From NCBI GenBank assembly GCA_018654575.1, contig JABILI010000097.1, positions 1 through 64,000 of the forward strand: a stretch of DNA of 64,000 bases. The letters are read 5' to 3'. The DNA is from Porticoccaceae bacterium (lineage in GTDB: Bacteria; Pseudomonadota; Gammaproteobacteria; Pseudomonadales; Porticoccaceae). Position numbers and translations under genes: made by a program. This document shows positions 1 to 64,000 of the stretch, one piece after another. The notes beneath the pieces were generated by a model. That model was not told the DNA's origin. It was given only the letters and a program-made list of their open reading frames with translations, and made no database searches. Position 1 is the stretch's first letter. Each line of letters starts with the position of its first letter.

Positions 1-492
1 ATGCATCTGCATACCGGACGATAAAGGTTTGAACTGTGCAACCTCTGAGTTCATCTGAACCTCAACCTTAGATTGATTGAGGTGCTCAAGGAGTACTGAG
101 CCCAGCCATCGATTTTCAACCACATAACCGAGGGCCTCAACATCGGCATCATCGGCAGACATGCGTGTTAAACCCCCGTGGCCACGATCGCTAACATGAA
201 TCTGGGTTATGTCAGAAAGATGTAATTGAAGCCTATCCCATAGGCCAACTGATTGATAAATTTTACGGCTAGCCCAAGAAAGCGCCGTAGAACGCGCATC
301 AAAGCTGGGACTGTAGATAGGTTGTGTTGCTGACTGTACGGCCATTGATTGAGATTCAATGAGTAAAATTTTCAATCCTTGCTGCTCAGCTAATAACAAT
401 GCCAAGCTAATCCCAACCATCCCTCCACCGACAATGGCCACATCGAAGTGGGTATTTGGCAGCTCCAATTTTTCGGTATTTTTCTGCGCCAT
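1..492 (-). CDS. ubiH: UbiH-like FAD-dependent 2-octaprenyl-phenol hydroxylase, N-terminal part (C-terminus runs off window)
   Basis: Reverse-strand ORF starting at 492, MAQKNTEKLELPNTHFDVAIVGGGMVGISLALLLAE (GxGxxG Rossmann motif) ...SFDARSTALSWAS, typical of UbiH/UbiF hydroxylases; adjacent to pepP and ygfB as in other gammaproteobacteria. Confidence 0.85.
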   Translation of the reverse strand, partial: MAQKNTEKLELPNTHFDVAIVGGGMVGISLALLLAEQQGLKILLIESQSMAVQSATQPIYSPSFDARSTALSWASRKIYQSVGLWDRLQLHLSDITQIHVSDRGHGGLTRMSADDADVEALGYVVENRWLGSVLLEHLNQSKVEVQMNSEVAQFKPLSSGMQMH

Positions 493-502
493 CAGCTACT
501 CA

Positions 503-1813
503 TTACGTTGCCATTAAGGCTTCAATCTGACCTCGGGCTTTTGGCACGCCAGAGGTAATGACCTCGTTGCCGTCCTTAGTCACAACCACATCATCCTCAA
601 TACGCACAGCGATGCCGCGCCACTTTTCGTCCACATTAGTGTTGTCCGGAGCGATATAAATGCCCGGCTCTATAGTAACTACCATGCCTGGTTCATGAAC
701 GCGCCACTTATTGTCAATCTTATAATCCCCAACATCATGAACGTCCATACCCAACCAATGGCCCGCTCCATGCATATAGAATTCGCGATGGGCTTCTTCA
801 GCAATCAATTCATCCACATCACCTTCTAGAATTTCAAGATCTACAAGACCTTGAGTAATAGTCCGAATGGTTGCTTCATTAGCTTTGTTGTACTCAATAC
901 CAGGGCCAATAACTTTAATTGCATCTGCCTGTGCTTGTAAAACGATGTCATAAATTGCCGCTTGTGCTTCGCTAAACTTGCCATTAACGGGGAAAGTACG
1001 AGTAATGTCTGCCGCATAATCTTGATATTCACAACCTGCATCGATCAGCACTAAATCCCCATCTTCTAACTTGTCTCTGTTTTCAATGTAGTGCAGTACG
1101 CAGCCATTTTCCCCACCACCAACAATACTGCTGTAGGCAGGTGCCCTAGCACCAGAGGCCATAAATTCATGCTCTATCTCCGCCTGCAATTGATACTCAA
1201 ATAACCCAGGACGGCTTATTTTCATTGCACGACAATGTGCGCGAGCAGAGATCTCTCCCGCCTTGCGCATAACTTTAATTTCTGGAGCGGTCTTTATTAA
1301 CCTCATCTCGTTAATAAAATGGTCTAGGTCAACAAATTCACTGGGTGGCAATGCCCCGCTGCCCCTTTGGCTACGAACATCATTGATCCAGGCCATGAGA
1401 TGCGCATCAAAATCTGGATCCTTGCCAATTGCGTAATAAACTCGGTCCTTCCCCTCTAACAGGCCTGGCAATATGTCATCAATATCACTAATGGGGAAAG
1501 CGTCATCAGCGCCAAAATTTGCAACTGCACCACCCGGACCCTCTCGATAACCATCCCAAGTTTCTCGCAATGGGTCTTTGTCGCGGCAAAAAATAATCAC
1601 CTCGCCCTGCGCACGCCCGGGAATTAATGCCATGACAGACTCTGGTTCAGGAAATCCAGAAAGATAGGACAAAATTACATTTTGTTTATAAGGGTAGTGG
1701 GTATCTCTCGAGCGTACTTTTTCAGGCGCAGACGCTATGATCGCAATGCTATTGCCGTGCATAAGCGACATTAATTCTTTTCTTCGGGCTGCGTATTCTT
1801 TATTAGCGATCAT
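503..1813 (-). CDS. pepP: Xaa-Pro aminopeptidase (M24B)
   Basis: Full-length 436-aa ORF; LIDAGCEYQDYAADITRTFPVNGKFS and HGAGHWLGMDVHDVG motifs. Confidence 0.95.
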   Translation of the reverse strand: MIANKEYAARRKELMSLMHGNSIAIIASAPEKVRSRDTHYPYKQNVILSYLSGFPEPESVMALIPGRAQGEVIIFCRDKDPLRETWDGYREGPGGAVANFGADDAFPISDIDDILPGLLEGKDRVYYAIGKDPDFDAHLMAWINDVRSQRGSGALPPSEFVDLDHFINEMRLIKTAPEIKVMRKAGEISARAHCRAMKISRPGLFEYQLQAEIEHEFMASGARAPAYSSIVGGGENGCVLHYIENRDKLEDGDLVLIDAGCEYQDYAADITRTFPVNGKFSEAQAAIYDIVLQAQADAIKVIGPGIEYNKANEATIRTITQGLVDLEILEGDVDELIAEEAHREFYMHGAGHWLGMDVHDVGDYKIDNKWRVHEPGMVVTIEPGIYIAPDNTNVDEKWRGIAVRIEDDVVVTKDGNEVITSGVPKARGQIEALMAT

Positions 1814-1851
1814 AATATGGGCTCCATGCGGTGCTTTTATATTTTACGATT

Positions 1852-2397
1852 TTAATGGATAGTTGGTTCAAGATCTGTATTTAGTTCAGGATGTAAATCC
1901 GTGAAAATAACCTGCACAGCAATTCGGATATATTCAACTAATTCAGTGTAATCTCGCTCTCCCTCATCTTCCGACTCAAAATCTAGCGAAACCTGCCCAA
2001 TGGCAGCAAGGTCATCTAAGGCTTCTTTACCTTCGCCTGAAATTTCAAAATTACTCTCCATGCCTTCAGCAAGTCCAGAGATATAGTTACTAGCCCACTC
2101 CCCAACAGCACTCAAACGCTCTCCTAAGGGTAATTCATCCTCTGGCAATAAGGGCTGAAAGAGAAAGGATACATCCTCTAGATTACTTAACGATGATTCG
2201 AAAAAGTCACGCAAAGATGGATGGGCTGCTTCACTTTGTTCTTCGGAAAGAGTAAGCCAATCGGATGACACGTCAATTAAATCTTCAATACCCACAGCCC
2301 CACAGGTCAAGCGGCCGCAGAGAAAGCCGTGGAAGGCAGAAGGACTCGCCGTAATTTTAACGGCATAAAACAAGTCTTCAAGTTCTCCAAATGTCAC
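1852..2397 (-). CDS. ygfB: UPF0149 family protein (YgfB-like)
   Basis: 181-aa ORF with SAFHGFLCGRLTCG near N-terminus; synteny with pepP/zapA. Confidence 0.85.
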   Translation of the reverse strand: MTFGELEDLFYAVKITASPSAFHGFLCGRLTCGAVGIEDLIDVSSDWLTLSEEQSEAAHPSLRDFFESSLSNLEDVSFLFQPLLPEDELPLGERLSAVGEWASNYISGLAEGMESNFEISGEGKEALDDLAAIGQVSLDFESEDEGERDYTELVEYIRIAVQVIFTDLHPELNTDLEPTIH

Positions 2398-2558
2398 ATC
2401 AATCCCCCCCTAGGTTAGCTTTGCATCCTAACATTCTTAGCATAAGGGCGCATCTGTGTTTAGCGTAATCTTATCATCTTGTAATTGACCATCCCCGCTA
2501 CAATGCCTATAGTTATACGGTTTTACTCTTCCTTCTTTATAGCGGTAAGTTTTTAGCC

Positions 2559-2762
2559 ATGACCGATAATGATAATTTTGAACAAAATCTGGACCGCTTA
2601 ATCGAGCTCTGCCAGCAACTCAAGCGAGACAATCAGGCATTACGCAATCGTGAAGTTGATTTACTGGGGGAGCGCAGCCAACTTATGAAGAAAAATGAGA
2701 TGGCTAAGCAAAAAGTTGTAACTATGATTAATCGCTTACAAGCCTTAAGTGCAGAGCAATAA
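2559..2762 (+). CDS. TIGR02449-like short coiled-coil protein (ZapB-like)
   Basis: 67-aa coiled-coil ORF immediately upstream of zapA, overlapping its start codon. Confidence 0.75.
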   Translation: MTDNDNFEQNLDRLIELCQQLKRDNQALRNREVDLLGERSQLMKKNEMAKQKVVTMINRLQALSAEQ

Positions 2763-3058
2763 TGACAAATATTTCATTAAAAATTCGTATTCTAGATAAA
2801 GAATATCAGGTTAATTGTGCTCCTGAGGAGCGCGAAGCACTGGAATATTCTGCAGAAATGTTAAATGAAAAAATGGAAGAGATTCGAAAAGGCTCTCACA
2901 TTATTGGTCTTGAACGTATCGCTGTCATGGCTGCACTTAATTTAGCCCACGACTTAATTCGAACTGAGAATACTGCTCACAAACACTCAGAGGCTTCCGG
3001 AGTGTTGAGTTCGATGAACTTAAAATTAAACTCTGTCCTCTCTGATTTGACGAATTAA
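2762..3058 (+). CDS. zapA: Cell division protein ZapA
   Basis: 98-aa ORF, KIRILDKEYQVNCAPEEREALEYSAEMLNEKM; located just upstream of 6S RNA. Confidence 0.9.
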   Translation: MTNISLKIRILDKEYQVNCAPEEREALEYSAEMLNEKMEEIRKGSHIIGLERIAVMAALNLAHDLIRTENTAHKHSEASGVLSSMNLKLNSVLSDLTN

Positions 3059-3133
3059 TCGAACAACTTCAAAAAACTTCTTAATATTCGCTATCACTGT
3101 CGCTATTTTAAACGGATGCTCTGTTATAATTCT

Positions 3134-3310
3134 CGTTCCTGAGGTGTTTGCCAGCCAAGAAGTCCCTGAGCCGATAATTATTATCCGGCTTCTTTTTGTC
3201 AGCATTGTTGTGCAATTCCGTGCGTCGGAAAGCCTGATGTGTTGCTAGAGTCGCCAACTTGAACTCTTCGGTTCAAGGCCACGTTGGCAGCGGCACCCTG
3301 GGGTTTCATT
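3134..3310 (+). ncRNA. ssrS: 6S RNA
   Basis: Conserved blocks CCTGAGGTGTTTGCCAG...GTCCCTGAGCCGATAA...CTTGAACTCTTCGGTTCAAGG...GGCAGCGGCACCCTGGGG between zapA and ygfA (same locus as in E. coli); preceded by TATAAT at ~3125. Confidence 0.9.
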
Positions 3311-3325
3311 ATAGGTAAAAAGAAA

Positions 3326-3916
3326 ATGAACAGTGGAGAAATTCGAAGCCAGTTACGCGTTAAACGACGCTCGTTGACAGAGCAAGAGCAGCAACTTGCC
3401 GCCCAGAAAATATCATCCCTAGTCAATAAAGAATCACTCTTCATCCAAGGTAACCGTGTTGGTGTATACCTGGCCAACGACGGTGAAATAGACCCCTCGT
3501 TGATCGTATCTATGGCCAGAACTGCAGGTTGCCACTGTTTTTTACCGGTTATAGACCCTATTCACGCGCATTGCCTTTACTTTGCTCAGTACGATCTTGA
3601 CTCGGAATTAAACGCTAATCGTTACGGTATTTTAGAGCCAGTGGTCGAGCAGGCAATGATGTTATCGGCAAGAGACCTCGATATCTTGTTGATGCCACTA
3701 GTGGCCTTTGATCGAGAAGGTACTCGCATAGGTATGGGCGGTGGGTTTTATGATCGTTCCCTGGCGTTTATGGCTGAAACCGAATATCCAAAACCAGCGC
3801 TGATTGGTTTGGCTCATAGCCTTCAAGAAATGCCCCACCTTGTGCGTCAACAATGGGATATACCGCTACATTTAATAGCCACCGAAAAAGAGGTAATATG
3901 CGTAAAACAAAAATAA
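3326..3916 (+). CDS. ygfA: 5-formyltetrahydrofolate cyclo-ligase
   Basis: ORF with MGGGFYDRSL motif; start placed at internal ATG 3326 because the tracked start (3284) lies inside 6S RNA. Confidence 0.88.
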   Translation: MNSGEIRSQLRVKRRSLTEQEQQLAAQKISSLVNKESLFIQGNRVGVYLANDGEIDPSLIVSMARTAGCHCFLPVIDPIHAHCLYFAQYDLDSELNANRYGILEPVVEQAMMLSARDLDILLMPLVAFDREGTRIGMGGGFYDRSLAFMAETEYPKPALIGLAHSLQEMPHLVRQQWDIPLHLIATEKEVICVKQK

Positions 3917-5307
3917 TTTGTACTATTGGACCAGCGACTGAATCCATAGGGATGCTAGAGAATCTGGCTTCAGCAGGAATGAATATAGCACGCCTAAATA
4001 TGTCTCATGGTGACCATCAGTCACACGCAAAAATCATACAACACATTCAGACACTCAACAAAAAATCAGATCATCCGGTCGCTATTTTGCTTGATACTCA
4101 GGGTCCCGAAATTCGCACCGGAGACATGGTTGACGATTTGCACCTCAATGAAGGTGATACCATTTCTATCGTTGCTCGTGGTGCAGAAAATGTGGAAGAA
4201 TCTTCTATCCACATAAACTATGACGATCTCATTAATGACGTCAATATCGGCGACACCATCACCGTAGATAATGGTCTAATTAACCTTAAAGTTCTGGCAA
4301 AGCAAGATCGAGTGATGCAGGTTAAAGTGATTGACGGCGGTCTTTTAAAAAGTAAACGCCATGTTAATCTGCCGGGGATAAGAGTTAATTTACCCGCCAT
4401 TACTGAAAAAGATCGGCGTGATATTGAATTTGGTATAGAGCAAGGCGTCGATTTTATCGCCCTTTCCTTCGTAAGAGAGGCTTCTGATATCCTCCAATTA
4501 CGAGAGCTACTAGGCAATAAGTCTGAGGAAATTAAGATCATTGCTAAGCTTGAAGATCAAGAAGCCATCACCAATATGGTAGAAATTATAGAGGCTGCAG
4601 ACGGTATTATGGTGGCGCGAGGTGATCTTGGCGTTGAGATTCCTTTAGAGGTGTTACCGCGCGTTCAGCGGCGCATTATTCGCACCTGTGCAGAGATGGG
4701 TAAGCGAGTTATCGTGGCCACCCATATGCTAGAGTCGATGATCGAAAACCCTATCCCAACGCGTGCCGAAGTAACTGATGTAGCTAATGCCGTTTATGAA
4801 GAAGCCGATGCGATTATGCTTTCAGGCGAGACCACGGTCGGAAAGCATCCCATTAAGTGTGTTGAGATTCTCGATAGAATTGCGCGATCTACTGAAAGTA
4901 GTCGGGGTCTGTTGTTTACAGATAATTTGATTGTCGAAAACGATAAGCAACAAATTGCAAAAGCAGCGGTTACTTTAGCTGAATCTATCGCCGCTAAAGC
5001 GATAATTGTCCCCACTCGCCGAGGCCGAATGGCCAACCGTGTGACCAATTGCCACCCCCAGGAATCTATAATTTGTGCATTTACTGACAATAGTCTGACA
5101 ATGCGCCAATTGATGTTAAATCGAAATGTCTTGAGCTATCAGATTGCATTTAGCGAAGATCCTGAAAAAACCCTCGCGGCTGCGGCTGCGATAATGCTTC
5201 AACGAAATGATTTTTCTGCAGATGATCCTGTCGTGGTTATTTCAGATGCATTGGCAGGGTCAGGTTTCGAGGCAATTCAAATACGTAAAATATCTGATCT
5301 GCTTTAA
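3898..5307 (+). CDS. pyk: Pyruvate kinase
   Basis: MRKTKIICTIGPATESIGMLENLASAGMNIARLNMSHG; start at ATG 3898 rather than 3853; overlaps ygfA 3' end by 19 nt. Confidence 0.95.
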   Translation: MRKTKIICTIGPATESIGMLENLASAGMNIARLNMSHGDHQSHAKIIQHIQTLNKKSDHPVAILLDTQGPEIRTGDMVDDLHLNEGDTISIVARGAENVEESSIHINYDDLINDVNIGDTITVDNGLINLKVLAKQDRVMQVKVIDGGLLKSKRHVNLPGIRVNLPAITEKDRRDIEFGIEQGVDFIALSFVREASDILQLRELLGNKSEEIKIIAKLEDQEAITNMVEIIEAADGIMVARGDLGVEIPLEVLPRVQRRIIRTCAEMGKRVIVATHMLESMIENPIPTRAEVTDVANAVYEEADAIMLSGETTVGKHPIKCVEILDRIARSTESSRGLLFTDNLIVENDKQQIAKAAVTLAESIAAKAIIVPTRRGRMANRVTNCHPQESIICAFTDNSLTMRQLMLNRNVLSYQIAFSEDPEKTLAAAAAIMLQRNDFSADDPVVVISDALAGSGFEAIQIRKISDLL

Positions 5308-5332
5308 CGACGAATGAATTCGACGACATCCA

Positions 5333-6847
5333 TTAGCTACCGAGAAAAAGCTGGTAAGCCTCGTTATGAGTTTCGTCTTCATAGCGATAACCTAATTCAT
5401 CCAAAAAGCGCTTGACCTCAAGTCCGTCTTCCTTAGACGCCTGAAACCCAACGAGCACCTTACCAAATGCCGATCCATGGTTGCGGTAATGGAACATTGA
5501 GATATTTAACCCACTACCTAACTCAATGAGAAAATTGGCTAAAGCACTGGGACGCTCGGGAAACTCAAAGCGAAATACCTGTTCTTCGCCTACCTGTGGT
5601 GAGCGGCCACCGACCATATGTCTTATATGAGATTTCGCTATTTCGCTATCGGTGATATCAGAAACTGGATAGCCTTTTTGCGTAAGCTCATTGACCAGTT
5701 TAAATCGGTCACCATCATCAGACACCTTTACACCAACATAAATTTGCGCCTGCTGAGCATCGCTATATCGATAATTAAACTCAGATATCGTGCGTTTGCC
5801 AATCGCTTTGCAAAAGTTTCTAAAACTGCCTGGTTGCTCTTCTAAGGTAACCGCCAAAATCGCCTCACGCTTCTCACCAATTTCTGTGCGTTCAGATATA
5901 TAGCGCAAGCGATCAAAATCAATATTCGCCCCGCACTGGACTGCCACCAAAGTCTGACCTTGAACGCCACTTTGCTCGACATATTTCTTTAGTCCCGCGG
6001 CACCCATCGCACCGGAGGGTTCACAGATGGCACGAGTATCGTTATAGACATCTTTGATCGCTGCGCAAATTTCATCGGTGGTAACCGTAATCACTTCGTC
6101 AACCAAATCCTTGAGAATTCGGAATGTCTCTATACCAACTTCGTCCACCGCAGTACCATCAGCAAAGATACCGACTTCTTTTAACTTTACCGGTCGCCCT
6201 GCTTTCATGGCCGCATCTAAACAGGCCGCATCATCAGATTCTACGGCGATCACCTTTACGCCTGGACGGACATATTTCACATAGGCCGCGATCCCAGCAC
6301 ATAAACCACCACCGCCAACTGCTACAAAAATAACGTCCAAGTCTCCAGGTAACTGACGCAAAATTTCCATGCCGACGGTGCCCTGTCCTGCAATAATGTC
6401 GGGATCATCAAACGGATGAATGTAGGTCAGCCCCTCCTCTGCAACAAGTTGATTAGCATGCTCTGCCGCCGCGTTATAATTGTCACCGAACAAGATAACC
6501 TTTGCCCCCCAACCACGCACTGCATCAACTTTAATTCTAGGTGTTGTTTTTGGCATAACAATAGTCGCATCTACGCCCATCTTCTGTGCAGCTAAGGCTA
6601 ACCCTTGAGCATGATTGCCTGCCGAAGCTGCGATCACTCCACCTGTTCGCTCCACTTTAGATAATTGTCGTAACTTATTGTAAGCACCACGCAGTTTGAA
6701 AGAAAAAACCGGTTGCAAGTCCTCGCGCTTCAGCAGCACCGTATTATTTAACCGCTTAGAAAGTAGCGGTGCAGCATCTACCGGTGTTTCTATCGCCAAA
6801 TCATAGATACGAGCATCGAGAATTTTTTTAACGTACTTCTGCGGCAT
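5333..6847 (-). CDS. ilvA: Threonine ammonia-lyase, biosynthetic
   Basis: 504 aa, KREDLQPVFSFKLRGAYNK PLP motif plus two C-terminal regulatory ACT-like domains. Confidence 0.95.
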   Translation of the reverse strand: MPQKYVKKILDARIYDLAIETPVDAAPLLSKRLNNTVLLKREDLQPVFSFKLRGAYNKLRQLSKVERTGGVIAASAGNHAQGLALAAQKMGVDATIVMPKTTPRIKVDAVRGWGAKVILFGDNYNAAAEHANQLVAEEGLTYIHPFDDPDIIAGQGTVGMEILRQLPGDLDVIFVAVGGGGLCAGIAAYVKYVRPGVKVIAVESDDAACLDAAMKAGRPVKLKEVGIFADGTAVDEVGIETFRILKDLVDEVITVTTDEICAAIKDVYNDTRAICEPSGAMGAAGLKKYVEQSGVQGQTLVAVQCGANIDFDRLRYISERTEIGEKREAILAVTLEEQPGSFRNFCKAIGKRTISEFNYRYSDAQQAQIYVGVKVSDDGDRFKLVNELTQKGYPVSDITDSEIAKSHIRHMVGGRSPQVGEEQVFRFEFPERPSALANFLIELGSGLNISMFHYRNHGSAFGKVLVGFQASKEDGLEVKRFLDELGYRYEDETHNEAYQLFLGS

Positions 6848-7025
6848 GAGTAACCCAAATTATTAATCAAAGACGCAATGGTAAGTTGATATGGCTTTGT
6901 ACGCCAGTGCGTTGTTTTGAAGCAACCTAAGAATAACGATATTTTGGTGATGATTCTGATTTCCAAAATGAATCACCGTATACTTGCGGTTCTGATTTCG
7001 GCAACCAAATTATGTGAGGCATTAA

Positions 7026-7706
7026 GTGAATCAAGATGAACTTAAGCAGGCAGTAGCTCAAGCTGCTGTTGATTATGTCGTTAAAAGAATTGACGCGGAT
7101 AGTATTGTCGGTATCGGCACTGGCTCTACAGCAAACTGTTTTATTGATCTTATAGCCCAGCACAAACATAAATTTCTAGCCACCGTCGCTAGCTCTGAGG
7201 GTTCTGCTGAGCGCCTGCGAAGTCACGGCATTCAAGTGTTTGAGTTAAATGCTGTCTCTGAAGTCACTATTTATGTCGATGGTGCTGACGAAGCTAATAC
7301 GCGGCTAGAGTTAATTAAAGGCGGTGGTGCTGCCCTAACCCGTGAAAAAATTGTAACCGCAGTGGCTAATGAATTTGTCTGTATTGCTGACGAGAGCAAA
7401 TGGGTGAAAAACTTAGGCTCTTTCCCTCTTCCAGTTGAAGTTATCCCAATGGCCCGAAGCCACGTTGGCCGAGAGCTGGTTAAATTAGGTGGAGATCCAG
7501 TGTGGCGTGAAAATATTGTGACTGACAATGGCAACCTAATACTTGACGTACACCATCTTCATCCAATCGGCGCCGCATGTGAGTTAGAGGAGAAAATTAA
7601 TCAGATCACTGGTGTTGTCACCAATGGTTTATTTGCCTTGAAACCTGCTGACGTTTTATTTTTGGCAACTCAACAGGGAATTGTCACCCACTACCCTGCC
7701 CACTAG
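7026..7706 (+). CDS. rpiA: Ribose-5-phosphate isomerase A
   Basis: [42 protein letters not shown] motifs; GTG start. Confidence 0.95.
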
Positions 7707-7712
7707 ATCACA

Positions 7713-8771
7713 CTAGCCTTGAGACAAGAGCTCTCGCAAATCAATAATTGCGGCATTAGCGCGACTGATATAAGACGCCATCACCAAAGAGTGATTGGCC
7801 AATAGACCAAAGCCTTCGCCGTTTACAATCATTGGTGAGCGAAGTGGTCTTTGAGTCATTTCAAGCTCACGAATGATTTGTTGCAGGCTGACGCTGGCAT
7901 TCTTTTTCGCCAGCACGTCAGCAAAATCAACCTCAACAGCTTTTAAAAAATGGACTAGTGCCCATGAGGTACCCCTCGCCTCATAGAACACATTATCGAT
8001 TTTCCACCAGCTGGTTTTAATCACTAATTCCCGAGGCGACTCTGTAGACTGTCGCGCGCCCAAGCTACCCGACAGATCAGTGTTAATTCGTCGCTGGCCG
8101 ACGCTCGCTGATAAACGTTGAGAGAGACTACCCAAACGCTTCTCAACTGTGCCCAGCCAGTAACGCAGATTATCTGCTCTAGCATAAAACTGTGCATCAA
8201 AAGCCTCCTCATCACTCAAGCGCTCAAGATAAGAGGTCACATAATTTCGACCTTCTCGGTACTCTCTCTCAGGCCAAGGTGCTGCCCAACGTACATGATC
8301 AACATTAAATCGTGGCTCAGCCAGAGAGAGGTCAGTATCTTCTACAGACTGTGATTGAGATCGGCTAAAAGACTCTCTCATCGCTTTACTAAGGTCTCTA
8401 ACTTGGATTATTACGCCATATTCCCAGCTCGGCTGATTATCTAACCAAACCCCTGGAGGCATAATATCGTTGCTCAAATAACCGCCTGGTTTATCTAACA
8501 AAACGTCAACAACATTAATTAAAGCACTAGTTGTGGTTTCACCAATAACAGCCCCAGTATTAGCCTTTACATGAATATTGAATTCGGCAGGCTCTTGACT
8601 CCAGTACCAGCCTAAAAGCAATAATAAGAGAAGGGAAGCTAAGGTGGAATATAGGCCAGCACGTAATTTTTTAGGCGCATTTTTGCCAATATAATCTTCA
8701 GACAACGATTCACCAGCGCCACTAAAAAGTCGTTGCCATGCGGTCATTATTTTTCTGAAAAAGCCCATCAA
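7713..8771 (-). CDS. DUF2333 family membrane-anchored protein
   Basis: 352-aa ORF with N-terminal TM and WSYEYGVIIQVRDLSKAMRE-like region resembling DUF2333. Confidence 0.75.
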   Translation of the reverse strand: MMGFFRKIMTAWQRLFSGAGESLSEDYIGKNAPKKLRAGLYSTLASLLLLLLLGWYWSQEPAEFNIHVKANTGAVIGETTTSALINVVDVLLDKPGGYLSNDIMPPGVWLDNQPSWEYGVIIQVRDLSKAMRESFSRSQSQSVEDTDLSLAEPRFNVDHVRWAAPWPEREYREGRNYVTSYLERLSDEEAFDAQFYARADNLRYWLGTVEKRLGSLSQRLSASVGQRRINTDLSGSLGARQSTESPRELVIKTSWWKIDNVFYEARGTSWALVHFLKAVEVDFADVLAKKNASVSLQQIIRELEMTQRPLRSPMIVNGEGFGLLANHSLVMASYISRANAAIIDLRELLSQG

Positions 8772-9265
8772 TGATGATCCATTATTGTCGGTTTAACCAA
8801 GCTTCTTACCTCTAACTCGGCGCTGTAGTCACCGCACTGATCTGTCTGTAATGTAACCTCTGTTTTATCACCGTCCATCAGCATATTATCCATATTAAAA
8901 AACATGATATGAAAAGCACCCGGCTTAAAAACGACAGTTTCTCCAGCGGCTATTAATACTGATTTCATCTGGCGCATTCGCATTAGTCCGTCCACATGTT
9001 GATGCTGATGAAATTCAATTCGGTTGGTGAGGGGTGACGTAGCTGATAAAATCTGGCAGTCAGACTCTTCCACATTAGATACCGTAAGAAAAGCGGCCGT
9101 CACTTTTTGGCCTGGCGGCATCGTGCGTATGTACGCACCACTAATCTTTAACGAAGTTGGCTGCAGTTGCTCATCTATCACTTGAGCCATCAGTTTTGGG
9201 GCCATTAGCGAGCCTGCTGATGCCATAACCGAACTCAGTATTACCAGGACAAAAAGTCGCTTCAT
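8768..9265 (-). CDS. Copper chaperone PCu(A)C-like periplasmic protein
   Basis: Signal peptide MKRLFVLVILSSVMASAGS; IEFHQHQHVDGLMRMRQM and GAFHIMFFNMD match the H-x10-M-x-M and HIMF signatures; start set at internal M. Confidence 0.85.
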   Translation of the reverse strand: MKRLFVLVILSSVMASAGSLMAPKLMAQVIDEQLQPTSLKISGAYIRTMPPGQKVTAAFLTVSNVEESDCQILSATSPLTNRIEFHQHQHVDGLMRMRQMKSVLIAAGETVVFKPGAFHIMFFNMDNMLMDGDKTEVTLQTDQCGDYSAELEVRSLVKPTIMDHH

Positions 9266-9465
9266 AAATATTCTCCTCAAACCAACTATACAGGATCGAT
9301 AATATTTAGGCCTGTGCATTAAAGTGTTTTGTGAATTGGATCATCAAATAAGGTCATCCCAGCCTGCAAAATATCCATATGCGATAAAATAGGGATACAA
9401 TAAAGCTTAGCAACCGTAACTATCATCTAATAAACTAAAAAACACCTCAAGTCAGGAAGCCAAAG

Positions 9466-11238
9466 ATGAATAAGTTGTTCAAAACAACGTTAATTTTACT
9501 AACCTATTTGTTAGCATCGCTGAGCTTCGCACAAAATTCCTTTTCCGATAATGTCTCTTCGCCGATTAAAAATAATAGACTCACATCGCCAGATACTGTG
9601 TTTTTGCCAGTGGAGCAAGTTTATCAAGTTGCCATTGAGGTCAAAGAAAGCGAATTAATCCTGAACTGGTCGATTGTTGAGGGCTACTACCTTTACCGAG
9701 ATCGATTTAACTTTAGTGCTGTCGATGCAACCAGCCAATTAAAAGCGCCTATCTTTGAGGTGGGCAAGCGCAAGTGGGACGACTTTTTCGAAGAAGAGCT
9801 AGAAGTCTATTACACGACAACATCCATCGCCCTTCCCTACAAGGCTGAGAGCGACCAGATGGAAATTCAGATAGAGTCTCAAGGTTGCGCTGATGCGGGC
9901 CTCTGTTACCCCCCCTACAAACAATGGCTTACCGTTGATTTTGTTAGTGGCAAAGTTGATATCAGCAATACTCCATCTGCCGCTGCACAAGCAGCCATGC
10001 AAGGTGGCTCAACGATTAATCCCGGACAGCAGGAATTCTCTCTAGGCTTGATTCTCATATTCGCCTTATTGGGTGGCATGATATTGAATCTAATGCCTTG
10101 TGTTTTCCCAGTCCTCTCAATAAAAGCCCTCAGTTTTACTATGACACATCAATCCCCGTCGAGCCGACGATCCCATGGCTTGGCTTATACCGCAGGTGTT
10201 GTCTCTAGTTTTGTCGGAATTGCATTCGTCATGCTTAGCTTACGTGCGGCCGGCGAAGCGATTGGATGGGGATTTCAACTTCAGTCACCTCTGTTTGTCA
10301 TGTTATTAATTTACCTGTTTTTTATTATGGGATTGGCTTTTTCTGGCTATTTAGAAATAGGCTCTAGCCTCATGTCGATAGGGCAGTCTTCAGAGCGAGA
10401 TGAGAGCCTGTCCTCTTCATTCATGACTGGCGTCTTGGCCACCACCGTTGCTAGCCCGTGCACCGCCCCCTTTATGGGCCCAGCACTTGGTTTTGCAATA
10501 GCTCAGCCAAGCTATTTAGCGCTATTAGTGTTTGCCTTCTTAGGCTTAGGCATGGCGCTGCCTTTTGTTCTACTCGCCTGGATTCCTAGTCTAACCGCTA
10601 AGTTACCTCGCCCAGGAGCTTGGATGGATAGCTTTAAGCAATTTCTGGCCTTCCCCCTCTATATCACCGGGGTATGGTTAATCTGGGTCGTTGGCAGACA
10701 GACAAGTGTCGATATTGTTGCCACTATCATTATCGGCTTAGTCTTAATTACATTGTCAATTTGGTTAACCAAATTAAGGCAGGCCGCAGGACATAAAATA
10801 ACTACTCTATCTTTTACAAATTTATTTGCGGCCTTATGCCTGGTAGGAGCGATAACCATCCCTGCTTGGTCAATCACTAAAGAGGCTGAGCCAGCGCGCT
10901 GGGAACCCTATTCCAAGCAACGTCTCAGTGAATTACGACAGGCGCAAAAGCCCGTTTTTGTTAATTTGACAGCAGACTGGTGTATTACCTGCCTAGCCAA
11001 TGAGAAAATCGCGTTTACTAATGCATTCTATCAAAGCTTAAGTGAAAATCAGGTAACCTATCTGAAGGGCGATTGGACCAACAACGATCCTGAAATCACA
11101 AAACTACTCAACCAATTCCAGCGCAGTGGTGTTCCCCTCTATCTTGTGTACCCAAAAGGTAAGGACTCTGCCGAGGTTTTGCCTCAAATTCTCATTGAAA
11201 GTACTTTAATCGAAGCTGTTGAGCGTTCAAATATTTGA
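9466..11238 (+). CDS. dsbD: Thiol:disulfide interchange protein DsbD
   Basis: 590 aa; N-terminal periplasmic domain, polytopic core with LMPCVFPVL and SPCTAP, C-terminal thioredoxin domain WCITC. Confidence 0.9.
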   Translation: MNKLFKTTLILLTYLLASLSFAQNSFSDNVSSPIKNNRLTSPDTVFLPVEQVYQVAIEVKESELILNWSIVEGYYLYRDRFNFSAVDATSQLKAPIFEVGKRKWDDFFEEELEVYYTTTSIALPYKAESDQMEIQIESQGCADAGLCYPPYKQWLTVDFVSGKVDISNTPSAAAQAAMQGGSTINPGQQEFSLGLILIFALLGGMILNLMPCVFPVLSIKALSFTMTHQSPSSRRSHGLAYTAGVVSSFVGIAFVMLSLRAAGEAIGWGFQLQSPLFVMLLIYLFFIMGLAFSGYLEIGSSLMSIGQSSERDESLSSSFMTGVLATTVASPCTAPFMGPALGFAIAQPSYLALLVFAFLGLGMALPFVLLAWIPSLTAKLPRPGAWMDSFKQFLAFPLYITGVWLIWVVGRQTSVDIVATIIIGLVLITLSIWLTKLRQAAGHKITTLSFTNLFAALCLVGAITIPAWSITKEAEPARWEPYSKQRLSELRQAQKPVFVNLTADWCITCLANEKIAFTNAFYQSLSENQVTYLKGDWTNNDPEITKLLNQFQRSGVPLYLVYPKGKDSAEVLPQILIESTLIEAVERSNI

Positions 11239-11518
11239 TTTAACGTCATTTTCGGTATTTTAGAGGCATTTTAGCCGAACTTAGCCGATTTTAGTTAAAT
11301 TAGCTATCTATTGAGGCTATTGTGCCGCTAAATGCGCTAAACGTCGCATTAATAGCAAATTTAAGCACAATCGAATTAAAAATATCGGTAAAAAATACAG
11401 AAAAACCACTCAATTTCTTCTAATTTCGTCGAAAAACAAATTTATACCTACAACCATAGACAGTTTATGCATTTTAGTGCAGAATCTATCATTAAATTAA
11501 TCCGCATTGAGAGTGATT

Positions 11519-11956
11519 ATGGCCAACCTACTAGTACTACACGGCCCAAACCTTAACTTGCTTGGCACTCGTGAACCTGAGGTTTACGGGGGTCAAACGC
11601 TAGACCTCATCAATCAGCGGCTAATTGATCACGCAGAGTCGTCTGGACATAGGCTCAAGGCACTGCAAAGTAATGCTGAACACGCACTGATTGATACGAT
11701 TCATAACGCCGTTAGTGATGGTGTAGACTTTATTATCATTAATCCTGGCGCCTTTACCCACACGAGTATCGCTCTTAGAGACGCTCTACTTGGCGTCAGT
11801 ATTCCCTTTATCGAAGTGCATCTGTCCAACGTCCATGCGCGAGAAGAATTCAGACACTACTCTTATTTTTCAGATATCGCAGAAGGTGTAATCTGTGGGT
11901 TTGGAGCAAAAAGCTACGATTTCGCGCTAGACGCAGCCTTAAGTAAATTTGACTAA
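11519..11956 (+). CDS. aroQ: 3-dehydroquinate dehydratase type II
   Basis: [36 protein letters not shown]; upstream of accBC. Confidence 0.95.
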
Positions 11957-11979
11957 CAACAATAGATCGAGAGACAACA

Positions 11980-12432
11980 ATGGATATCCGTAAAGTTAAG
12001 AAGCTTATTGAGCTGTTGGAAGAATCTAATATTAACGAACTTGAAATTACTGAGGGTGAAGATTCAGTTCGAATCAGTCGTGGCGCTCAAGTAGTCTCTT
12101 ATGCTGCGCCGCCTGCCATTGCAACGGCCCCTGTAGCGGCTGCACCTGCCATTAGCGGTGAGCACGCTGTTGAGCCTGCCGCCCCAGCGGAACTTCAGGG
12201 TCATATCGTAAATTCTCCTATGGTCGGTAGCTTTTATGCCTCACCTGCTCCTGGCTCTCCGGTATTTGCAAGCGTTGGTCAAACTGTCTCGCCCGGAGAT
12301 GTCCTTTGTATTATCGAAGCCATGAAAATGATGAATCAAATTGAAGCGGATAAAGGCGGTGTTATTGGCGCCGTGCTGGTCGAAGACGGCGAGCCCGTAG
12401 AATTCGATCAACCTTTATTCACGATTATTTAA
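11980..12432 (+). CDS. accB: Biotin carboxyl carrier protein of acetyl-CoA carboxylase
   Basis: C-terminal biotinylation motif [12 protein letters not shown]. Confidence 0.97.
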
Positions 12433-12452
12433 TAGCGCCCAGGAACTAAACC

Positions 12453-13793
12453 ATGCTGGATAAAGTGCTTATCGCCAACCGCGGCGAAATTGCCTTACGA
12501 ATCCTCCGCGCTTGTAAAGAGTTGGATATAAAAACTGTAGCCGTTCATTCAAAAATTGACGCTGCACTTAAGCACGTTAAATTAGCCGATGAGGCTGTTT
12601 GTATTGGCCCAAACCCGTCACCGCAAAGCTACCTGAATGTTCCTGCCCTTATTAGCGCTATGGAAATTACTGGTGCCTCAGCTGTGCATCCCGGTTATGG
12701 TTTTCTGGCAGAAAACGCCGACTTTGCCGAACAAGTTGAGAAAAGTGGCTTTGTTTTTATCGGTCCAACCGCGGATGTAATTCGCGTTATGGGGGACAAG
12801 GTTGCGGCCATAAAGGCTATGAAAGCAGCAGGCGTTCCGACTGTTCCAGGCTCTGATGGCTCATTATCTAATGATCCAGAAACTTTGCGCTCTACGGCGT
12901 TACGAATTGGCTATCCCGTTATCATTAAGGCAGCGGCAGGCGGTGGCGGCAGAGGCATGCGCGTAGTCGAGAATGAAGAAGCCTTGATCACTGCCGTTTC
13001 TATAACGCAGACCGAAGCAGCGGCAGCTTTTGGTGACGGCACAGTGTACATGGAGAAGTTTCTCCAAAACCCAAGGCATGTTGAAGTGCAGGTGCTTTCC
13101 GATGGTCAGGGCCATGCCATCCATCTAGGAGATCGAGACTGCTCTCTACAGCGGCGACACCAAAAAGTACTCGAAGAAGCACCCGCTCCAGGCATTCCAG
13201 AGGATGCTAGGCAGGCAGTGTTTGAGAGCTGCGTAAAAGCCTGCATTCAAATCAACTATCGCGGCGCCGGAACCTTCGAATTCCTTTATGAAGATGGCCA
13301 TTTTTACTTTATCGAAATGAACACTCGGGTCCAAGTGGAGCATCCTGTTTCAGAAATGATTACGGGCGTTGATATTGTTAAAGAGCAACTTTTAATTGCG
13401 AGCGGACGCCCCCTAAGCTTTAAGCAAGAAGATATTATCTTTCGTGGCCACTCGTTTGAATGTCGAATTAATGCCGAAGATCCTGTTACCTTTATGCCCC
13501 AGCCCGGTACTATCAACGCCTATCACGCCCCGGGGGGCAACGGCATCCGTGTTGACTCTCATATTTATAATGGCTACACAGTGCCGCCTAATTATGATTC
13601 TCTAATCGGCAAAGTCATTACTTATGGTCACGATCGAGAAGCGGCATTGTCTAGAATGCGTATCGCTCTTGATGAAATGGTCATTGACGGTATCAAAACC
13701 AATATTCCCCTGCATGAAGACCTGGTAAGAGACGAGGCTTTCAAAAAAGGTGGCGTCAATATTCATTATCTTGAGAAAAAACTTGGCCTATAG
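12453..13793 (+). CDS. accC: Acetyl-CoA carboxylase biotin carboxylase subunit
   Basis: [35 protein letters not shown]-grasp motif. Confidence 0.97.
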
Positions 13794-13840
13794 GTTCTAC
13801 CCTGCCTTTTTATAGACCAAACTGACGTCGGACTTTAAGC

Positions 13841-14722
13841 ATGCAGTGGATCCAGTTAATTATTCTCTCACCTCGACACGACAGCCAAGAAATAGAAGCC
13901 GCTCTTGTCGCGCTTAATGCCCTGTCAGTCACAATACAAGATGCAGCTGATCAACCCATTCTTGAGCCCGCAGTCGGCGAAACCCCTCTATGGGATCAAT
14001 GCATTGTGACCGCTTTATTTCCCTCTTCAGTCGACACTAAAGAGATCAATGCACAATTTAACGCAACTACCTCTTGCTCTCCACAGATGCGCTGGGAGCA
14101 GCTTGAAGATAAAAACTGGTCGCAAGAATGGAAGAAACACTTTAACCCTATGAAATGCGGAGATCGGTTGTGGATATGCCCAAGTTGGCTTGATCCGCCG
14201 GATCCTCAAGGGGTCAACTTAAGTCTTGACCCAGGATTAGCATTCGGTACAGGCAGTCACCCTACCACTCATTTGTGCTTGAGATGGTTAGACAAACAAG
14301 ATTTAAAAGACAAAACTATTATCGACTATGGTTGTGGCTCCGGTATTTTAGGCATCGCCGCCCTGCTGCTCGGGGCCAAACAAGTTATCGCTGTCGATAA
14401 TGACCCCCAAGCTTTATTGGCCAGCCGCGACAACGCTCAGCGCAATAATATTGCTGATGATCGACTCGTTACCTATCTTCCTGATGAAGTTCCCAAAGAC
14501 CTTTGCGCAGAAGTAATGGTAGCCAATATTTTAGCAGCGCCGCTGATTGAGCTAGCACCAAAACTTAACGCCATGACTGAGGCCAATGGTTTATTGTGCT
14601 TAGCAGGGCTTTTAGATAGACAAATTGAAGCCGTGTCTGCACCATACAGCGGGCAGTTTACATTTTCTGCCCCAACTATCGATTCTGAATGGGCACAATT
14701 GAGCGCCCAAAAATTCAAGTAA
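13841..14722 (+). CDS. prmA: Ribosomal protein L11 methyltransferase
   Basis: LDPGLAFGTGSHPTTHLCL and DYGCGSGILGIAALLLGA. Confidence 0.95.
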   Translation: MQWIQLIILSPRHDSQEIEAALVALNALSVTIQDAADQPILEPAVGETPLWDQCIVTALFPSSVDTKEINAQFNATTSCSPQMRWEQLEDKNWSQEWKKHFNPMKCGDRLWICPSWLDPPDPQGVNLSLDPGLAFGTGSHPTTHLCLRWLDKQDLKDKTIIDYGCGSGILGIAALLLGAKQVIAVDNDPQALLASRDNAQRNNIADDRLVTYLPDEVPKDLCAEVMVANILAAPLIELAPKLNAMTEANGLLCLAGLLDRQIEAVSAPYSGQFTFSAPTIDSEWAQLSAQKFK

Positions 14723-14865
14723 CTCTAAACTAGGTCTATTTAACGCGTTTAGTCACTTGCTAACGCAGAATTATCAATAAATGACATATTTTTTAATTGA
14801 TCACTTTTTAATCAATCGTTCAAGGGGTATTATGACCAACCCTTAACGCGGCACCTGAGATTAAC

Positions 14866-15852
14866 ATGTTTAATATTGGCCCTTATCATATTAAAAACCA
14901 AACCGTGCTTGCACCCATGGCCGGTGTGACTGATTTGCCGTTCCGACAGCTATGCAGAAAAATGGGCGCTGGTTTAGTTGTATCTGAGATGGTAGCCGCC
15001 GACCCGTCCACGTGGTCGACTCGCAAGTCTCGCCTCCGCGTGCAATTTGGTGATGAACCTGCTCCAAGGTCAGTGCAAATAGCTGGCTACGATCCTCAAA
15101 TGATGGCAGAAGCGGCCAAATTCAACGTCCAGCAGGGTGCTGAGATTATTGATCTTAATATGGGGTGTCCTGCCAAAAAAGTATGTAAGCGTGCTGCAGG
15201 GTCAGCGCTATTGCAAAGTCCTGAGCTAGTAAAAGACATCTTAGAAACGGTAGTTTCTGCGGCCGACGTCCCTGTTACCTTAAAAATCCGCACTGGCTGG
15301 GACAGACAAAACCGCAACGCAGTAACCATTGCAAAAATTGCAGAAGATGCAGGGATTTCAGCGCTGGCTGTCCACGGTCGTACGCGAGCCTGTCGTTTTG
15401 TCGGTGAAGTTGAGTACGACACCATCGCTCAAGTCGTAGAGGCAGTATCCATTCCCGTCCTAGCAAACGGTGATATTACCGATCCAGAAAAAGCCGTTTC
15501 AGTCCTGCAACACACAGGAGCTGCTGCCGTCATGATTGGGCGTGCCGCCCAAGGTAATCCATGGATTTTCAACCAAATAAATCACTTCCTTAAATTTGGA
15601 ACGCGACTGGCACCCCCAAGCATGGAAGAATGTGCAACCATTATGTCCGCTCATCTGCTCGCACTGCATGAGTTTTATGGTGAGGCTGGTGGATTGCGTA
15701 TTTCCCGCAAACACATTGGTTGGTACATCAATCCCCTGTCCGGTGGCAGAGACTTTACCCGTCAGTTCAATACCCTTGAGACCACCGAACAACAACGAAC
15801 ATTACTCAATGAATTTTTCTTCGAATCGGGCTACGAGGAAAAAGTCGCATGA
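14866..15852 (+). CDS. dusB: tRNA-dihydrouridine synthase B
   Basis: APMAGVTDLPFRQLCRKMGAG, NMGCPAKKVCKRAAGSALL; precedes fis. Confidence 0.95.
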   Translation: MFNIGPYHIKNQTVLAPMAGVTDLPFRQLCRKMGAGLVVSEMVAADPSTWSTRKSRLRVQFGDEPAPRSVQIAGYDPQMMAEAAKFNVQQGAEIIDLNMGCPAKKVCKRAAGSALLQSPELVKDILETVVSAADVPVTLKIRTGWDRQNRNAVTIAKIAEDAGISALAVHGRTRACRFVGEVEYDTIAQVVEAVSIPVLANGDITDPEKAVSVLQHTGAAAVMIGRAAQGNPWIFNQINHFLKFGTRLAPPSMEECATIMSAHLLALHEFYGEAGGLRISRKHIGWYINPLSGGRDFTRQFNTLETTEQQRTLLNEFFFESGYEEKVA

Positions 15853-16178
15853 CTGCTGACGACACCAAGGTATTAGACAAAAAAGATGTTAATAGCTACC
15901 TGACTACTCCGGACTATATCCCACCGGCTCAACAGTCGACAAAAGATACTCAACACTCATTAAGAGTCAGTGTTGCCGATGCTATGCAGCGTTATTTTGA
16001 TGACTTGGATGGTCAAAGTACGGTCAATCTTTATGATTTAGTATTAGCTGAAGTCGAGGCACCACTGCTAACCGCAGTCATGGCCTACGCTCGGCAAAAT
16101 CAGAGCAAGGCGTCCGAAATACTCGGCCTTAACCGAGGCACACTCCGCAAAAAGCTAAAACAATATGATCTTTTATAA
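15849..16178 (+). CDS. fis: DNA-binding protein Fis
   Basis: C-terminal HTH NQSKASEILGLNRGTLRKKLKQYDLL; dusB-fis operon. Confidence 0.95.
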   Translation: MTADDTKVLDKKDVNSYLTTPDYIPPAQQSTKDTQHSLRVSVADAMQRYFDDLDGQSTVNLYDLVLAEVEAPLLTAVMAYARQNQSKASEILGLNRGTLRKKLKQYDLL

Positions 16179-16193
16179 CCACCCGAGGGCTTC

Positions 16194-17768
16194 ATGAGCG
16201 ACCTAAAAAAAGTTTCACGCGCGCTAATTAGCGTGTCTGACAAAAATGGCATTGTTGATTTCGCCCGCGCACTAAACGCCCTTGGCGTCGAACTACTTTC
16301 TACTGGCGGCACCTTTCGTTTACTCCAAGAAAACAACATTGCGGTGACTGAAGTCTCAGACTACACCGGCTTTCCAGAGATGATGGACGGTCGTGTTAAA
16401 ACCCTACACCCGAAAGTTCACGGTGGCATTTTAGGCCGTCGTGGCATCGATGATGCCGTCATGGCAGAGCACTCGATTAAACCTATAGACATGGTTATCG
16501 TTAACCTCTACCCCTTTGCAGCTACCGTTGCAGACCCTGATTGCACATTGCCAAACGCGATTGAAAACATCGATATCGGCGGGCCAACCATGGTTCGCTC
16601 CGCGGCAAAAAATCATAAAGACGTTGCTATTGTGGTCAATAGCAATGACTACGCCACGGTACTTGAAGAAATGCAGGCCAATGAAGGGCAGCTTGATTAC
16701 AGCACCCGTTATGCGCTCATGGTCAAAGCCTTTGAGCATACCGCTGGCTATGACGGTATGATTGCCAATCACTTTGGTGCTCGTGATACAGACAATACTG
16801 CACGTGATTTTTCTGATACTTTTAATGTGCAATATTTCAAAACTCAAGAAATGCGCTACGGTGAAAACCCTCATCAAAAGGCGGCTTTTTACACCGAGGC
16901 TAACCCCACCGAAGCCAGTGTGGCCACCGCCAAGCAACTGCAGGGTAAAGAGCTCTCGTTCAATAACATTGCTGACACCGATGCGGCACTTGAATGCGTC
17001 AAACAGTTTGACCAACCGGCCTGCGTTATTGTTAAACACGCCAACCCCTGCGGAGTTTCAGTCGCGGTTGATATTGGCACTGCCTATGACTTAGCGTTTG
17101 CTACTGACCCCGAATCTGCATTTGGCGGCATTATTGCCTTTAACCGTGAGTTAGATGCTCAAACCGCTGAGGCCATTTGCGCAAAACAATTTGTTGAAGT
17201 CATTATTGCTCCCTCGGTGTCAGCTGATGCTTTGGCTGTTGTTGCCGCGAAGAAAAACGTTAGGCTGCTAGAGTGCGGCATTTGGGGCGATCGGCGTCCG
17301 CAAGACTTTGACTACAAACGCGTCAATGGTGGACTACTCATTCAAGACCGTGATAATGGCATGATTACTGAAGAAGACCTCAAAGTAGTCTCCAAAAGAA
17401 TGCCTACTCAAATTGAAATGACAGACATGTTATTTGCTTGGAAAGTTGCCAAAATGGTCAAGTCTAACGCCATTATTTATGCCAAGAACAATCAAACCGT
17501 TGGCGTGGGTGCAGGACAAATGAGCCGCATTAACAGCGCCCGCATCGCGGGCATCAAGGCTGAGCATGCTGGGCTTAAAGTGGTCGGAGCTGTGATGGCG
17601 TCTGATGCCTTCTTCCCCTTCCGTGATGGTATTGATAACGCCGGACAAGCGGGCATAAGCTGCATTATTCAGCCAGGTGGATCAATGCGTGATGATGAAG
17701 TCATTGCCGCTGCAGATGAACACGGAATGGCTATGGTGTTTACGGGCATGCGCCACTTTAGGCACTGA
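16194..17768 (+). CDS. purH: Bifunctional AICAR transformylase/IMP cyclohydrolase
   Basis: [31 protein letters not shown]; 524 aa. Confidence 0.97.
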
Positions 17769-17787
17769 GCCTATTGCCTTCACACTG

Positions 17788-17814
17788 AAAAGCCCGCTTT
17801 ATGCGGGCTTTTTG
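17788..17814 (+). terminator. Rho-independent terminator after purH
   Basis: AAAGCCCGC-TTTAT-GCGGGCTTTTT hairpin with U-tract. Confidence 0.9.
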
Positions 17815-17830
17815 TTAGTTGTATATCGCT

Positions 17831-18244
17831 CTACCAAACGTCCTTTTTATCACCGTATCGGACAATCCAGCCTGTAATATATGCGCCTAGCAACAAAATT
17901 ACGGCCATTGATGTATCTTGAAAAAAAATCCAATACACAAGGCCAGCAAACATCATAGTTAATTCGCACCAAACAACGGTGCGCTTTCTATAAATTCCGA
18001 ACATGTTAGCTCTGAACCACCAAGGTAAAACTTTCCAATTTTCCACTTCTTTATCTATCACAGTAATTTCCTCTGTTAATTTTGAAATATTTACTTCAAA
18101 TACAGAGGCAAGGCTATGCAATGTTTCAAGACTCGCTTTTTTCCCGCTCTCAACACGCTGAATAGTCCTAACATTTAGGTCACAACATTCAGCTAATTGT
18201 TCCTGAGTCCAGCCATTTCTATCTCTTAATTTTTTAACAATCAT
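17831..18244 (-). CDS. XRE-family HTH protein with C-terminal two-TM region
   Basis: MIVKKLRDRNGWTQEQLAECCDLNVRTIQRVESGKKASLETLHSLASVF HTH followed by two hydrophobic segments. Confidence 0.8.
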   Translation of the reverse strand: MIVKKLRDRNGWTQEQLAECCDLNVRTIQRVESGKKASLETLHSLASVFEVNISKLTEEITVIDKEVENWKVLPWWFRANMFGIYRKRTVVWCELTMMFAGLVYWIFFQDTSMAVILLLGAYITGWIVRYGDKKDVW

Positions 18245-18318
18245 ATTCTTTCCCTACGCCTCTGAAAGGAAACTATTGCAGATTAATAGTACTGTCGGCC
18301 ACGACTTTAGTCCGACAA

Positions 18319-19746
18319 TTAGTCGACAGGCGAACCGATGTCTTTTTCTATCGATAGAAGGTGCTCTTCCATAACCTCATAAAGAGGTGTTTCTACCCAA
18401 GTATCATCAAGATAAAACTTTTCTGGTTCTTCCTCCTTTGGGTCAACAATGAGATTGTAAAAAGACGGATAAGCCATGTTTTGAATCGCATAGCTCTTTT
18501 TATCAATCTCTTTGAGTAACATTTTCCAGTTGCGCCATTTCACGCCGAACAGCTCATTGCCGATGTAAATAACTACAGATTCTCGAGCAGATTTTTCAGT
18601 GTGGCCCATCAAAAAATGTGTCTGCTCAACGCCATCCAAAACTCTATCTTCAGGTATTTCTCCACCGACAAATTCAGCTAGTGTTGGGAAAATATCTATT
18701 AAATGGACGATTTCGTTTGAAACTTTTCCGGCAGGAATAATACCTGGGTAACGAATCAAAAATGGAACCCGAAGGGATCCTTCATAAGGGGAAAACATTG
18801 TGCCGCGCCAAGGGCCCGTGAACCCAAATGACCGTTTAATGCCTTCGCGTCCATTATCTGAGGTGAAGATAAATATCGTGTTGTCCTTCAGGCCAAGATC
18901 ATCAACCAACGCTAGCAGCTCGCCTACATAGACATCTGTCTGAGCAAGCACATCTGCAAAGCTACCATTACCCGTCTTCCCTTTAAAGTCAGGGTGGGCA
19001 TCAACCGGTTCGTGGGTTTGTGTATAAGGTAAGTAAGCAAAAAATGGTTGCTTGGTTTTGGCCTTTCGCGAAATAAAATCTAGGGCATGGTCGGTAATGT
19101 CTCTATCGATGGAAGCGCGTTTGGCGCGTCCATAGACCTCATGCTTTTCTGGTTTCTGGTTGCGCTTGGAGGTCATGATACGAGTAAATTCCACCCCCGC
19201 ATCGTTCTGAAAACTATCACTATCAGGCCAAAACGCTTGATCTGAGGAATTGGGAATACCATACCATTCATCAAACCCTTGATCTGTTGGGTAGCGCCCC
19301 TCAGCATCACCCAAGTGCCATTTACCGAACATACCAGTGGCATAACCGGTATCTGAGAGCATCTCTGCTAGGGTAATTTCCCACTGAGTAAGGCCATACC
19401 AAATTCCTCTAGGTGGTCCCTCTGGTTGCTGTCGCGTACGAATACCATAACGACCCGTCATCAATGCTGATCGAGATGGAGTACATTCTGCCTCGACATT
19501 GAAATTGGTGAGCTGGAAGCCCTCAACCCCAATGCTATCAATATTAGGCGTTGGCGCACCGCGGATAACACCACCGCCATAGACACCAATTTCTCCATAC
19601 CCAAAATTGTCCATCACCACCAACACAATATTAGGGGTAGAAGTGCTATTTGCCGCAATCGCAGTGAGTGGCAATGACAGTATTAGCATTAGTGAAAAAG
19701 CTATATTTCTCTGACTCTTAAGATAGCGCAACATCTTTGCCTCCAT
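18319..19746 (-). CDS. Type I sulfatase (arylsulfatase-like), secreted
   Basis: Signal peptide; NIVLVVMDNFGYGEIG and sulfatase signature CTPSRSALMTGRYG (C-x-P-S-R formylglycine site). Confidence 0.9.
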   Translation of the reverse strand: MEAKMLRYLKSQRNIAFSLMLILSLPLTAIAANSTSTPNIVLVVMDNFGYGEIGVYGGGVIRGAPTPNIDSIGVEGFQLTNFNVEAECTPSRSALMTGRYGIRTRQQPEGPPRGIWYGLTQWEITLAEMLSDTGYATGMFGKWHLGDAEGRYPTDQGFDEWYGIPNSSDQAFWPDSDSFQNDAGVEFTRIMTSKRNQKPEKHEVYGRAKRASIDRDITDHALDFISRKAKTKQPFFAYLPYTQTHEPVDAHPDFKGKTGNGSFADVLAQTDVYVGELLALVDDLGLKDNTIFIFTSDNGREGIKRSFGFTGPWRGTMFSPYEGSLRVPFLIRYPGIIPAGKVSNEIVHLIDIFPTLAEFVGGEIPEDRVLDGVEQTHFLMGHTEKSARESVVIYIGNELFGVKWRNWKMLLKEIDKKSYAIQNMAYPSFYNLIVDPKEEEPEKFYLDDTWVETPLYEVMEEHLLSIEKDIGSPVD

Positions 19747-19891
19747 TAGTTAGCGCCTTGTTTAGGACGCTAGTCACCTAAAACACCTCTTATCCAGTAT
19801 AGAGTGCACCTAAAAATTAACAATGTTAGCCGATAGGTAGCAAGGGTTGTCGCAGCAAGTCATAGTCCGGCTAGTGAAATACTCTTGTTAT

Positions 19892-21406
19892 TTAATCTCT
19901 TAGCGGTTTAACCTGAAACGCCCAATCCGCATGATCAGTTGGTCCAGCGGGGCCTATTTTCCCTTCGGCTGAGCGCAGTAAATCCTCGGGGTCGTGAACC
20001 TGTCCTGCCTTCATGATAAGCCGAATACTCCGTGCGGTCTTAATATCCTCCAATGGATTTCCTTTGACGACCAACAGGTCGGCAGATTTACCAGATTCTA
20101 GTGATCCTAGGCGGTCCGCAACACCAAGTGCCATGGCACCATTAATAGTAGCCGCTTTCAAAACATCAATAGGCGGTAAGCCTGCGTAGGTCATCGCTAG
20201 TAACTCCCTGTGATAGGCAAATCCCGGTAGCATGTTGGTATAGACCGGCTCATCAGTACCAACCACCAGAAGATGCTTACCCCCAGCGTCATAAAGTGCC
20301 ATTAGCTCAATTATGCGCTGGTCATACTCCTTTTGTTCTGACTCGGGTGACGGGATACCTCGCTGTAAAAGGCGAGCCTGAGTGTAGGGCGTAAAATATT
20401 TTGATTCGTCGGCCCATGTCATTTCAGTAGGATGTGCATTGCGCAGATTGATACCCCCGTACATTTGCAAGTTGGGGCCATAATAAACCTGATGCTTTAT
20501 CATTAGATCAACCATCTCGTTCATTTGTGCGCTTCTTGGGTCGTCTCGCCCAAGGGCAAGCGTAAGCTGATGCTCAATGCGATCCATGCCCATTAGAATG
20601 GCATCACGCGTAGAGACGTCATATTCGACATTGTAGTTAGCAAGATGGCCCGTTGTTGTCATGCCATGCTTGTGTGCTTGCTCAATAATGATCTTTGCCT
20701 CATCCGGTGTTGCCTGTTTTATTTTGAGGCTGACAACGTCTTCTTGGGCCCACTTATCAACCTCGTCTCTTATCTCCTTTTCAGTAATGTTATTTGGCCA
20801 GGCCGCACATTCATCAGCCGCCACACTAACGTTGTACTCGCAGCGAAAGGCACCAAAGTAAGGGCCAGACACAAATAAGTGTGGCCCAATAGCGTGGCCC
20901 GCTTCAATGAGATCGCGCTGGGCAATGACACGCTCAGGATAAAATTCCCCCGCTGACCAGGTGGCAGTGACACCGTTGGCGAGAAATACAATGCCGTTAT
21001 AAACCACTTCCTCCGCGCGACCTTGGTCAATGAGGTCTAAATTATAGTGCGCATGTAAGTCGATGAAGCCAGGTAGAATTGTTTCTGACTCGGCTAATTC
21101 TATAACTCGGGCGAGCGTTGAACTTTGTTCATTAGAAAGAAAATCAACATCGACTATTTTGCCATCGTGAATAAGTATTCCGCTGTTGCGCCGGCGATTT
21201 TCGCTGATGCCATCAAATAACCAGCCTCCACGGATCAGTAACGATCCCGTCGCTGCTACAACATCCTTATCGCTGGCTAAGGCCTGTGTGAAATTAGCCA
21301 ACACAAAAATTGTGTAGATAAAAAACCTTATAGAATATCGTGTGCTAGGTAGATTCTCCCGCGGACGGACGGTTGAATCTAAACTATTTAAAATATTACG
21401 CTTCAT
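19892..21406 (-). CDS. Secreted amidohydrolase family protein
   Basis: ETILPGFIDLHAHYNLD, TTGHLAN, VVGTDEPVY, SADLLVVKGNPLEDI amidohydrolase signatures. Confidence 0.85.
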   Translation of the reverse strand: MKRNILNSLDSTVRPRENLPSTRYSIRFFIYTIFVLANFTQALASDKDVVAATGSLLIRGGWLFDGISENRRRNSGILIHDGKIVDVDFLSNEQSSTLARVIELAESETILPGFIDLHAHYNLDLIDQGRAEEVVYNGIVFLANGVTATWSAGEFYPERVIAQRDLIEAGHAIGPHLFVSGPYFGAFRCEYNVSVAADECAAWPNNITEKEIRDEVDKWAQEDVVSLKIKQATPDEAKIIIEQAHKHGMTTTGHLANYNVEYDVSTRDAILMGMDRIEHQLTLALGRDDPRSAQMNEMVDLMIKHQVYYGPNLQMYGGINLRNAHPTEMTWADESKYFTPYTQARLLQRGIPSPESEQKEYDQRIIELMALYDAGGKHLLVVGTDEPVYTNMLPGFAYHRELLAMTYAGLPPIDVLKAATINGAMALGVADRLGSLESGKSADLLVVKGNPLEDIKTARSIRLIMKAGQVHDPEDLLRSAEGKIGPAGPTDHADWAFQVKPLRD

Positions 21407-21472
21407 AATTGATACTTCTTCTCACAAATAAGGACTGCATACAGGAATCAAAAAACCATGAGTTTTTAGGCT

Positions 21473-21919
21473 TTATAAGCGAAGCTCCATGTCTACGCGA
21501 TGCATACCCGACCCCCATCCATTGTCTATAGTAGCGATCTCTATGGCACCAAACTTAGCAAAGAATGGCGATGATTTATGGCTTGCTGCAATGTTGATCA
21601 AACTAGCCCCTGAATCAAGCGCCACAGCAGAGATTCGACTCATAATAACCGAACCAATACCCAACCTTTGGGAGCGCGGGTTCAGTAGAATCCAATTGAG
21701 GCTTTTTTGCTGTAAACCATGTTCTGACAGCCCAAAAGCTCCTGCGACTTTATCTTCAGTTAAGCACAGTTCGTAGTCGAATGGGTTGGCGTCAAGAAAC
21801 TCTGCATAACCGACACGCTCATTAGGCGCAAAGAACTCCGGACAGTTCGCATCAAAGAGTCCAAGACAGACGGACTTATCGGTCGATGAGTATGGCCTGA
21901 AAATGATGTTTGTTTCCAT
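21473..21919 (-). CDS. GNAT-family N-acetyltransferase
   Basis: 148-aa ORF; LNPRSQRLGIGSVIMSRISAVA acetyl-CoA-binding region. Confidence 0.8.
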   Translation of the reverse strand: METNIIFRPYSSTDKSVCLGLFDANCPEFFAPNERVGYAEFLDANPFDYELCLTEDKVAGAFGLSEHGLQQKSLNWILLNPRSQRLGIGSVIMSRISAVALDSGASLINIAASHKSSPFFAKFGAIEIATIDNGWGSGMHRVDMELRL

Positions 21920-21963
21920 GTGATTAGCCTGTGATGGTGGGTGAGGCCCTGACTGACTTAGTG

Positions 21964-23040
21964 CTAAGCCTTAGTAGCTGAGAAATAATTGCGAATGAGG
22001 TCACAGAAGTCTTCACGCTGGACATCTTGAGTAACAAACGAGGTGACTAGCCGCGCGAATATCTCGTCCTCAGCTATTGTGATATTGGGCGGCAAGGTGT
22101 CGACATACCAGTCATAAAATTCTGCACCGGCAGCCTGTAAATGTTCTGCTAACCCTTTGGGCATGATGACAAAAAGTTCATTGGATTCTACTGGCCAAAC
22201 TAACTGCAGGCAGTCAAAAGTCGCAATTTGTTTGGCTAACTGAGTGGCCTGAGTATTGGCGTGTTGAGCCAGATCAAGCCAATGGTCATCTTTCAACCAG
22301 CCAACCATTTGAGCACCAAACAGGCGCCCCTTTGACAGTAAGTGCCCTCCTCGCTTACGACGATAAGTAAAGGTATCGGCTAACTCTTTGTTGAAAAATA
22401 TAACCACCTCGGCACAGAGCGCACCACACTTAGTTGCGCCCAAACAGAGCACGTCTACGCCTGCCTTCCACGATAACTCTGCGGGGGTGCATTGCTGCGA
22501 GGCGACAGCATTGGCAAACCTTGCCCCGTCCATATGCACGCTTAAGCCATTGTCTTTAGCCATTCTACTAAGTACCGACACTTGCTCTGGTGTGTAGACA
22601 AGGCCAGATTCGCTGGCCTGAGTAATGCTCAAAGCAGCTGCTCGTACATTATGTGGGTAGTCGGTGCCTATTGTTTGCAAATAGTCTTGCAGGTGTTTTG
22701 GGCTAATTTTGCCTTCGCCCTGAGAAATAGACCGCATGCGTGCGCCACCGGTAAACAGTTCTGGAGCGGTGGACTCATCCAAAATAATATGAGCACTGTC
22801 ATGGCAGAGTATAGACTCCCAAGGTTCCACCATGCACGACAAGGCCAGTGAGTTTGCCGCGGTGCCGGTAGCCACAAAATAGGCCTCAAGGTCACATTCA
22901 AAAAGGGTCTTTAGGGCCTCTACGGCCTTATTAGTCCATTGGTCATCACCATAACCATGGGTATAACCGCTGTTAGCCTGTGTTAGCATCGCTAGTACCT
23001 GCGAAGATGCGCCGGTTTGATTGTCACTGCCAAAATACAT
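21964..23040 (-). CDS. ltaE: Low-specificity L-threonine aldolase / beta-eliminating lyase family
   Basis: MYFGSDNQTGAS..., HMDGARFANAVA, LGATKCGALCAEVVIFF. Confidence 0.85.
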   Translation of the reverse strand: MYFGSDNQTGASSQVLAMLTQANSGYTHGYGDDQWTNKAVEALKTLFECDLEAYFVATGTAANSLALSCMVEPWESILCHDSAHIILDESTAPELFTGGARMRSISQGEGKISPKHLQDYLQTIGTDYPHNVRAAALSITQASESGLVYTPEQVSVLSRMAKDNGLSVHMDGARFANAVASQQCTPAELSWKAGVDVLCLGATKCGALCAEVVIFFNKELADTFTYRRKRGGHLLSKGRLFGAQMVGWLKDDHWLDLAQHANTQATQLAKQIATFDCLQLVWPVESNELFVIMPKGLAEHLQAAGAEFYDWYVDTLPPNITIAEDEIFARLVTSFVTQDVQREDFCDLIRNYFSATKA

Positions 23041-23067
23041 CGTAATGCTCCGCTAAAAATGGGGCCA

Positions 23068-24492
23068 TTAACCCTCTACAGGCTGAATTTTTGTCACCGC
23101 AAAGGCCGCTAGTGCTCGCTCTCTGGATTCTTTAATATCCATTATAGGTGCTGGGTAGTTATTGCCAATGTCGACCCCAGCCGCAGTGAGCACCTCAGCG
23201 GGTGCCAACCAAGGCGTATGAATATATTTTTCGGGCATGTTAGAAAGCTCTGGTACATAGCGGCGAATGTAGCTGCCCTGCTTGTCAAACTTTTCGCTTT
23301 GCGTGATGGGGTTAAAGATTCTAAAGAAGGGAGCGGCATCTGCACCACAACCAGCGCTCCACTGCCAACCGGCACTATTGCTGGCAAGGTCTGCGTCAAC
23401 TAAGCAATCCCAAAACCATTGCTCACCCTTATGCCAGTGTATGAGTAAATTCTTTACCAAAAATGAGCCAACTACCATGCGCACGCGGTTGTGCATGTAA
23501 CCGGTCGTGTCAAGTTCACGCATACCTGCATCGACCAATGGGTAGCCTGTTTTACCCTCTTGCCACGCTTTTAAATCAGCGTCCGTGTTCTCTGCCCAAG
23601 GGAAAAGGTTAAAGCGTACCTGCAAATTGTCGGTTGGCAACGTAGGGAAATGGTAGAGCAAATAGTAAGAGAACTCGCGCCAACCCAATTCACTCATAAA
23701 GGTATCTAGACTTTTTTCGTTGGTAATAAAAGCTCCTGCTTCTGCCGCACGATGCCACGCTATGTTTGGCGATATTTGACCAAAATGCAGGTAGGGCGAA
23801 AGGCGTGACACGTTCTGTTTGTCTGGGAAATTTCGCCCTTCACGATAATCTTGTAACTCGTCTATAACAAACTCATCAAGGCGTTCATGGGCGGCAGCTT
23901 CACTGATATCCCAGCGCACTTTCATTTGCTCGTCCCAGTTAATTTTAGGCAGTAAATTTAAGTCTTTTAGGGGTAGTGAGTGGACACTATTTTTACTTAA
24001 GTTGATGCCTTTAGGCGGGTCCAATGGCCTACGTGGCGCAGCAACAGAAAGACAACCACGGCGATAATAAGGCGTGAATACTTTGTAGGGAGTGCCATCT
24101 TTTTTAAGCACTTGCCAAGGTTCCCACAACAGCGAGCCATTGAAACTTTGCACCTCAAGACCATCGTCTTTAAGCGCTGTTTTAAGGGTGGCATCGCGGG
24201 CAATACGCCAAGGCTCATAACAACGATTCCAAGTGATAGCTGCGGCTCCGGTTTGCGCGGCAAAGTTACGAAGGATGGTTAGTGCATCACCCTGAAAAAG
24301 TTGTAACCCTTGCTTGAGAGAATCGTTTAGATCTTCCAGCGCATAATGTAACCACCAACGGCTAGCACCACCCATTTTCCAACTGTCGGCGCCTTGATCA
24401 TCAAGAATATAGACCGGAATAATCTCACCACGCTCGCAAGCGGCACAGAGTGCTGGGTTGTCGGCAAGCCTTAGATCTTGACGAAACCACAT
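23068..24492 (-). CDS. phrB: Deoxyribodipyrimidine photolyase
   Basis: MWFRQDLRLADNPAL; C-terminal TGYPLVDAGMRELDTTGYMHNRVRMVVGSFLVKNLLIHW and NSAGWQW. Confidence 0.93.
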   Translation of the reverse strand: MWFRQDLRLADNPALCAACERGEIIPVYILDDQGADSWKMGGASRWWLHYALEDLNDSLKQGLQLFQGDALTILRNFAAQTGAAAITWNRCYEPWRIARDATLKTALKDDGLEVQSFNGSLLWEPWQVLKKDGTPYKVFTPYYRRGCLSVAAPRRPLDPPKGINLSKNSVHSLPLKDLNLLPKINWDEQMKVRWDISEAAAHERLDEFVIDELQDYREGRNFPDKQNVSRLSPYLHFGQISPNIAWHRAAEAGAFITNEKSLDTFMSELGWREFSYYLLYHFPTLPTDNLQVRFNLFPWAENTDADLKAWQEGKTGYPLVDAGMRELDTTGYMHNRVRMVVGSFLVKNLLIHWHKGEQWFWDCLVDADLASNSAGWQWSAGCGADAAPFFRIFNPITQSEKFDKQGSYIRRYVPELSNMPEKYIHTPWLAPAEVLTAAGVDIGNNYPAPIMDIKESRERALAAFAVTKIQPVEG

Positions 24493-24685
24493 GATCGTTG
24501 GTGCCTTCGATTGTTGTAATTCAGCGATGGAGTATATCCTCTGTGGTAATTTTTCTTATATGAAAATTACGACTTAGACGTACATTTAGATTGCTCTTGT
24601 TAGCGACACCGTACCACAAATTATATAATCCCAGTCGTGCAGTCTGTTATAATTTTTCTCTCAAATTTTGCTTGGAAATTACACA

Positions 24686-25978
24686 ATGAATGTTCTGGTT
24701 ATTGGCTCTGGTGGACGCGAACACGCACTGGCTTGGAAGACATCTCAATCATCGAGTGTCAGCACCGTTTATGTGGCACCGGGCAATGCAGGAACGGCGA
24801 TGGAGCCTAATCTGGAAAACGTTGCGATCTCGGTTGCGGACTTTACCGTACTGGCTGACTTTGCCGAGAACAATAACGTTGGCCTAACCATCGTTGGCCC
24901 TGAGCAACCATTAGTGGATGGCATTGTTGATTATTTTGAATCACGTGCATTACCAATTTTTGGGCCCTCTGGTGGTGCAGCCCAGCTAGAAGGCTCTAAA
25001 GTATTTACCAAAGACTTTCTTGAACGCCAACAAATACCGACTGCTAACTATGGCAACTTTACTGAGGTCGATGCTGCGCTTGAATACCTACAACAGGTTG
25101 GCGCACCCATTGTAGTTAAAGCCGACGGCTTGGCCGCGGGCAAGGGTGTCATTGTGGCCATGACCATGGTTGAAGCTGAAGATGCAGTGCGCGACATGCT
25201 CGCCGGCAATGCCTTTGGCGAAGCCGGGAGCCGTGTGGTGATAGAAGAATTTTTAGATGGCGAAGAAGCCAGCTTTATTGTGATGGTAGATGGCAAAAAT
25301 GTATTACCAATGGCCACCAGTCAAGATCATAAGCGTGCCGGCAACGGCGACACTGGTCCTAATACCGGAGGCATGGGCGCATACTCGCCAGCACCCGTGG
25401 TGGATGAGGTGATTTATCAGCGAATTATGGATGAGGTGATTTATCCAACGGTTAAGGGCATGGCTGATGAGGGCAATGACTACACTGGCTTTTTATATGC
25501 TGGACTAATGATTATGGGCGACGGCACCCCTAAGGTCATTGAGTACAACTGCCGCTTTGGCGACCCAGAAACTCAGCCCATACTGCTTCGCCTACAATCT
25601 GACTTGGTGACTCACTGTTTAGCTGCTTTAGCGGGCACACTAGATCAACAAACAGCGCAGTGGGATCCGCGTCCCTCTATCGGCGTGGTACTAGCCGCAG
25701 GTGGTTACCCTGGAAGCTATCGTGGTGGTGATGTTATTTCGGGTTTATCTGATGCGCCTGCTGAGACGGGCCAGAAGGTCTTTCATGCCGGCACTGCCAT
25801 AGCCGATGGTAATGTGGTGACCAGTGGCGGACGCGTACTCTGCGCGACCGCAATGGGCGATACCGTGTCTGAAGCTCAGGCTCGTGCTTATGACCTGGCC
25901 TCGAAGATTCATTGGAATGATATTTATCTGCGTGATGATATTGGTTGGCGCGCAATTGCTCGGGAACAAACTAGCTAA
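24686..25978 (+). CDS. purD: Phosphoribosylamine--glycine ligase
   Basis: MNVLVIGSGGREHALAWK; GFLYAGLMI; EYNCRFGDPETQ. Confidence 0.97.
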   Translation: MNVLVIGSGGREHALAWKTSQSSSVSTVYVAPGNAGTAMEPNLENVAISVADFTVLADFAENNNVGLTIVGPEQPLVDGIVDYFESRALPIFGPSGGAAQLEGSKVFTKDFLERQQIPTANYGNFTEVDAALEYLQQVGAPIVVKADGLAAGKGVIVAMTMVEAEDAVRDMLAGNAFGEAGSRVVIEEFLDGEEASFIVMVDGKNVLPMATSQDHKRAGNGDTGPNTGGMGAYSPAPVVDEVIYQRIMDEVIYPTVKGMADEGNDYTGFLYAGLMIMGDGTPKVIEYNCRFGDPETQPILLRLQSDLVTHCLAALAGTLDQQTAQWDPRPSIGVVLAAGGYPGSYRGGDVISGLSDAPAETGQKVFHAGTAIADGNVVTSGGRVLCATAMGDTVSEAQARAYDLASKIHWNDIYLRDDIGWRAIAREQTS

Positions 25979-26004
25979 TTCCAAACTCACTAAAGGAGAG
26001 TTAT

Positions 26005-26742
26005 GTGTTCAGCGATAACGTCTTTTTTAGCGCTGATATTGGTTTTACATCGTTTAGCCAATCGCATCTGGGTGCGGTGATTGTTTTTGTCCTTTTTGCG
26101 GTGATCTTTGTCAATGCTGCACAACGCTTAGATGATCGTCAAAACTTGCTGCTAACACGTTTAACGTCCGTTTTTATTAGCCTCACAGTAATCGTTTGGA
26201 CCTCTATCCATATAGTCTATGGTAGGTTCGATCCAGCGGTTAATTTACCTCTGTCGATCTGCAACCTGTTTGCTTTGGTGGCCCCTCTCCTATTTTGGCA
26301 GCCTAATCGGCGGTGCTTCGAAATCGTCTATTTTTTCGTCTTGTCTGGCACACTGCAAGCGATAATCACGCCGGATCCGGACGGTGGTTACCCCAGTTAT
26401 GGGTTCTTTAAATATTGGATTGTTCACTGCGGCCTGGTGGTGGTGGTAGTTCACCATCTGATCGCGTTTAAGCTCTATCCTAAGCCACAGGGTATTTTGC
26501 GTACCTTTGTCTGGTTGAACATTTATATCCTGTGTTTAATCCCCATTAACCTTTGGTTGGATGCTAACTATTTCTATATGATGAATAAACCGATTAATCC
26601 ATCGCTGCTAGACTTTCTCGGTCCCTGGCCACTCTACATAGTAGCCACAGAGGGCTTGGCCATGGTATTTTTTGCCTTAGCTTATCTACCTATATTTATC
26701 GCTAGAAAGAACAACCCAAAAATGGATACAATAGACACTTAA
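26005..26742 (+). CDS. TIGR02206-like integral membrane protein
   Basis: 245-aa polytopic ORF with NLPLSICNLFALVAPLLFW, GYPSYGFFKYWIVHCGLVVVVVHH, NYFYMMNKP. Confidence 0.75.
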   Translation: MFSDNVFFSADIGFTSFSQSHLGAVIVFVLFAVIFVNAAQRLDDRQNLLLTRLTSVFISLTVIVWTSIHIVYGRFDPAVNLPLSICNLFALVAPLLFWQPNRRCFEIVYFFVLSGTLQAIITPDPDGGYPSYGFFKYWIVHCGLVVVVVHHLIAFKLYPKPQGILRTFVWLNIYILCLIPINLWLDANYFYMMNKPINPSLLDFLGPWPLYIVATEGLAMVFFALAYLPIFIARKNNPKMDTIDT

Positions 26743-26762
26743 CGATACTTGGATAATGTTTC

Positions 26763-27407
26763 GTGACTAATCGAAAATTAACAGCGCTCGACAGGGTTTT
26801 AGCCCAGCTAGATCAAGGTTTACGCACAGCCTTTAGCGGTGCGCCGCAACCTGGTAGAAAATCTCCTGCAGATACCCTAGCCGATGCCGACCTTAGCGAT
26901 AAAGACCGCGCTCATGCTATTGGTCTTATGCGCGTCAATCATACCGGCGAAGTCTGTGCTCAAGCACTCTATCAAGGTCAAGCGCTAACCGCTAAACTAC
27001 CTGAAGTACGCGAGCAAATGAAGCATTCAGCCGCAGAAGAAATCGACCATTTGGCCTGGTGTGAAGAGCGCATCAATAATCTTGGCGGCCAAACTAGTCT
27101 TCTAAATCCAATTTGGTATGCAATGTCTTTTGGCATTGGTGCTGGAACTGGGCTAATTAATGACAAGCTAAGTCTAGGATTTGTCGCTGCCACTGAAGAT
27201 CAGGTGTCTGCTCACTTAAGTAAGCACCTGTCTGACTTGCCAAAAGAGGACCTAAAGAGCCGAGCTATTGTCGAAGAAATGCTGGTTGACGAACAATGCC
27301 ATGCGCAGACAGCTCGAGAAGCTGGAGGCTACGAATTCCCTTCTCCAGTTAAAAAATTAATGACCTTAGCCTCATCAGCTATGACCCTAAGTAGTTATCG
27401 ATTATAA
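26763..27407 (+). CDS. coq7: 2-polyprenyl-3-methyl-6-methoxy-1,4-benzoquinone monooxygenase
   Basis: [46 protein letters not shown]. Confidence 0.95.
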
Positions 27408-27509
27408 GGGGCTGTAATCTCAGAAAATTAGAGTTTTCAAGGCTCGCAAGAATCAATTAGGCAATATACATACACCAGTCGTTTTATTAGAACTATCTAG
27501 GAGATAGCA

Positions 27510-28466
27510 TTAAACATCGATGATGGTTTCTCTCTCCTGAATCAATCCTACTATCTTATCTGACAGCCACTGATGAATTGGCGAACCAGAAGTACGCTGA
27601 TGCTGAAGTAAGACTAATTTTATTTTACCTTCGTGGGGAATATCCGCCGGGTAGCGCTTACGAACAATGCGATGCATTTCTCGCTCCATAGTCACTCCGT
27701 ACTTAGCCGCAACCATCAGGCAGTCGGTGTCACATACGGTCTCCATTGCGGTCATCAACTGGTTGGTCACCAAGGTCTTTTTACGCTTGAGACCTAACTC
27801 CCGAAGCGCTCGATCAAATCGAGCATCAGTTCTTGCGCTGACTCTCTTGGAGATTAGTAGATAATATTGAATAAACGGATATTTAAGAATTTCGGCCAGT
27901 GTGACGGTCTCTTTATGTGCTAAGGGATGGCCTTCCCGCATCCAAATTGATGGGGTAAAAATAGCCAATGGTGTTGTCGAAATATCGTCTGTCGTGGTCT
28001 TTTCAATATCGATCGCAAAATCTAAGACACCGTCGGCTAGCTCACCTTCCACCGAGTCAGTTTCACTTGAGATAGATAAGATTAATCCTGGCGCATATTC
28101 AGTAATCACTTTGGTTAACTGTGATATCAAAGAGATAGCGACAAATTCGGGTACAGCAATGGTAATCTCACCAACATAAGTTGTGGGGTCAAATTCACCC
28201 TCACTAACCATATCCAGAATCCCATCAAGTAGTCTTGGTAATCGTTGCTGAAGGTCCCTTGCTTTTGGCGTGGGGACGAGCTCATTGCCAGTTCGTGTAA
28301 ACAACGGGTCGTCAAGTTGATAGCGCAATCGCTGAAGCACGCGACTCATAGCTGGCTGGCTGATAAATAGGCGTGCAGCGGCGCGAGTAACACTTTTCTC
28401 TTCAAGCAGAGCCTGTAGCGAAACCAGTAGATTTAAGTCAAGCCGTGAAAGTTTTTGTAAGTTCAT
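27510..28466 (-). CDS. LysR-family transcriptional regulator
   Basis: LDLNLLVSLQALLEEKSVTRAAARLFISQPAMSRVLQRLR N-terminal HTH. Confidence 0.92.
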   Translation of the reverse strand: MNLQKLSRLDLNLLVSLQALLEEKSVTRAAARLFISQPAMSRVLQRLRYQLDDPLFTRTGNELVPTPKARDLQQRLPRLLDGILDMVSEGEFDPTTYVGEITIAVPEFVAISLISQLTKVITEYAPGLILSISSETDSVEGELADGVLDFAIDIEKTTTDDISTTPLAIFTPSIWMREGHPLAHKETVTLAEILKYPFIQYYLLISKRVSARTDARFDRALRELGLKRKKTLVTNQLMTAMETVCDTDCLMVAAKYGVTMEREMHRIVRKRYPADIPHEGKIKLVLLQHQRTSGSPIHQWLSDKIVGLIQERETIIDV

Positions 28467-28495
28467 CAGAGCCTCTTAGCAGGTATACCAAAAAC

Positions 28496-28530
28496 GCATA
28501 TAGTTCATGCAATAAATGCATTTGTATTAT
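28496..28530. promoter_or_regulatory. Putative LysR operator copy 1 (T-N11-A type), between lysR and a rightward promoter
   Basis: GCATATAGTTCATGCAATAAATGCATTTGTATTAT; 30/35 identical to copy 2 at 28747-28781; overlaps -35 TTGTAT (28522-28527), 17-nt spacer, -10 TATATT (28545-28550). Confidence 0.6.
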
Positions 28531-28556
28531 GCCTCGTGACCAACTATATTAGCAAC

Positions 28557-28712
28557 CTCGAAGTAGTCATTAGATTTTTTAAATCCAACAGCTAAGAACT
28601 AGATTTAAAATTTGACCCGAGAGCGCACTACCAGTTTCGTTCGCGACCATTACCCCTCTTAATCCTGCTACAGGATTTTTCAAAGGGACCTTTCTAAGGT
28701 CCCTTTTTTTTT
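28557..28712 (+). ncRNA. Putative ~150-nt orphan transcript (sRNA candidate) from operator copy 1 to its terminator
   Basis: Promoter-like elements at 28522-28550 and strong terminator at 28682-28712, no ORF over 10 codons noticed between. Confidence 0.4.
28661..28712 (+). terminator. Double hairpin terminator, copy 1
   Basis: AATCCTG-CTA-CAGGATTTTT followed by AAAGGGACCTT-TCT-AAGGTCCCTTTTTTTTT (11-bp perfect stem). Confidence 0.85.
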
Positions 28713-28746
28713 CGTGTTTCGAAAACCCTAAGGTCATATCATTTAT

Positions 28747-28781
28747 GCATATAGTTGATGCTTATAATGCATTTGTATTAT
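28747..28781. promoter_or_regulatory. Putative LysR operator copy 2
   Basis: GCATATAGTTGATGCTTATAATGCATTTGTATTAT; contains near-palindrome ATAATGCATTTGTATTAT; -35 TTGTAT 28773-28778, 17-nt spacer, -10 TATAGT 28796-28801. Confidence 0.6.
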
Positions 28782-28848
28782 GACCTCTCGCGCAATATAG
28801 TACGCGCATCGGAGCAATAACGCTCTCAAACGGTTAAGGAAAATAGAA

Positions 28849-28956
28849 ATGACACTCGTGTATTTGCTCATAGGTTTCACTGGACTAGCAGGTGCTGCCA
28901 TTGCGAAAGATGACTTCGCTAAGTTGGAAGCACCAGAAGTAAAAAACAAGCAGTAA
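28849..28956 (+). CDS. 35-aa hypothetical small (probably membrane) protein
   Basis: MTLVYLLIGFTGLAGAAIAKDDFAKLEAPEVKNKQ; preceded by AAGGAAAA Shine-Dalgarno-like sequence, own promoter and terminator; below ORF-track length cutoff. Confidence 0.6.
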   Translation: MTLVYLLIGFTGLAGAAIAKDDFAKLEAPEVKNKQ

Positions 28957-29024
28957 GAAAAACCAGCCCGCTTAGTGGCTCTAAAAATAGTACAACCAAA
29001 TTCAGCTTGAACCAAACCCCTCTT

Positions 29025-29074
29025 AATCCTTGCTATAGGATTTTCATAGGGACCTCCTAAGGTCCCTTTTTTTG
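29025..29074 (+). terminator. Double hairpin terminator, copy 2
   Basis: AATCCT-TGCTAT-AGGATTTT followed by AGGGACCT-CCTA-AGGTCCCTTTTTTT; same arrangement as copy 1. Confidence 0.85.
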
Positions 29075-29231
29075 CACTATGCTTTTAGTCCGGACCGCAC
29101 GTGCTATTAAAGAGCTAGCTTTATATCTACTACAGGCACAAACGCCTTAAGTCTGGCCGCCTGAAAAGAGTAGTTTTAATCGCAACCTCAGCCGTAATAT
29201 TTCCCATGGCAGTTTTTAACTAGCATAGATG

Positions 29232-30032
29232 CTAACTAAATAATTCTTTGAGTTTCTCGCCGGGCTGCTCACTCCGCATGAAGGCTTCGCCCACTAAAAA
29301 ACCATGAACTTTCCTCTCACGCATTGCGGCAACATCGTCTGAGGTGTGAATACCACTCTCAGTCACCACAATGGCTTTCGTTGGAATTTTGTCCAACAAC
29401 CGATACGTATTGTCCAAGGAGACCTCAAAAGTATGTAAATCACGGTTATTAATACCAATAAGGGTGTTATCTAACTGAATAGCTATTTCTAACTCGTCCT
29501 CATTATGCACCTCAATGAGCACATCCATCCCAAGAGAAACAGTAAGTTTATGTAATTGCTTTAGCTGTATTTCATCAAGAGCTGCGACAATCAATAAAAC
29601 GCAATCAGCCCCCAGTACTCGAGCCTCGTAAATCTGGTATTCATCAACGATAAAGTCCTTCCGAATGACCGGTAGGTGACATGCCTCGCGAGCCGCCTGC
29701 AGGTGAGCATCTGAGCCTTGGAAAAAATCAATATCGGTCAATACAGATAGGCAGCAGGCTCCTCCTTTTTCATAGCTCTTAGCAATCTGTGCTGGGTCGA
29801 AACTGCTGCGAATGACTCCCTTACTCGGGGAAGCTTTTTTGATTTCTGCAATAACAGCTGATTCTCCAACACTTATTTTCCCCTTAATCGCTTCAGTAAA
29901 ACCTCTTGGCTTTGAGGCTGTTACCAAATTTTCAATCAAAAAAGATAAGGGTACCGAAGCAACGCGTTCGGCAACTTCTTCGCGCTTTCGCGCTAAAATT
30001 TTCTTTAGTATGGTCGGTGTTCCTGCGGTCAT
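29232..30032 (-). CDS. trpC: Indole-3-glycerol phosphate synthase
   Basis: [41 protein letters not shown]-like [18 protein letters not shown]. Confidence 0.95.
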
Positions 30033-30054
30033 GCATGTCTCTCTTTTGGTCAAG

Positions 30055-31071
30055 CTAAATACTATTAGTGAACGTCACTAGCTGATCTATTTTTGCACTC
30101 GCAGCTCCAGAGGTAATTGACTCCTGCGCCATGATAAGGCCTCCTTGAATAGAATCTGCACATCCAGCGACATACAGTGCCGCACCAGCATTGAGGGCGA
30201 TCAGATTAGCCGCGGCCGGCAATTGCCCGCCGAGTGCCGAAGTGATCATGGCGAGTGATTCCTGGGCATCCAGAACAGCTAAACCTTGCAGAGATTGCCG
30301 CGCATCAAAATAGTCATCTGGAAACAAGGAATATTCAGTAAGTTGCCCTTCTTTGTATTCAGCAACAAATGTCTCTGCTGCGATACTAATTTCATCCAAG
30401 CCATCTGCCGAGTGAACCACCATCACATGCTCCGCCCCCAATAGGCCAAGCACCTCTGCCATGGGCCGACAAAGCGCTTTATCATAAACGCCTATGAGTT
30501 GACGCTTGACGCCCGCTGGATTAGTCATTGGCCCAAGAATATTGAAGATAGATCTTAAACCTAACTCTTTCCTGGGCCCAATGGCGTATTTCATCGCACT
30601 ATGGTGAGAAGGTGCATACATAAATCCAACGCCTATTTGACTAACACACTGAGCAACCTGCTCGGCATTCAAGCTTAGATTAACGCCTGCAGCTTCAAGT
30701 ACATCAGCAGCGCCGCTTTTACTGCTTACCGAGCGATTACCATGTTTTGCAACCTGCCCTCCGGCCGCCGCCACAACAAATGTTGACGCCGTAGAAACAT
30801 TGAATAGGTTAGATTCGTCACCTCCAGTGCCCACAATATCAACTAAATGGTCACCGTAGACTTCAACGCCTGTTACAAGCTCACGCATCACTTCAACAGC
30901 GCCGGTGATTTCATCAATAGACTCGCCTTTGATGCGCAGTGCGACCAAAAAAGCACCTATTTGAGCATCACTTGCGCCACCAGACATGATCTGGCGCATG
31001 ACGTCGCGCATCGCCTTTCTAGTTAGATCCTGTTGCTTAATAATTAATGGTAAAGCATGCTTAATATCCAC
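30055..31071 (-). CDS. trpD: Anthranilate phosphoribosyltransferase
   Basis: [41 protein letters not shown]. Confidence 0.96.
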
Positions 31072-31074
31072 TAC

Positions 31075-31653
31075 CTAAGCCTCCAAAAAGTTACGCAATA
31101 AATCATGTCCATGCTCCGTGAGGATCGATTCAGGGTGAAACTGAACACCCTCAATAGCCAATTCTTTGTGCCTTATCCCCATGATCTCATCTAATGAACC
31201 ATCTTCATTTTCAGTCCATGCAGTAATCTCAAGGCAGGGCGGCAAACTACTCTGCTCAATCACCAAAGAGTGATAACGAGTAGCCACAAAGCGTGCACCA
31301 AGCCCCTGAAAAACACCACTATTGTGATGACAGATTTTTGAAGTCTTACCGTGCATCACTTTCTTGGCGCGGATAATCTTACCGCCAAACGCCTGTCCAA
31401 TACTTTGATGGCCAAGGCAAACACCTAAAATGGGCACCTTGCCGGAAAAGTTGGTTATGGTTTCAACCGAAATACCGGCTTCATTGGGGGTGCATGGCCC
31501 TGGAGAGATGACTATCTTTTCCGGTGCTAATTTCGCAATATCCGCAATCGTGATTTCATCATTTCTAAAGACCTGGACGTCGGCATTTAATTCAGCCAAA
31601 TACTGAACAATGTTGTAGGTAAAAGAATCGTAATTATCAATCATTAAAATCAT
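31075..31653 (-). CDS. trpG: Anthranilate/aminodeoxychorismate synthase glutamine amidotransferase component
   Basis: [34 protein letters not shown]. Confidence 0.95.
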
Positions 31654-33128
31654 TTAACTGCCCCGCAAACCATTGCTGCTGCGCGCATTACCGCCCGAGC
31701 TTTATTCATAGTCTCCTCCCATTCTGACTCAGGGATTGAATCGGCAACAACACCACCTCCAGCCTGAACATGTAACATCTTGTCTTTGATAACCGCAGTG
31801 CGGATGGCGATAGCCATATCCATATTGCCATTCCAACCAATATAACCCACTGCTCCGCCATAAATGTTGCGTTTCACCGGCTCGAGTTCATCAATAATTT
31901 CCATGGCTCTAATCTTAGGTGCGCCACTCAATGTCCCAGCTGGCAAAGTTGCCTTCAAGACATCAATTGCACTCATCCCTGCATTCACCTGACCCACCAC
32001 ATTCGAGGTAATATGCATAACATGGGAATAACGTTCAACAACCATCTTTTCGGTCACTTCCACTGATCCTGACTGACTAATTCTTCCAACATCATTGCGA
32101 CCCAAATCAATCAGCATAAGATGCTCGGCAATCTCTTTTGGATCGGCCAGCATCTCTTTTTCTAACAATTGATCATCGGCTGCGGTTTCACCACGTCGAC
32201 GCGTGCCGGCGATAGGCCGCACGGTAACTTGCTCATCTTCCAATCGCGCTAACACTTCAGGGGAAGAGCCAACAATATGAAAGTCTTCTAGATCGAGAAA
32301 ATACATATAGGGCGAAGGATTAAGCCGGCGCAACGCACGATATAAATTTATCGGAGCTTCATCAAAGGGGGCTGAGAATCGCTGCGAAGGAACTACCTGC
32401 ATTACATCCCCAGACAGCGTGTACTCCTTCACTTTGTCCACTGCTCGCTTGTAATTATCCTTACCGAAACTTGACACAAAAGCGTCTTCAGCAAGACTAT
32501 CGCTATCCATATTCATAGGTGGTAAGTCAGGCTTTGGTTGGGCTAGTTTATGCTCTAGCTCATCAAGCCTAGTTTCAGCGTCAGCTAAAGCGTTAGGGTT
32601 TTTAGCGTCGGCATGCACTACCAGCATGATCGTGCCTGAAAGATTATCGAAAACAGCGACCTCGTCAGATGCCATCAATAATACGTCCGGCGTACCAAGT
32701 TGATCTGGCGGCGCGCTTTTAGCCAACTTTGGCTCAACATAACGCACCGTGTCATAACCAAAGTAGCCGACCAGTCCGCCGGTAAATCTAGGTAAGTCTG
32801 GCAGGTCTGGCATACTAAATAGATTTCGAAAGCGTTCCACTTCAGCCAGTGGGTCATCAGTCGTTCTGGCTACCATTGGCTTGCCGTCGCGAATGATCTC
32901 CAACCGGTTTCCATAAAGCTTAAGGACGGTAGATGTCTGTAAGCCAATGAGGGAGTAACGGCCCCATTTTTCGCCGCCTTGAACGGATTCGAAAAGATAA
33001 GAATTTGGCCCAAAAGCCAACTTTAGGTACACACTCAAGGGTGTTTCTAAATCAGCGAGCACCTCACGGGTGATAGGAATTCGGTTAAAATTTTGGGTTG
33101 CCAAGGTGGCAAATATATCGGGGTTCAT
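31650..33128 (-). CDS. trpE: Anthranilate synthase component I
   Basis: [50 protein letters not shown]. Confidence 0.96.
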
Positions 33129-33188
33129 GACAGCTTCCTGGTTCTTTCATCATTTAGTTTATGCAGGCACGCAACATGCCCAAGGTGA

Positions 33189-33245
33189 CTAGCCTCGCCA
33201 ACAGCACAAACTCAACTTAAAATGAACATACAAAGTGTCTTTCAA
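33189..33245 (-). other. Possible trpE leader ORF (18 aa, TTG start, one Trp codon)
   Basis: AAGGAG SD followed by TTG; peptide (M)KDTLYVHFKLSLCCWRG* upstream of trpE; no convincing U-tract attenuator seen. Confidence 0.3.
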
Positions 33246-33347
33246 AGACTATCTCCTTAATCAGGTCACCATTGTAATCAATATCACGATATCAATAAAC
33301 CTTTGACCTCTGGCCGACGCCCTAAAGCTATAACTTAACTGTTACTG

Positions 33348-34019
33348 CTATCCTACGCTAGCAAGTTCAGCTCGAAGTTTACCAATAACGTCGGAGTAAT
33401 CTGGCTGGCTAAAAATGGCTGATCCCGCAACAAATGTGTCTGCACCTGCCGCAGCAATCTCCGCGATATTGGCAACGCCCACACCACCATCAACCTCTAA
33501 TCGAATGTCATAACCACTGGTATCGATCATTTTCCTGGCTTGCTTTAACTTATCAATTGTTGAGGGGATAAATGCCTGACCGCCAAAGCCTGGGTTAACT
33601 GACATTAACAATAACATATCGATTTTATCCATCACCCACTGCGTACTATCAAGGCCCGTTCCAGGATTTAACACAAGGCCAGACTTACAGCCAAGCTCGC
33701 GCACTAACTGCAAAGACCTATCAATGTGATTGGTTGCCTCTGGGTGAAATGTTATGTAACTAGCACCAGCATCGGCGAACATTCTAATTAAATCATCTAC
33801 TGGGCTAACCATAAGGTGAACATCAATCGGAGCAATAACACCATGATCCCGCAAAGCCTTACACACCATCGGCCCGATAGTCAGGTTAGGCACATAATGA
33901 TTATCCATTACATCAAAATGGACTATGTCAGCGCCTGCCTTAAGCACATTATCGACCTCTTCTCCTAGACGAGCAAAATTAGCCGCTAAAATAGACGGGG
34001 CAATTAAATAATCAGTCAT
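33348..34019 (-). CDS. rpe: Ribulose-phosphate 3-epimerase
   Basis: [45 protein letters not shown]. Confidence 0.96.
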
Positions 34020-34100
34020 AGGGCACCTGAGTTTGGTTAGTCATATAAGTACAATTTAGAAATCATTATATACTGCGACTGATGATAGGGCCAAAATTAC

Positions 34101-34132
34101 AAAAAAGGCCGCTAAATTTAGCGGCCTTTTTT
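34101..34132. terminator. Symmetric intrinsic terminator hairpin, potentially bidirectional
   Basis: Perfect palindrome AAAAAAGGCCGCTAAATTTAGCGGCCTTTTTT downstream of the leftward EF-hand gene. Confidence 0.85.
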
Positions 34133-34154
34133 AGATGATATCTCTCTTTTCTTG

Positions 34155-34502
34155 CTACTCTTCTGTCGAGGCTTCTCTCTCTTTTTTCAAAGCCTTTAGC
34201 TTCTTTCGCTTAGCTTTCATTTTCCCTTTCATCACCTTACGAGCTTCTTTTTTAGTGACAAAGCCATCACCATCTAAGTCCATCTCTTGGAAACGAGCAC
34301 GACCTCTGTCCGACATTTTTTGGACCATCGCCTCATGCTCCGCATGAGACACTCTGTCATCGTTATCAAGATCAGCTTCCTTAAACAAATCTCCTCGCCC
34401 TCGCTCATGACCAGGCCCTTTATCTCGCTCGCCTTTATGGTGATCAGCGAACACAGATACAGATAAAAGCGATACCAATATAAAAATAATTCCTTTATTC
34501 AT
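34155..34502 (-). CDS. Secreted EF-hand domain protein
   Basis: Signal peptide; two EF-hand loops DLDNDDRVSHAE and DLDGDGFVTKKE. Confidence 0.85.
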   Translation of the reverse strand: MNKGIIFILVSLLSVSVFADHHKGERDKGPGHERGRGDLFKEADLDNDDRVSHAEHEAMVQKMSDRGRARFQEMDLDGDGFVTKKEARKVMKGKMKAKRKKLKALKKEREASTEE

Positions 34503-34599
34503 CCTTATTACCTCTTCGTTTAACTGCTGGTTTGCTTATAATAACGATGTTAACGCCATTTAGTTGACAGGAAGTGTCTTTCTTATTTCCTCGATATCA

Positions 34600-34770
34600 T
34601 TACCAATCAATAAGTGGCGCTGATTTTTTCAGTCGCATGTCGCTTAATATCATCAAGTCATCTCGGATTAAATCATCATCATTTGGCAAAATAAGTGAAA
34701 GTCCTGACGAAAGATGTAAATCTGAGGCCCCTTCTTTTATACTGAGGGATAGTAGATCGCTGAGATTCAT
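34600..34770 (-). pseudogene. PilT/YggR N-terminal remnant (56 codons)
   Basis: MNLSDLLSLSIKEGASDLHLSSGLSLILPNDDDLIRDDLMILSDMRLKKSAPLIDW*; matches the start of PilT-type ATPases (recalled P. aeruginosa PilT MDITELLAFSAKQGASDLHLSAGLPPMIRVDGDVRRINL), no ATPase core follows. Confidence 0.75.
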
Positions 34771-34966
34771 AGTAATAGTTCCTTTATTACGTCAATTAAT
34801 GGATTGTCAGTTTGTTAATTCTTAGTGTGCGATTAATAACACTGTGATTCTGAGAATAAATACCCATATTCTTTTAGTTAATAGGTCTACGCAGAAGAAC
34901 CCTAATTGGGTCCATCCTGCTGGGACAGGGATCATACTTAGATTTATACGTAAAGGCATAGATATT

Positions 34967-35917
34967 ATGGGCAATTTTCTCGGCGTGGTTATGGATCCTA
35001 TTAGGTCCATCCATTACCAAAAAGACACTACTCTGGCTTTATTGCTTGCCGCCCAAGATCACGGTTATGCGCTATTTTATATGGAGCAAAATAATCTGTT
35101 TATCGACAGTAAAGGGCCTGGCGCAAAGATGTGCCCCCTGAAGGTATATGCCGATGCCAATAGCTGGTACGAGCTAGGTGATAGTATTATTAAGCCGCTT
35201 GGTGATTTAGATGTTATTTTGATGCGCAAAGACCCTCCCTTCGACAGCGAGTTTATCTATTCCACATACATCCTTGAAGCAGCTGAACGCCTCGGCACGT
35301 TGATAGTCAACAAGCCTCAAAGTTTACGCGACTGTAACGAAAAAGTGTTTGCCACCGAGTTCCCACAATGTACGCCTCCGCTGCTGGTGAGTAGCGATCA
35401 AGAGCTGTTAAAACAATTTTTAAACAAGCACAAAGAAGTCGTGTATAAGCCACTTGATGGAATGGGAGGAACCTCAATTTTTCGGGTGCAAAAGGGTGAC
35501 CAAAACCTCAATGTCATTATCGAAACACTGACCAACTATGGCCAAAATACCATCATGGCTCAAAAATATTTGCCTGAAATTCTTAGTGGAGACAAAAGAA
35601 TACTGGTCATAGACGGGGAAGTTGTTCCCTACTGTGTCGCTAGAATTCCTGCGGCAGGAGAATTTCGAGGTAATTTGGCAGCTGGAGGTCATGGTGTGGT
35701 CCAGCCATTAGGTGCTCGAGATCATTGGATCGCTCAGGAGATTGCTCCGGTCTTAGTCAAAAAAGGCCTATTATTCGTGGGCTTAGATGTCATTGGCGAT
35801 TATCTAACAGAGATTAACGTCACTAGTCCAACCTGTGTTCGTGAAATTGATAATGCACAAGATACCGCTATAGGTGATCAATTAATGCGTGCAATTGCAA
35901 AAAGATTAGAAGCCTAA
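34967..35917 (+). CDS. gshB: Glutathione synthase
   Basis: MGNFLGVVMDPIRSIHYQKDTTLALLLAAQ; DGMGGTSIFRV; start set at ATG 34967. Confidence 0.95.
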   Translation: MGNFLGVVMDPIRSIHYQKDTTLALLLAAQDHGYALFYMEQNNLFIDSKGPGAKMCPLKVYADANSWYELGDSIIKPLGDLDVILMRKDPPFDSEFIYSTYILEAAERLGTLIVNKPQSLRDCNEKVFATEFPQCTPPLLVSSDQELLKQFLNKHKEVVYKPLDGMGGTSIFRVQKGDQNLNVIIETLTNYGQNTIMAQKYLPEILSGDKRILVIDGEVVPYCVARIPAAGEFRGNLAAGGHGVVQPLGARDHWIAQEIAPVLVKKGLLFVGLDVIGDYLTEINVTSPTCVREIDNAQDTAIGDQLMRAIAKRLEA

Positions 35918-35977
35918 GTAAAAATACTCTCTAGCGCGTGACGTCTAGTGTTGAGTTTCGGTGCGTAAACCTTCATA

Positions 35978-36562
35978 TTGAGAACTATGAGTATTCCAAA
36001 AAGAACTGTTACCAGCCTAAAAAACCACTTCTTATTGGCGATGCCGGGCCTTCGTGATCCAAACTTTTCCCAGTCAGTGGTTTATATTTGTGAGCACAGT
36101 CAGGACGGCGCCATGGGCCTCATTATTAATCAACAATTAGATATCCCGGTCAACGCTATATTCAAACAACTAGACTTAGACTATCAAGATGGCTGCGGTG
36201 ATCATCTGATTTTAGATGGTGGACCTGTGGCTCGTGATCGGGGGTTTATCTTACACCGAGCCTGCACGCAACACTGGGAGTCTACTGTTGATATTTCGGA
36301 TGAAGTTAGTCTAACCGCCTCAAAGGATATTCTTAGTGACATTGCGGCCGGTAAAGGCCCTCAGAACGCTCTGGTTACTTTGGGTTATTCCAGCTGGGAC
36401 GCAGGTCAATTGGAAGAAGAACTAACCACTAATAGCTGGTTAACGATTCCAGCCAAATCAGCTATTATTTTCAACACTGAGTGCGAGAAGCGCGCCATGG
36501 TAGCTGCAGCATCCATCGGTATAAACCTTGGCATGCTGTCCATGGATATTGGACATGCCTGA
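35978..36562 (+). CDS. yqgE: YqgE/AlgH family protein
   Basis: NHFLLAMPGLRDPNFSQSVVYICEHSQDGAMGLIINQ; adjacent to gshB and ruvX. Confidence 0.95.
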   Translation: MRTMSIPKRTVTSLKNHFLLAMPGLRDPNFSQSVVYICEHSQDGAMGLIINQQLDIPVNAIFKQLDLDYQDGCGDHLILDGGPVARDRGFILHRACTQHWESTVDISDEVSLTASKDILSDIAAGKGPQNALVTLGYSSWDAGQLEEELTTNSWLTIPAKSAIIFNTECEKRAMVAAASIGINLGMLSMDIGHA

Positions 36563-37010
36563 TCTAAAGAAACATTCCTCATTACTTGCGTTTGACTTTG
36601 GGCTAAAGCAAATTGGTGTGGCTTATGGACAAACCCTCACCAACAACGCAAAGGGTATTGCCATTATTAAAGCGGTTGACGGCGTCCCGCAGTGGTCAGA
36701 GATAAGTGCGGTCATTGAAGAGTGGAAACCAAATATAGTACTGGTGGGCCTGCCTCTCAATATGGATGATAGTGAAAGTGAGTTAAGTGGGCGATCTAGG
36801 AAATTTGCACGCAGACTGGTGGGCCGCTTTAATGTCGAGGTACAAATGGTCGATGAGCGACTTACAAGCCAAGAAGCAAAATCATTTGTGCGAGAGCAGG
36901 CGGGAAACCAAAAAGGAAGAAGCCACGATCTAACAAAAATAGACCATATTGCGGCCTCATTAATATTGCAAAGTTGGCTAGATGATCCTGGTTTAGGGCA
37001 GCAGCCTTAA
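36555..37010 (+). CDS. ruvX: Holliday junction resolvase-like RuvX/YqgF
   Basis: LLAFDFGLKQIGVAYGQ; VGLPLNMDDSES; VDERLTSQEA; start at ATG 36555. Confidence 0.95.
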   Translation: MPDLKKHSSLLAFDFGLKQIGVAYGQTLTNNAKGIAIIKAVDGVPQWSEISAVIEEWKPNIVLVGLPLNMDDSESELSGRSRKFARRLVGRFNVEVQMVDERLTSQEAKSFVREQAGNQKGRSHDLTKIDHIAASLILQSWLDDPGLGQQP

Positions 37011-37052
37011 TACCACCCACTAATTGCGAAACAACGAATAAAGACAGCCTCC

Positions 37053-37757
37053 ATGCAAGATCAAAGTAATAGAATAGCGGCTCTCAGATCGCGGCTCAAA
37101 GTAGCTGCTGCCGAGGCTCAGCGACCGGTTTCTGAAGTGACATTGCTCGCTGTCAGCAAAACCCGGACGTCTGAGCAAGTAACACAAGCCAATGTCAGTG
37201 GACTGACAAGCTTTGGTGAGAATTATCTGCAGGAAGCTCTAAAAAAAGTTTCTGCATTAAAAACTTTAATACTAGACTGGCATTTTATTGGCCCGATACA
37301 GTCAAACAAGACTCGTCAAATAGCTGAGCACTTTTCGTGGGTGCACAGCGTAGACCGACTGAAAATTGCCCAGCGTTTAAGTGCCCAGAGGCCTACAAAT
37401 ATGCCTCCTCTCAATATTTGCTTACAAGTGAATATTGACGATGAACCAACCAAAGCAGGGTTTGAACCAAGTGACTTGCTAACAGTGGTCTCTGAGATAG
37501 CTAGACTACCCAATTTAAGATTGCGCGGTCTAATGGCAATGCCTGAAGCTCGGAAAGACAAACAGGAACAGCGTATACCCTTTCGTCAACTGCGAAAATT
37601 AAGAGATGAGATAAACCAGTCACTGGACAATTCTCAAAAATTGGATACCCTCTCAATGGGGATGTCTGCCGATCTTGAAGCCGCTATCCTTGAGGGCGCA
37701 ACTATTGTTAGAGTGGGCACTGATATTTTTGGCCCAAGAAGCACAACAGCAGGGTGA
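37053..37757 (+). CDS. yggS: YggS family PLP homeostasis protein
   Basis: LLAVSKTRTSEQV; FGENYLQEA; HFIGPIQSNKTR; LSMGMSADLEAAI. Confidence 0.95.
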   Translation: MQDQSNRIAALRSRLKVAAAEAQRPVSEVTLLAVSKTRTSEQVTQANVSGLTSFGENYLQEALKKVSALKTLILDWHFIGPIQSNKTRQIAEHFSWVHSVDRLKIAQRLSAQRPTNMPPLNICLQVNIDDEPTKAGFEPSDLLTVVSEIARLPNLRLRGLMAMPEARKDKQEQRIPFRQLRKLRDEINQSLDNSQKLDTLSMGMSADLEAAILEGATIVRVGTDIFGPRSTTAG

Positions 37758-37760
37758 TGT

Positions 37761-38576
37761 ATGAGTTTGATTGTATTTATTGGTGGCGGCAACATGGCTT
37801 CTTGTTTAGTCGGGGGTACTATTGCCAATGGCTTTAAGCCAGCTGATATCCTAGTCAGCGAGCCTAATGAGGCTAGCAGAGAGCGACTAAAAGAAGAATT
37901 TGGGGTCACTGTGAGCGAAGATAATAAAGCTGCTGTGGCTAATGCAACCGTAGTAGTACTAGCCGTCAAGCCTCAAATTATGCGCAAAGTGGCGATGGAT
38001 CTAGCACCAGCGTTGAACGATCAAGCTGTGGTGGTATCGATAGCAGCAGGCATCTCAGCAGAGTCTCTTCAGGGCTGGCTTGGTTCCTCAGTAGCCATCA
38101 TTAGAGCTATGCCCAATACGCCTTCGCTGGTTCTAGCCGGAGCAACAGCCCTATTTGCCAATCAGTTCACCACAGAACCACAAAAGGCGATGGTTACCAG
38201 TATTTTCCAAGCCGTGGGTTACTGTTGCTGGGTTGATATAGAAGATCAGATAAATGCGGTGGTTGCAGTATCGGGTAGCGGACCGGCCTATTTTTTCCGA
38301 ATTTTGGAGATTATGCAGCAGGTCGGTCAAGAACTAGGATTATCGGAAGATATAGCGCGCGAGCTTGCGTCTCACACAGCCCTAGGCGCATCTCAGATGG
38401 CTCTTCAATCGGGCAGCAGTCCATCACAGCTTAGACGACAAGTTACCTCACCTGGGGGCACTACAGAACGCGCCCTAAGCACCTTTCAAAAAGAAGGCCT
38501 GGAAACCATTTTTCGGAATGCCATGACCAGCGCTCTTAAGCGAGCTGAAGAAATGTCCAAAGATTTTGCAGAGTAG
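37761..38576 (+). CDS. proC: Pyrroline-5-carboxylate reductase
   Basis: FIGGGNMASCLVGGTIANG; IIRAMPNTPSLVLAGATAL; SGSGPAYFF. Confidence 0.96.
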   Translation: MSLIVFIGGGNMASCLVGGTIANGFKPADILVSEPNEASRERLKEEFGVTVSEDNKAAVANATVVVLAVKPQIMRKVAMDLAPALNDQAVVVSIAAGISAESLQGWLGSSVAIIRAMPNTPSLVLAGATALFANQFTTEPQKAMVTSIFQAVGYCCWVDIEDQINAVVAVSGSGPAYFFRILEIMQQVGQELGLSEDIARELASHTALGASQMALQSGSSPSQLRRQVTSPGGTTERALSTFQKEGLETIFRNAMTSALKRAEEMSKDFAE

Positions 38577-38597
38577 TCAATTTAAAAAAGGAGTTAA

Positions 38598-39149
38598 TTG
38601 ATGGGTGATGGTGCAGTTAGTATTATTAGGTTGGTCATTGATCTCTATGCCACCGTGCTGTTAGTGAGACTATTACTACAATTAGTCCAAGCTGATTTTT
38701 TTAACCCCATATCGCAGACGATTTTTAAAGTCACTGCGCCAGTCGTTGAGACATTGCACAAAATATTTCCAACCTTTGGCAGATTTAATACTGCGGCACT
38801 GGTAAGCGCCATTCTGGTTAAGTGGTCTTTCTTTATTATCATGATAGGCTTTGAAAAAGTTTTGGTTGGGCAACTGCCCGCCTATCTGTTTGTCGCGGTA
38901 TTGTCATTATTAGCTAGCTTAATTCAGATTTATTTTTATGGCATCCTTATTCTGGCTATTTCTAGCTGGGTGGGTACCACTAACCACCCGACGGTCCGGG
39001 TCATTAGTCAAATAATCGATCCCTACATGAAGCCCTTTAGAAAGGTGATTCCACCGATCGGCATGATTGACATTTCGCCTATGGTGGCGATATTTGTACT
39101 GATGTTTATTCGAGGCCAAGTATTGCCAGTGCTGAATGGTTTAATCTAA
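38598..39149 (+). CDS. yggT: YggT family membrane protein
   Basis: Two YggT repeats, DFFNPISQTIFKVTAPV and HPTVRVISQIIDPYMKPFRKVIPPIGMIDISPM. Confidence 0.93.
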   Translation: MMGDGAVSIIRLVIDLYATVLLVRLLLQLVQADFFNPISQTIFKVTAPVVETLHKIFPTFGRFNTAALVSAILVKWSFFIIMIGFEKVLVGQLPAYLFVAVLSLLASLIQIYFYGILILAISSWVGTTNHPTVRVISQIIDPYMKPFRKVIPPIGMIDISPMVAIFVLMFIRGQVLPVLNGLI

Positions 39150-39159
39150 TTTTTGCATT

Positions 39160-39270
39160 CTGACTAGTTATGGCGACGAGCTTAAGGTCCGCCTAAGAGC
39201 TCCGCCGATAGATGGTCAAGCAAACGCTCAATTAATTAACTATTTTAGTCTTATCTCGCAAAGGGTATAA
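39160..39270 (+). pseudogene. YggU (DUF167) remnant
   Basis: Frame reads LTSYGDELKVRLRAPPIDGQANAQLINYFSLISQRV*; matches the core of YggU (recalled E. coli [30 protein letters not shown]); located between yggT and metX, the position of the DUF167 gene in Pseudomonas; no normal start codon and C-terminus lost. Confidence 0.8.
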
Positions 39271-39356
39271 CTAACAATTATGCCTATATTGGGCTAATCT
39301 AATGGTACTCTTCATCTTTAAAATATTCTCGAAACCAAGCCGTTGTTTTTAATACT

Positions 39357-40520
39357 ATGTCACTAGATAGCTCCAGTCCTGACAATTTCCTTAATGCCTG
39401 TGCGTCTCAGACAGCAGTCATAGACAAGCCGCTAGATTTAGTGTGTGGGGCGACTTTACCCTCTCATTCTCTTGTTTTTGAAGCCTACGGAACTCTCAAT
39501 AAAGCGCACAGCAATGCCATTCTTATCTGTCATGCGTTAAGCGGCGACCATCATGCTGCCGGCATTAATGCAGATGGAAAAGTTGGTTGGTGGGACCACT
39601 ACATTGGTCCAGGCAAAGCTATAGATACCACTAAATTCTTTGTCGTATGCCCCAACAACATCGGTAGCTGTTTTGGCAGTACAGGACCGACCTCCACCGA
39701 CCCTGAAACAGGGCAGGCCTATGGCCATAACTTTCCATCAATCCAGGTAAGAGATTGGGTTGAGTCTCAAAAGTATTTGATGGATCACTTAAGGATTGAC
39801 TGCTGGGCCGCGGTTATTGGTGGTAGTTTGGGTGGAATGCAAGCAATGTGCTGGTCGCTGGCCTACCCTGAAAAATTACAACATGCTGTCGTAATCGCTG
39901 CTGCGATGAAATTGTCTGCACAAAATATTGCCTTTAATGAAATTGCTCGTCGTGCCATAAAATCAGATGTTGAATTTAAGAATGGTCATTATTTGGATTA
40001 TCAAACGACTCCAAAACAAGGCCTTGCGCTAGCGCGTATGATTGGGCACTTAACGTATTTGTCTGACGATGCTCTTGGTAGAAAGTTTGGTCGTTTAGTA
40101 AATAATGGTGATTTGGATACGACTGGAAAAACACTGGGTGAATTTGAAGTCGCCAGTTACCTTAATTATCAGGGTGACAAATTCTCTCAGAAATTTGATG
40201 CCAGCAGTTATATTCTGATTACCCAAATGCTCGATCATTTTGACCTGGCCAAAGATTATAATGGCAACGCAGCTGAAGCTTTCAGTCACGCTCAATGTCA
40301 ATTTTTGGTCGTTTCGTTCAGCAGTGATTGGCGATTTTCTCCGCTATGCTCAGAACAAATCACCGATTCTTTGATCAATGCAGGTAAAGCGGTCTCTTAT
40401 ATTAAAATCGAATCTGATCAGGGACACGACGCTTTTCTTTTACCAAACGCACGGTACCAAAAAGCCGTTGGCCTTTATCTCAGTCGAGTTTCCAGTAAGC
40501 TCGAGGAAATCGCTTTATGA
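39357..40520 (+). CDS. metX: Homoserine O-acetyl/succinyltransferase
   Basis: AILICHALSGDHHAAG; GGSLGGMQAMCWSL; C-terminal SDQGHDAFLL. Confidence 0.95.
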   Translation: MSLDSSSPDNFLNACASQTAVIDKPLDLVCGATLPSHSLVFEAYGTLNKAHSNAILICHALSGDHHAAGINADGKVGWWDHYIGPGKAIDTTKFFVVCPNNIGSCFGSTGPTSTDPETGQAYGHNFPSIQVRDWVESQKYLMDHLRIDCWAAVIGGSLGGMQAMCWSLAYPEKLQHAVVIAAAMKLSAQNIAFNEIARRAIKSDVEFKNGHYLDYQTTPKQGLALARMIGHLTYLSDDALGRKFGRLVNNGDLDTTGKTLGEFEVASYLNYQGDKFSQKFDASSYILITQMLDHFDLAKDYNGNAAEAFSHAQCQFLVVSFSSDWRFSPLCSEQITDSLINAGKAVSYIKIESDQGHDAFLLPNARYQKAVGLYLSRVSSKLEEIAL

Positions 40521-41101
40521 TCCACAACGTCGGCCCTATTGGGGCTTGGATCGAACCTAACTCACGCCTACTTGACCTAGGTTGCGGAGACGGCACGCTG
40601 CTGCGAAAACTAATCGATGATTATCAAGTTCAAGGTTATGGTCTTGAGATTAACCCCGATGCTATTAATCTCTGTATTCAGAAAGGTCTTAACGTCATCG
40701 AGCAAGATCTAAATGGGGGCTTAGAGAACTTCCCCGACAACAGTTTTGAGTCCGTTCTCATGAGCCAAACATTGCAAGCCTTGCGTTATCCTCACTTGGT
40801 ACTCGATGAAATGCTTCGAATCGGTAACCGTTGCATTGTCACCTTCCCTAACTTTGGGCATTGGCAAACGCGCAGTTTTTTAATGCTTCGAGGACGTATG
40901 CCGGTCACAAAACAACTTGCCTATCAATGGTATGACACCCCCAACATACACTTATTTACCTATAAAGATTTCGAAGCACTCTGCTCTGAGCGCTGCATTA
41001 AAATATTAGAAAGAACCTTTGTCGGCAGCCAATTTCTAGGATTAAATAGCCTCTGCCCTAGCCTATTTGCTAAAACAGCGGTTTATCATCTAACAAAATA
41101 A
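40517..41101 (+). CDS. metW: Methionine biosynthesis protein MetW
   Basis: NSRLLDLGCGDGTLLRKL; translationally overlaps metX stop. Confidence 0.95.
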   Translation: MIHNVGPIGAWIEPNSRLLDLGCGDGTLLRKLIDDYQVQGYGLEINPDAINLCIQKGLNVIEQDLNGGLENFPDNSFESVLMSQTLQALRYPHLVLDEMLRIGNRCIVTFPNFGHWQTRSFLMLRGRMPVTKQLAYQWYDTPNIHLFTYKDFEALCSERCIKILERTFVGSQFLGLNSLCPSLFAKTAVYHLTK

Positions 41102-41143
41102 GGCTTTAATAGTTAGGCAATAATTATATCGAGGATCAAACAG

Positions 41144-41581
41144 ATGAAAAGACTTATTCTGGTAGCTTTGCTCCTGGCTATGCCAACGGTGGGACTAGCA
41201 TTTGAAGAAAAGCTATATAAGCAGCATGGAGACTACAAGATTTTTTTTAGTGCCTTTAATAGTTCCTTTATTGACCCCAATATTGCAGTCATAAATAAGA
41301 TTATTAGGGGGCAAGGTAAAGGCATCGTTAATATTGCTGTTATGGAAACCCTAGCAGTTGGCACGCCGGCGACTATTACCGGCCAGGTATTCAATATCTT
41401 GCAACAAAGTCAGACATTAGAATTTGTTGCTATTAAAGAGGAGCAAGCGCTCTATTACCTCGCACCCTTTGAATTTGAAAATGAAGATTATCTAACCTTT
41501 AAGATTACCGTTAAACCTAACAATGGCGAGCCAAGCTACGCCTATGATTTTAAGTTTCAAAAAAAAATGTACCATGACTAA
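41144..41581 (+). CDS. DUF4426 family periplasmic protein
   Basis: Signal peptide; HGDYKIFFSAFNSSFIDPNIA; typical position between metW and rdgB. Confidence 0.85.
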   Translation: MKRLILVALLLAMPTVGLAFEEKLYKQHGDYKIFFSAFNSSFIDPNIAVINKIIRGQGKGIVNIAVMETLAVGTPATITGQVFNILQQSQTLEFVAIKEEQALYYLAPFEFENEDYLTFKITVKPNNGEPSYAYDFKFQKKMYHD

Positions 41582-41590
41582 TCAGCAACA

Positions 41591-42205
41591 ATGCGGATGT
41601 TTAAAGTGACCAACCCAAAAAAACTTGTATTAGCCAGCGCCAACCCTGGCAAAATTAAAGAGCTACAAGAACTATTAAGCGGCCTAGGAATTAGCATCAT
41701 TCCCCAAGGCGATTTAAATATTCTAGATATCGAAGAGACAGGTCTAACATTTGTCGAAAATGCCATTCTAAAGGCTAGAAATGCCACGGCGCTTTCAGGC
41801 CTTCCCGCTATTGCCGATGACTCCGGGCTAGAAGTTGATTACCTCCTAGGGGCGCCGGGCATCTACTCTGCGCGCTACTCTGGTGATGGCGCCACTGACG
41901 CGGCCAATCGCGAAAAGCTATTAACAGCATTAACAGATGTTCCCGTCGGTCAGCGCGGCGCTCGCTATCAAGCAGTTATTGTCTATCTTCGTCACGCAGA
42001 AGATCCCACTCCAATTATCTGCCAAGGAACCTGGGAGGGCAGTATCGCTTTCGAACATCGAGGCACTCACGGATTCGGTTATGACCCAATATTCTATGTT
42101 CCAGAAATGGCTTGCCATGCTGCCGAACTAGACAAGCCAACCAAGCATAGTCTTAGCCATCGGGGCAAAGCTATTGACCAATTTTTACAGCAAATGAGCC
42201 TGTGA
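41591..42205 (+). CDS. rdgB: dITP/XTP pyrophosphatase
   Basis: [43 protein letters not shown]. Confidence 0.95.
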
Positions 42206-43338
42206 TTCATTTACCGCCTCTCTCGCTCTACGTCCACATTCCTTGGTGCGTTAAAAAATGTCCTTACTGCGATTTTAACTCCCATGTAGCCAAAGACAAT
42301 ATTCCCGAGCAAGCTTATATTGCCGCCCTAATCGCAGATCTAAAAGCTGATCTGCATTGGGTACAAGGCAGAAAATTACACTCAATTTTTATCGGTGGTG
42401 GTACCCCAAGCCTTTTTTCTGGACCAGCAATCGAGGCCATCTTAGTTGCCGCTGAGGACTTGATAGGATTTGAGTCAGATATTGAGATCACACTAGAAGC
42501 TAATCCCGGAACCTTTGAGCAAAATAAATTCGCTGATTTTTACAGTGCCGGAATTAATCGGCTATCGATTGGGGTACAAAGTTTTAACGATTCACATCTC
42601 AGCCGTCTTGGTAGAATTCATGATGCTAGCCAGGCACTAAGGGCAATTGCCACAGCTCGGTCGGTAGGCTTTGATAATTTTAATATCGACCTGATGCATG
42701 GCTTGCCCAATCAGACTATCAGCCAAGCCGAGACTGACCTCGCGAAGGCCATCGATGCTGGCGCCGTGCATATATCCTGGTACCAATTGACTATTGAGCC
42801 AAATACCGAATTTTTCTCAAGACCACCAGCGTTACCTATTGATGATCGCCTAGCTGATATCCAAAACGCTGGCATGATAATGTTGCAAGAAAATCAGTTT
42901 GAGCAATATGAGGTTTCTGCCTTTTCCCTAAAGGGGAAAAAAGCAGCACACAACATGAACTATTGGCAGTTTGGCGATTATTTGGGTGTCGGTGCAGGTG
43001 CCCACGGAAAGATTAGTCTTCCAGACGAAGAACAAGTGCTTCGAACCACGAAAACCCGACAGCCCGATCATTATTTAGATCGTATTGGGTCTGCTCTCAG
43101 CCAAAGTAACCCAATTAAACCCGATGAAATGACATTAGAATTCATGATGAACGGCTTACGCTTGAAACAAGGCGTATCTATCGACTATTTCATGGCTAGG
43201 ACAGGGATAGATCCTAAATCTATTCGAAAAGCGACTAGTCATTTAGAATCTATGGGGTTACTAGAACCGAATTCTGATCACTATCGCACGACTCCCCTGG
43301 GTTATCAGTTTTTGAATACTGTATTGCAATCGTTCTGA
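42202..43338 (+). CDS. hemW: Radical SAM HemW (heme chaperone, coproporphyrinogen III oxidase-like)
   Basis: [41 protein letters not shown] start. Confidence 0.95.
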
Positions 43339-43590
43339 AGTAGTTTTAAAAGGTATCCCCGCGTAAAAATAGGAGTGTTGTCTTGCCCAGTGAGCAAAGG
43401 GCTGCCCTTTTGGGTATCAAGCCAATTTGCACGAAGATATCGTCCAATTTCTGTTAATGGAGTTCGTCAGTCTCCATTTTAATTTTCCGGTCAACTATGC
43501 ATATTATTTGAAGCCCAAGCAAAGTCGGTGGTATGATCATCATCTGATCGGCATATCGCTGTTAAAATACCCATTTGGAGAACTCACTCA

Positions 43591-43917
43591 ATGAGCGAGA
43601 ATATTGTTCACGTCACTGATGCCAGCTTTGAAGCTGATGTCTTACAGTCTGAAACCCCTGCTATGGTTGACTTCTGGGCTGAGTGGTGCGGTCCCTGCAA
43701 AATGATTGCACCAATCCTCAGTGAGGTTGCAGACGAATACGCAGGCAAGATAAAGATATGTAAAGTCGATGTAGACAGCAATCCTGAGACTGCCGCTAAA
43801 TTTAATGTTCGCGGGATTCCAACTCTGCTCGTGTTTAAAAACGGAACCGTAGAAGCAACCAAAGTGGGGGCTCTATCTAAAAGCCAATTAGTCGAATTCG
43901 TTGATGGTTTAGTGTAA
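43591..43917 (+). CDS. trxA: Thioredoxin
   Basis: [18 protein letters not shown]. Confidence 0.97.
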
Positions 43918-44135
43918 ATATCATTTGGCCCTAGTTCACTGGGCCCAAAATATTTCCTTGCGCTTTCTATGATCATCGCTATACTCAAGCTCTAAGAACA
44001 AATTCCAGCCGCATCTGACGTCTCTAAACATAACCCTTTGCGCCGACCAGGCTTTTAAATCATTCATTCCTAAAACTAGCTATCCGCTAAAATTCCGCAA
44101 TTTATTTGCTTAACAAACCTAAAAATAACCTATCT

Positions 44136-45395
44136 ATGAACCTTTCAGAACTAAAGCACAAACCTATTCCCGAACTACTAGAAATGACAAAGGCCTTAGG
44201 CCTCGACAACCTAGCTCGTTCCCGAAAAAATGACATTATCTTTGCCCTACTTAAAAAGCACGCTAAAGGCGGTGAAGATATTTATGGCGATGGGGTGCTT
44301 GAAATTCTCCCTGATGGTTTTGGATTTTTACGTTCCTCAGACGCATCTTACTTAGCTGGCGCAGATGATATTTATGTATCACCAAGCCAGATAAGACGCT
44401 TTAACCTGCGCACCGGCGATGCTATCTCGGGAAAAATAAGACCTCCAAAAGATGGCGAACGCTATTTCGCGATGCTTAAAGTAGATACGATTAACTACGA
44501 TGCTCCTGAAAACGCACGCAACAAAATTCTTTTCACCAACCTAACCCCGCTATTCCCAGATGAACGTCTAACACTAGAAGCGGGTAACGGATCTTCGGAA
44601 GACCTTACAGGGCGTATTATTGATCTCATATCTCCGATTGGTAAGGGCCAGCGAGGCTTGATTGTTGCACCGCCGAAAGCGGGTAAAACTATTATGATGC
44701 AGAATATCGCTCAGTCGATTGTTCGCAACAATCCAGAGTGCTACATCATGGTGCTATTGATTGATGAGCGTCCTGAAGAAGTCACCGAAATGCAGCGCAC
44801 TGTGCGCGGTGAAGTGATCGCCTCCACCTTTGATGAGCCACCGACTCGCCACGTGCAAGTTGCTGAAATGGTCATTGAAAAAGCTAAGCGTTTAGTCGAG
44901 CACAAGAAGGATGTAGTTATCCTGCTAGACTCAATCACACGTCTAGCACGCGCCTATAACACTGTAATCCCATCATCAGGTAAGGTGCTTACAGGTGGTG
45001 TTGATGCTAATGCTCTGGAAAAGCCTAAGCGTTTCTTCGGTGCTGCACGTAACATTGAATTCGGCGGTAGCTTAACCATCATCGCTACTGCACTGGTGGA
45101 GACTGGATCCAAGATGGACGAAGTCATCTACGAAGAATTCAAAGGCACAGGTAACATGGAATTAATTCTCGATCGTAAGATCGCAGAAAAACGTGTTTAC
45201 CCGGCGATCAATATTCGTCGCTCTGGTACACGTCGTGAAGAGCTGTTGATTGAAGAATCAGAACTGCAACGCATATGGATTCTGCGCAAACTCCTCCATG
45301 ATATGGAAGATATAGGTGCTGCAGAATTTATGGTTGAGAAACTTAAAGGATTCAAAAACAACACCGAATTCTTTGGCGCCATGAAACGTAAGTAA
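44136..45395 (+). CDS. rho: Transcription termination factor Rho
   Basis: [38 protein letters not shown]; start at ATG 44136. Confidence 0.97.
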
Positions 45396-45429
45396 CAATC
45401 TCTAAGCAGAGATATCGAGTACATCGACT

Positions 45430-46899
45430 ATGAAAAGCGCTGATCTTCGCGACTTCATCGCTCTTCTCGAACAACGGGGAGAGCTGGTGCGTATCAGCCA
45501 AGAAGTCGACCCCTATTTAGAAATGACCGAGATCAGCGACCGTACACTGCGCGCAAAAGGTCCGGCTCTGCTGTTCGAAAACCCTAAAGGCTATAACGTT
45601 CCCGTATTGTGTAATCTATTCGGCACCCCCGAACGAGTTGCTTTAGGTATGGGGCAAGAAAATGTTAGCGCCCTTCGTGATATTGGCGAACTACTGGCCT
45701 TTTTGAAAGAGCCCGAACCACCCAAAGGTTTGTTAGACTTGTGGGAGAAACGCCACGACTTTAAGCAAGTACTTAATATGCCGGTCAAGGTGGTGAAAAA
45801 GGCCCCCTGCCAGCAAATCGTACTTGAAGGTGATCAGGTTGACCTTGATAAACTACCCATTCAGACCTGCTGGCCCGGCGATGCCGCGCCGCTCATTACT
45901 TGGGCCTTGGCGATAACTCGCGGTCCAGAAAAAGAGCGGCAAAATCTTGGCATTTATCGTATGCAAAAGATCGCTAAAAACAAACTGATCATGCGCTGGC
46001 TGGCTCACCGTGGCGGTGCACTGGACTATCGTGATTTTCAAAAGAAAAACCCTGGCAAACCTTACCCTGTAGCCATTGCTTTGGGTGCTGATCCAGCAAC
46101 AACATTGGGTGCAGTAACGCCTGTGCCAGACACGCTATCTGAATACGCGTTTGCCGGCCTGTTGCGTGGCGAAAAAACTCAGGTGGTCACATGCCTTGGA
46201 AGTGATTTGCAAGTGCCTGCCACTGCCGAATACATTCTTGAAGGCTTTTTGCATGGCGATGAAGCTGATGAAGGGCCCTTTGGCGATCACACTGGCTACT
46301 ACAACGAGGTAGAGCCGTTTCCGATATTTACCATCGATCGTATTACTCATCGTGAAAATCCTATTTATCACAGTACCTATACTGGCCGCCCGCCAGATGA
46401 ACCGGCTATTTTGGGCGTCGCATTAAACGAAGTATTCGTGCCTATCCTGAAAAAGCAGTTTCCTGAGATTGTCGACTTTTACCTACCACCTGAAGGCTGC
46501 TCGTATCGTATCGCTGTGGTCAGCATGAAAAAGCAATACCCCGGTCACGCTAAGCGAGTAATGATGGGAGTTTGGTCATTCCTACGGCAATTTATGTATA
46601 CCAAATTTGTGATCGTTACCGATGATGATATCGACGTGCGCAACTGGGAAGATGTTATTTGGGCGATGACCACGCGGATGGATCCAGTGCGGGACACAGT
46701 CATGATTGAAAACACCCCCATCGACTATCTTGATTTTGCCTCACCCGTGTCGGGTCTCGGCTCTAAAATGGGGATGGATGCCACCAATAAAATGCCCGGA
46801 GAAACCGACCGTGAATGGGGTGAACCTATCGCGATGGATGATAAGGTCAAGCAACGTGTGGATGATCTTTGGAACGAACTTGGTATCGATAAAATATAA
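45430..46899 (+). CDS. ubiD: UbiD family 4-hydroxy-3-polyprenylbenzoate decarboxylase
   Basis: [24 protein letters not shown]; 489 aa; [11 protein letters not shown]. Confidence 0.95.
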
Positions 46900-46965
46900 A
46901 AATTTTGTCAGCTTAAACTGTGTGCTTCTGCAGTTCCGCACTAACACACAGCCTATATCATGGGC

Positions 46966-47688
46966 TTAGGCTCGTGATTCCATGGCGCTTTTGAAATTAA
47001 ATAACATCGCAACGATAGCAATTATCAGCAACACGGCCGGGGCGCTAACGCTATATTCAATATCTACTGGATCGATATTTCCAAGCAACAATGCCAGAAA
47101 AATACCATGGTAGATAATGCCAAAGGCACCAAGGCATACAGCCGAAATTTTAGCGCTCAAGGTAGGTCCGTAGAGGGGGCCTGCTGCCAGCAAAGCAAAG
47201 ACCGCGTACAACCAGAATCCTAAATAGTCAAAAGACGTGTACAACGAATAAGGTACGGAGACGTTTAATATGAGAAGTAATGCATCCGCCATTTGAGCGC
47301 TACCGCCTCCTGTAGAAATCATATCCGCCAGCATCGGTATAGTCCAAACCGCAATAAACTTAGGAATAATGAAGGCCATAACACTCATCGCCACTACGAC
47401 TGCGGCGATTATGCCTCGCAATGGGTTGTTGCGGGAAACTTGCCATGCAATACAAAAAAAGACGCCTGATGAGCTAAGCATAAAGACGATCTGATTAGCC
47501 CAGCCCAAAATAAAAGCGCCTCTATTAGTCGTCAACCAAGCAACTCGATCCGCATGGTCTGCCCCAAATCCGCCTGGGGCATCTAGTGGTAAAAATCCAG
47601 ATACCACGGCTACGATAATCGTAGTGATAGCTGACCAAAAGCCAAGCCTGTTGATTTGGTGATCGAGTGAAACAGTTGTACTCATCAT
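46966..47688 (-). CDS. Polytopic membrane protein of unknown function
   Basis: 240-aa hydrophobic ORF; paralogous to the degraded copy at 50576-50893. Confidence 0.75.
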   Translation of the reverse strand: MMSTTVSLDHQINRLGFWSAITTIIVAVVSGFLPLDAPGGFGADHADRVAWLTTNRGAFILGWANQIVFMLSSSGVFFCIAWQVSRNNPLRGIIAAVVVAMSVMAFIIPKFIAVWTIPMLADMISTGGGSAQMADALLLILNVSVPYSLYTSFDYLGFWLYAVFALLAAGPLYGPTLSAKISAVCLGAFGIIYHGIFLALLLGNIDPVDIEYSVSAPAVLLIIAIVAMLFNFKSAMESRA

Positions 47689-47796
47689 CTTCTCCTAAAT
47701 GTAATAAAAAAACCTTTGAGTAAGCCTGCATCACTAGAGCATGACTACTAGTCTTTGTACTTAAGACAGCAAACTCGAATAAGTATCACACTAAAC

Positions 47797-47812
47797 CATG
47801 TCATATGACATG
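47797..47812. promoter_or_regulatory. Putative TetR operator 1
   Basis: CATGTCATATGACATG, perfect 16-bp palindrome upstream of 46966-47688 gene. Confidence 0.7.
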
Positions 47813-47931
47813 TAAAGTGTTGTGCGATTTAATCGGATTTTCCCTACTTCATTCTTGTCGCTGCGACAGGTAAATTAAAACAAGGCAGTGGAGCTTCTCG
47901 GCGAGCCGCTATGGCAAGACCGACTTTATAT

Positions 47932-48489
47932 TCATTTTTTATACTTGTCCTGGATAAACTCCCTAACGAGCTCAAAGACAGTCGTATTTTCATCCGACCA
48001 AGGTCTGCCCTTACCAACAAACAATGTTGTCCCTTCTACCATAGACATTATTAAAAGTGCGTCAGCACGAGGTGCGGTGCTTCCACTACGCTCCAGACTT
48101 TTCTCGAACACTTGAATATAGTCTCTGTAGAGGTCATCAACCAAATCCGCCACTAACGGCTCAACCAGCATCATTCCCCAGAGTTGCGGCCACAGCCTAT
48201 CCTCCTGAAATAGGCCCTCGACAGGATCAGTCAGCAGAAACGTCAACAGTTCATCAATGTCTAGGGCGTCGACATCTGGGCTCACTAGTTCAAAAGTCTT
48301 TTTATACTCAGCGGTAATATAAGCAACTAAAGCACGCAGCATGACCTCCCGTGTTCGAAAATGGTACTGCAGAGCGCCTAGTTTGATACCACTTTCACGA
48401 GCCAGGGCGCGCATAGTTAAACTACCATAGCCAGAATCAGCGATAATTTTGATCGCTGTCTGCAGTATTTGAAGCTTACGCTCACTCAT
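47932..48489 (-). CDS. TetR/AcrR-family transcriptional regulator
   Basis: MSERKLQILQTAIKIIADSGYGSLTMRALARESGIKLGALQYHFRTREVML; start moved to 48489 since the tracked start lies inside the operator palindrome. Confidence 0.9.
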   Translation of the reverse strand: MSERKLQILQTAIKIIADSGYGSLTMRALARESGIKLGALQYHFRTREVMLRALVAYITAEYKKTFELVSPDVDALDIDELLTFLLTDPVEGLFQEDRLWPQLWGMMLVEPLVADLVDDLYRDYIQVFEKSLERSGSTAPRADALLIMSMVEGTTLFVGKGRPWSDENTTVFELVREFIQDKYKK

Positions 48490-48511
48490 AGAGATTTCCC
48501 TAAAGTATTGA

Positions 48512-48527
48512 CATGTCAACAGACATG
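48512..48527. promoter_or_regulatory. Putative TetR operator 2 (autoregulatory)
   Basis: CATGTC-AACA-GACATG immediately upstream of tetR. Confidence 0.7.
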
Positions 48528-48592
48528 CTTGATGCGGTACTTCCTACTAAACTGAACCGTTTGTGGTCTTACTCGTTCTCTGCCACAACATG

Positions 48593-50497
48593 TTAAGCCG
48601 ACTGCTCTTCTACAGCGCGCCAGGCTGCATCAAAGGCTGCCTGCATTAATGGCATAGCCTCTGAGTCAGAATTCGCAATAGAGATACGTCCAAATTGTGC
48701 TCGCCCAATTTCATGGGGTGCCTGCCCTTCTTCCCACTCAGGATCATCCAACCCCATATAGGAGTAGGCGTAACCATGGGGAATTCGATTGACCGTAATG
48801 GCGGCAATGTCAGTCTCATGATTAAAGCCATGTTGGCCCAGCATTGACTGCAATTGGTCACGAATCTCTTGCTCATAGGCTTTAAAAGGTGTGGCATAAA
48901 TCTTGTGGCGACCTACTCTAAATAAATCGCGTGCAGGCATATCTTTGACATCCGCAGGTGTTGGCGAAGCCATCATGAATACTGCCATCGGCTGATCGGG
49001 ATTCTGGGGTGGCTGATAGCCCCCTGCGGTCATGGTGGGGGCGGCGCTAACCCATTGAAAGGGGTCATAGGGACACTGCGTCAACGTAGCTCCAAGCCCT
49101 GCAAAGGCGCGACCATTTTTAAGAAGTACATTGGCATACACAAAAGGGGCTTTCACACCATAACTCAGTCCTTCTTTTTGCTCTTTACTCATCTCAGGGC
49201 AAAGATGCGGAATAAGTCCGTTGTAACAAGCAAGAACACAGTGATTAGCGCTTACTCTTAGAGCCTTACCTTTTTGAATATAGTCCACCTGTACATATTT
49301 TGACGTGATCTCTTTGACGCCGACCACCGTGCTGTTGAGCCTTAGTCGGGTTGTGTTTTTTTCGAGGTCCAGAGCTGTATAGTTAAACTGTGCGACTGCA
49401 ACATCCTCAAGGCCCTTCATGGTCGGTGCCACATTAGGTATGAGCTTATGGACCAATAACCGAGCAACCGAGGCATTGCCATCAGGAAGCATGTAGGCCA
49501 CTGGAGCATCTCCTAAAACAAAAGCGCCAGCAAGATCGCTGAGCCGATTTGTTATCCAGCCCATGGCCTTAAGACCTGGACAACCTGAAACCAGAGCTTC
49601 TAAGACCGTATGATTCCAACCAGCCGGGCCATTTAAAATACTCATGAACGAACCGAGAATGGGCAAGGTTTCTTCAGCTAAACCAACGCGCTCCACCAAA
49701 AATTGGTTGTAACTAACTGACTTAACATATCTATATTGTTCTAAGAGAGACAAATCATCGAGGAAGTCACGTTCGCCACCAAAAAATGCAATCAATTTGT
49801 TTTGCTCTATCCCCGGAATAGGAAGTTCTTTAACGGCTTCCTTGTACCCTTCACCCCCATGAAAATACCCCATCCAATTTCCACTAACGGTTTTATGACC
49901 TTCTGTAGAAGGAATCGTCATGGCGTTATTGGCACTTATTTTCCCAGCAAGCGCGAAATTATCAGGCGTATTGATTGCTATTGAATCTAGCGCCTTCTGG
50001 TCAATGCCAATATCCTCTAACAAGCCAACAGCCGTTTCACTGTAACCAGACATGCGCTCAATGTTTTGAGCGCCACCCAAACTCAGCACCATACGACCAT
50101 TTTGATGGAATTCATTGCGCTTAGCGTGACCACCAAAGTCATCATGGTTGTCCAACAATAAGATTTTTGCAGTAGGCCCCATTTTCTTTCGATAATACCA
50201 GGCAGCCGCAAGGCCACTCTGGCCGGCCCCTACCACTACGAGGTCATAGTGCTCATCTAATTCTTCGTAATGAGCTGGTTTTTGATTGTTCCAAGCTAAA
50301 GCATGAGCAACCTCATAGGATCCCTTATGACTACCGCGCATGCCTGTGAGCGTAGGCGGATAATAATCACCAGGCAATGTCTTAGAGACTAGCGATCCAG
50401 ACGCTTGCGCTATAACTTGTCCGGGCATCAATAGGCTTGCACCAGCGCCAATAGCCATACCATTTAGAAAATCTCTTCGTGTGATTTTTGAGGCCAA
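48593..50497 (-). CDS. Tat-exported FAD-dependent oxidoreductase, spermidine dehydrogenase-like family
   Basis: Twin-arginine TRRDFLNGMAIGAGASLL; YPPTLTGMRGSHKGSYEVAHAL; FAD-binding YDLVVVGAGQSGLAAAWYYRK. Confidence 0.8.
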   Translation of the reverse strand: MASKITRRDFLNGMAIGAGASLLMPGQVIAQASGSLVSKTLPGDYYPPTLTGMRGSHKGSYEVAHALAWNNQKPAHYEELDEHYDLVVVGAGQSGLAAAWYYRKKMGPTAKILLLDNHDDFGGHAKRNEFHQNGRMVLSLGGAQNIERMSGYSETAVGLLEDIGIDQKALDSIAINTPDNFALAGKISANNAMTIPSTEGHKTVSGNWMGYFHGGEGYKEAVKELPIPGIEQNKLIAFFGGERDFLDDLSLLEQYRYVKSVSYNQFLVERVGLAEETLPILGSFMSILNGPAGWNHTVLEALVSGCPGLKAMGWITNRLSDLAGAFVLGDAPVAYMLPDGNASVARLLVHKLIPNVAPTMKGLEDVAVAQFNYTALDLEKNTTRLRLNSTVVGVKEITSKYVQVDYIQKGKALRVSANHCVLACYNGLIPHLCPEMSKEQKEGLSYGVKAPFVYANVLLKNGRAFAGLGATLTQCPYDPFQWVSAAPTMTAGGYQPPQNPDQPMAVFMMASPTPADVKDMPARDLFRVGRHKIYATPFKAYEQEIRDQLQSMLGQHGFNHETDIAAITVNRIPHGYAYSYMGLDDPEWEEGQAPHEIGRAQFGRISIANSDSEAMPLMQAAFDAAWRAVEEQSA

Positions 50498-50518
50498 CGC
50501 AATCTCCCAATGCTCTTA

Positions 50519-50534
50519 CATGTCGTATGACATG
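50519..50534. promoter_or_regulatory. Putative TetR operator 3
   Basis: CATGTC-GTAT-GACATG upstream of the oxidoreductase gene. Confidence 0.7.
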
Positions 50535-50575
50535 CAAGCGTAACATAATCTTTCTTAAAAAGTCGATAGCCGGCC

Positions 50576-50893
50576 GTGAGTACTATGATTATATTAACGT
50601 CTCTGTACCGCTCTCTCTTTACCTCTTTTGATTACCTTGGATTCTGGTTGTATGCTGTCTTTGATCTTATGGCTGCAGGTCCTTTATTTGCTGTATCACT
50701 TAGTGCTAAAGTCTGCGCTATCACCTTAGGCGTTTACGGAGTGTTATTCCATATAATAATCATCTGTATTTTTGTTCGTCTGATACCCACAGAAGGGATA
50801 GAGCTCTAAGCAATGTCTACAGCTGGTCTGCTCTTTATTGTAGTAATCGCCGCATTGCCGATGTTCAAAAGTTCATCCATGTCCAGTGCTTAA
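50576..50893 (+). pseudogene. Truncated, stop-interrupted paralog of the membrane protein at 46966-47688
   Basis: LFTSFDYLGFWLYAVFDLMAAGPLFAVSLSAKVCAITLGVYGVLFH matches LYTSFDYLGFWLYAVFALLAAGPLYGPTLSAKISAVCLGAFGIIYH; in-frame TAA at 50807-50809, then AMSTAGLLFIVVIAALPMFKSSSMSSA* matches the paralog C-terminus. Confidence 0.85.
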
Positions 50894-50992
50894 ACAATGT
50901 CAGACTGCAACATGAAAAGAGGGTTTAGGCGAAACTGCCGACTTAGAAATCAAGCTGAGGCATTCACACTAAAAGAATAGGGTAAATAAATT

Positions 50993-51373
50993 ATGATTGT
51001 TTACGGCGTAGCCTTGTTATCCTTTTGCATGCTTTTTGGCGTATACGCAGGAAACTTACTCGGCGAGTTACTGGGAGTAAGCGCAAATGTCGGCGGTGTC
51101 GGTATCGCCATGCTGCTACTTATTGTGCTATCCAACCTAAGCAACAAAAAATTCCATCTGAGTTCTGCTTCTGAATCAGGCATTTATTTCTGGAGCGCCA
51201 TGTATATCCCTATTGTCGTTGCGATGGCCGCCAAACAGAATGTTATCGCTGCAGTATCCAGTGGTTGGCTCGCCGTCATCGCTGGCGTGCTAGCGGTTGC
51301 TGTTAGCTTTGCCGTTATACCCCTTATTTCGCGATTTAGCGTTGATCATCACATCGATCAGTATGTGGAATAA
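50993..51373 (+). CDS. madL: Malonate transporter subunit MadL-like
   Basis: MIVYGVALLSFCMLFGVYAGNLLGELLGVSANVGGVGIAMLLLIVLS; followed by madM. Confidence 0.85.
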   Translation: MIVYGVALLSFCMLFGVYAGNLLGELLGVSANVGGVGIAMLLLIVLSNLSNKKFHLSSASESGIYFWSAMYIPIVVAMAAKQNVIAAVSSGWLAVIAGVLAVAVSFAVIPLISRFSVDHHIDQYVE

Positions 51374-52140
51374 TGGATACCTCGATGCTAACTGAATTAC
51401 TTATCAACAAAGGCTTAGTGACTGCCTTTTTGTTTGTTGGCCTTATTACATGGTTCTCGTATTGGCTATCAAAAAACCTCACTCGCGGCCATGTGCATGG
51501 TTCTGCAATAGCAATAGCAATGGGATTAGGCCTTGCTTATCTAGGTGGAGTCTATACTGGCGGCAACAATGGTTTAGCTGATGTTGCGATATTTAGTGGC
51601 GTCGCCTTATTGGGAGGCTCAATGCTTCGAGACTTCGCTATTATTGCGACAGCCTTTGGCGCTGATATGACTGCGATAAAAAAAGCCGGGTGGGTGGGCG
51701 CCATGTCCGTGGTAATTGGTGTAGTACTATCGTTTGTTGTCGGCGCTATGGTCGCAGTTGCCTTTGGCTACAATGATGCTATTTCCATCACTACAATTGG
51801 CGCCGGAGCGGCAACTTATATTGTCGGCCCAGTGACCGGCACAGCCCTTGGTGCCAGCTCTGAGGTGGTCGCTCTCAGCATTGCCGCCGGGCTGGTAAAA
51901 TCTATACTCGTGATGATCTGCACACCGCTCGTCGCAAAATATATAGGCCTAAACAACCCTCAATCAGCAATGGTTTATGGGGGCCTGATGGGCACCACCA
52001 GCGGGGTTGCGGGGGGCCTGGCCGCAACCGATCCTAAGCTAGTTCCCTATGGTGCTATGACAGCAACTTTTTATACCGGGGTGGGTTGCCTCCTTGCGCC
52101 TTCTATACTATTTTTTATCGTTCGATATCTTGTTGGATAG
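51373..52140 (+). CDS. madM: Malonate transporter subunit MadM-like
   Basis: 255-aa polytopic ORF overlapping madL stop; GGSMLRDFAIIATAFGADMTAIKKAGWVG. Confidence 0.85.
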   Translation: MDTSMLTELLINKGLVTAFLFVGLITWFSYWLSKNLTRGHVHGSAIAIAMGLGLAYLGGVYTGGNNGLADVAIFSGVALLGGSMLRDFAIIATAFGADMTAIKKAGWVGAMSVVIGVVLSFVVGAMVAVAFGYNDAISITTIGAGAATYIVGPVTGTALGASSEVVALSIAAGLVKSILVMICTPLVAKYIGLNNPQSAMVYGGLMGTTSGVAGGLAATDPKLVPYGAMTATFYTGVGCLLAPSILFFIVRYLVG

Positions 52141-52195
52141 CGTAAAGTCATTCCATAGAAAGCTAGCAATCCATTAACAATAGGCCGATATTTTT

Positions 52196-53719
52196 ATGAC
52201 TCAGACTAACTACAATCTCTATGCTCACTTTCAGCAACAATTTGAGCGTCGCGGTGATAAACCTGCACTGGTTTTAACGGGCAAACCGAGTATTAGCTAT
52301 GCTGATCTAGAACGAGAATCAGCACGTTTAGCGCGCTACTTAACCGACCTAGGAATCAAGCTGGGTGATCGAGTATCGGTTCAAGTAGCCAAGTCTCCCG
52401 AAGCACTCTATTTGTATCTCGCCTGTTTACGCGCAGGCTTTGTTTTCCACCCCTTGAATACCGGCTACAAAGAGACGGAATTAGATTATTTTTTAAGTAA
52501 CGCCGAGCCCGCTATTGTTATCTGTGATGAGCTAGATGAGCAACTTATGGCCAAGCTCTGCAGAAACAATAATGTAGCCCATCTCTTAACGCTCAACGCT
52601 GACGGTGGCGGAAGCTTGGTAACCAACGCTAAAACGGCTGCCGCAGACTTTGCCGTTGTCGATCGGAAAGATGATGATCTAGCGGCGCTGTTATACTCCT
52701 CTGGCACTACCGGAGTGCCTAAAGGTATTATGCTGAGCCACCTAAACCTGCGAAGCAATGCTGAATGCCTGTTAGAGGCCTGGGGCTTCAGTAGTGATGA
52801 CGTTTTACTGCATGCTTTACCTATATTCCATGTTCATGGCCTCTTTGTAGCCCTTGGCTGCGTCTTTCTTTCTGGTGCAAGTATGCATTGGCTGCAAGAC
52901 TTCAACGTAGACCAGGTAGTGGATCATTTACCCAACTGCACGGTGATGATGGGAGTTCCAACCTATTACACACGTCTTTTGTCAAATGATCGCTTTGGCC
53001 AAACACTGACAAACAATATACGACTTTTTATCTCAGGCTCAGCCCCTCTTTTAAGTGAGACCTTTGATGAATTTTTAGATCGGACAGGTCAGTCTATTCT
53101 GGAGCGATATGGCATGACCGAAACCAATATGAATACATCCAATCCGCTAATGGGCGAACGTCGGGCGGGCACTGTGGGATTGCCTCTGCCGGGTGTTGAC
53201 GTTCGCATTGTCGACCAACAGGGTGTAGATGTAAGCAATGGTGAAATTGGTGATATTCAAGTTCGAGGTGACAATGTATTTAAAGGCTACTGGAGGATGC
53301 CCGCTAAAACAGCTGAAGATCTGCATGCCGACGGATTTTTTAATACCGGTGACAAAGGAACACTTAGCGAGGATGGCTATGTATCAATAGTTGGGCGTTC
53401 AAAAGATGTGGTAATTACCGGAGGACTCAACGTTTACCCTAAGGAAGTTGAACTCATTATAGACAGCCTAGAAGGCGTTAAAGAATCTGCAGTTATCGGC
53501 CTGCCTCACAATGATTTTGGCGAGGCCGTCGTCGCTATCGTTGTTTTTGATAACGATACTGACCACCCTGATGAAGAAGCCATTATCACAATTCTCAAGG
53601 AACAGATTGCCAGGTTTAAAGTGCCAAAAAGGGTCATGCCGATAAAACAGTTGCCGCGCAACACCATGGGTAAAGTGCAAAAGAATATTTTACGCAATCA
53701 GTTCTGCGATTTATTTTGA
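52196..53719 (+). CDS. matB: Malonyl-CoA synthetase (acyl-adenylate-forming)
   Basis: AMP-binding YSSGTTGVPKGIMLSH, ERYGMTETNMNTSNP, GGLNVYPKEVE; directly downstream of madLM. Confidence 0.8.
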   Translation: MTQTNYNLYAHFQQQFERRGDKPALVLTGKPSISYADLERESARLARYLTDLGIKLGDRVSVQVAKSPEALYLYLACLRAGFVFHPLNTGYKETELDYFLSNAEPAIVICDELDEQLMAKLCRNNNVAHLLTLNADGGGSLVTNAKTAAADFAVVDRKDDDLAALLYSSGTTGVPKGIMLSHLNLRSNAECLLEAWGFSSDDVLLHALPIFHVHGLFVALGCVFLSGASMHWLQDFNVDQVVDHLPNCTVMMGVPTYYTRLLSNDRFGQTLTNNIRLFISGSAPLLSETFDEFLDRTGQSILERYGMTETNMNTSNPLMGERRAGTVGLPLPGVDVRIVDQQGVDVSNGEIGDIQVRGDNVFKGYWRMPAKTAEDLHADGFFNTGDKGTLSEDGYVSIVGRSKDVVITGGLNVYPKEVELIIDSLEGVKESAVIGLPHNDFGEAVVAIVVFDNDTDHPDEEAIITILKEQIARFKVPKRVMPIKQLPRNTMGKVQKNILRNQFCDLF

Positions 53720-53812
53720 TGTCACCCTCATCGGACTGTTTAAGTAACACGATTAATTTATCGTCACCAGGGGTATACTCCTGCCTCTACGTAATGGGAA
53801 ATTTTTGAATCC

Positions 53813-54412
53813 ATGGCAGCATATCTTTCCGGCTTTGCGCTTGGGCTATCGTTGATTTTAGCCATCGGCGCACAGAATGCGTTTGTCTTGAAGCAGGGTC
53901 TAAAGAAGCAGCATGTCTTTTTGGTCTGTAGCCTTTGTGCCATATCTGACGCCATACTCATTACTTTTGGGGTCATGGGTTTTGGTGCGCTTGTTGAACA
54001 ATATCCTTGGGTCGAGCAAATTGCTCGTTATGGTGGAGCAGCCTTTCTCACTGTTTATGCTGCAATGAGTTTTTACTCTGCCTATAGTCAAAAACATAGC
54101 CTAGTCCCGAGTGACGGTGCGCCCGAATCTGCGTTAAAAATTGCCTTAATTTGTCTTGGTTTTACTTGGTTAAATCCACATGTTTATCTGGATACCGTGA
54201 TATTTTTGGGCTCTGTTTCAACACAATTTTCAGCTAACATAGAAGCCTTTACCCTAGGTGCTGTTAGTGCATCTTTTGTGTTCTTTTACAGCCTAGGTTT
54301 CGGCGCGCGTATTTTAATTCCAGTCTTTGAAAAACCTAGAGCATGGCAAATACTTGAAATTTTAATTGGGCTATTGATGTTGGTCTTGGCCGCTAGCTTA
54401 ATTTTCACTTAG
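53813..54412 (+). CDS. LysE/ArgO family amino acid exporter
   Basis: GFALGLSLILAIGAQNAFVLKQGLKKQHVFLVCSLCAISDAILI; WLNPHVYLDT. Confidence 0.9.
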   Translation: MAAYLSGFALGLSLILAIGAQNAFVLKQGLKKQHVFLVCSLCAISDAILITFGVMGFGALVEQYPWVEQIARYGGAAFLTVYAAMSFYSAYSQKHSLVPSDGAPESALKIALICLGFTWLNPHVYLDTVIFLGSVSTQFSANIEAFTLGAVSASFVFFYSLGFGARILIPVFEKPRAWQILEILIGLLMLVLAASLIFT

Positions 54413-54502
54413 ACGTTTTTGTAAGGCGGCAATCACAACCTTGCGTATGCAAAGACTATGTAGTGGCTGACAAGCTTATATTAGACCTAGAAGGAGTTCA
54501 CA

Positions 54503-55051
54503 GTGACTAGACTATTGCCGCAGATCAGCATCCAATATTTTAAGCATTCCTTTGCTGAATTTATCTTAGGCTCCTACGATAATAAGCTGTGTCTCTGCGA
54601 CTTTCGCCACCGTAAATTGCGTCCAGCTGTTGATAATCGGATTCAAAAGTTGCTCAATGCCGTGTTCGTTGAAAAAAACAGTGCGGTTATCGAAACCGCC
54701 AAAGTCCAATTAAACGAATACTTCTCGGGGGCCAGGAGGTCTTTTGATCTTCCTCTGATAACCGCAGGAACAGGTTTCCAAAAAAGTGTATGGGAGGCCC
54801 TGCAGGCTATTAATTACGGTGAAACACAGTCGTACCAAAATTTAGCAATAAAGATTAATAACGGAGGTGCGGTAAGAGCTGTCGGCACCGCCAACGGTGC
54901 CAATGCCTTGGCTATTATCATCCCTTGCCATAGAGTGATTGCCAGTGATGGCAGCATGGGTGGCTATGGTGGTGGCTTACTTTTAAAAACCCGTCTTTTA
55001 GCGCTCGAAGAAAAAGTACTGGCCTACAACGCAATACTAAGAAAGGAATGA
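54503..55051 (+). CDS. ogt: Methylated-DNA--[protein]-cysteine S-methyltransferase
   Basis: VGTANGANALAIIIPCHRVIASDGSMGGYGGGLLLKTRLLALE. Confidence 0.93.
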   Translation: MTRLLPQISIQYFKHSFAEFILGSYDNKLCLCDFRHRKLRPAVDNRIQKLLNAVFVEKNSAVIETAKVQLNEYFSGARRSFDLPLITAGTGFQKSVWEALQAINYGETQSYQNLAIKINNGGAVRAVGTANGANALAIIIPCHRVIASDGSMGGYGGGLLLKTRLLALEEKVLAYNAILRKE

Positions 55052-55107
55052 CGTTAAAAAGGCAAAGACCGCTACCCTAACAGCGGTGACTTTTATCAGA
55101 GGCAATT

Positions 55108-55491
55108 ATGCTCAAATCGTTTACTAACTCAGCTCCATCCGTTCAACTGTCTCACGCAGTACTTTGCATAGTATGGAATTTAACCGGAATCTGGCAGCTC
55201 TCAAATGGACTTCAAGCCATTGGACCAACAGCATCTTTTGCGGCCATAGGTATAATCTTAGCCCTCTCAGGCTCACTTATACTTGGCGTGCGCTCTAAGC
55301 TTGTCGCGCTCTATTTGAGTGCGTCAGGATTACTATTTTTGGGTGCTGTATCGGCTATTTATGGCGGTTATACCAAAGACCCCTCTTTGTGGCCATCAGA
55401 GGGTTGGCGTTATGCCGGTATCGTGGTCAACGGCATTGGGGTGATTGGTTTTGGTTTAGCGCTAGGCCACATAAAGCACCTAAAGAATTAA
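55108..55491 (+). CDS. Small membrane protein of unknown function
   Basis: 127-aa ORF with several hydrophobic segments. Confidence 0.6.
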   Translation: MLKSFTNSAPSVQLSHAVLCIVWNLTGIWQLSNGLQAIGPTASFAAIGIILALSGSLILGVRSKLVALYLSASGLLFLGAVSAIYGGYTKDPSLWPSEGWRYAGIVVNGIGVIGFGLALGHIKHLKN

Positions 55492-55563
55492 TGTGTCTAG
55501 GCTTCTCAACAGTGCGCGCCCTATTAATATTTTGTGCAACAGTAACTGCTAAGGATAACCAAC

Positions 55564-56442
55564 ATGGTTGAGCTTTATCTGCAATACGAATACTGGGTCG
55601 CCGTTGTACAGTTAGTGCTGGCAATGTTAGGTATGGGGGCTGGACTGCAGGCGGCTGACTTTCAAAAGGTCGTGCGACAACCCAAAGCGGTTAGCCTAGG
55701 GTTGATGATGCAGCTAATAATAGTGCCGCTCATTGCCTTTGGTTTTATTAATTACACAAATCTTCCCCCCGGCATGGTCATTGGCATCGCTATTATTGCC
55801 GCTATCCCCGGTGGCGCAGTATCGAATATTTTTACCTTTTTAGCACGGGGTAATGTACCGCTATCGATCAGTATTACTGCCTTGACATCGCTTGCCTGCC
55901 TGGCAACAACGCCCGTAATACTCAATTTTTTAATAGCCGACTTTATGCCTGATAATTTTTCAATGCCCGCCATGCAGGTTGCCATTGAAATTGGCCTTTG
56001 CCTGCTAGTACCGCTATTAGTAGGAATGGGTTTTTTAAGAAAGTATCCCGAATATGCCGAGCAATTCTCAACTTTTTGCGTAAGAGGTTCACTTGTAGGT
56101 ATCACCGTTATTGTGCTTGGCTCTTTAGGTGCTGGGAGGATTAATTTTTCCACAGCTTCCGCCATGGATCTCTCATTGCTCTGTCTATTTATACTCAGTC
56201 TCACCATTGCGGGCATTTTTATGACGAAAACCTTTGGCCTTAGTAAGGCAGATAACACCGCGATTGAAATGGAGGTGGTGGTTAGAAATATTAATTTAGG
56301 TTTTTTGATAAAGGTTTCTTTGTTCCCCCTTATTGCCGGGCAGGCCAACCCTCTTGCAGATATGGTGCTCCTTTCACTGCTACTTTACGGTGGCTGGCAA
56401 TTGATTATGGGCTTTGCATTTGTGATGTGGCGTCGCAAGTAA
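55564..56442 (+). CDS. Bile acid:sodium symporter (BASS) family protein
   Basis: 292-aa polytopic ORF; GAGLQAADFQKVVRQPKAV, IAAIPGGAVSNIFTFLARGNVPLSI. Confidence 0.85.
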   Translation: MVELYLQYEYWVAVVQLVLAMLGMGAGLQAADFQKVVRQPKAVSLGLMMQLIIVPLIAFGFINYTNLPPGMVIGIAIIAAIPGGAVSNIFTFLARGNVPLSISITALTSLACLATTPVILNFLIADFMPDNFSMPAMQVAIEIGLCLLVPLLVGMGFLRKYPEYAEQFSTFCVRGSLVGITVIVLGSLGAGRINFSTASAMDLSLLCLFILSLTIAGIFMTKTFGLSKADNTAIEMEVVVRNINLGFLIKVSLFPLIAGQANPLADMVLLSLLLYGGWQLIMGFAFVMWRRK

Positions 56443-56485
56443 GCCAACGGTCATTTAGTGAAAAAGACAGACGATCAATCAGATC

Positions 56486-57394
56486 TTATAGGCTATTGTG
56501 GATAATGCTAATCCAGACATCTTCACTCAAAACCCCTTTAGTCCATGAGCTCCACTGTGCACCTAATCCCGCAGCTTGAATCTGATCTAAACTTTGTCCT
56601 TTTCCAGCCATCATTTTTACACTAGATGACGTGGCCACCAGCATGGTATGGAAATCCTGCAAATCCTTTTTATTCGCCAGCGGCCCATGCCCGGGGATGA
56701 CTTTAGTATTCTCGTCAATAAGATCCAGTACCCTGTCAATATTGTCTGTCAGCGTAAATACATTGCCGCCTGTGCCAACGTCAACAAAGGGGAACATACC
56801 ATTGAAAAAATGGTCCCCCATGTGAACGACATTAGCGTTTTTGAAAAACACAACGGAATCACCATCAGTGTGGCCGTTAGCAAGATGGATGAGCTCTACA
56901 TGCTCTTCATTGATGTGTAATGACAGCGAGCTTGTATAGGTTACCGACGGCAGTGCTTGCTCGGGGTAGGGCTCAGATTTCATATTAAACAATTTAATTT
57001 CTTGCGCACTCAGCAAGCGAGTACGTACATTGTCGTGGGCTACTATGGTCGCATGCCCCCCCAGTGCTAAGTTGCCTCCAGTGTGATCACCATGCCAGTG
57101 GGTATTGATTATATAAGTTAGCTTGTCCAAGCCCCCATTGTCCGCAATAGCATCGGTTAAGGCCGCTGACATTTCCTGATAATCATCGTCAACTAACACT
57201 AGGCCTTGGCCACCACTTAACAAAGCAAGATTGCCGCCTTTACCCTGTAGCATAAGAATGTTCGATGTTACTTGGACCTCAGTAAAAGAAGGCGAGGATT
57301 GATGATGATCAGCAAAACTAGCCGAAGTTGTTAACGTCAACATTACCACTGAAACAAAGAGTGGCTTAACTAACCTGTCTATAATTATGTTCAT
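56486..57394 (-). CDS. Secreted MBL-fold metallo-hydrolase
   Basis: Signal peptide; INTHWHGDHTGGNLAL zinc motif; VIPGHG. Confidence 0.88.
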   Translation of the reverse strand: MNIIIDRLVKPLFVSVVMLTLTTSASFADHHQSSPSFTEVQVTSNILMLQGKGGNLALLSGGQGLVLVDDDYQEMSAALTDAIADNGGLDKLTYIINTHWHGDHTGGNLALGGHATIVAHDNVRTRLLSAQEIKLFNMKSEPYPEQALPSVTYTSSLSLHINEEHVELIHLANGHTDGDSVVFFKNANVVHMGDHFFNGMFPFVDVGTGGNVFTLTDNIDRVLDLIDENTKVIPGHGPLANKKDLQDFHTMLVATSSSVKMMAGKGQSLDQIQAAGLGAQWSSWTKGVLSEDVWISIIHNSL

Positions 57395-57475
57395 AGCTTT
57401 ACCTAAAATATTAGCTTTGCGAATATCTGCTCTTCTTAATAGTGGTGTGCGGTTAAGAAGAGCGCGAGTTTTGAT

Positions 57476-59353
57476 TTAATTAATCGCCCGTAACAAACGA
57501 CCCATAGGTTTTTGCCCTAAGCCATCTGTGAACTGGTTATTTTCCCAAGCAACATGGCCACCAATCATTACAAATGGCACCACGCCATCGGATCGATTGA
57601 CTAATTGCTCGTGTTGGAATTCTTCTCGGTGGACCCGTTGAACATTGCTTTCACCGTCATAGCTTGCAAGCTGCTCTGGGTCGATGAGAATTAAGTCTGC
57701 AACATCACCTTCATGGATAGTCCCTCCGGCCACGCCAAATACGTCTGCCGCATCTTTAGTCAATCGCTTAACCATGTAACTCACATCGCCATCGCCACCC
57801 TCAGCGGCTAACTTTAAGCTTCTTAGGTTAACATCGTAGAATGCCATGTTGGTCAGGTGTGCCCCGCTGTCATTAAAGCCTGGCAGCAGTTTAGGGTTCA
57901 TTAGCAATTCTCGAACAACCTTCAGATCACGGTTAGCCGTCACTGTGCTCCAGCTTAAGTCGGTATCAAAGGTTCTCAGCATTTGCAGCATGAAGTCTCC
58001 TTCATCGGCAATCCAGAAGAAATCTTTTTGTATTAATTTTTGCTCTGCTTTGGTGAAGGGCTCCTCACATTGGTCTTGCTTAATGGCTACAGCGCGATCA
58101 AAAACCGATTGAAAATCCATGCCCTGCCAATTTTTTTGTGGGCATCTCTCCACTGTCATATCAGCCAGCGTGCGATTAAAAGCAAAATCCTCAACGTTAA
58201 GTTTGCGTTTCAGCCGATCAAGATTCCAGCCTTGCTTACCCCTCATCCACATAGATTTGAATAATTTAATGTAGTCAGGCTCATGCATAATCTTACGTCG
58301 CCCTTCGCGATCCTCAATATCTGTCTCATTGAGTCGGCGCAGCTCTGGGATCTCCTCCGCAATCGGAGTGATCGCGCCGTCTGACCAAACCTTAAAAGGT
58401 GCACCCAGTGCTTGCATATGAAAGTCCCCCTGCACCCAGGAAGAGTTAAGCAAAATTGATAATGTCTTTACCATTTTGGAGAGCTTCCAATTATTGGCAA
58501 GATCTAAGGCTGCAACAACAGTGGTTCTCAGGGGTTTTCCATGCAGCCTGCCACTGGTCAGTAAAAATGTTCTTAAGGTACCTATAACACTGTCTTTTGG
58601 TGGAGTCGCCTGCCAAGTAGATTCTTGCTCTCTGACGACCTGAGCAAGCTCTTTAAGCTCGCCATACTTTGCAAACTGTGTCGGAATCGTTTTTTCACAG
58701 TGCGGCTGAGCCGCTAAATAATGGAAGGGTAATGCGTCTGTTGAGAACCCAGCATAGCCGCATTTAAGTGCGTCACGCAGCGTTCCTTTCATATCCTTAA
58801 GTTCACTGCTGGTTGGATCACGGGTGACGCTATTATCAAAACCCATAGCATCGATGCGCAGCATTGAATGAGGAAACAAAACCGCCACATTAGGCCCCAA
58901 ATTCAATCCATCCAAATGCTCCAAATAAGCTTTAGGATCGCCCCACGTGATATTGTCAGCGCAACTTTTAAGCACCGACTTTGGTATATTTTCAACGCGG
59001 GCATAACAGCTAACAATCGGGTCATTGGTGCCGTCGCGCTGAGCGCCAAAGGCTAGTCCCAAACTACAATTCGCGATCACGACTGATGTAGTGCCGTGGC
59101 GCGTAGATTCAGGTAATCCTGGTGCAACTTCTAACTCTAAGTCGTAATGGGTGTGTATATCGAACAGACCCGGCATCAACCACATACCTTCTCCATCGAT
59201 AACGCGAAGTGCGTTCATCTCATCCAAGTTCGTACCGCGCGCGACAATACGCCCATCACTGACGGCAACATCTTCAATAACGGGAGTCTCCCCATTGTTA
59301 AACACTTTTGCGCTTCTAATGAGGGTATCAATTTTTTGAATTTCCGCATGCAT
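57476..59353 (-). CDS. N-acyl-D-amino-acid deacylase-like amidohydrolase
   Basis: LMPGLFDIHTHYDLELEVAPGLPESTRHGTTSVVIANCSLG; GFNDSGAHLTNMAFYD. Confidence 0.85.
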   Translation of the reverse strand: MHAEIQKIDTLIRSAKVFNNGETPVIEDVAVSDGRIVARGTNLDEMNALRVIDGEGMWLMPGLFDIHTHYDLELEVAPGLPESTRHGTTSVVIANCSLGLAFGAQRDGTNDPIVSCYARVENIPKSVLKSCADNITWGDPKAYLEHLDGLNLGPNVAVLFPHSMLRIDAMGFDNSVTRDPTSSELKDMKGTLRDALKCGYAGFSTDALPFHYLAAQPHCEKTIPTQFAKYGELKELAQVVREQESTWQATPPKDSVIGTLRTFLLTSGRLHGKPLRTTVVAALDLANNWKLSKMVKTLSILLNSSWVQGDFHMQALGAPFKVWSDGAITPIAEEIPELRRLNETDIEDREGRRKIMHEPDYIKLFKSMWMRGKQGWNLDRLKRKLNVEDFAFNRTLADMTVERCPQKNWQGMDFQSVFDRAVAIKQDQCEEPFTKAEQKLIQKDFFWIADEGDFMLQMLRTFDTDLSWSTVTANRDLKVVRELLMNPKLLPGFNDSGAHLTNMAFYDVNLRSLKLAAEGGDGDVSYMVKRLTKDAADVFGVAGGTIHEGDVADLILIDPEQLASYDGESNVQRVHREEFQHEQLVNRSDGVVPFVMIGGHVAWENNQFTDGLGQKPMGRLLRAIN

Positions 59354-59463
59354 TTAGTGTGATTCTCGTCAGGCTACAAGTCCGTTAGTATTGCACTTAC
59401 CAGAAATTAAGGTCAAGCTTCCAGCCCATGCTACCGTGACTTTAGGGTACTGATAACTAACGC

Positions 59464-60402
59464 TTGGAGCGCCCAATGGCATCAAATAACAGCCCTGATT
59501 GCATTACCCCAAAACAATGGCAGGCGCGAGGCGGCCTTGAAATTCTGCTTGGCAACTCGATCTTTGTTGTCGATGAGGGTGCTGCCCATTTACCTACTAT
59601 TGTATTACTGCACGGATTCCCTACGTCAAGTTGGGATTGGGCTCCCATTTGGCATTCGCTCTCACAGAACTATCGGTTAATTGCTTTAGATATGTTGGGC
59701 TTTGGCTTTTCAGCCAAGCCTAACAGCCACCATTACAGTATTCATGGTCAAGCTGACATTGTTGAGGCCTTAGTTAAAACAAAGGGGCTGGATCGCTTTC
59801 ACGTGTTGGCGCATGACTATGGCGATACCGTCGCGCAGGAATTATTGGCGCGACAGTTAGAGGGAGTGGGCGCAGGAACATGGATTTCCTGCTGCTTCCT
59901 TAATGGCGGTTTGTTTCCCGAAACGCACCACGCGCTGCTAACGCAAAAATTACTCTTGAGTCCATTGGGTAAATTTTTAAACCGATTAACCGGCTACTCA
60001 AAGTTTAGCAAGAATTTTAGTTCGGTTTTTGGCCTACAAAGTAAGCCATCAGAAAAAGATCTAGAGAATTTTTGGTGGCTTATTAATGTCAACGAGGGCA
60101 AACATATTTTCCACAATTTGATTACCTATATGCGTGATCGGCTTGAACATCGAGAGCGCTGGGTATCTGCACTACAAAAATCTACCATTCCACTGGGCTT
60201 AATTAATGGCTCTGTAGACCCAGTATCGGGTGACCATATGGTGGCACGCTATAAAGAACTGAATTGCCGATTAGATTATCTCGCGGAACTCCCTTTGATC
60301 GGTCACTATCCGCAAGTGGAAGCCCCCGATGAGGTGCGAGTGCATTATGAAAACTTCCTGGCCTCGTTATTAACCGATAGTGGTGAGGTCTCTAATGACT
60401 GA
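59464..60402 (+). CDS. Alpha/beta hydrolase
   Basis: [51 protein letters not shown] nucleophile elbow region. Confidence 0.85.
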
Positions 60403-60634
60403 AAAACAACCTAACAATCCATTGCACGGAATCACCCTAGAAATGGTGGTCACTCGTCTCGTTGACTTTCACGGATGGGATGGCCTTGCACAGCGTATCA
60501 ACATTAATTGTTTCAAGAGCAACCCATCGGTAAAGTCATCATTAAAGTTTTTACGTCGGACCCCGTGGGCTAGGGACAAAGTCGAGAGCTTGTATCTATC
60601 AACATTTGAGCCCGCCTCGCCCTGGGGAAGTTAA
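60395..60634 (+). CDS. VF530/DUF2132-like small DNA-binding protein
   Basis: [53 protein letters not shown]; start at ATG 60395. Confidence 0.85.
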
Positions 60635-60687
60635 TCCTCAAGGCGTACTAGAACAATCAAATATTAGGCCTACTTAAGGGATTTAAC

Positions 60688-61074
60688 ATGACCTATATAC
60701 AATTAACCTACTTACATCTCGGGACTTTAGCGCCCGCCTTCGCTATTGGCACTTACCTGTTATTGAATCGTAAAGGGACCGCCGCTCACAAACTGCTGGG
60801 CAAACTCTATATGGGGCTAATGCTGTTTACCGCCATCATCACACTTTTTATGGGCGCCCAGGTCGGTCCTCGATTTCTAAATCATTTTGGTTATCTTCAC
60901 CTGCTAAGCCTATTTGTTTTATATACAGTACCCACAGCGTATAGGGCTATACGCACCGGCAATATCGGGGCACATAGACGCAAAATGATTGGTTTATATG
61001 TGGGCGCTCTTCTGGTGGCAGGTAGTTTCACCCTGGCGCCTGGGCGCTTGATGCACACTTGGTTGTTTGGTTGA
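60688..61074 (+). CDS. DUF2306-like membrane protein
   Basis: 128-aa polytopic ORF, HKLLGKLYMGLM, HRRKMIGLYVGALLVAGSFTLAPGRLMH. Confidence 0.75.
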   Translation: MTYIQLTYLHLGTLAPAFAIGTYLLLNRKGTAAHKLLGKLYMGLMLFTAIITLFMGAQVGPRFLNHFGYLHLLSLFVLYTVPTAYRAIRTGNIGAHRRKMIGLYVGALLVAGSFTLAPGRLMHTWLFG

Positions 61075-61170
61075 GTCTTATCTTACCTTCGGAAAATTAT
61101 GTCACTTGCGGCTCCAGATCCTAGGCAGTAGCATAGCGCTATACAAACTCATTATTCGGATGCCCTTGCT

Positions 61171-61920
61171 ATTAAACAACTAGCCGTTAATTTATCGCTT
61201 ATATTGGCTCTATGGAGCGGCGGCACAGACGCAATCTCCGATGAGGTTAGAGCGGCAGTGGCCAGTAACTTTTCCGTTGCAATGAAAGCCCTCGCGGTGG
61301 AGTTTGAAAAGACAACTGCTCATCATGTCGTACTTTCATTTGGCTCTACGGGTAAGCACTACGCGCAAATAAAAAATGGTGCGCCTTTTGATGTATTCCT
61401 CGCTGCAGACGCGGCACGACCCGCCCTTTTAGAGAATCAAGGTATCGCTAATGCTGGTAGTCGCACTACCTATGCTAGAGGAAAACTGGTCCTTTGGACC
61501 TCAAAGCCTGATGTCAATGACGTTCAAGATATTCTATTGAACAGCCAGGACGTTCGCCACTTGGCGCTAGCCAACCCAAAATTATCCCCTTACGGCATGG
61601 CGGCACAGCAAGCTATGGTAGAACTTAATGTATGGCCAAAGCTGCAAGCTAAGATAGTACGGGGAGAAAATATCGCCCAAACGTTTCAATTTGTCCACAG
61701 CGGTAATGCCGAGTTGGGTTTTGTTGCCTATTCCCAGGTGGTCAATCCTAAGCGATCTGTGCAAGGATCATTTTGGATGCCGCCCCAATCTCTTTATAGC
61801 CCGATTGATCAGCAAGCAGTATTATTAAACGACAAACAAGCTTCGAAGGACTTTTTGAAGTTTTTAGACGGTTCCCTAGCTCGACAGATTATTCAAAATT
61901 ACGGGTATGACTTGCCATGA
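61171..61920 (+). CDS. modA: Molybdate ABC transporter substrate-binding protein; start codon uncertain
   Basis: [57 protein letters not shown]; followed by modB/modC. Signal-peptide-like [20 protein letters not shown] extends upstream of tracked TTG start (61204). Confidence 0.85.
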
Positions 61921-62600
61921 TCCTCAGTCAACAGGATTTAACCGCGCTTTTTGTGACCCTTAAGTTGGCGTCGGTGAGCACGCTCGTGTTATTAATTATT
62001 GGTACGCCTCTGGCCTGGTGGCTGTCACGTAGCCAATGGCGATTTAAGTATATTATCGAAGCCATTATTGCCCTCCCACTTATTTTACCCCCGACGGTGC
62101 TAGGCTTTTATTTGCTAATTTCACTGGGCCCCAATGGTCCGATCGGCGGCCTTGTGGCTATGTTAGATGGTGCGCCTTTGGCCTTTACCTTTACCGGACT
62201 TGTTATTGGCTCGGTGTTTTATTCTATGCCTTTTGTTGTGCAGCCACTGCAAAATGCCTTTACTGCTGTTGGCCAAAGACCCTTAGAGGTAGCGGCAACA
62301 CTTCGCGCATCGCCACTAGACCGATTCTTTACCATTGCAGTCCCCATGGCTAAGCCCGGGTTTATGACTGCGAGTGTGCTGGGCTTCGCTCATACACTTG
62401 GAGAATTCGGGGTGGTTTTGATGATTGGCGGCAATATCCCCGGCAGTACACAGGTGGCTTCAATTGCTATTTATGATCATGTCGAGGCACTAGAGTATGG
62501 CCAAGCACATTGGTTAGCCGGCAGCCTTTTGCTCTTCTCATTCCTGCTGTTAATTGTTGTTTATGGTGCTAATCGTCGCTATACCGTGGCACAACCATGA
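61917..62600 (+). CDS. modB: Molybdate ABC transporter permease
   Basis: [41 protein letters not shown]. Confidence 0.95.
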
Positions 62601-63664
62601 CCATAGCCGTGCGCTTTAATATTCAACGTGGTGAGTTTGCTCTCAACATCGACACTGTTATCCCTGATACCGGGGTGACAGCCATATTCGGCCCCTCAGG
62701 GAGCGGTAAAACAACGCTTTTAAGGGCTATTGCAGGATTAGAGCATAGCGAGGATGGCTACCTTAAAGTAGGTGACATTCTATGGCAGGGAAATAAAACA
62801 TTTTTGCCGGCACACCAACGTAAAGTCGGTTATGTTTTTCAAGAGCCTAGCCTGTTCAGCCATCTCGATGTGCAAGGTAATATCAACTATGGCCTGAAAC
62901 GTGCACAAGATGGTTCTGCTGCTGCGGTCCTACAGCAAGCCATCACCCTGCTTGGTCTTGAGCACTTGCTCAAACGTATGCCGTGGCAATTATCCGGCGG
63001 TGAACAACAGCGTGTTGCTATCGCACGTGCAATGGCCGCGAGCCCTTCAATGTTGCTACTGGATGAGCCCTTGGCGGCATTGGGAGATGAGCAAAAAACA
63101 GCCATATTGCCGTACCTTGAATCCGTTTATAAAACACTGGATATCCCAGTGCTCTATGTCAGTCATTCCCGTGACGAAGTCGCTCGGTTAGCCGACCATA
63201 TGTTGCTGCTTGATCATGGCGAGATAAAAGCCTCCGGTAAAATAAGTGACATTTTTACGGCTTTGGATTTACCGCTGGCTCATCAATCCCATGCTGAAAG
63301 CATTATTGAAGCTACCGTATCGTCCTATGACGAAGAATTTGGTTTAGCCGCGATGACATTTTTAGGCGGTCAATTTCTAGTGGCAGCCGAACCTTTAATA
63401 GTCGGCGCAAAAGTTCGCTTGCAGGTGCTCGCTCGGGATGTCAGCATTACTCTCGAGCAGCAAAAAAATACCAGTATTCTCAATATTATTCCTGTCACCA
63501 TCGATAAGATTGTAAAAGAAACTAAGTCTCAGATGACGGTACGATTATTTGCCGAAGAAACCGCTCTGCTATCCAGAATTAGCTGTAAATCAGCTTATGA
63601 TCTAAATCTTAAAGAAGGTGATAAGGTTTTTGCCCAAGTTAAAACTGCGGCTTTACTGACCTAA
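62597..63664 (+). CDS. modC: Molybdate ABC transporter ATP-binding protein
   Basis: [35 protein letters not shown]-terminal TOBE-like domain. Confidence 0.95.
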
Positions 63665-63684
63665 CATTAAATAACGAGGCTTTA

Positions 63685-64000
63685 ATGGAACAACCTAATC
63701 AGCTTAAAAATCAGTTCCATCTCTTTAGTCAAAGACGGTTTCTGCCATTTTTTATTACCCAATTTCTCGGCGCGCTCAACGATAATCTGTTTAAAAATGC
63801 GCTCTTAGTGATTGTCGTCAGTACCGCAGCAGCGGGCTCAGATAGCAGCACTAACTTTACCACCAACTTTGCGGTTGGTTTATTTATCCTGCCCTTTTTC
63901 CTTTTCTCTACGACGGCTGGCCAATTGGCGGATACCTATGACAAAGCAATGTTGATGCGCAGAGTTAAATTAGCTGAAATTTTTATTATGCTAGCTGGCA
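63685..64000 (+). CDS. MFS transporter, LplT/Aas-like N-terminus (runs off window)
   Basis: MEQPNQLKNQFHLFSQRRFLPFFITQFLGALNDNLFKNALLVIVV; typical of lysophospholipid transporter/acyltransferase proteins. Confidence 0.8.
   Translation, partial: MEQPNQLKNQFHLFSQRRFLPFFITQFLGALNDNLFKNALLVIVVSTAAAGSDSSTNFTTNFAVGLFILPFFLFSTTAGQLADTYDKAMLMRRVKLAEIFIMLAG

Follow-up and report, generated by a model that had tools for sequence, protein, structure and literature searches.

Comparison of a locus in the SAR92/HTCC2207 genus with its relatives points to a system in which a dedicated LysR-type regulator probably switches on tandem sibling small RNAs (sRNAs) together with a tiny membrane protein. At the level of sequence, the repeats found at this locus, their conservation, the constraint on the open reading frame (ORF), the terminators and the confinement of the operator to the lysR locus are established. 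Together with the near-invariant short RNAs and the unannotated peptide, the lysR gene would constitute a compact, testable post-transcriptional switch. Neither the RNA nor the peptide falls in any Rfam, Pfam or NCBIfam family.

Genomic setting of the locus

The window analyzed here is a stretch of 64,000 nucleotides whose source genome belongs to the SAR92/HTCC2207 genus (family Porticoccaceae). Bacteria of the SAR92 type are frequent in coastal waters. The gene order in the window is coq7, lysR (reverse strand), two short units, trpC (reverse strand) and further trp genes; gene names at the locus were read from translations, and coq7 and trpC served as probes for the loci of relatives. The regulator gene and the units are as follows:

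27510..28466, - strand: lysR, encoding a LysR-type regulator of 318 aa, divergent from both units (Pfam domains; coq7 neighbor)
28557..28711, + strand: unit 1, predicted noncoding RNA of ~155 nt (fold z-score -3.2; genus classification)
28808..29073, + strand: unit 2, predicted coding and regulatory RNA of ~266 nt (sequence, fold; 35 ORF-bearing units in the genus)

The lysR product matches the Pfam domains HTH_1 (2.5e-17) and LysR_substrate (4e-17), both over the Pfam cut-offs, and its nearest solved structures are the LysR-type proteins 2uye, 5ae4 and 1uth, with OxyR far behind. Relatives in the LysR alignment include SAR92 clade bacteria, HTCC2207, MOLA455 and others, and lysR adjoins coq7 in nearly all of the same-genus loci examined. 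A Trp leader peptide was discounted because trpC is on the other strand.

In several relatives, the space between the units and trpC is occupied by a crp-like gene. This gene is absent from window positions 29075-29231 and has no match at E ≤ 1e-10 in the window's own genome (97.6% complete), while in the close relative G028 (G028:C42:172610-173151) it is in two pieces, with a stop. Elsewhere in the window, a 6S RNA is found at 3133-3308 (+ strand; Rfam RF00013, 82.8 bits).

Operator blocks and promoters

Each unit is preceded by a copy of a conserved block and by a candidate promoter:

28496..28531, + strand: operator block 1, overlapping the unit 1 -35 (repeat comparison, relatives, genome-wide pattern search)
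28507-28521, + strand: T-N11-A box of block 1, ATGC-N7-GCAT (conservation in relatives)
28522..28550, + strand: predicted unit 1 promoter, TTGTAT-17-TATATT, with an inferred start at ~28557 (sequence; -10 place kept in first blocks)
28747..28782, + strand: operator block 2 (repeat comparison, relatives, genome-wide pattern search)
28758-28772, + strand: T-N11-A box of block 2, ATGC-N7-GCAT (conservation in relatives)
28773..28801, + strand: predicted unit 2 promoter, TTGTAT-17-TATAGT, with an inferred start at ~28808 (sequence)

The initial annotation located the paired 35-bp blocks correctly: they start 251 bp apart, are identical at 30 of 35 positions (five differences; 79% identity over 47 bp) and are followed by TTGTAT-17 nt-TATATT and TTGTAT-17 nt-TATAGT, both of which are present in the sequence. 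It had also proposed a ATAATGCATTTGTATTAT palindrome as the LysR-type T-N11-A site, but the conserved box is instead ATGC-N7-GCAT (28507-28521 in block 1), which fits T-N11-A and is kept in 48 of 49 first blocks and 37 of 38 later blocks (85 of 87 in total).

Whole genomes were searched for the operator pattern, allowing at most two mismatches and using the backward pattern as a control. In the window's own genome only blocks 1 and 2 were matched (control: 0); no third site was found, in a search that would miss a diverged one. Eleven SAR92 genomes contained two to three matches each, all at the lysR locus and with none for the control, although one of the three in G006 is an overlapping reverse-strand match. 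The single match in G061, which belongs to another family, lies beside its lysR homologue, and the order-level genome G060 has one match with two mismatches. Beyond the core SAR92 set, 48 loci were scanned with a profile of the SAR92 blocks, and in 30 of them it matched no more than 200 nt upstream of lysR (p ≤ 0.01 per locus, uncorrected for relatedness). The 48 loci include close relatives and reach as far as Halieaceae. Conversely, loci L131-L134 have kept lysR and are missing both the block and the units. Based on the conservation of the box, the presence of the block profile upstream of lysR homologues, the pattern in L131-L134 and the confinement of the operator pattern to the lysR locus, LysR is the likely binder of the block boxes.

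The lysR homologues of L131-L134 are 69-70% identical to the window lysR and have no recognizable operator or units beside them, which is a possible case of decay of the lysR/short-unit system. An array with three operator sites occurs at G007:C71:82495-84084 (L038, L096), where the assembly contains N runs inside a unit.

Unit types and conservation among relatives

A DNA search with the locus region gave full or partial matches at E < 1e-11 in 49 of the 51 genomes from the same genus; below E 0.01, no other genus contributed a match. The arrangement coq7-lysR, block, unit(s) and trpC is present in nearly all of ~50 SAR92/HTCC2207-genus genomes, and the order coq7, lysR, block and unit(s) is maintained among relatives. 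Behind the common block at these ~50 loci, a motif search gave approximate counts of 35 ORF-bearing units, 21 noncoding A units and 24 noncoding B units, the last having ACCCCTAACCCCTCTTTG..CAAAG and a GGAGCC..GGCTCC terminator. The existence of a third unit type in relatives goes beyond the initial annotation. The window array consists of a noncoding A unit and an ORF unit; many relatives have an ORF and a B unit, several relatives with 1.2-1.7-Mb genomes have A and B units without the ORF, and L135 and L136 have lysR plus one short noncoding unit only.

Outside the genus, lysR homologues of other Porticoccaceae and of Halieaceae are accompanied by a diverged operator, often with a different tiny membrane-type protein encoded behind it. 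In a class-wide lysR survey, the only matches outside the order adjoin a gene read as nadB and lack a tiny-ORF array. The paired architecture was checked in related genomes and is conserved there. The earlier proposal that one LysR drives two short dedicated transcripts with divergent cargo agrees with the co-conservation of operator, lysR and terminated units across the genus, which extends across families in diverged form. Whether the locus represents an undescribed type of regulon in marine Gammaproteobacteria seems to us evenly balanced; in such a regulon, one LysR clade would control an evolving array of short transcripts that have a C-rich sRNA end in common. Gain or loss of a tiny membrane protein on these RNAs would make coding and noncoding siblings interchangeable outputs of a single switch.

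The order-level lysR homologues L084, L085, L087 and L089 were not counted; their box differs, and the gene that follows it is longer. In the Halieaceae-type loci L081, L083, L086, L165 and L176, noncoding or tiny-ORF units are divergent from lysR and have the motif TCCAGGTCC, or a close variant, before the terminator; this motif is possibly a second seed type.

The shared RNA 3' end

The following elements make up the 3' ends of the two units:

28652..28661, + strand: ACCCCTCTTA, the C-rich stretch of unit 1 and its proposed seed, predicted unpaired (invariant or nearly so in A-type units)
28661..28677, + strand: hairpin AATCCT..AGGATT of unit 1 (alignment, fold prediction)
28682..28711, + strand: rho-independent terminator of unit 1 (stem covaries among relatives)
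29016..29073, + strand: unit 2 3' module, consisting of ACCCCTCTTA, hairpin AATCCT..AGGATT and terminator GGGACC..GGTCCC-T7 (repeat comparison, alignment, covariance model)

The identity of the two 3' ends had been recognized in the initial annotation as a two-hairpin terminator; the ends are indeed the same, but only the second hairpin terminates and AATCCT..AGGATT does not. Specifically, both 28652-28711 and 29016-29073 contain ACCCCTCTTAATCCT, the hairpin and GGGACC..GGTCCC followed by a T run. A covariance model for the shared end was built from genus sequences, the two window copies among them; it matches each of these copies at E ~3e-14 and finds no third copy in the window's own 2.4-Mb genome. 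Because the model matches twice and not a third time, and because the operator pattern likewise occurs only twice with no control match, the repeat is not due to chance.

Across 40 A-type sequences the module from ACCCCTCTTAATCCT to AGGATT is mostly invariant; in the aligned A-type set ACCCCTCT is invariant and the hairpin letters after it are nearly so. As the first hairpin is invariant, it cannot be proven by covariation, while the terminator stem varies through the compensatory pairs GGGACC/GGTCCC, GGGGCCC/GGGCCCC, AGGACCC/GGGTCCT and GAGACC/GGTCTC. The unit 1 RNA folds better than shuffled sequences (z -3.2), with the C-rich stretch predicted to be unpaired between hairpins; for the whole of unit 2 there is no such advantage (z -0.6). 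Rfam searches at gathering and relaxed thresholds returned nothing credible at the locus, and no family reached its gathering score.

All three unit types close with a C-rich stretch (ACCCCTCTT) that is followed by a hairpin and then by a rho-independent terminator. This module persists in ORF-less units, in small-genome relatives and in the minimal loci L135 and L136, and in some of the small-genome relatives the protein has been lost and the RNA end kept almost letter for letter. The RNA end itself is therefore under selection, and such RNA-only lineages are an example of how the protein part of a dual-function RNA can be lost. Mainly because the RNA end persists in ORF-less units, we interpret it as a small RNA whose seed is C-rich; it looks like more than the site of termination alone that had been described earlier.

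A different explanation, which we consider unlikely, is that the regulon produces small proteins only: LysR-driven tiny membrane proteins would modulate a transporter, the 3' end would only terminate and stabilize the mRNA and the noncoding units would be decayed, ORF-less copies. Such a system would resemble that of WatR, which drives one-helix small ORFs (smORFs) via boxes at the -35 (PMC10355033); transporter modulation of this kind has been proposed for WatS/WatABO. It would suit both the purifying selection on the protein described below and the tiny membrane-type proteins that accompany many lysR homologues. However, ACCCCTCTT precedes the terminator and shows stronger conservation than the letters of the terminator stem, which vary in a compensatory way. 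Furthermore, noncoding units retain ACCCCTCTT and promoters even without any ORF, whereas decayed copies should lose ACCCCTCTT.

An extra copy of the 3' module was found on another contig of one relative (G025:C49:3232-3296, E 3e-8).

The 35-aa protein of unit 2

Unit 2 contains one short ORF:

28849..28956, + strand: 35-aa ORF MTLVYLLIGFTGLAGAAIAKDDFAKLEAPEVKNKQ, with one hydrophobic segment (dN/dS, Shine-Dalgarno-like site, shared core)

This ORF is a conserved protein, a point that the initial annotation did not make. Its dN/dS is 0.11 (40 distinct ORFs), a Shine-Dalgarno-like sequence precedes 40 of 41 ORFs and the proteins of ORF-bearing units across the genus are 35-40 aa in length with one helix. 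In other Porticoccaceae, the tiny proteins behind similar boxes have a hydrophobic segment and, after it, the core G-x-x-G-x-A-I-A-x-(D/E)-(D/E); those of Halieaceae-type loci are shorter. Because the alignment of these proteins across families is loose (mean column identity 34%), a common origin is likely rather than certain. The tiny proteins have no match at E ≤ 0.001 in Pfam or NCBIfam. In NCBIfam, the window peptide comes closest to the hypothetical-protein model NF010229 (E 0.019, under the model cut-off).

It is very unlikely that the regulon is one of sRNAs only, with the ORF a passenger or its translation serving only to protect the transcript. While several lineages have lost the ORF and kept the RNA end, the low dN/dS of the ORF and the protein core common across families despite little DNA similarity argue against this. 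As a small hydrophobic peptide adjoins a short noncoding RNA, the locus might also be taken for a type I toxin-antitoxin system in which the membrane peptide is the toxin and the noncoding unit the antitoxin RNA. This is hardly credible, for three reasons. First, the units have sense rather than antisense sequence in common. Second, pairing between the seed region of the noncoding RNA and the ORF start is no better than for shuffles (lowest p 0.05 in 32 comparisons). Third, some lineages have kept only the RNA.

Comparison with known systems

By analogy, the locus works like a combination of the VtlR-AbcR and WatR-WatS systems. In Alphaproteobacteria, VtlR (LsrB) is a direct activator of VrsA, of a small-protein gene and of one AbcR sRNA; AbcR1 and AbcR2 are tandem siblings encoded beside vtlR, one of which it activates (PMC7486931). 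The likeness lies in a LysR-type regulator that directly turns on sRNAs and small-protein genes. In contrast, the VtlR box GCAT-N3-TG-N3-T (PMC7486931) is absent here (in neither block is N3-TG found after a GCAT), the regulator neighbors coq7 and trpC/trp genes rather than trxB, there is no Rfam match at the locus and coding and noncoding units with the same RNA end share one box in one array. The locus suggests that Gammaproteobacteria, too, have LysR regulators of small RNAs and small proteins, as Alphaproteobacteria have VtlR.

WatR of Methylomonas sp. DH-1 controls several unannotated one-helix smORFs (WatS1-5) via T-N11-A boxes at the -35, and also an RND pump (PMC10355033). The regulator type, the boxes at the -35 and the one-helix tiny proteins are alike. 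However, the WatR box is ATTGTT-N11-AACAA (PMC10355033) and not ATGC-N7-GCAT, the WatS proteins are ~50 aa in length and occur in several annotated neighborhoods of the genome, and no sRNA is mentioned for WatR-WatS (PMC10355033). We have filed the locus under neither system because the VtlR box, the trxB neighbor, an Rfam match and the WatR box were not found, a separation that rests on box, neighbor and Rfam features. Within the library searched, no paper describing a small RNA from SAR92 or HTCC2207 was found.

Hfq-associated sRNAs and dual-function RNAs of the SgrS/SgrT type have an unpaired seed before a hairpin and a U-tail terminator, and the dual-function RNAs also carry a small ORF. 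The units studied here are similar in their seed (predicted to be unpaired), hairpin and U-tail terminator and, for unit 2, in the small ORF on the same RNA; they differ in that they belong to no sequence family and in that the seed is near the 3' end and common to coding and noncoding siblings.

Proposed mechanism

We propose that LysR binds the block before each unit, overlapping the -35, and on a signal would turn on two short terminated transcripts; it probably also controls its own divergent gene. Both transcripts would carry a common sRNA module consisting of an unpaired ACCCCUCUUA, a hairpin, a U-rich linker and a terminator with a U tail. Unit 1 would be RNA only, while unit 2 would additionally encode a 35-aa peptide, putatively located in the inner membrane, and is predicted to be a dual-function transcript because the peptide ORF is on the same RNA as the sRNA module.

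The most likely action of the sRNA module is Hfq-aided pairing with target mRNAs in their G-rich translation-initiation regions. Both the window's own genome and 35 of 36 same-genus genomes searched encode Hfq, and the locus has the further features of Hfq-dependent trans-acting sRNAs: a promoter (by consensus only), a rho-independent terminator with a U tail and a conserved seed that is predicted to be unpaired. A search for seed sites (AAGAGGGGT before ATG) yielded few sites and no convincing target in the window's own genome, and the excess of seed sites over the control is not clearly specific to the genus. One seed site lies 8 nt before an ORF taken for a hydantoinase-type subunit.
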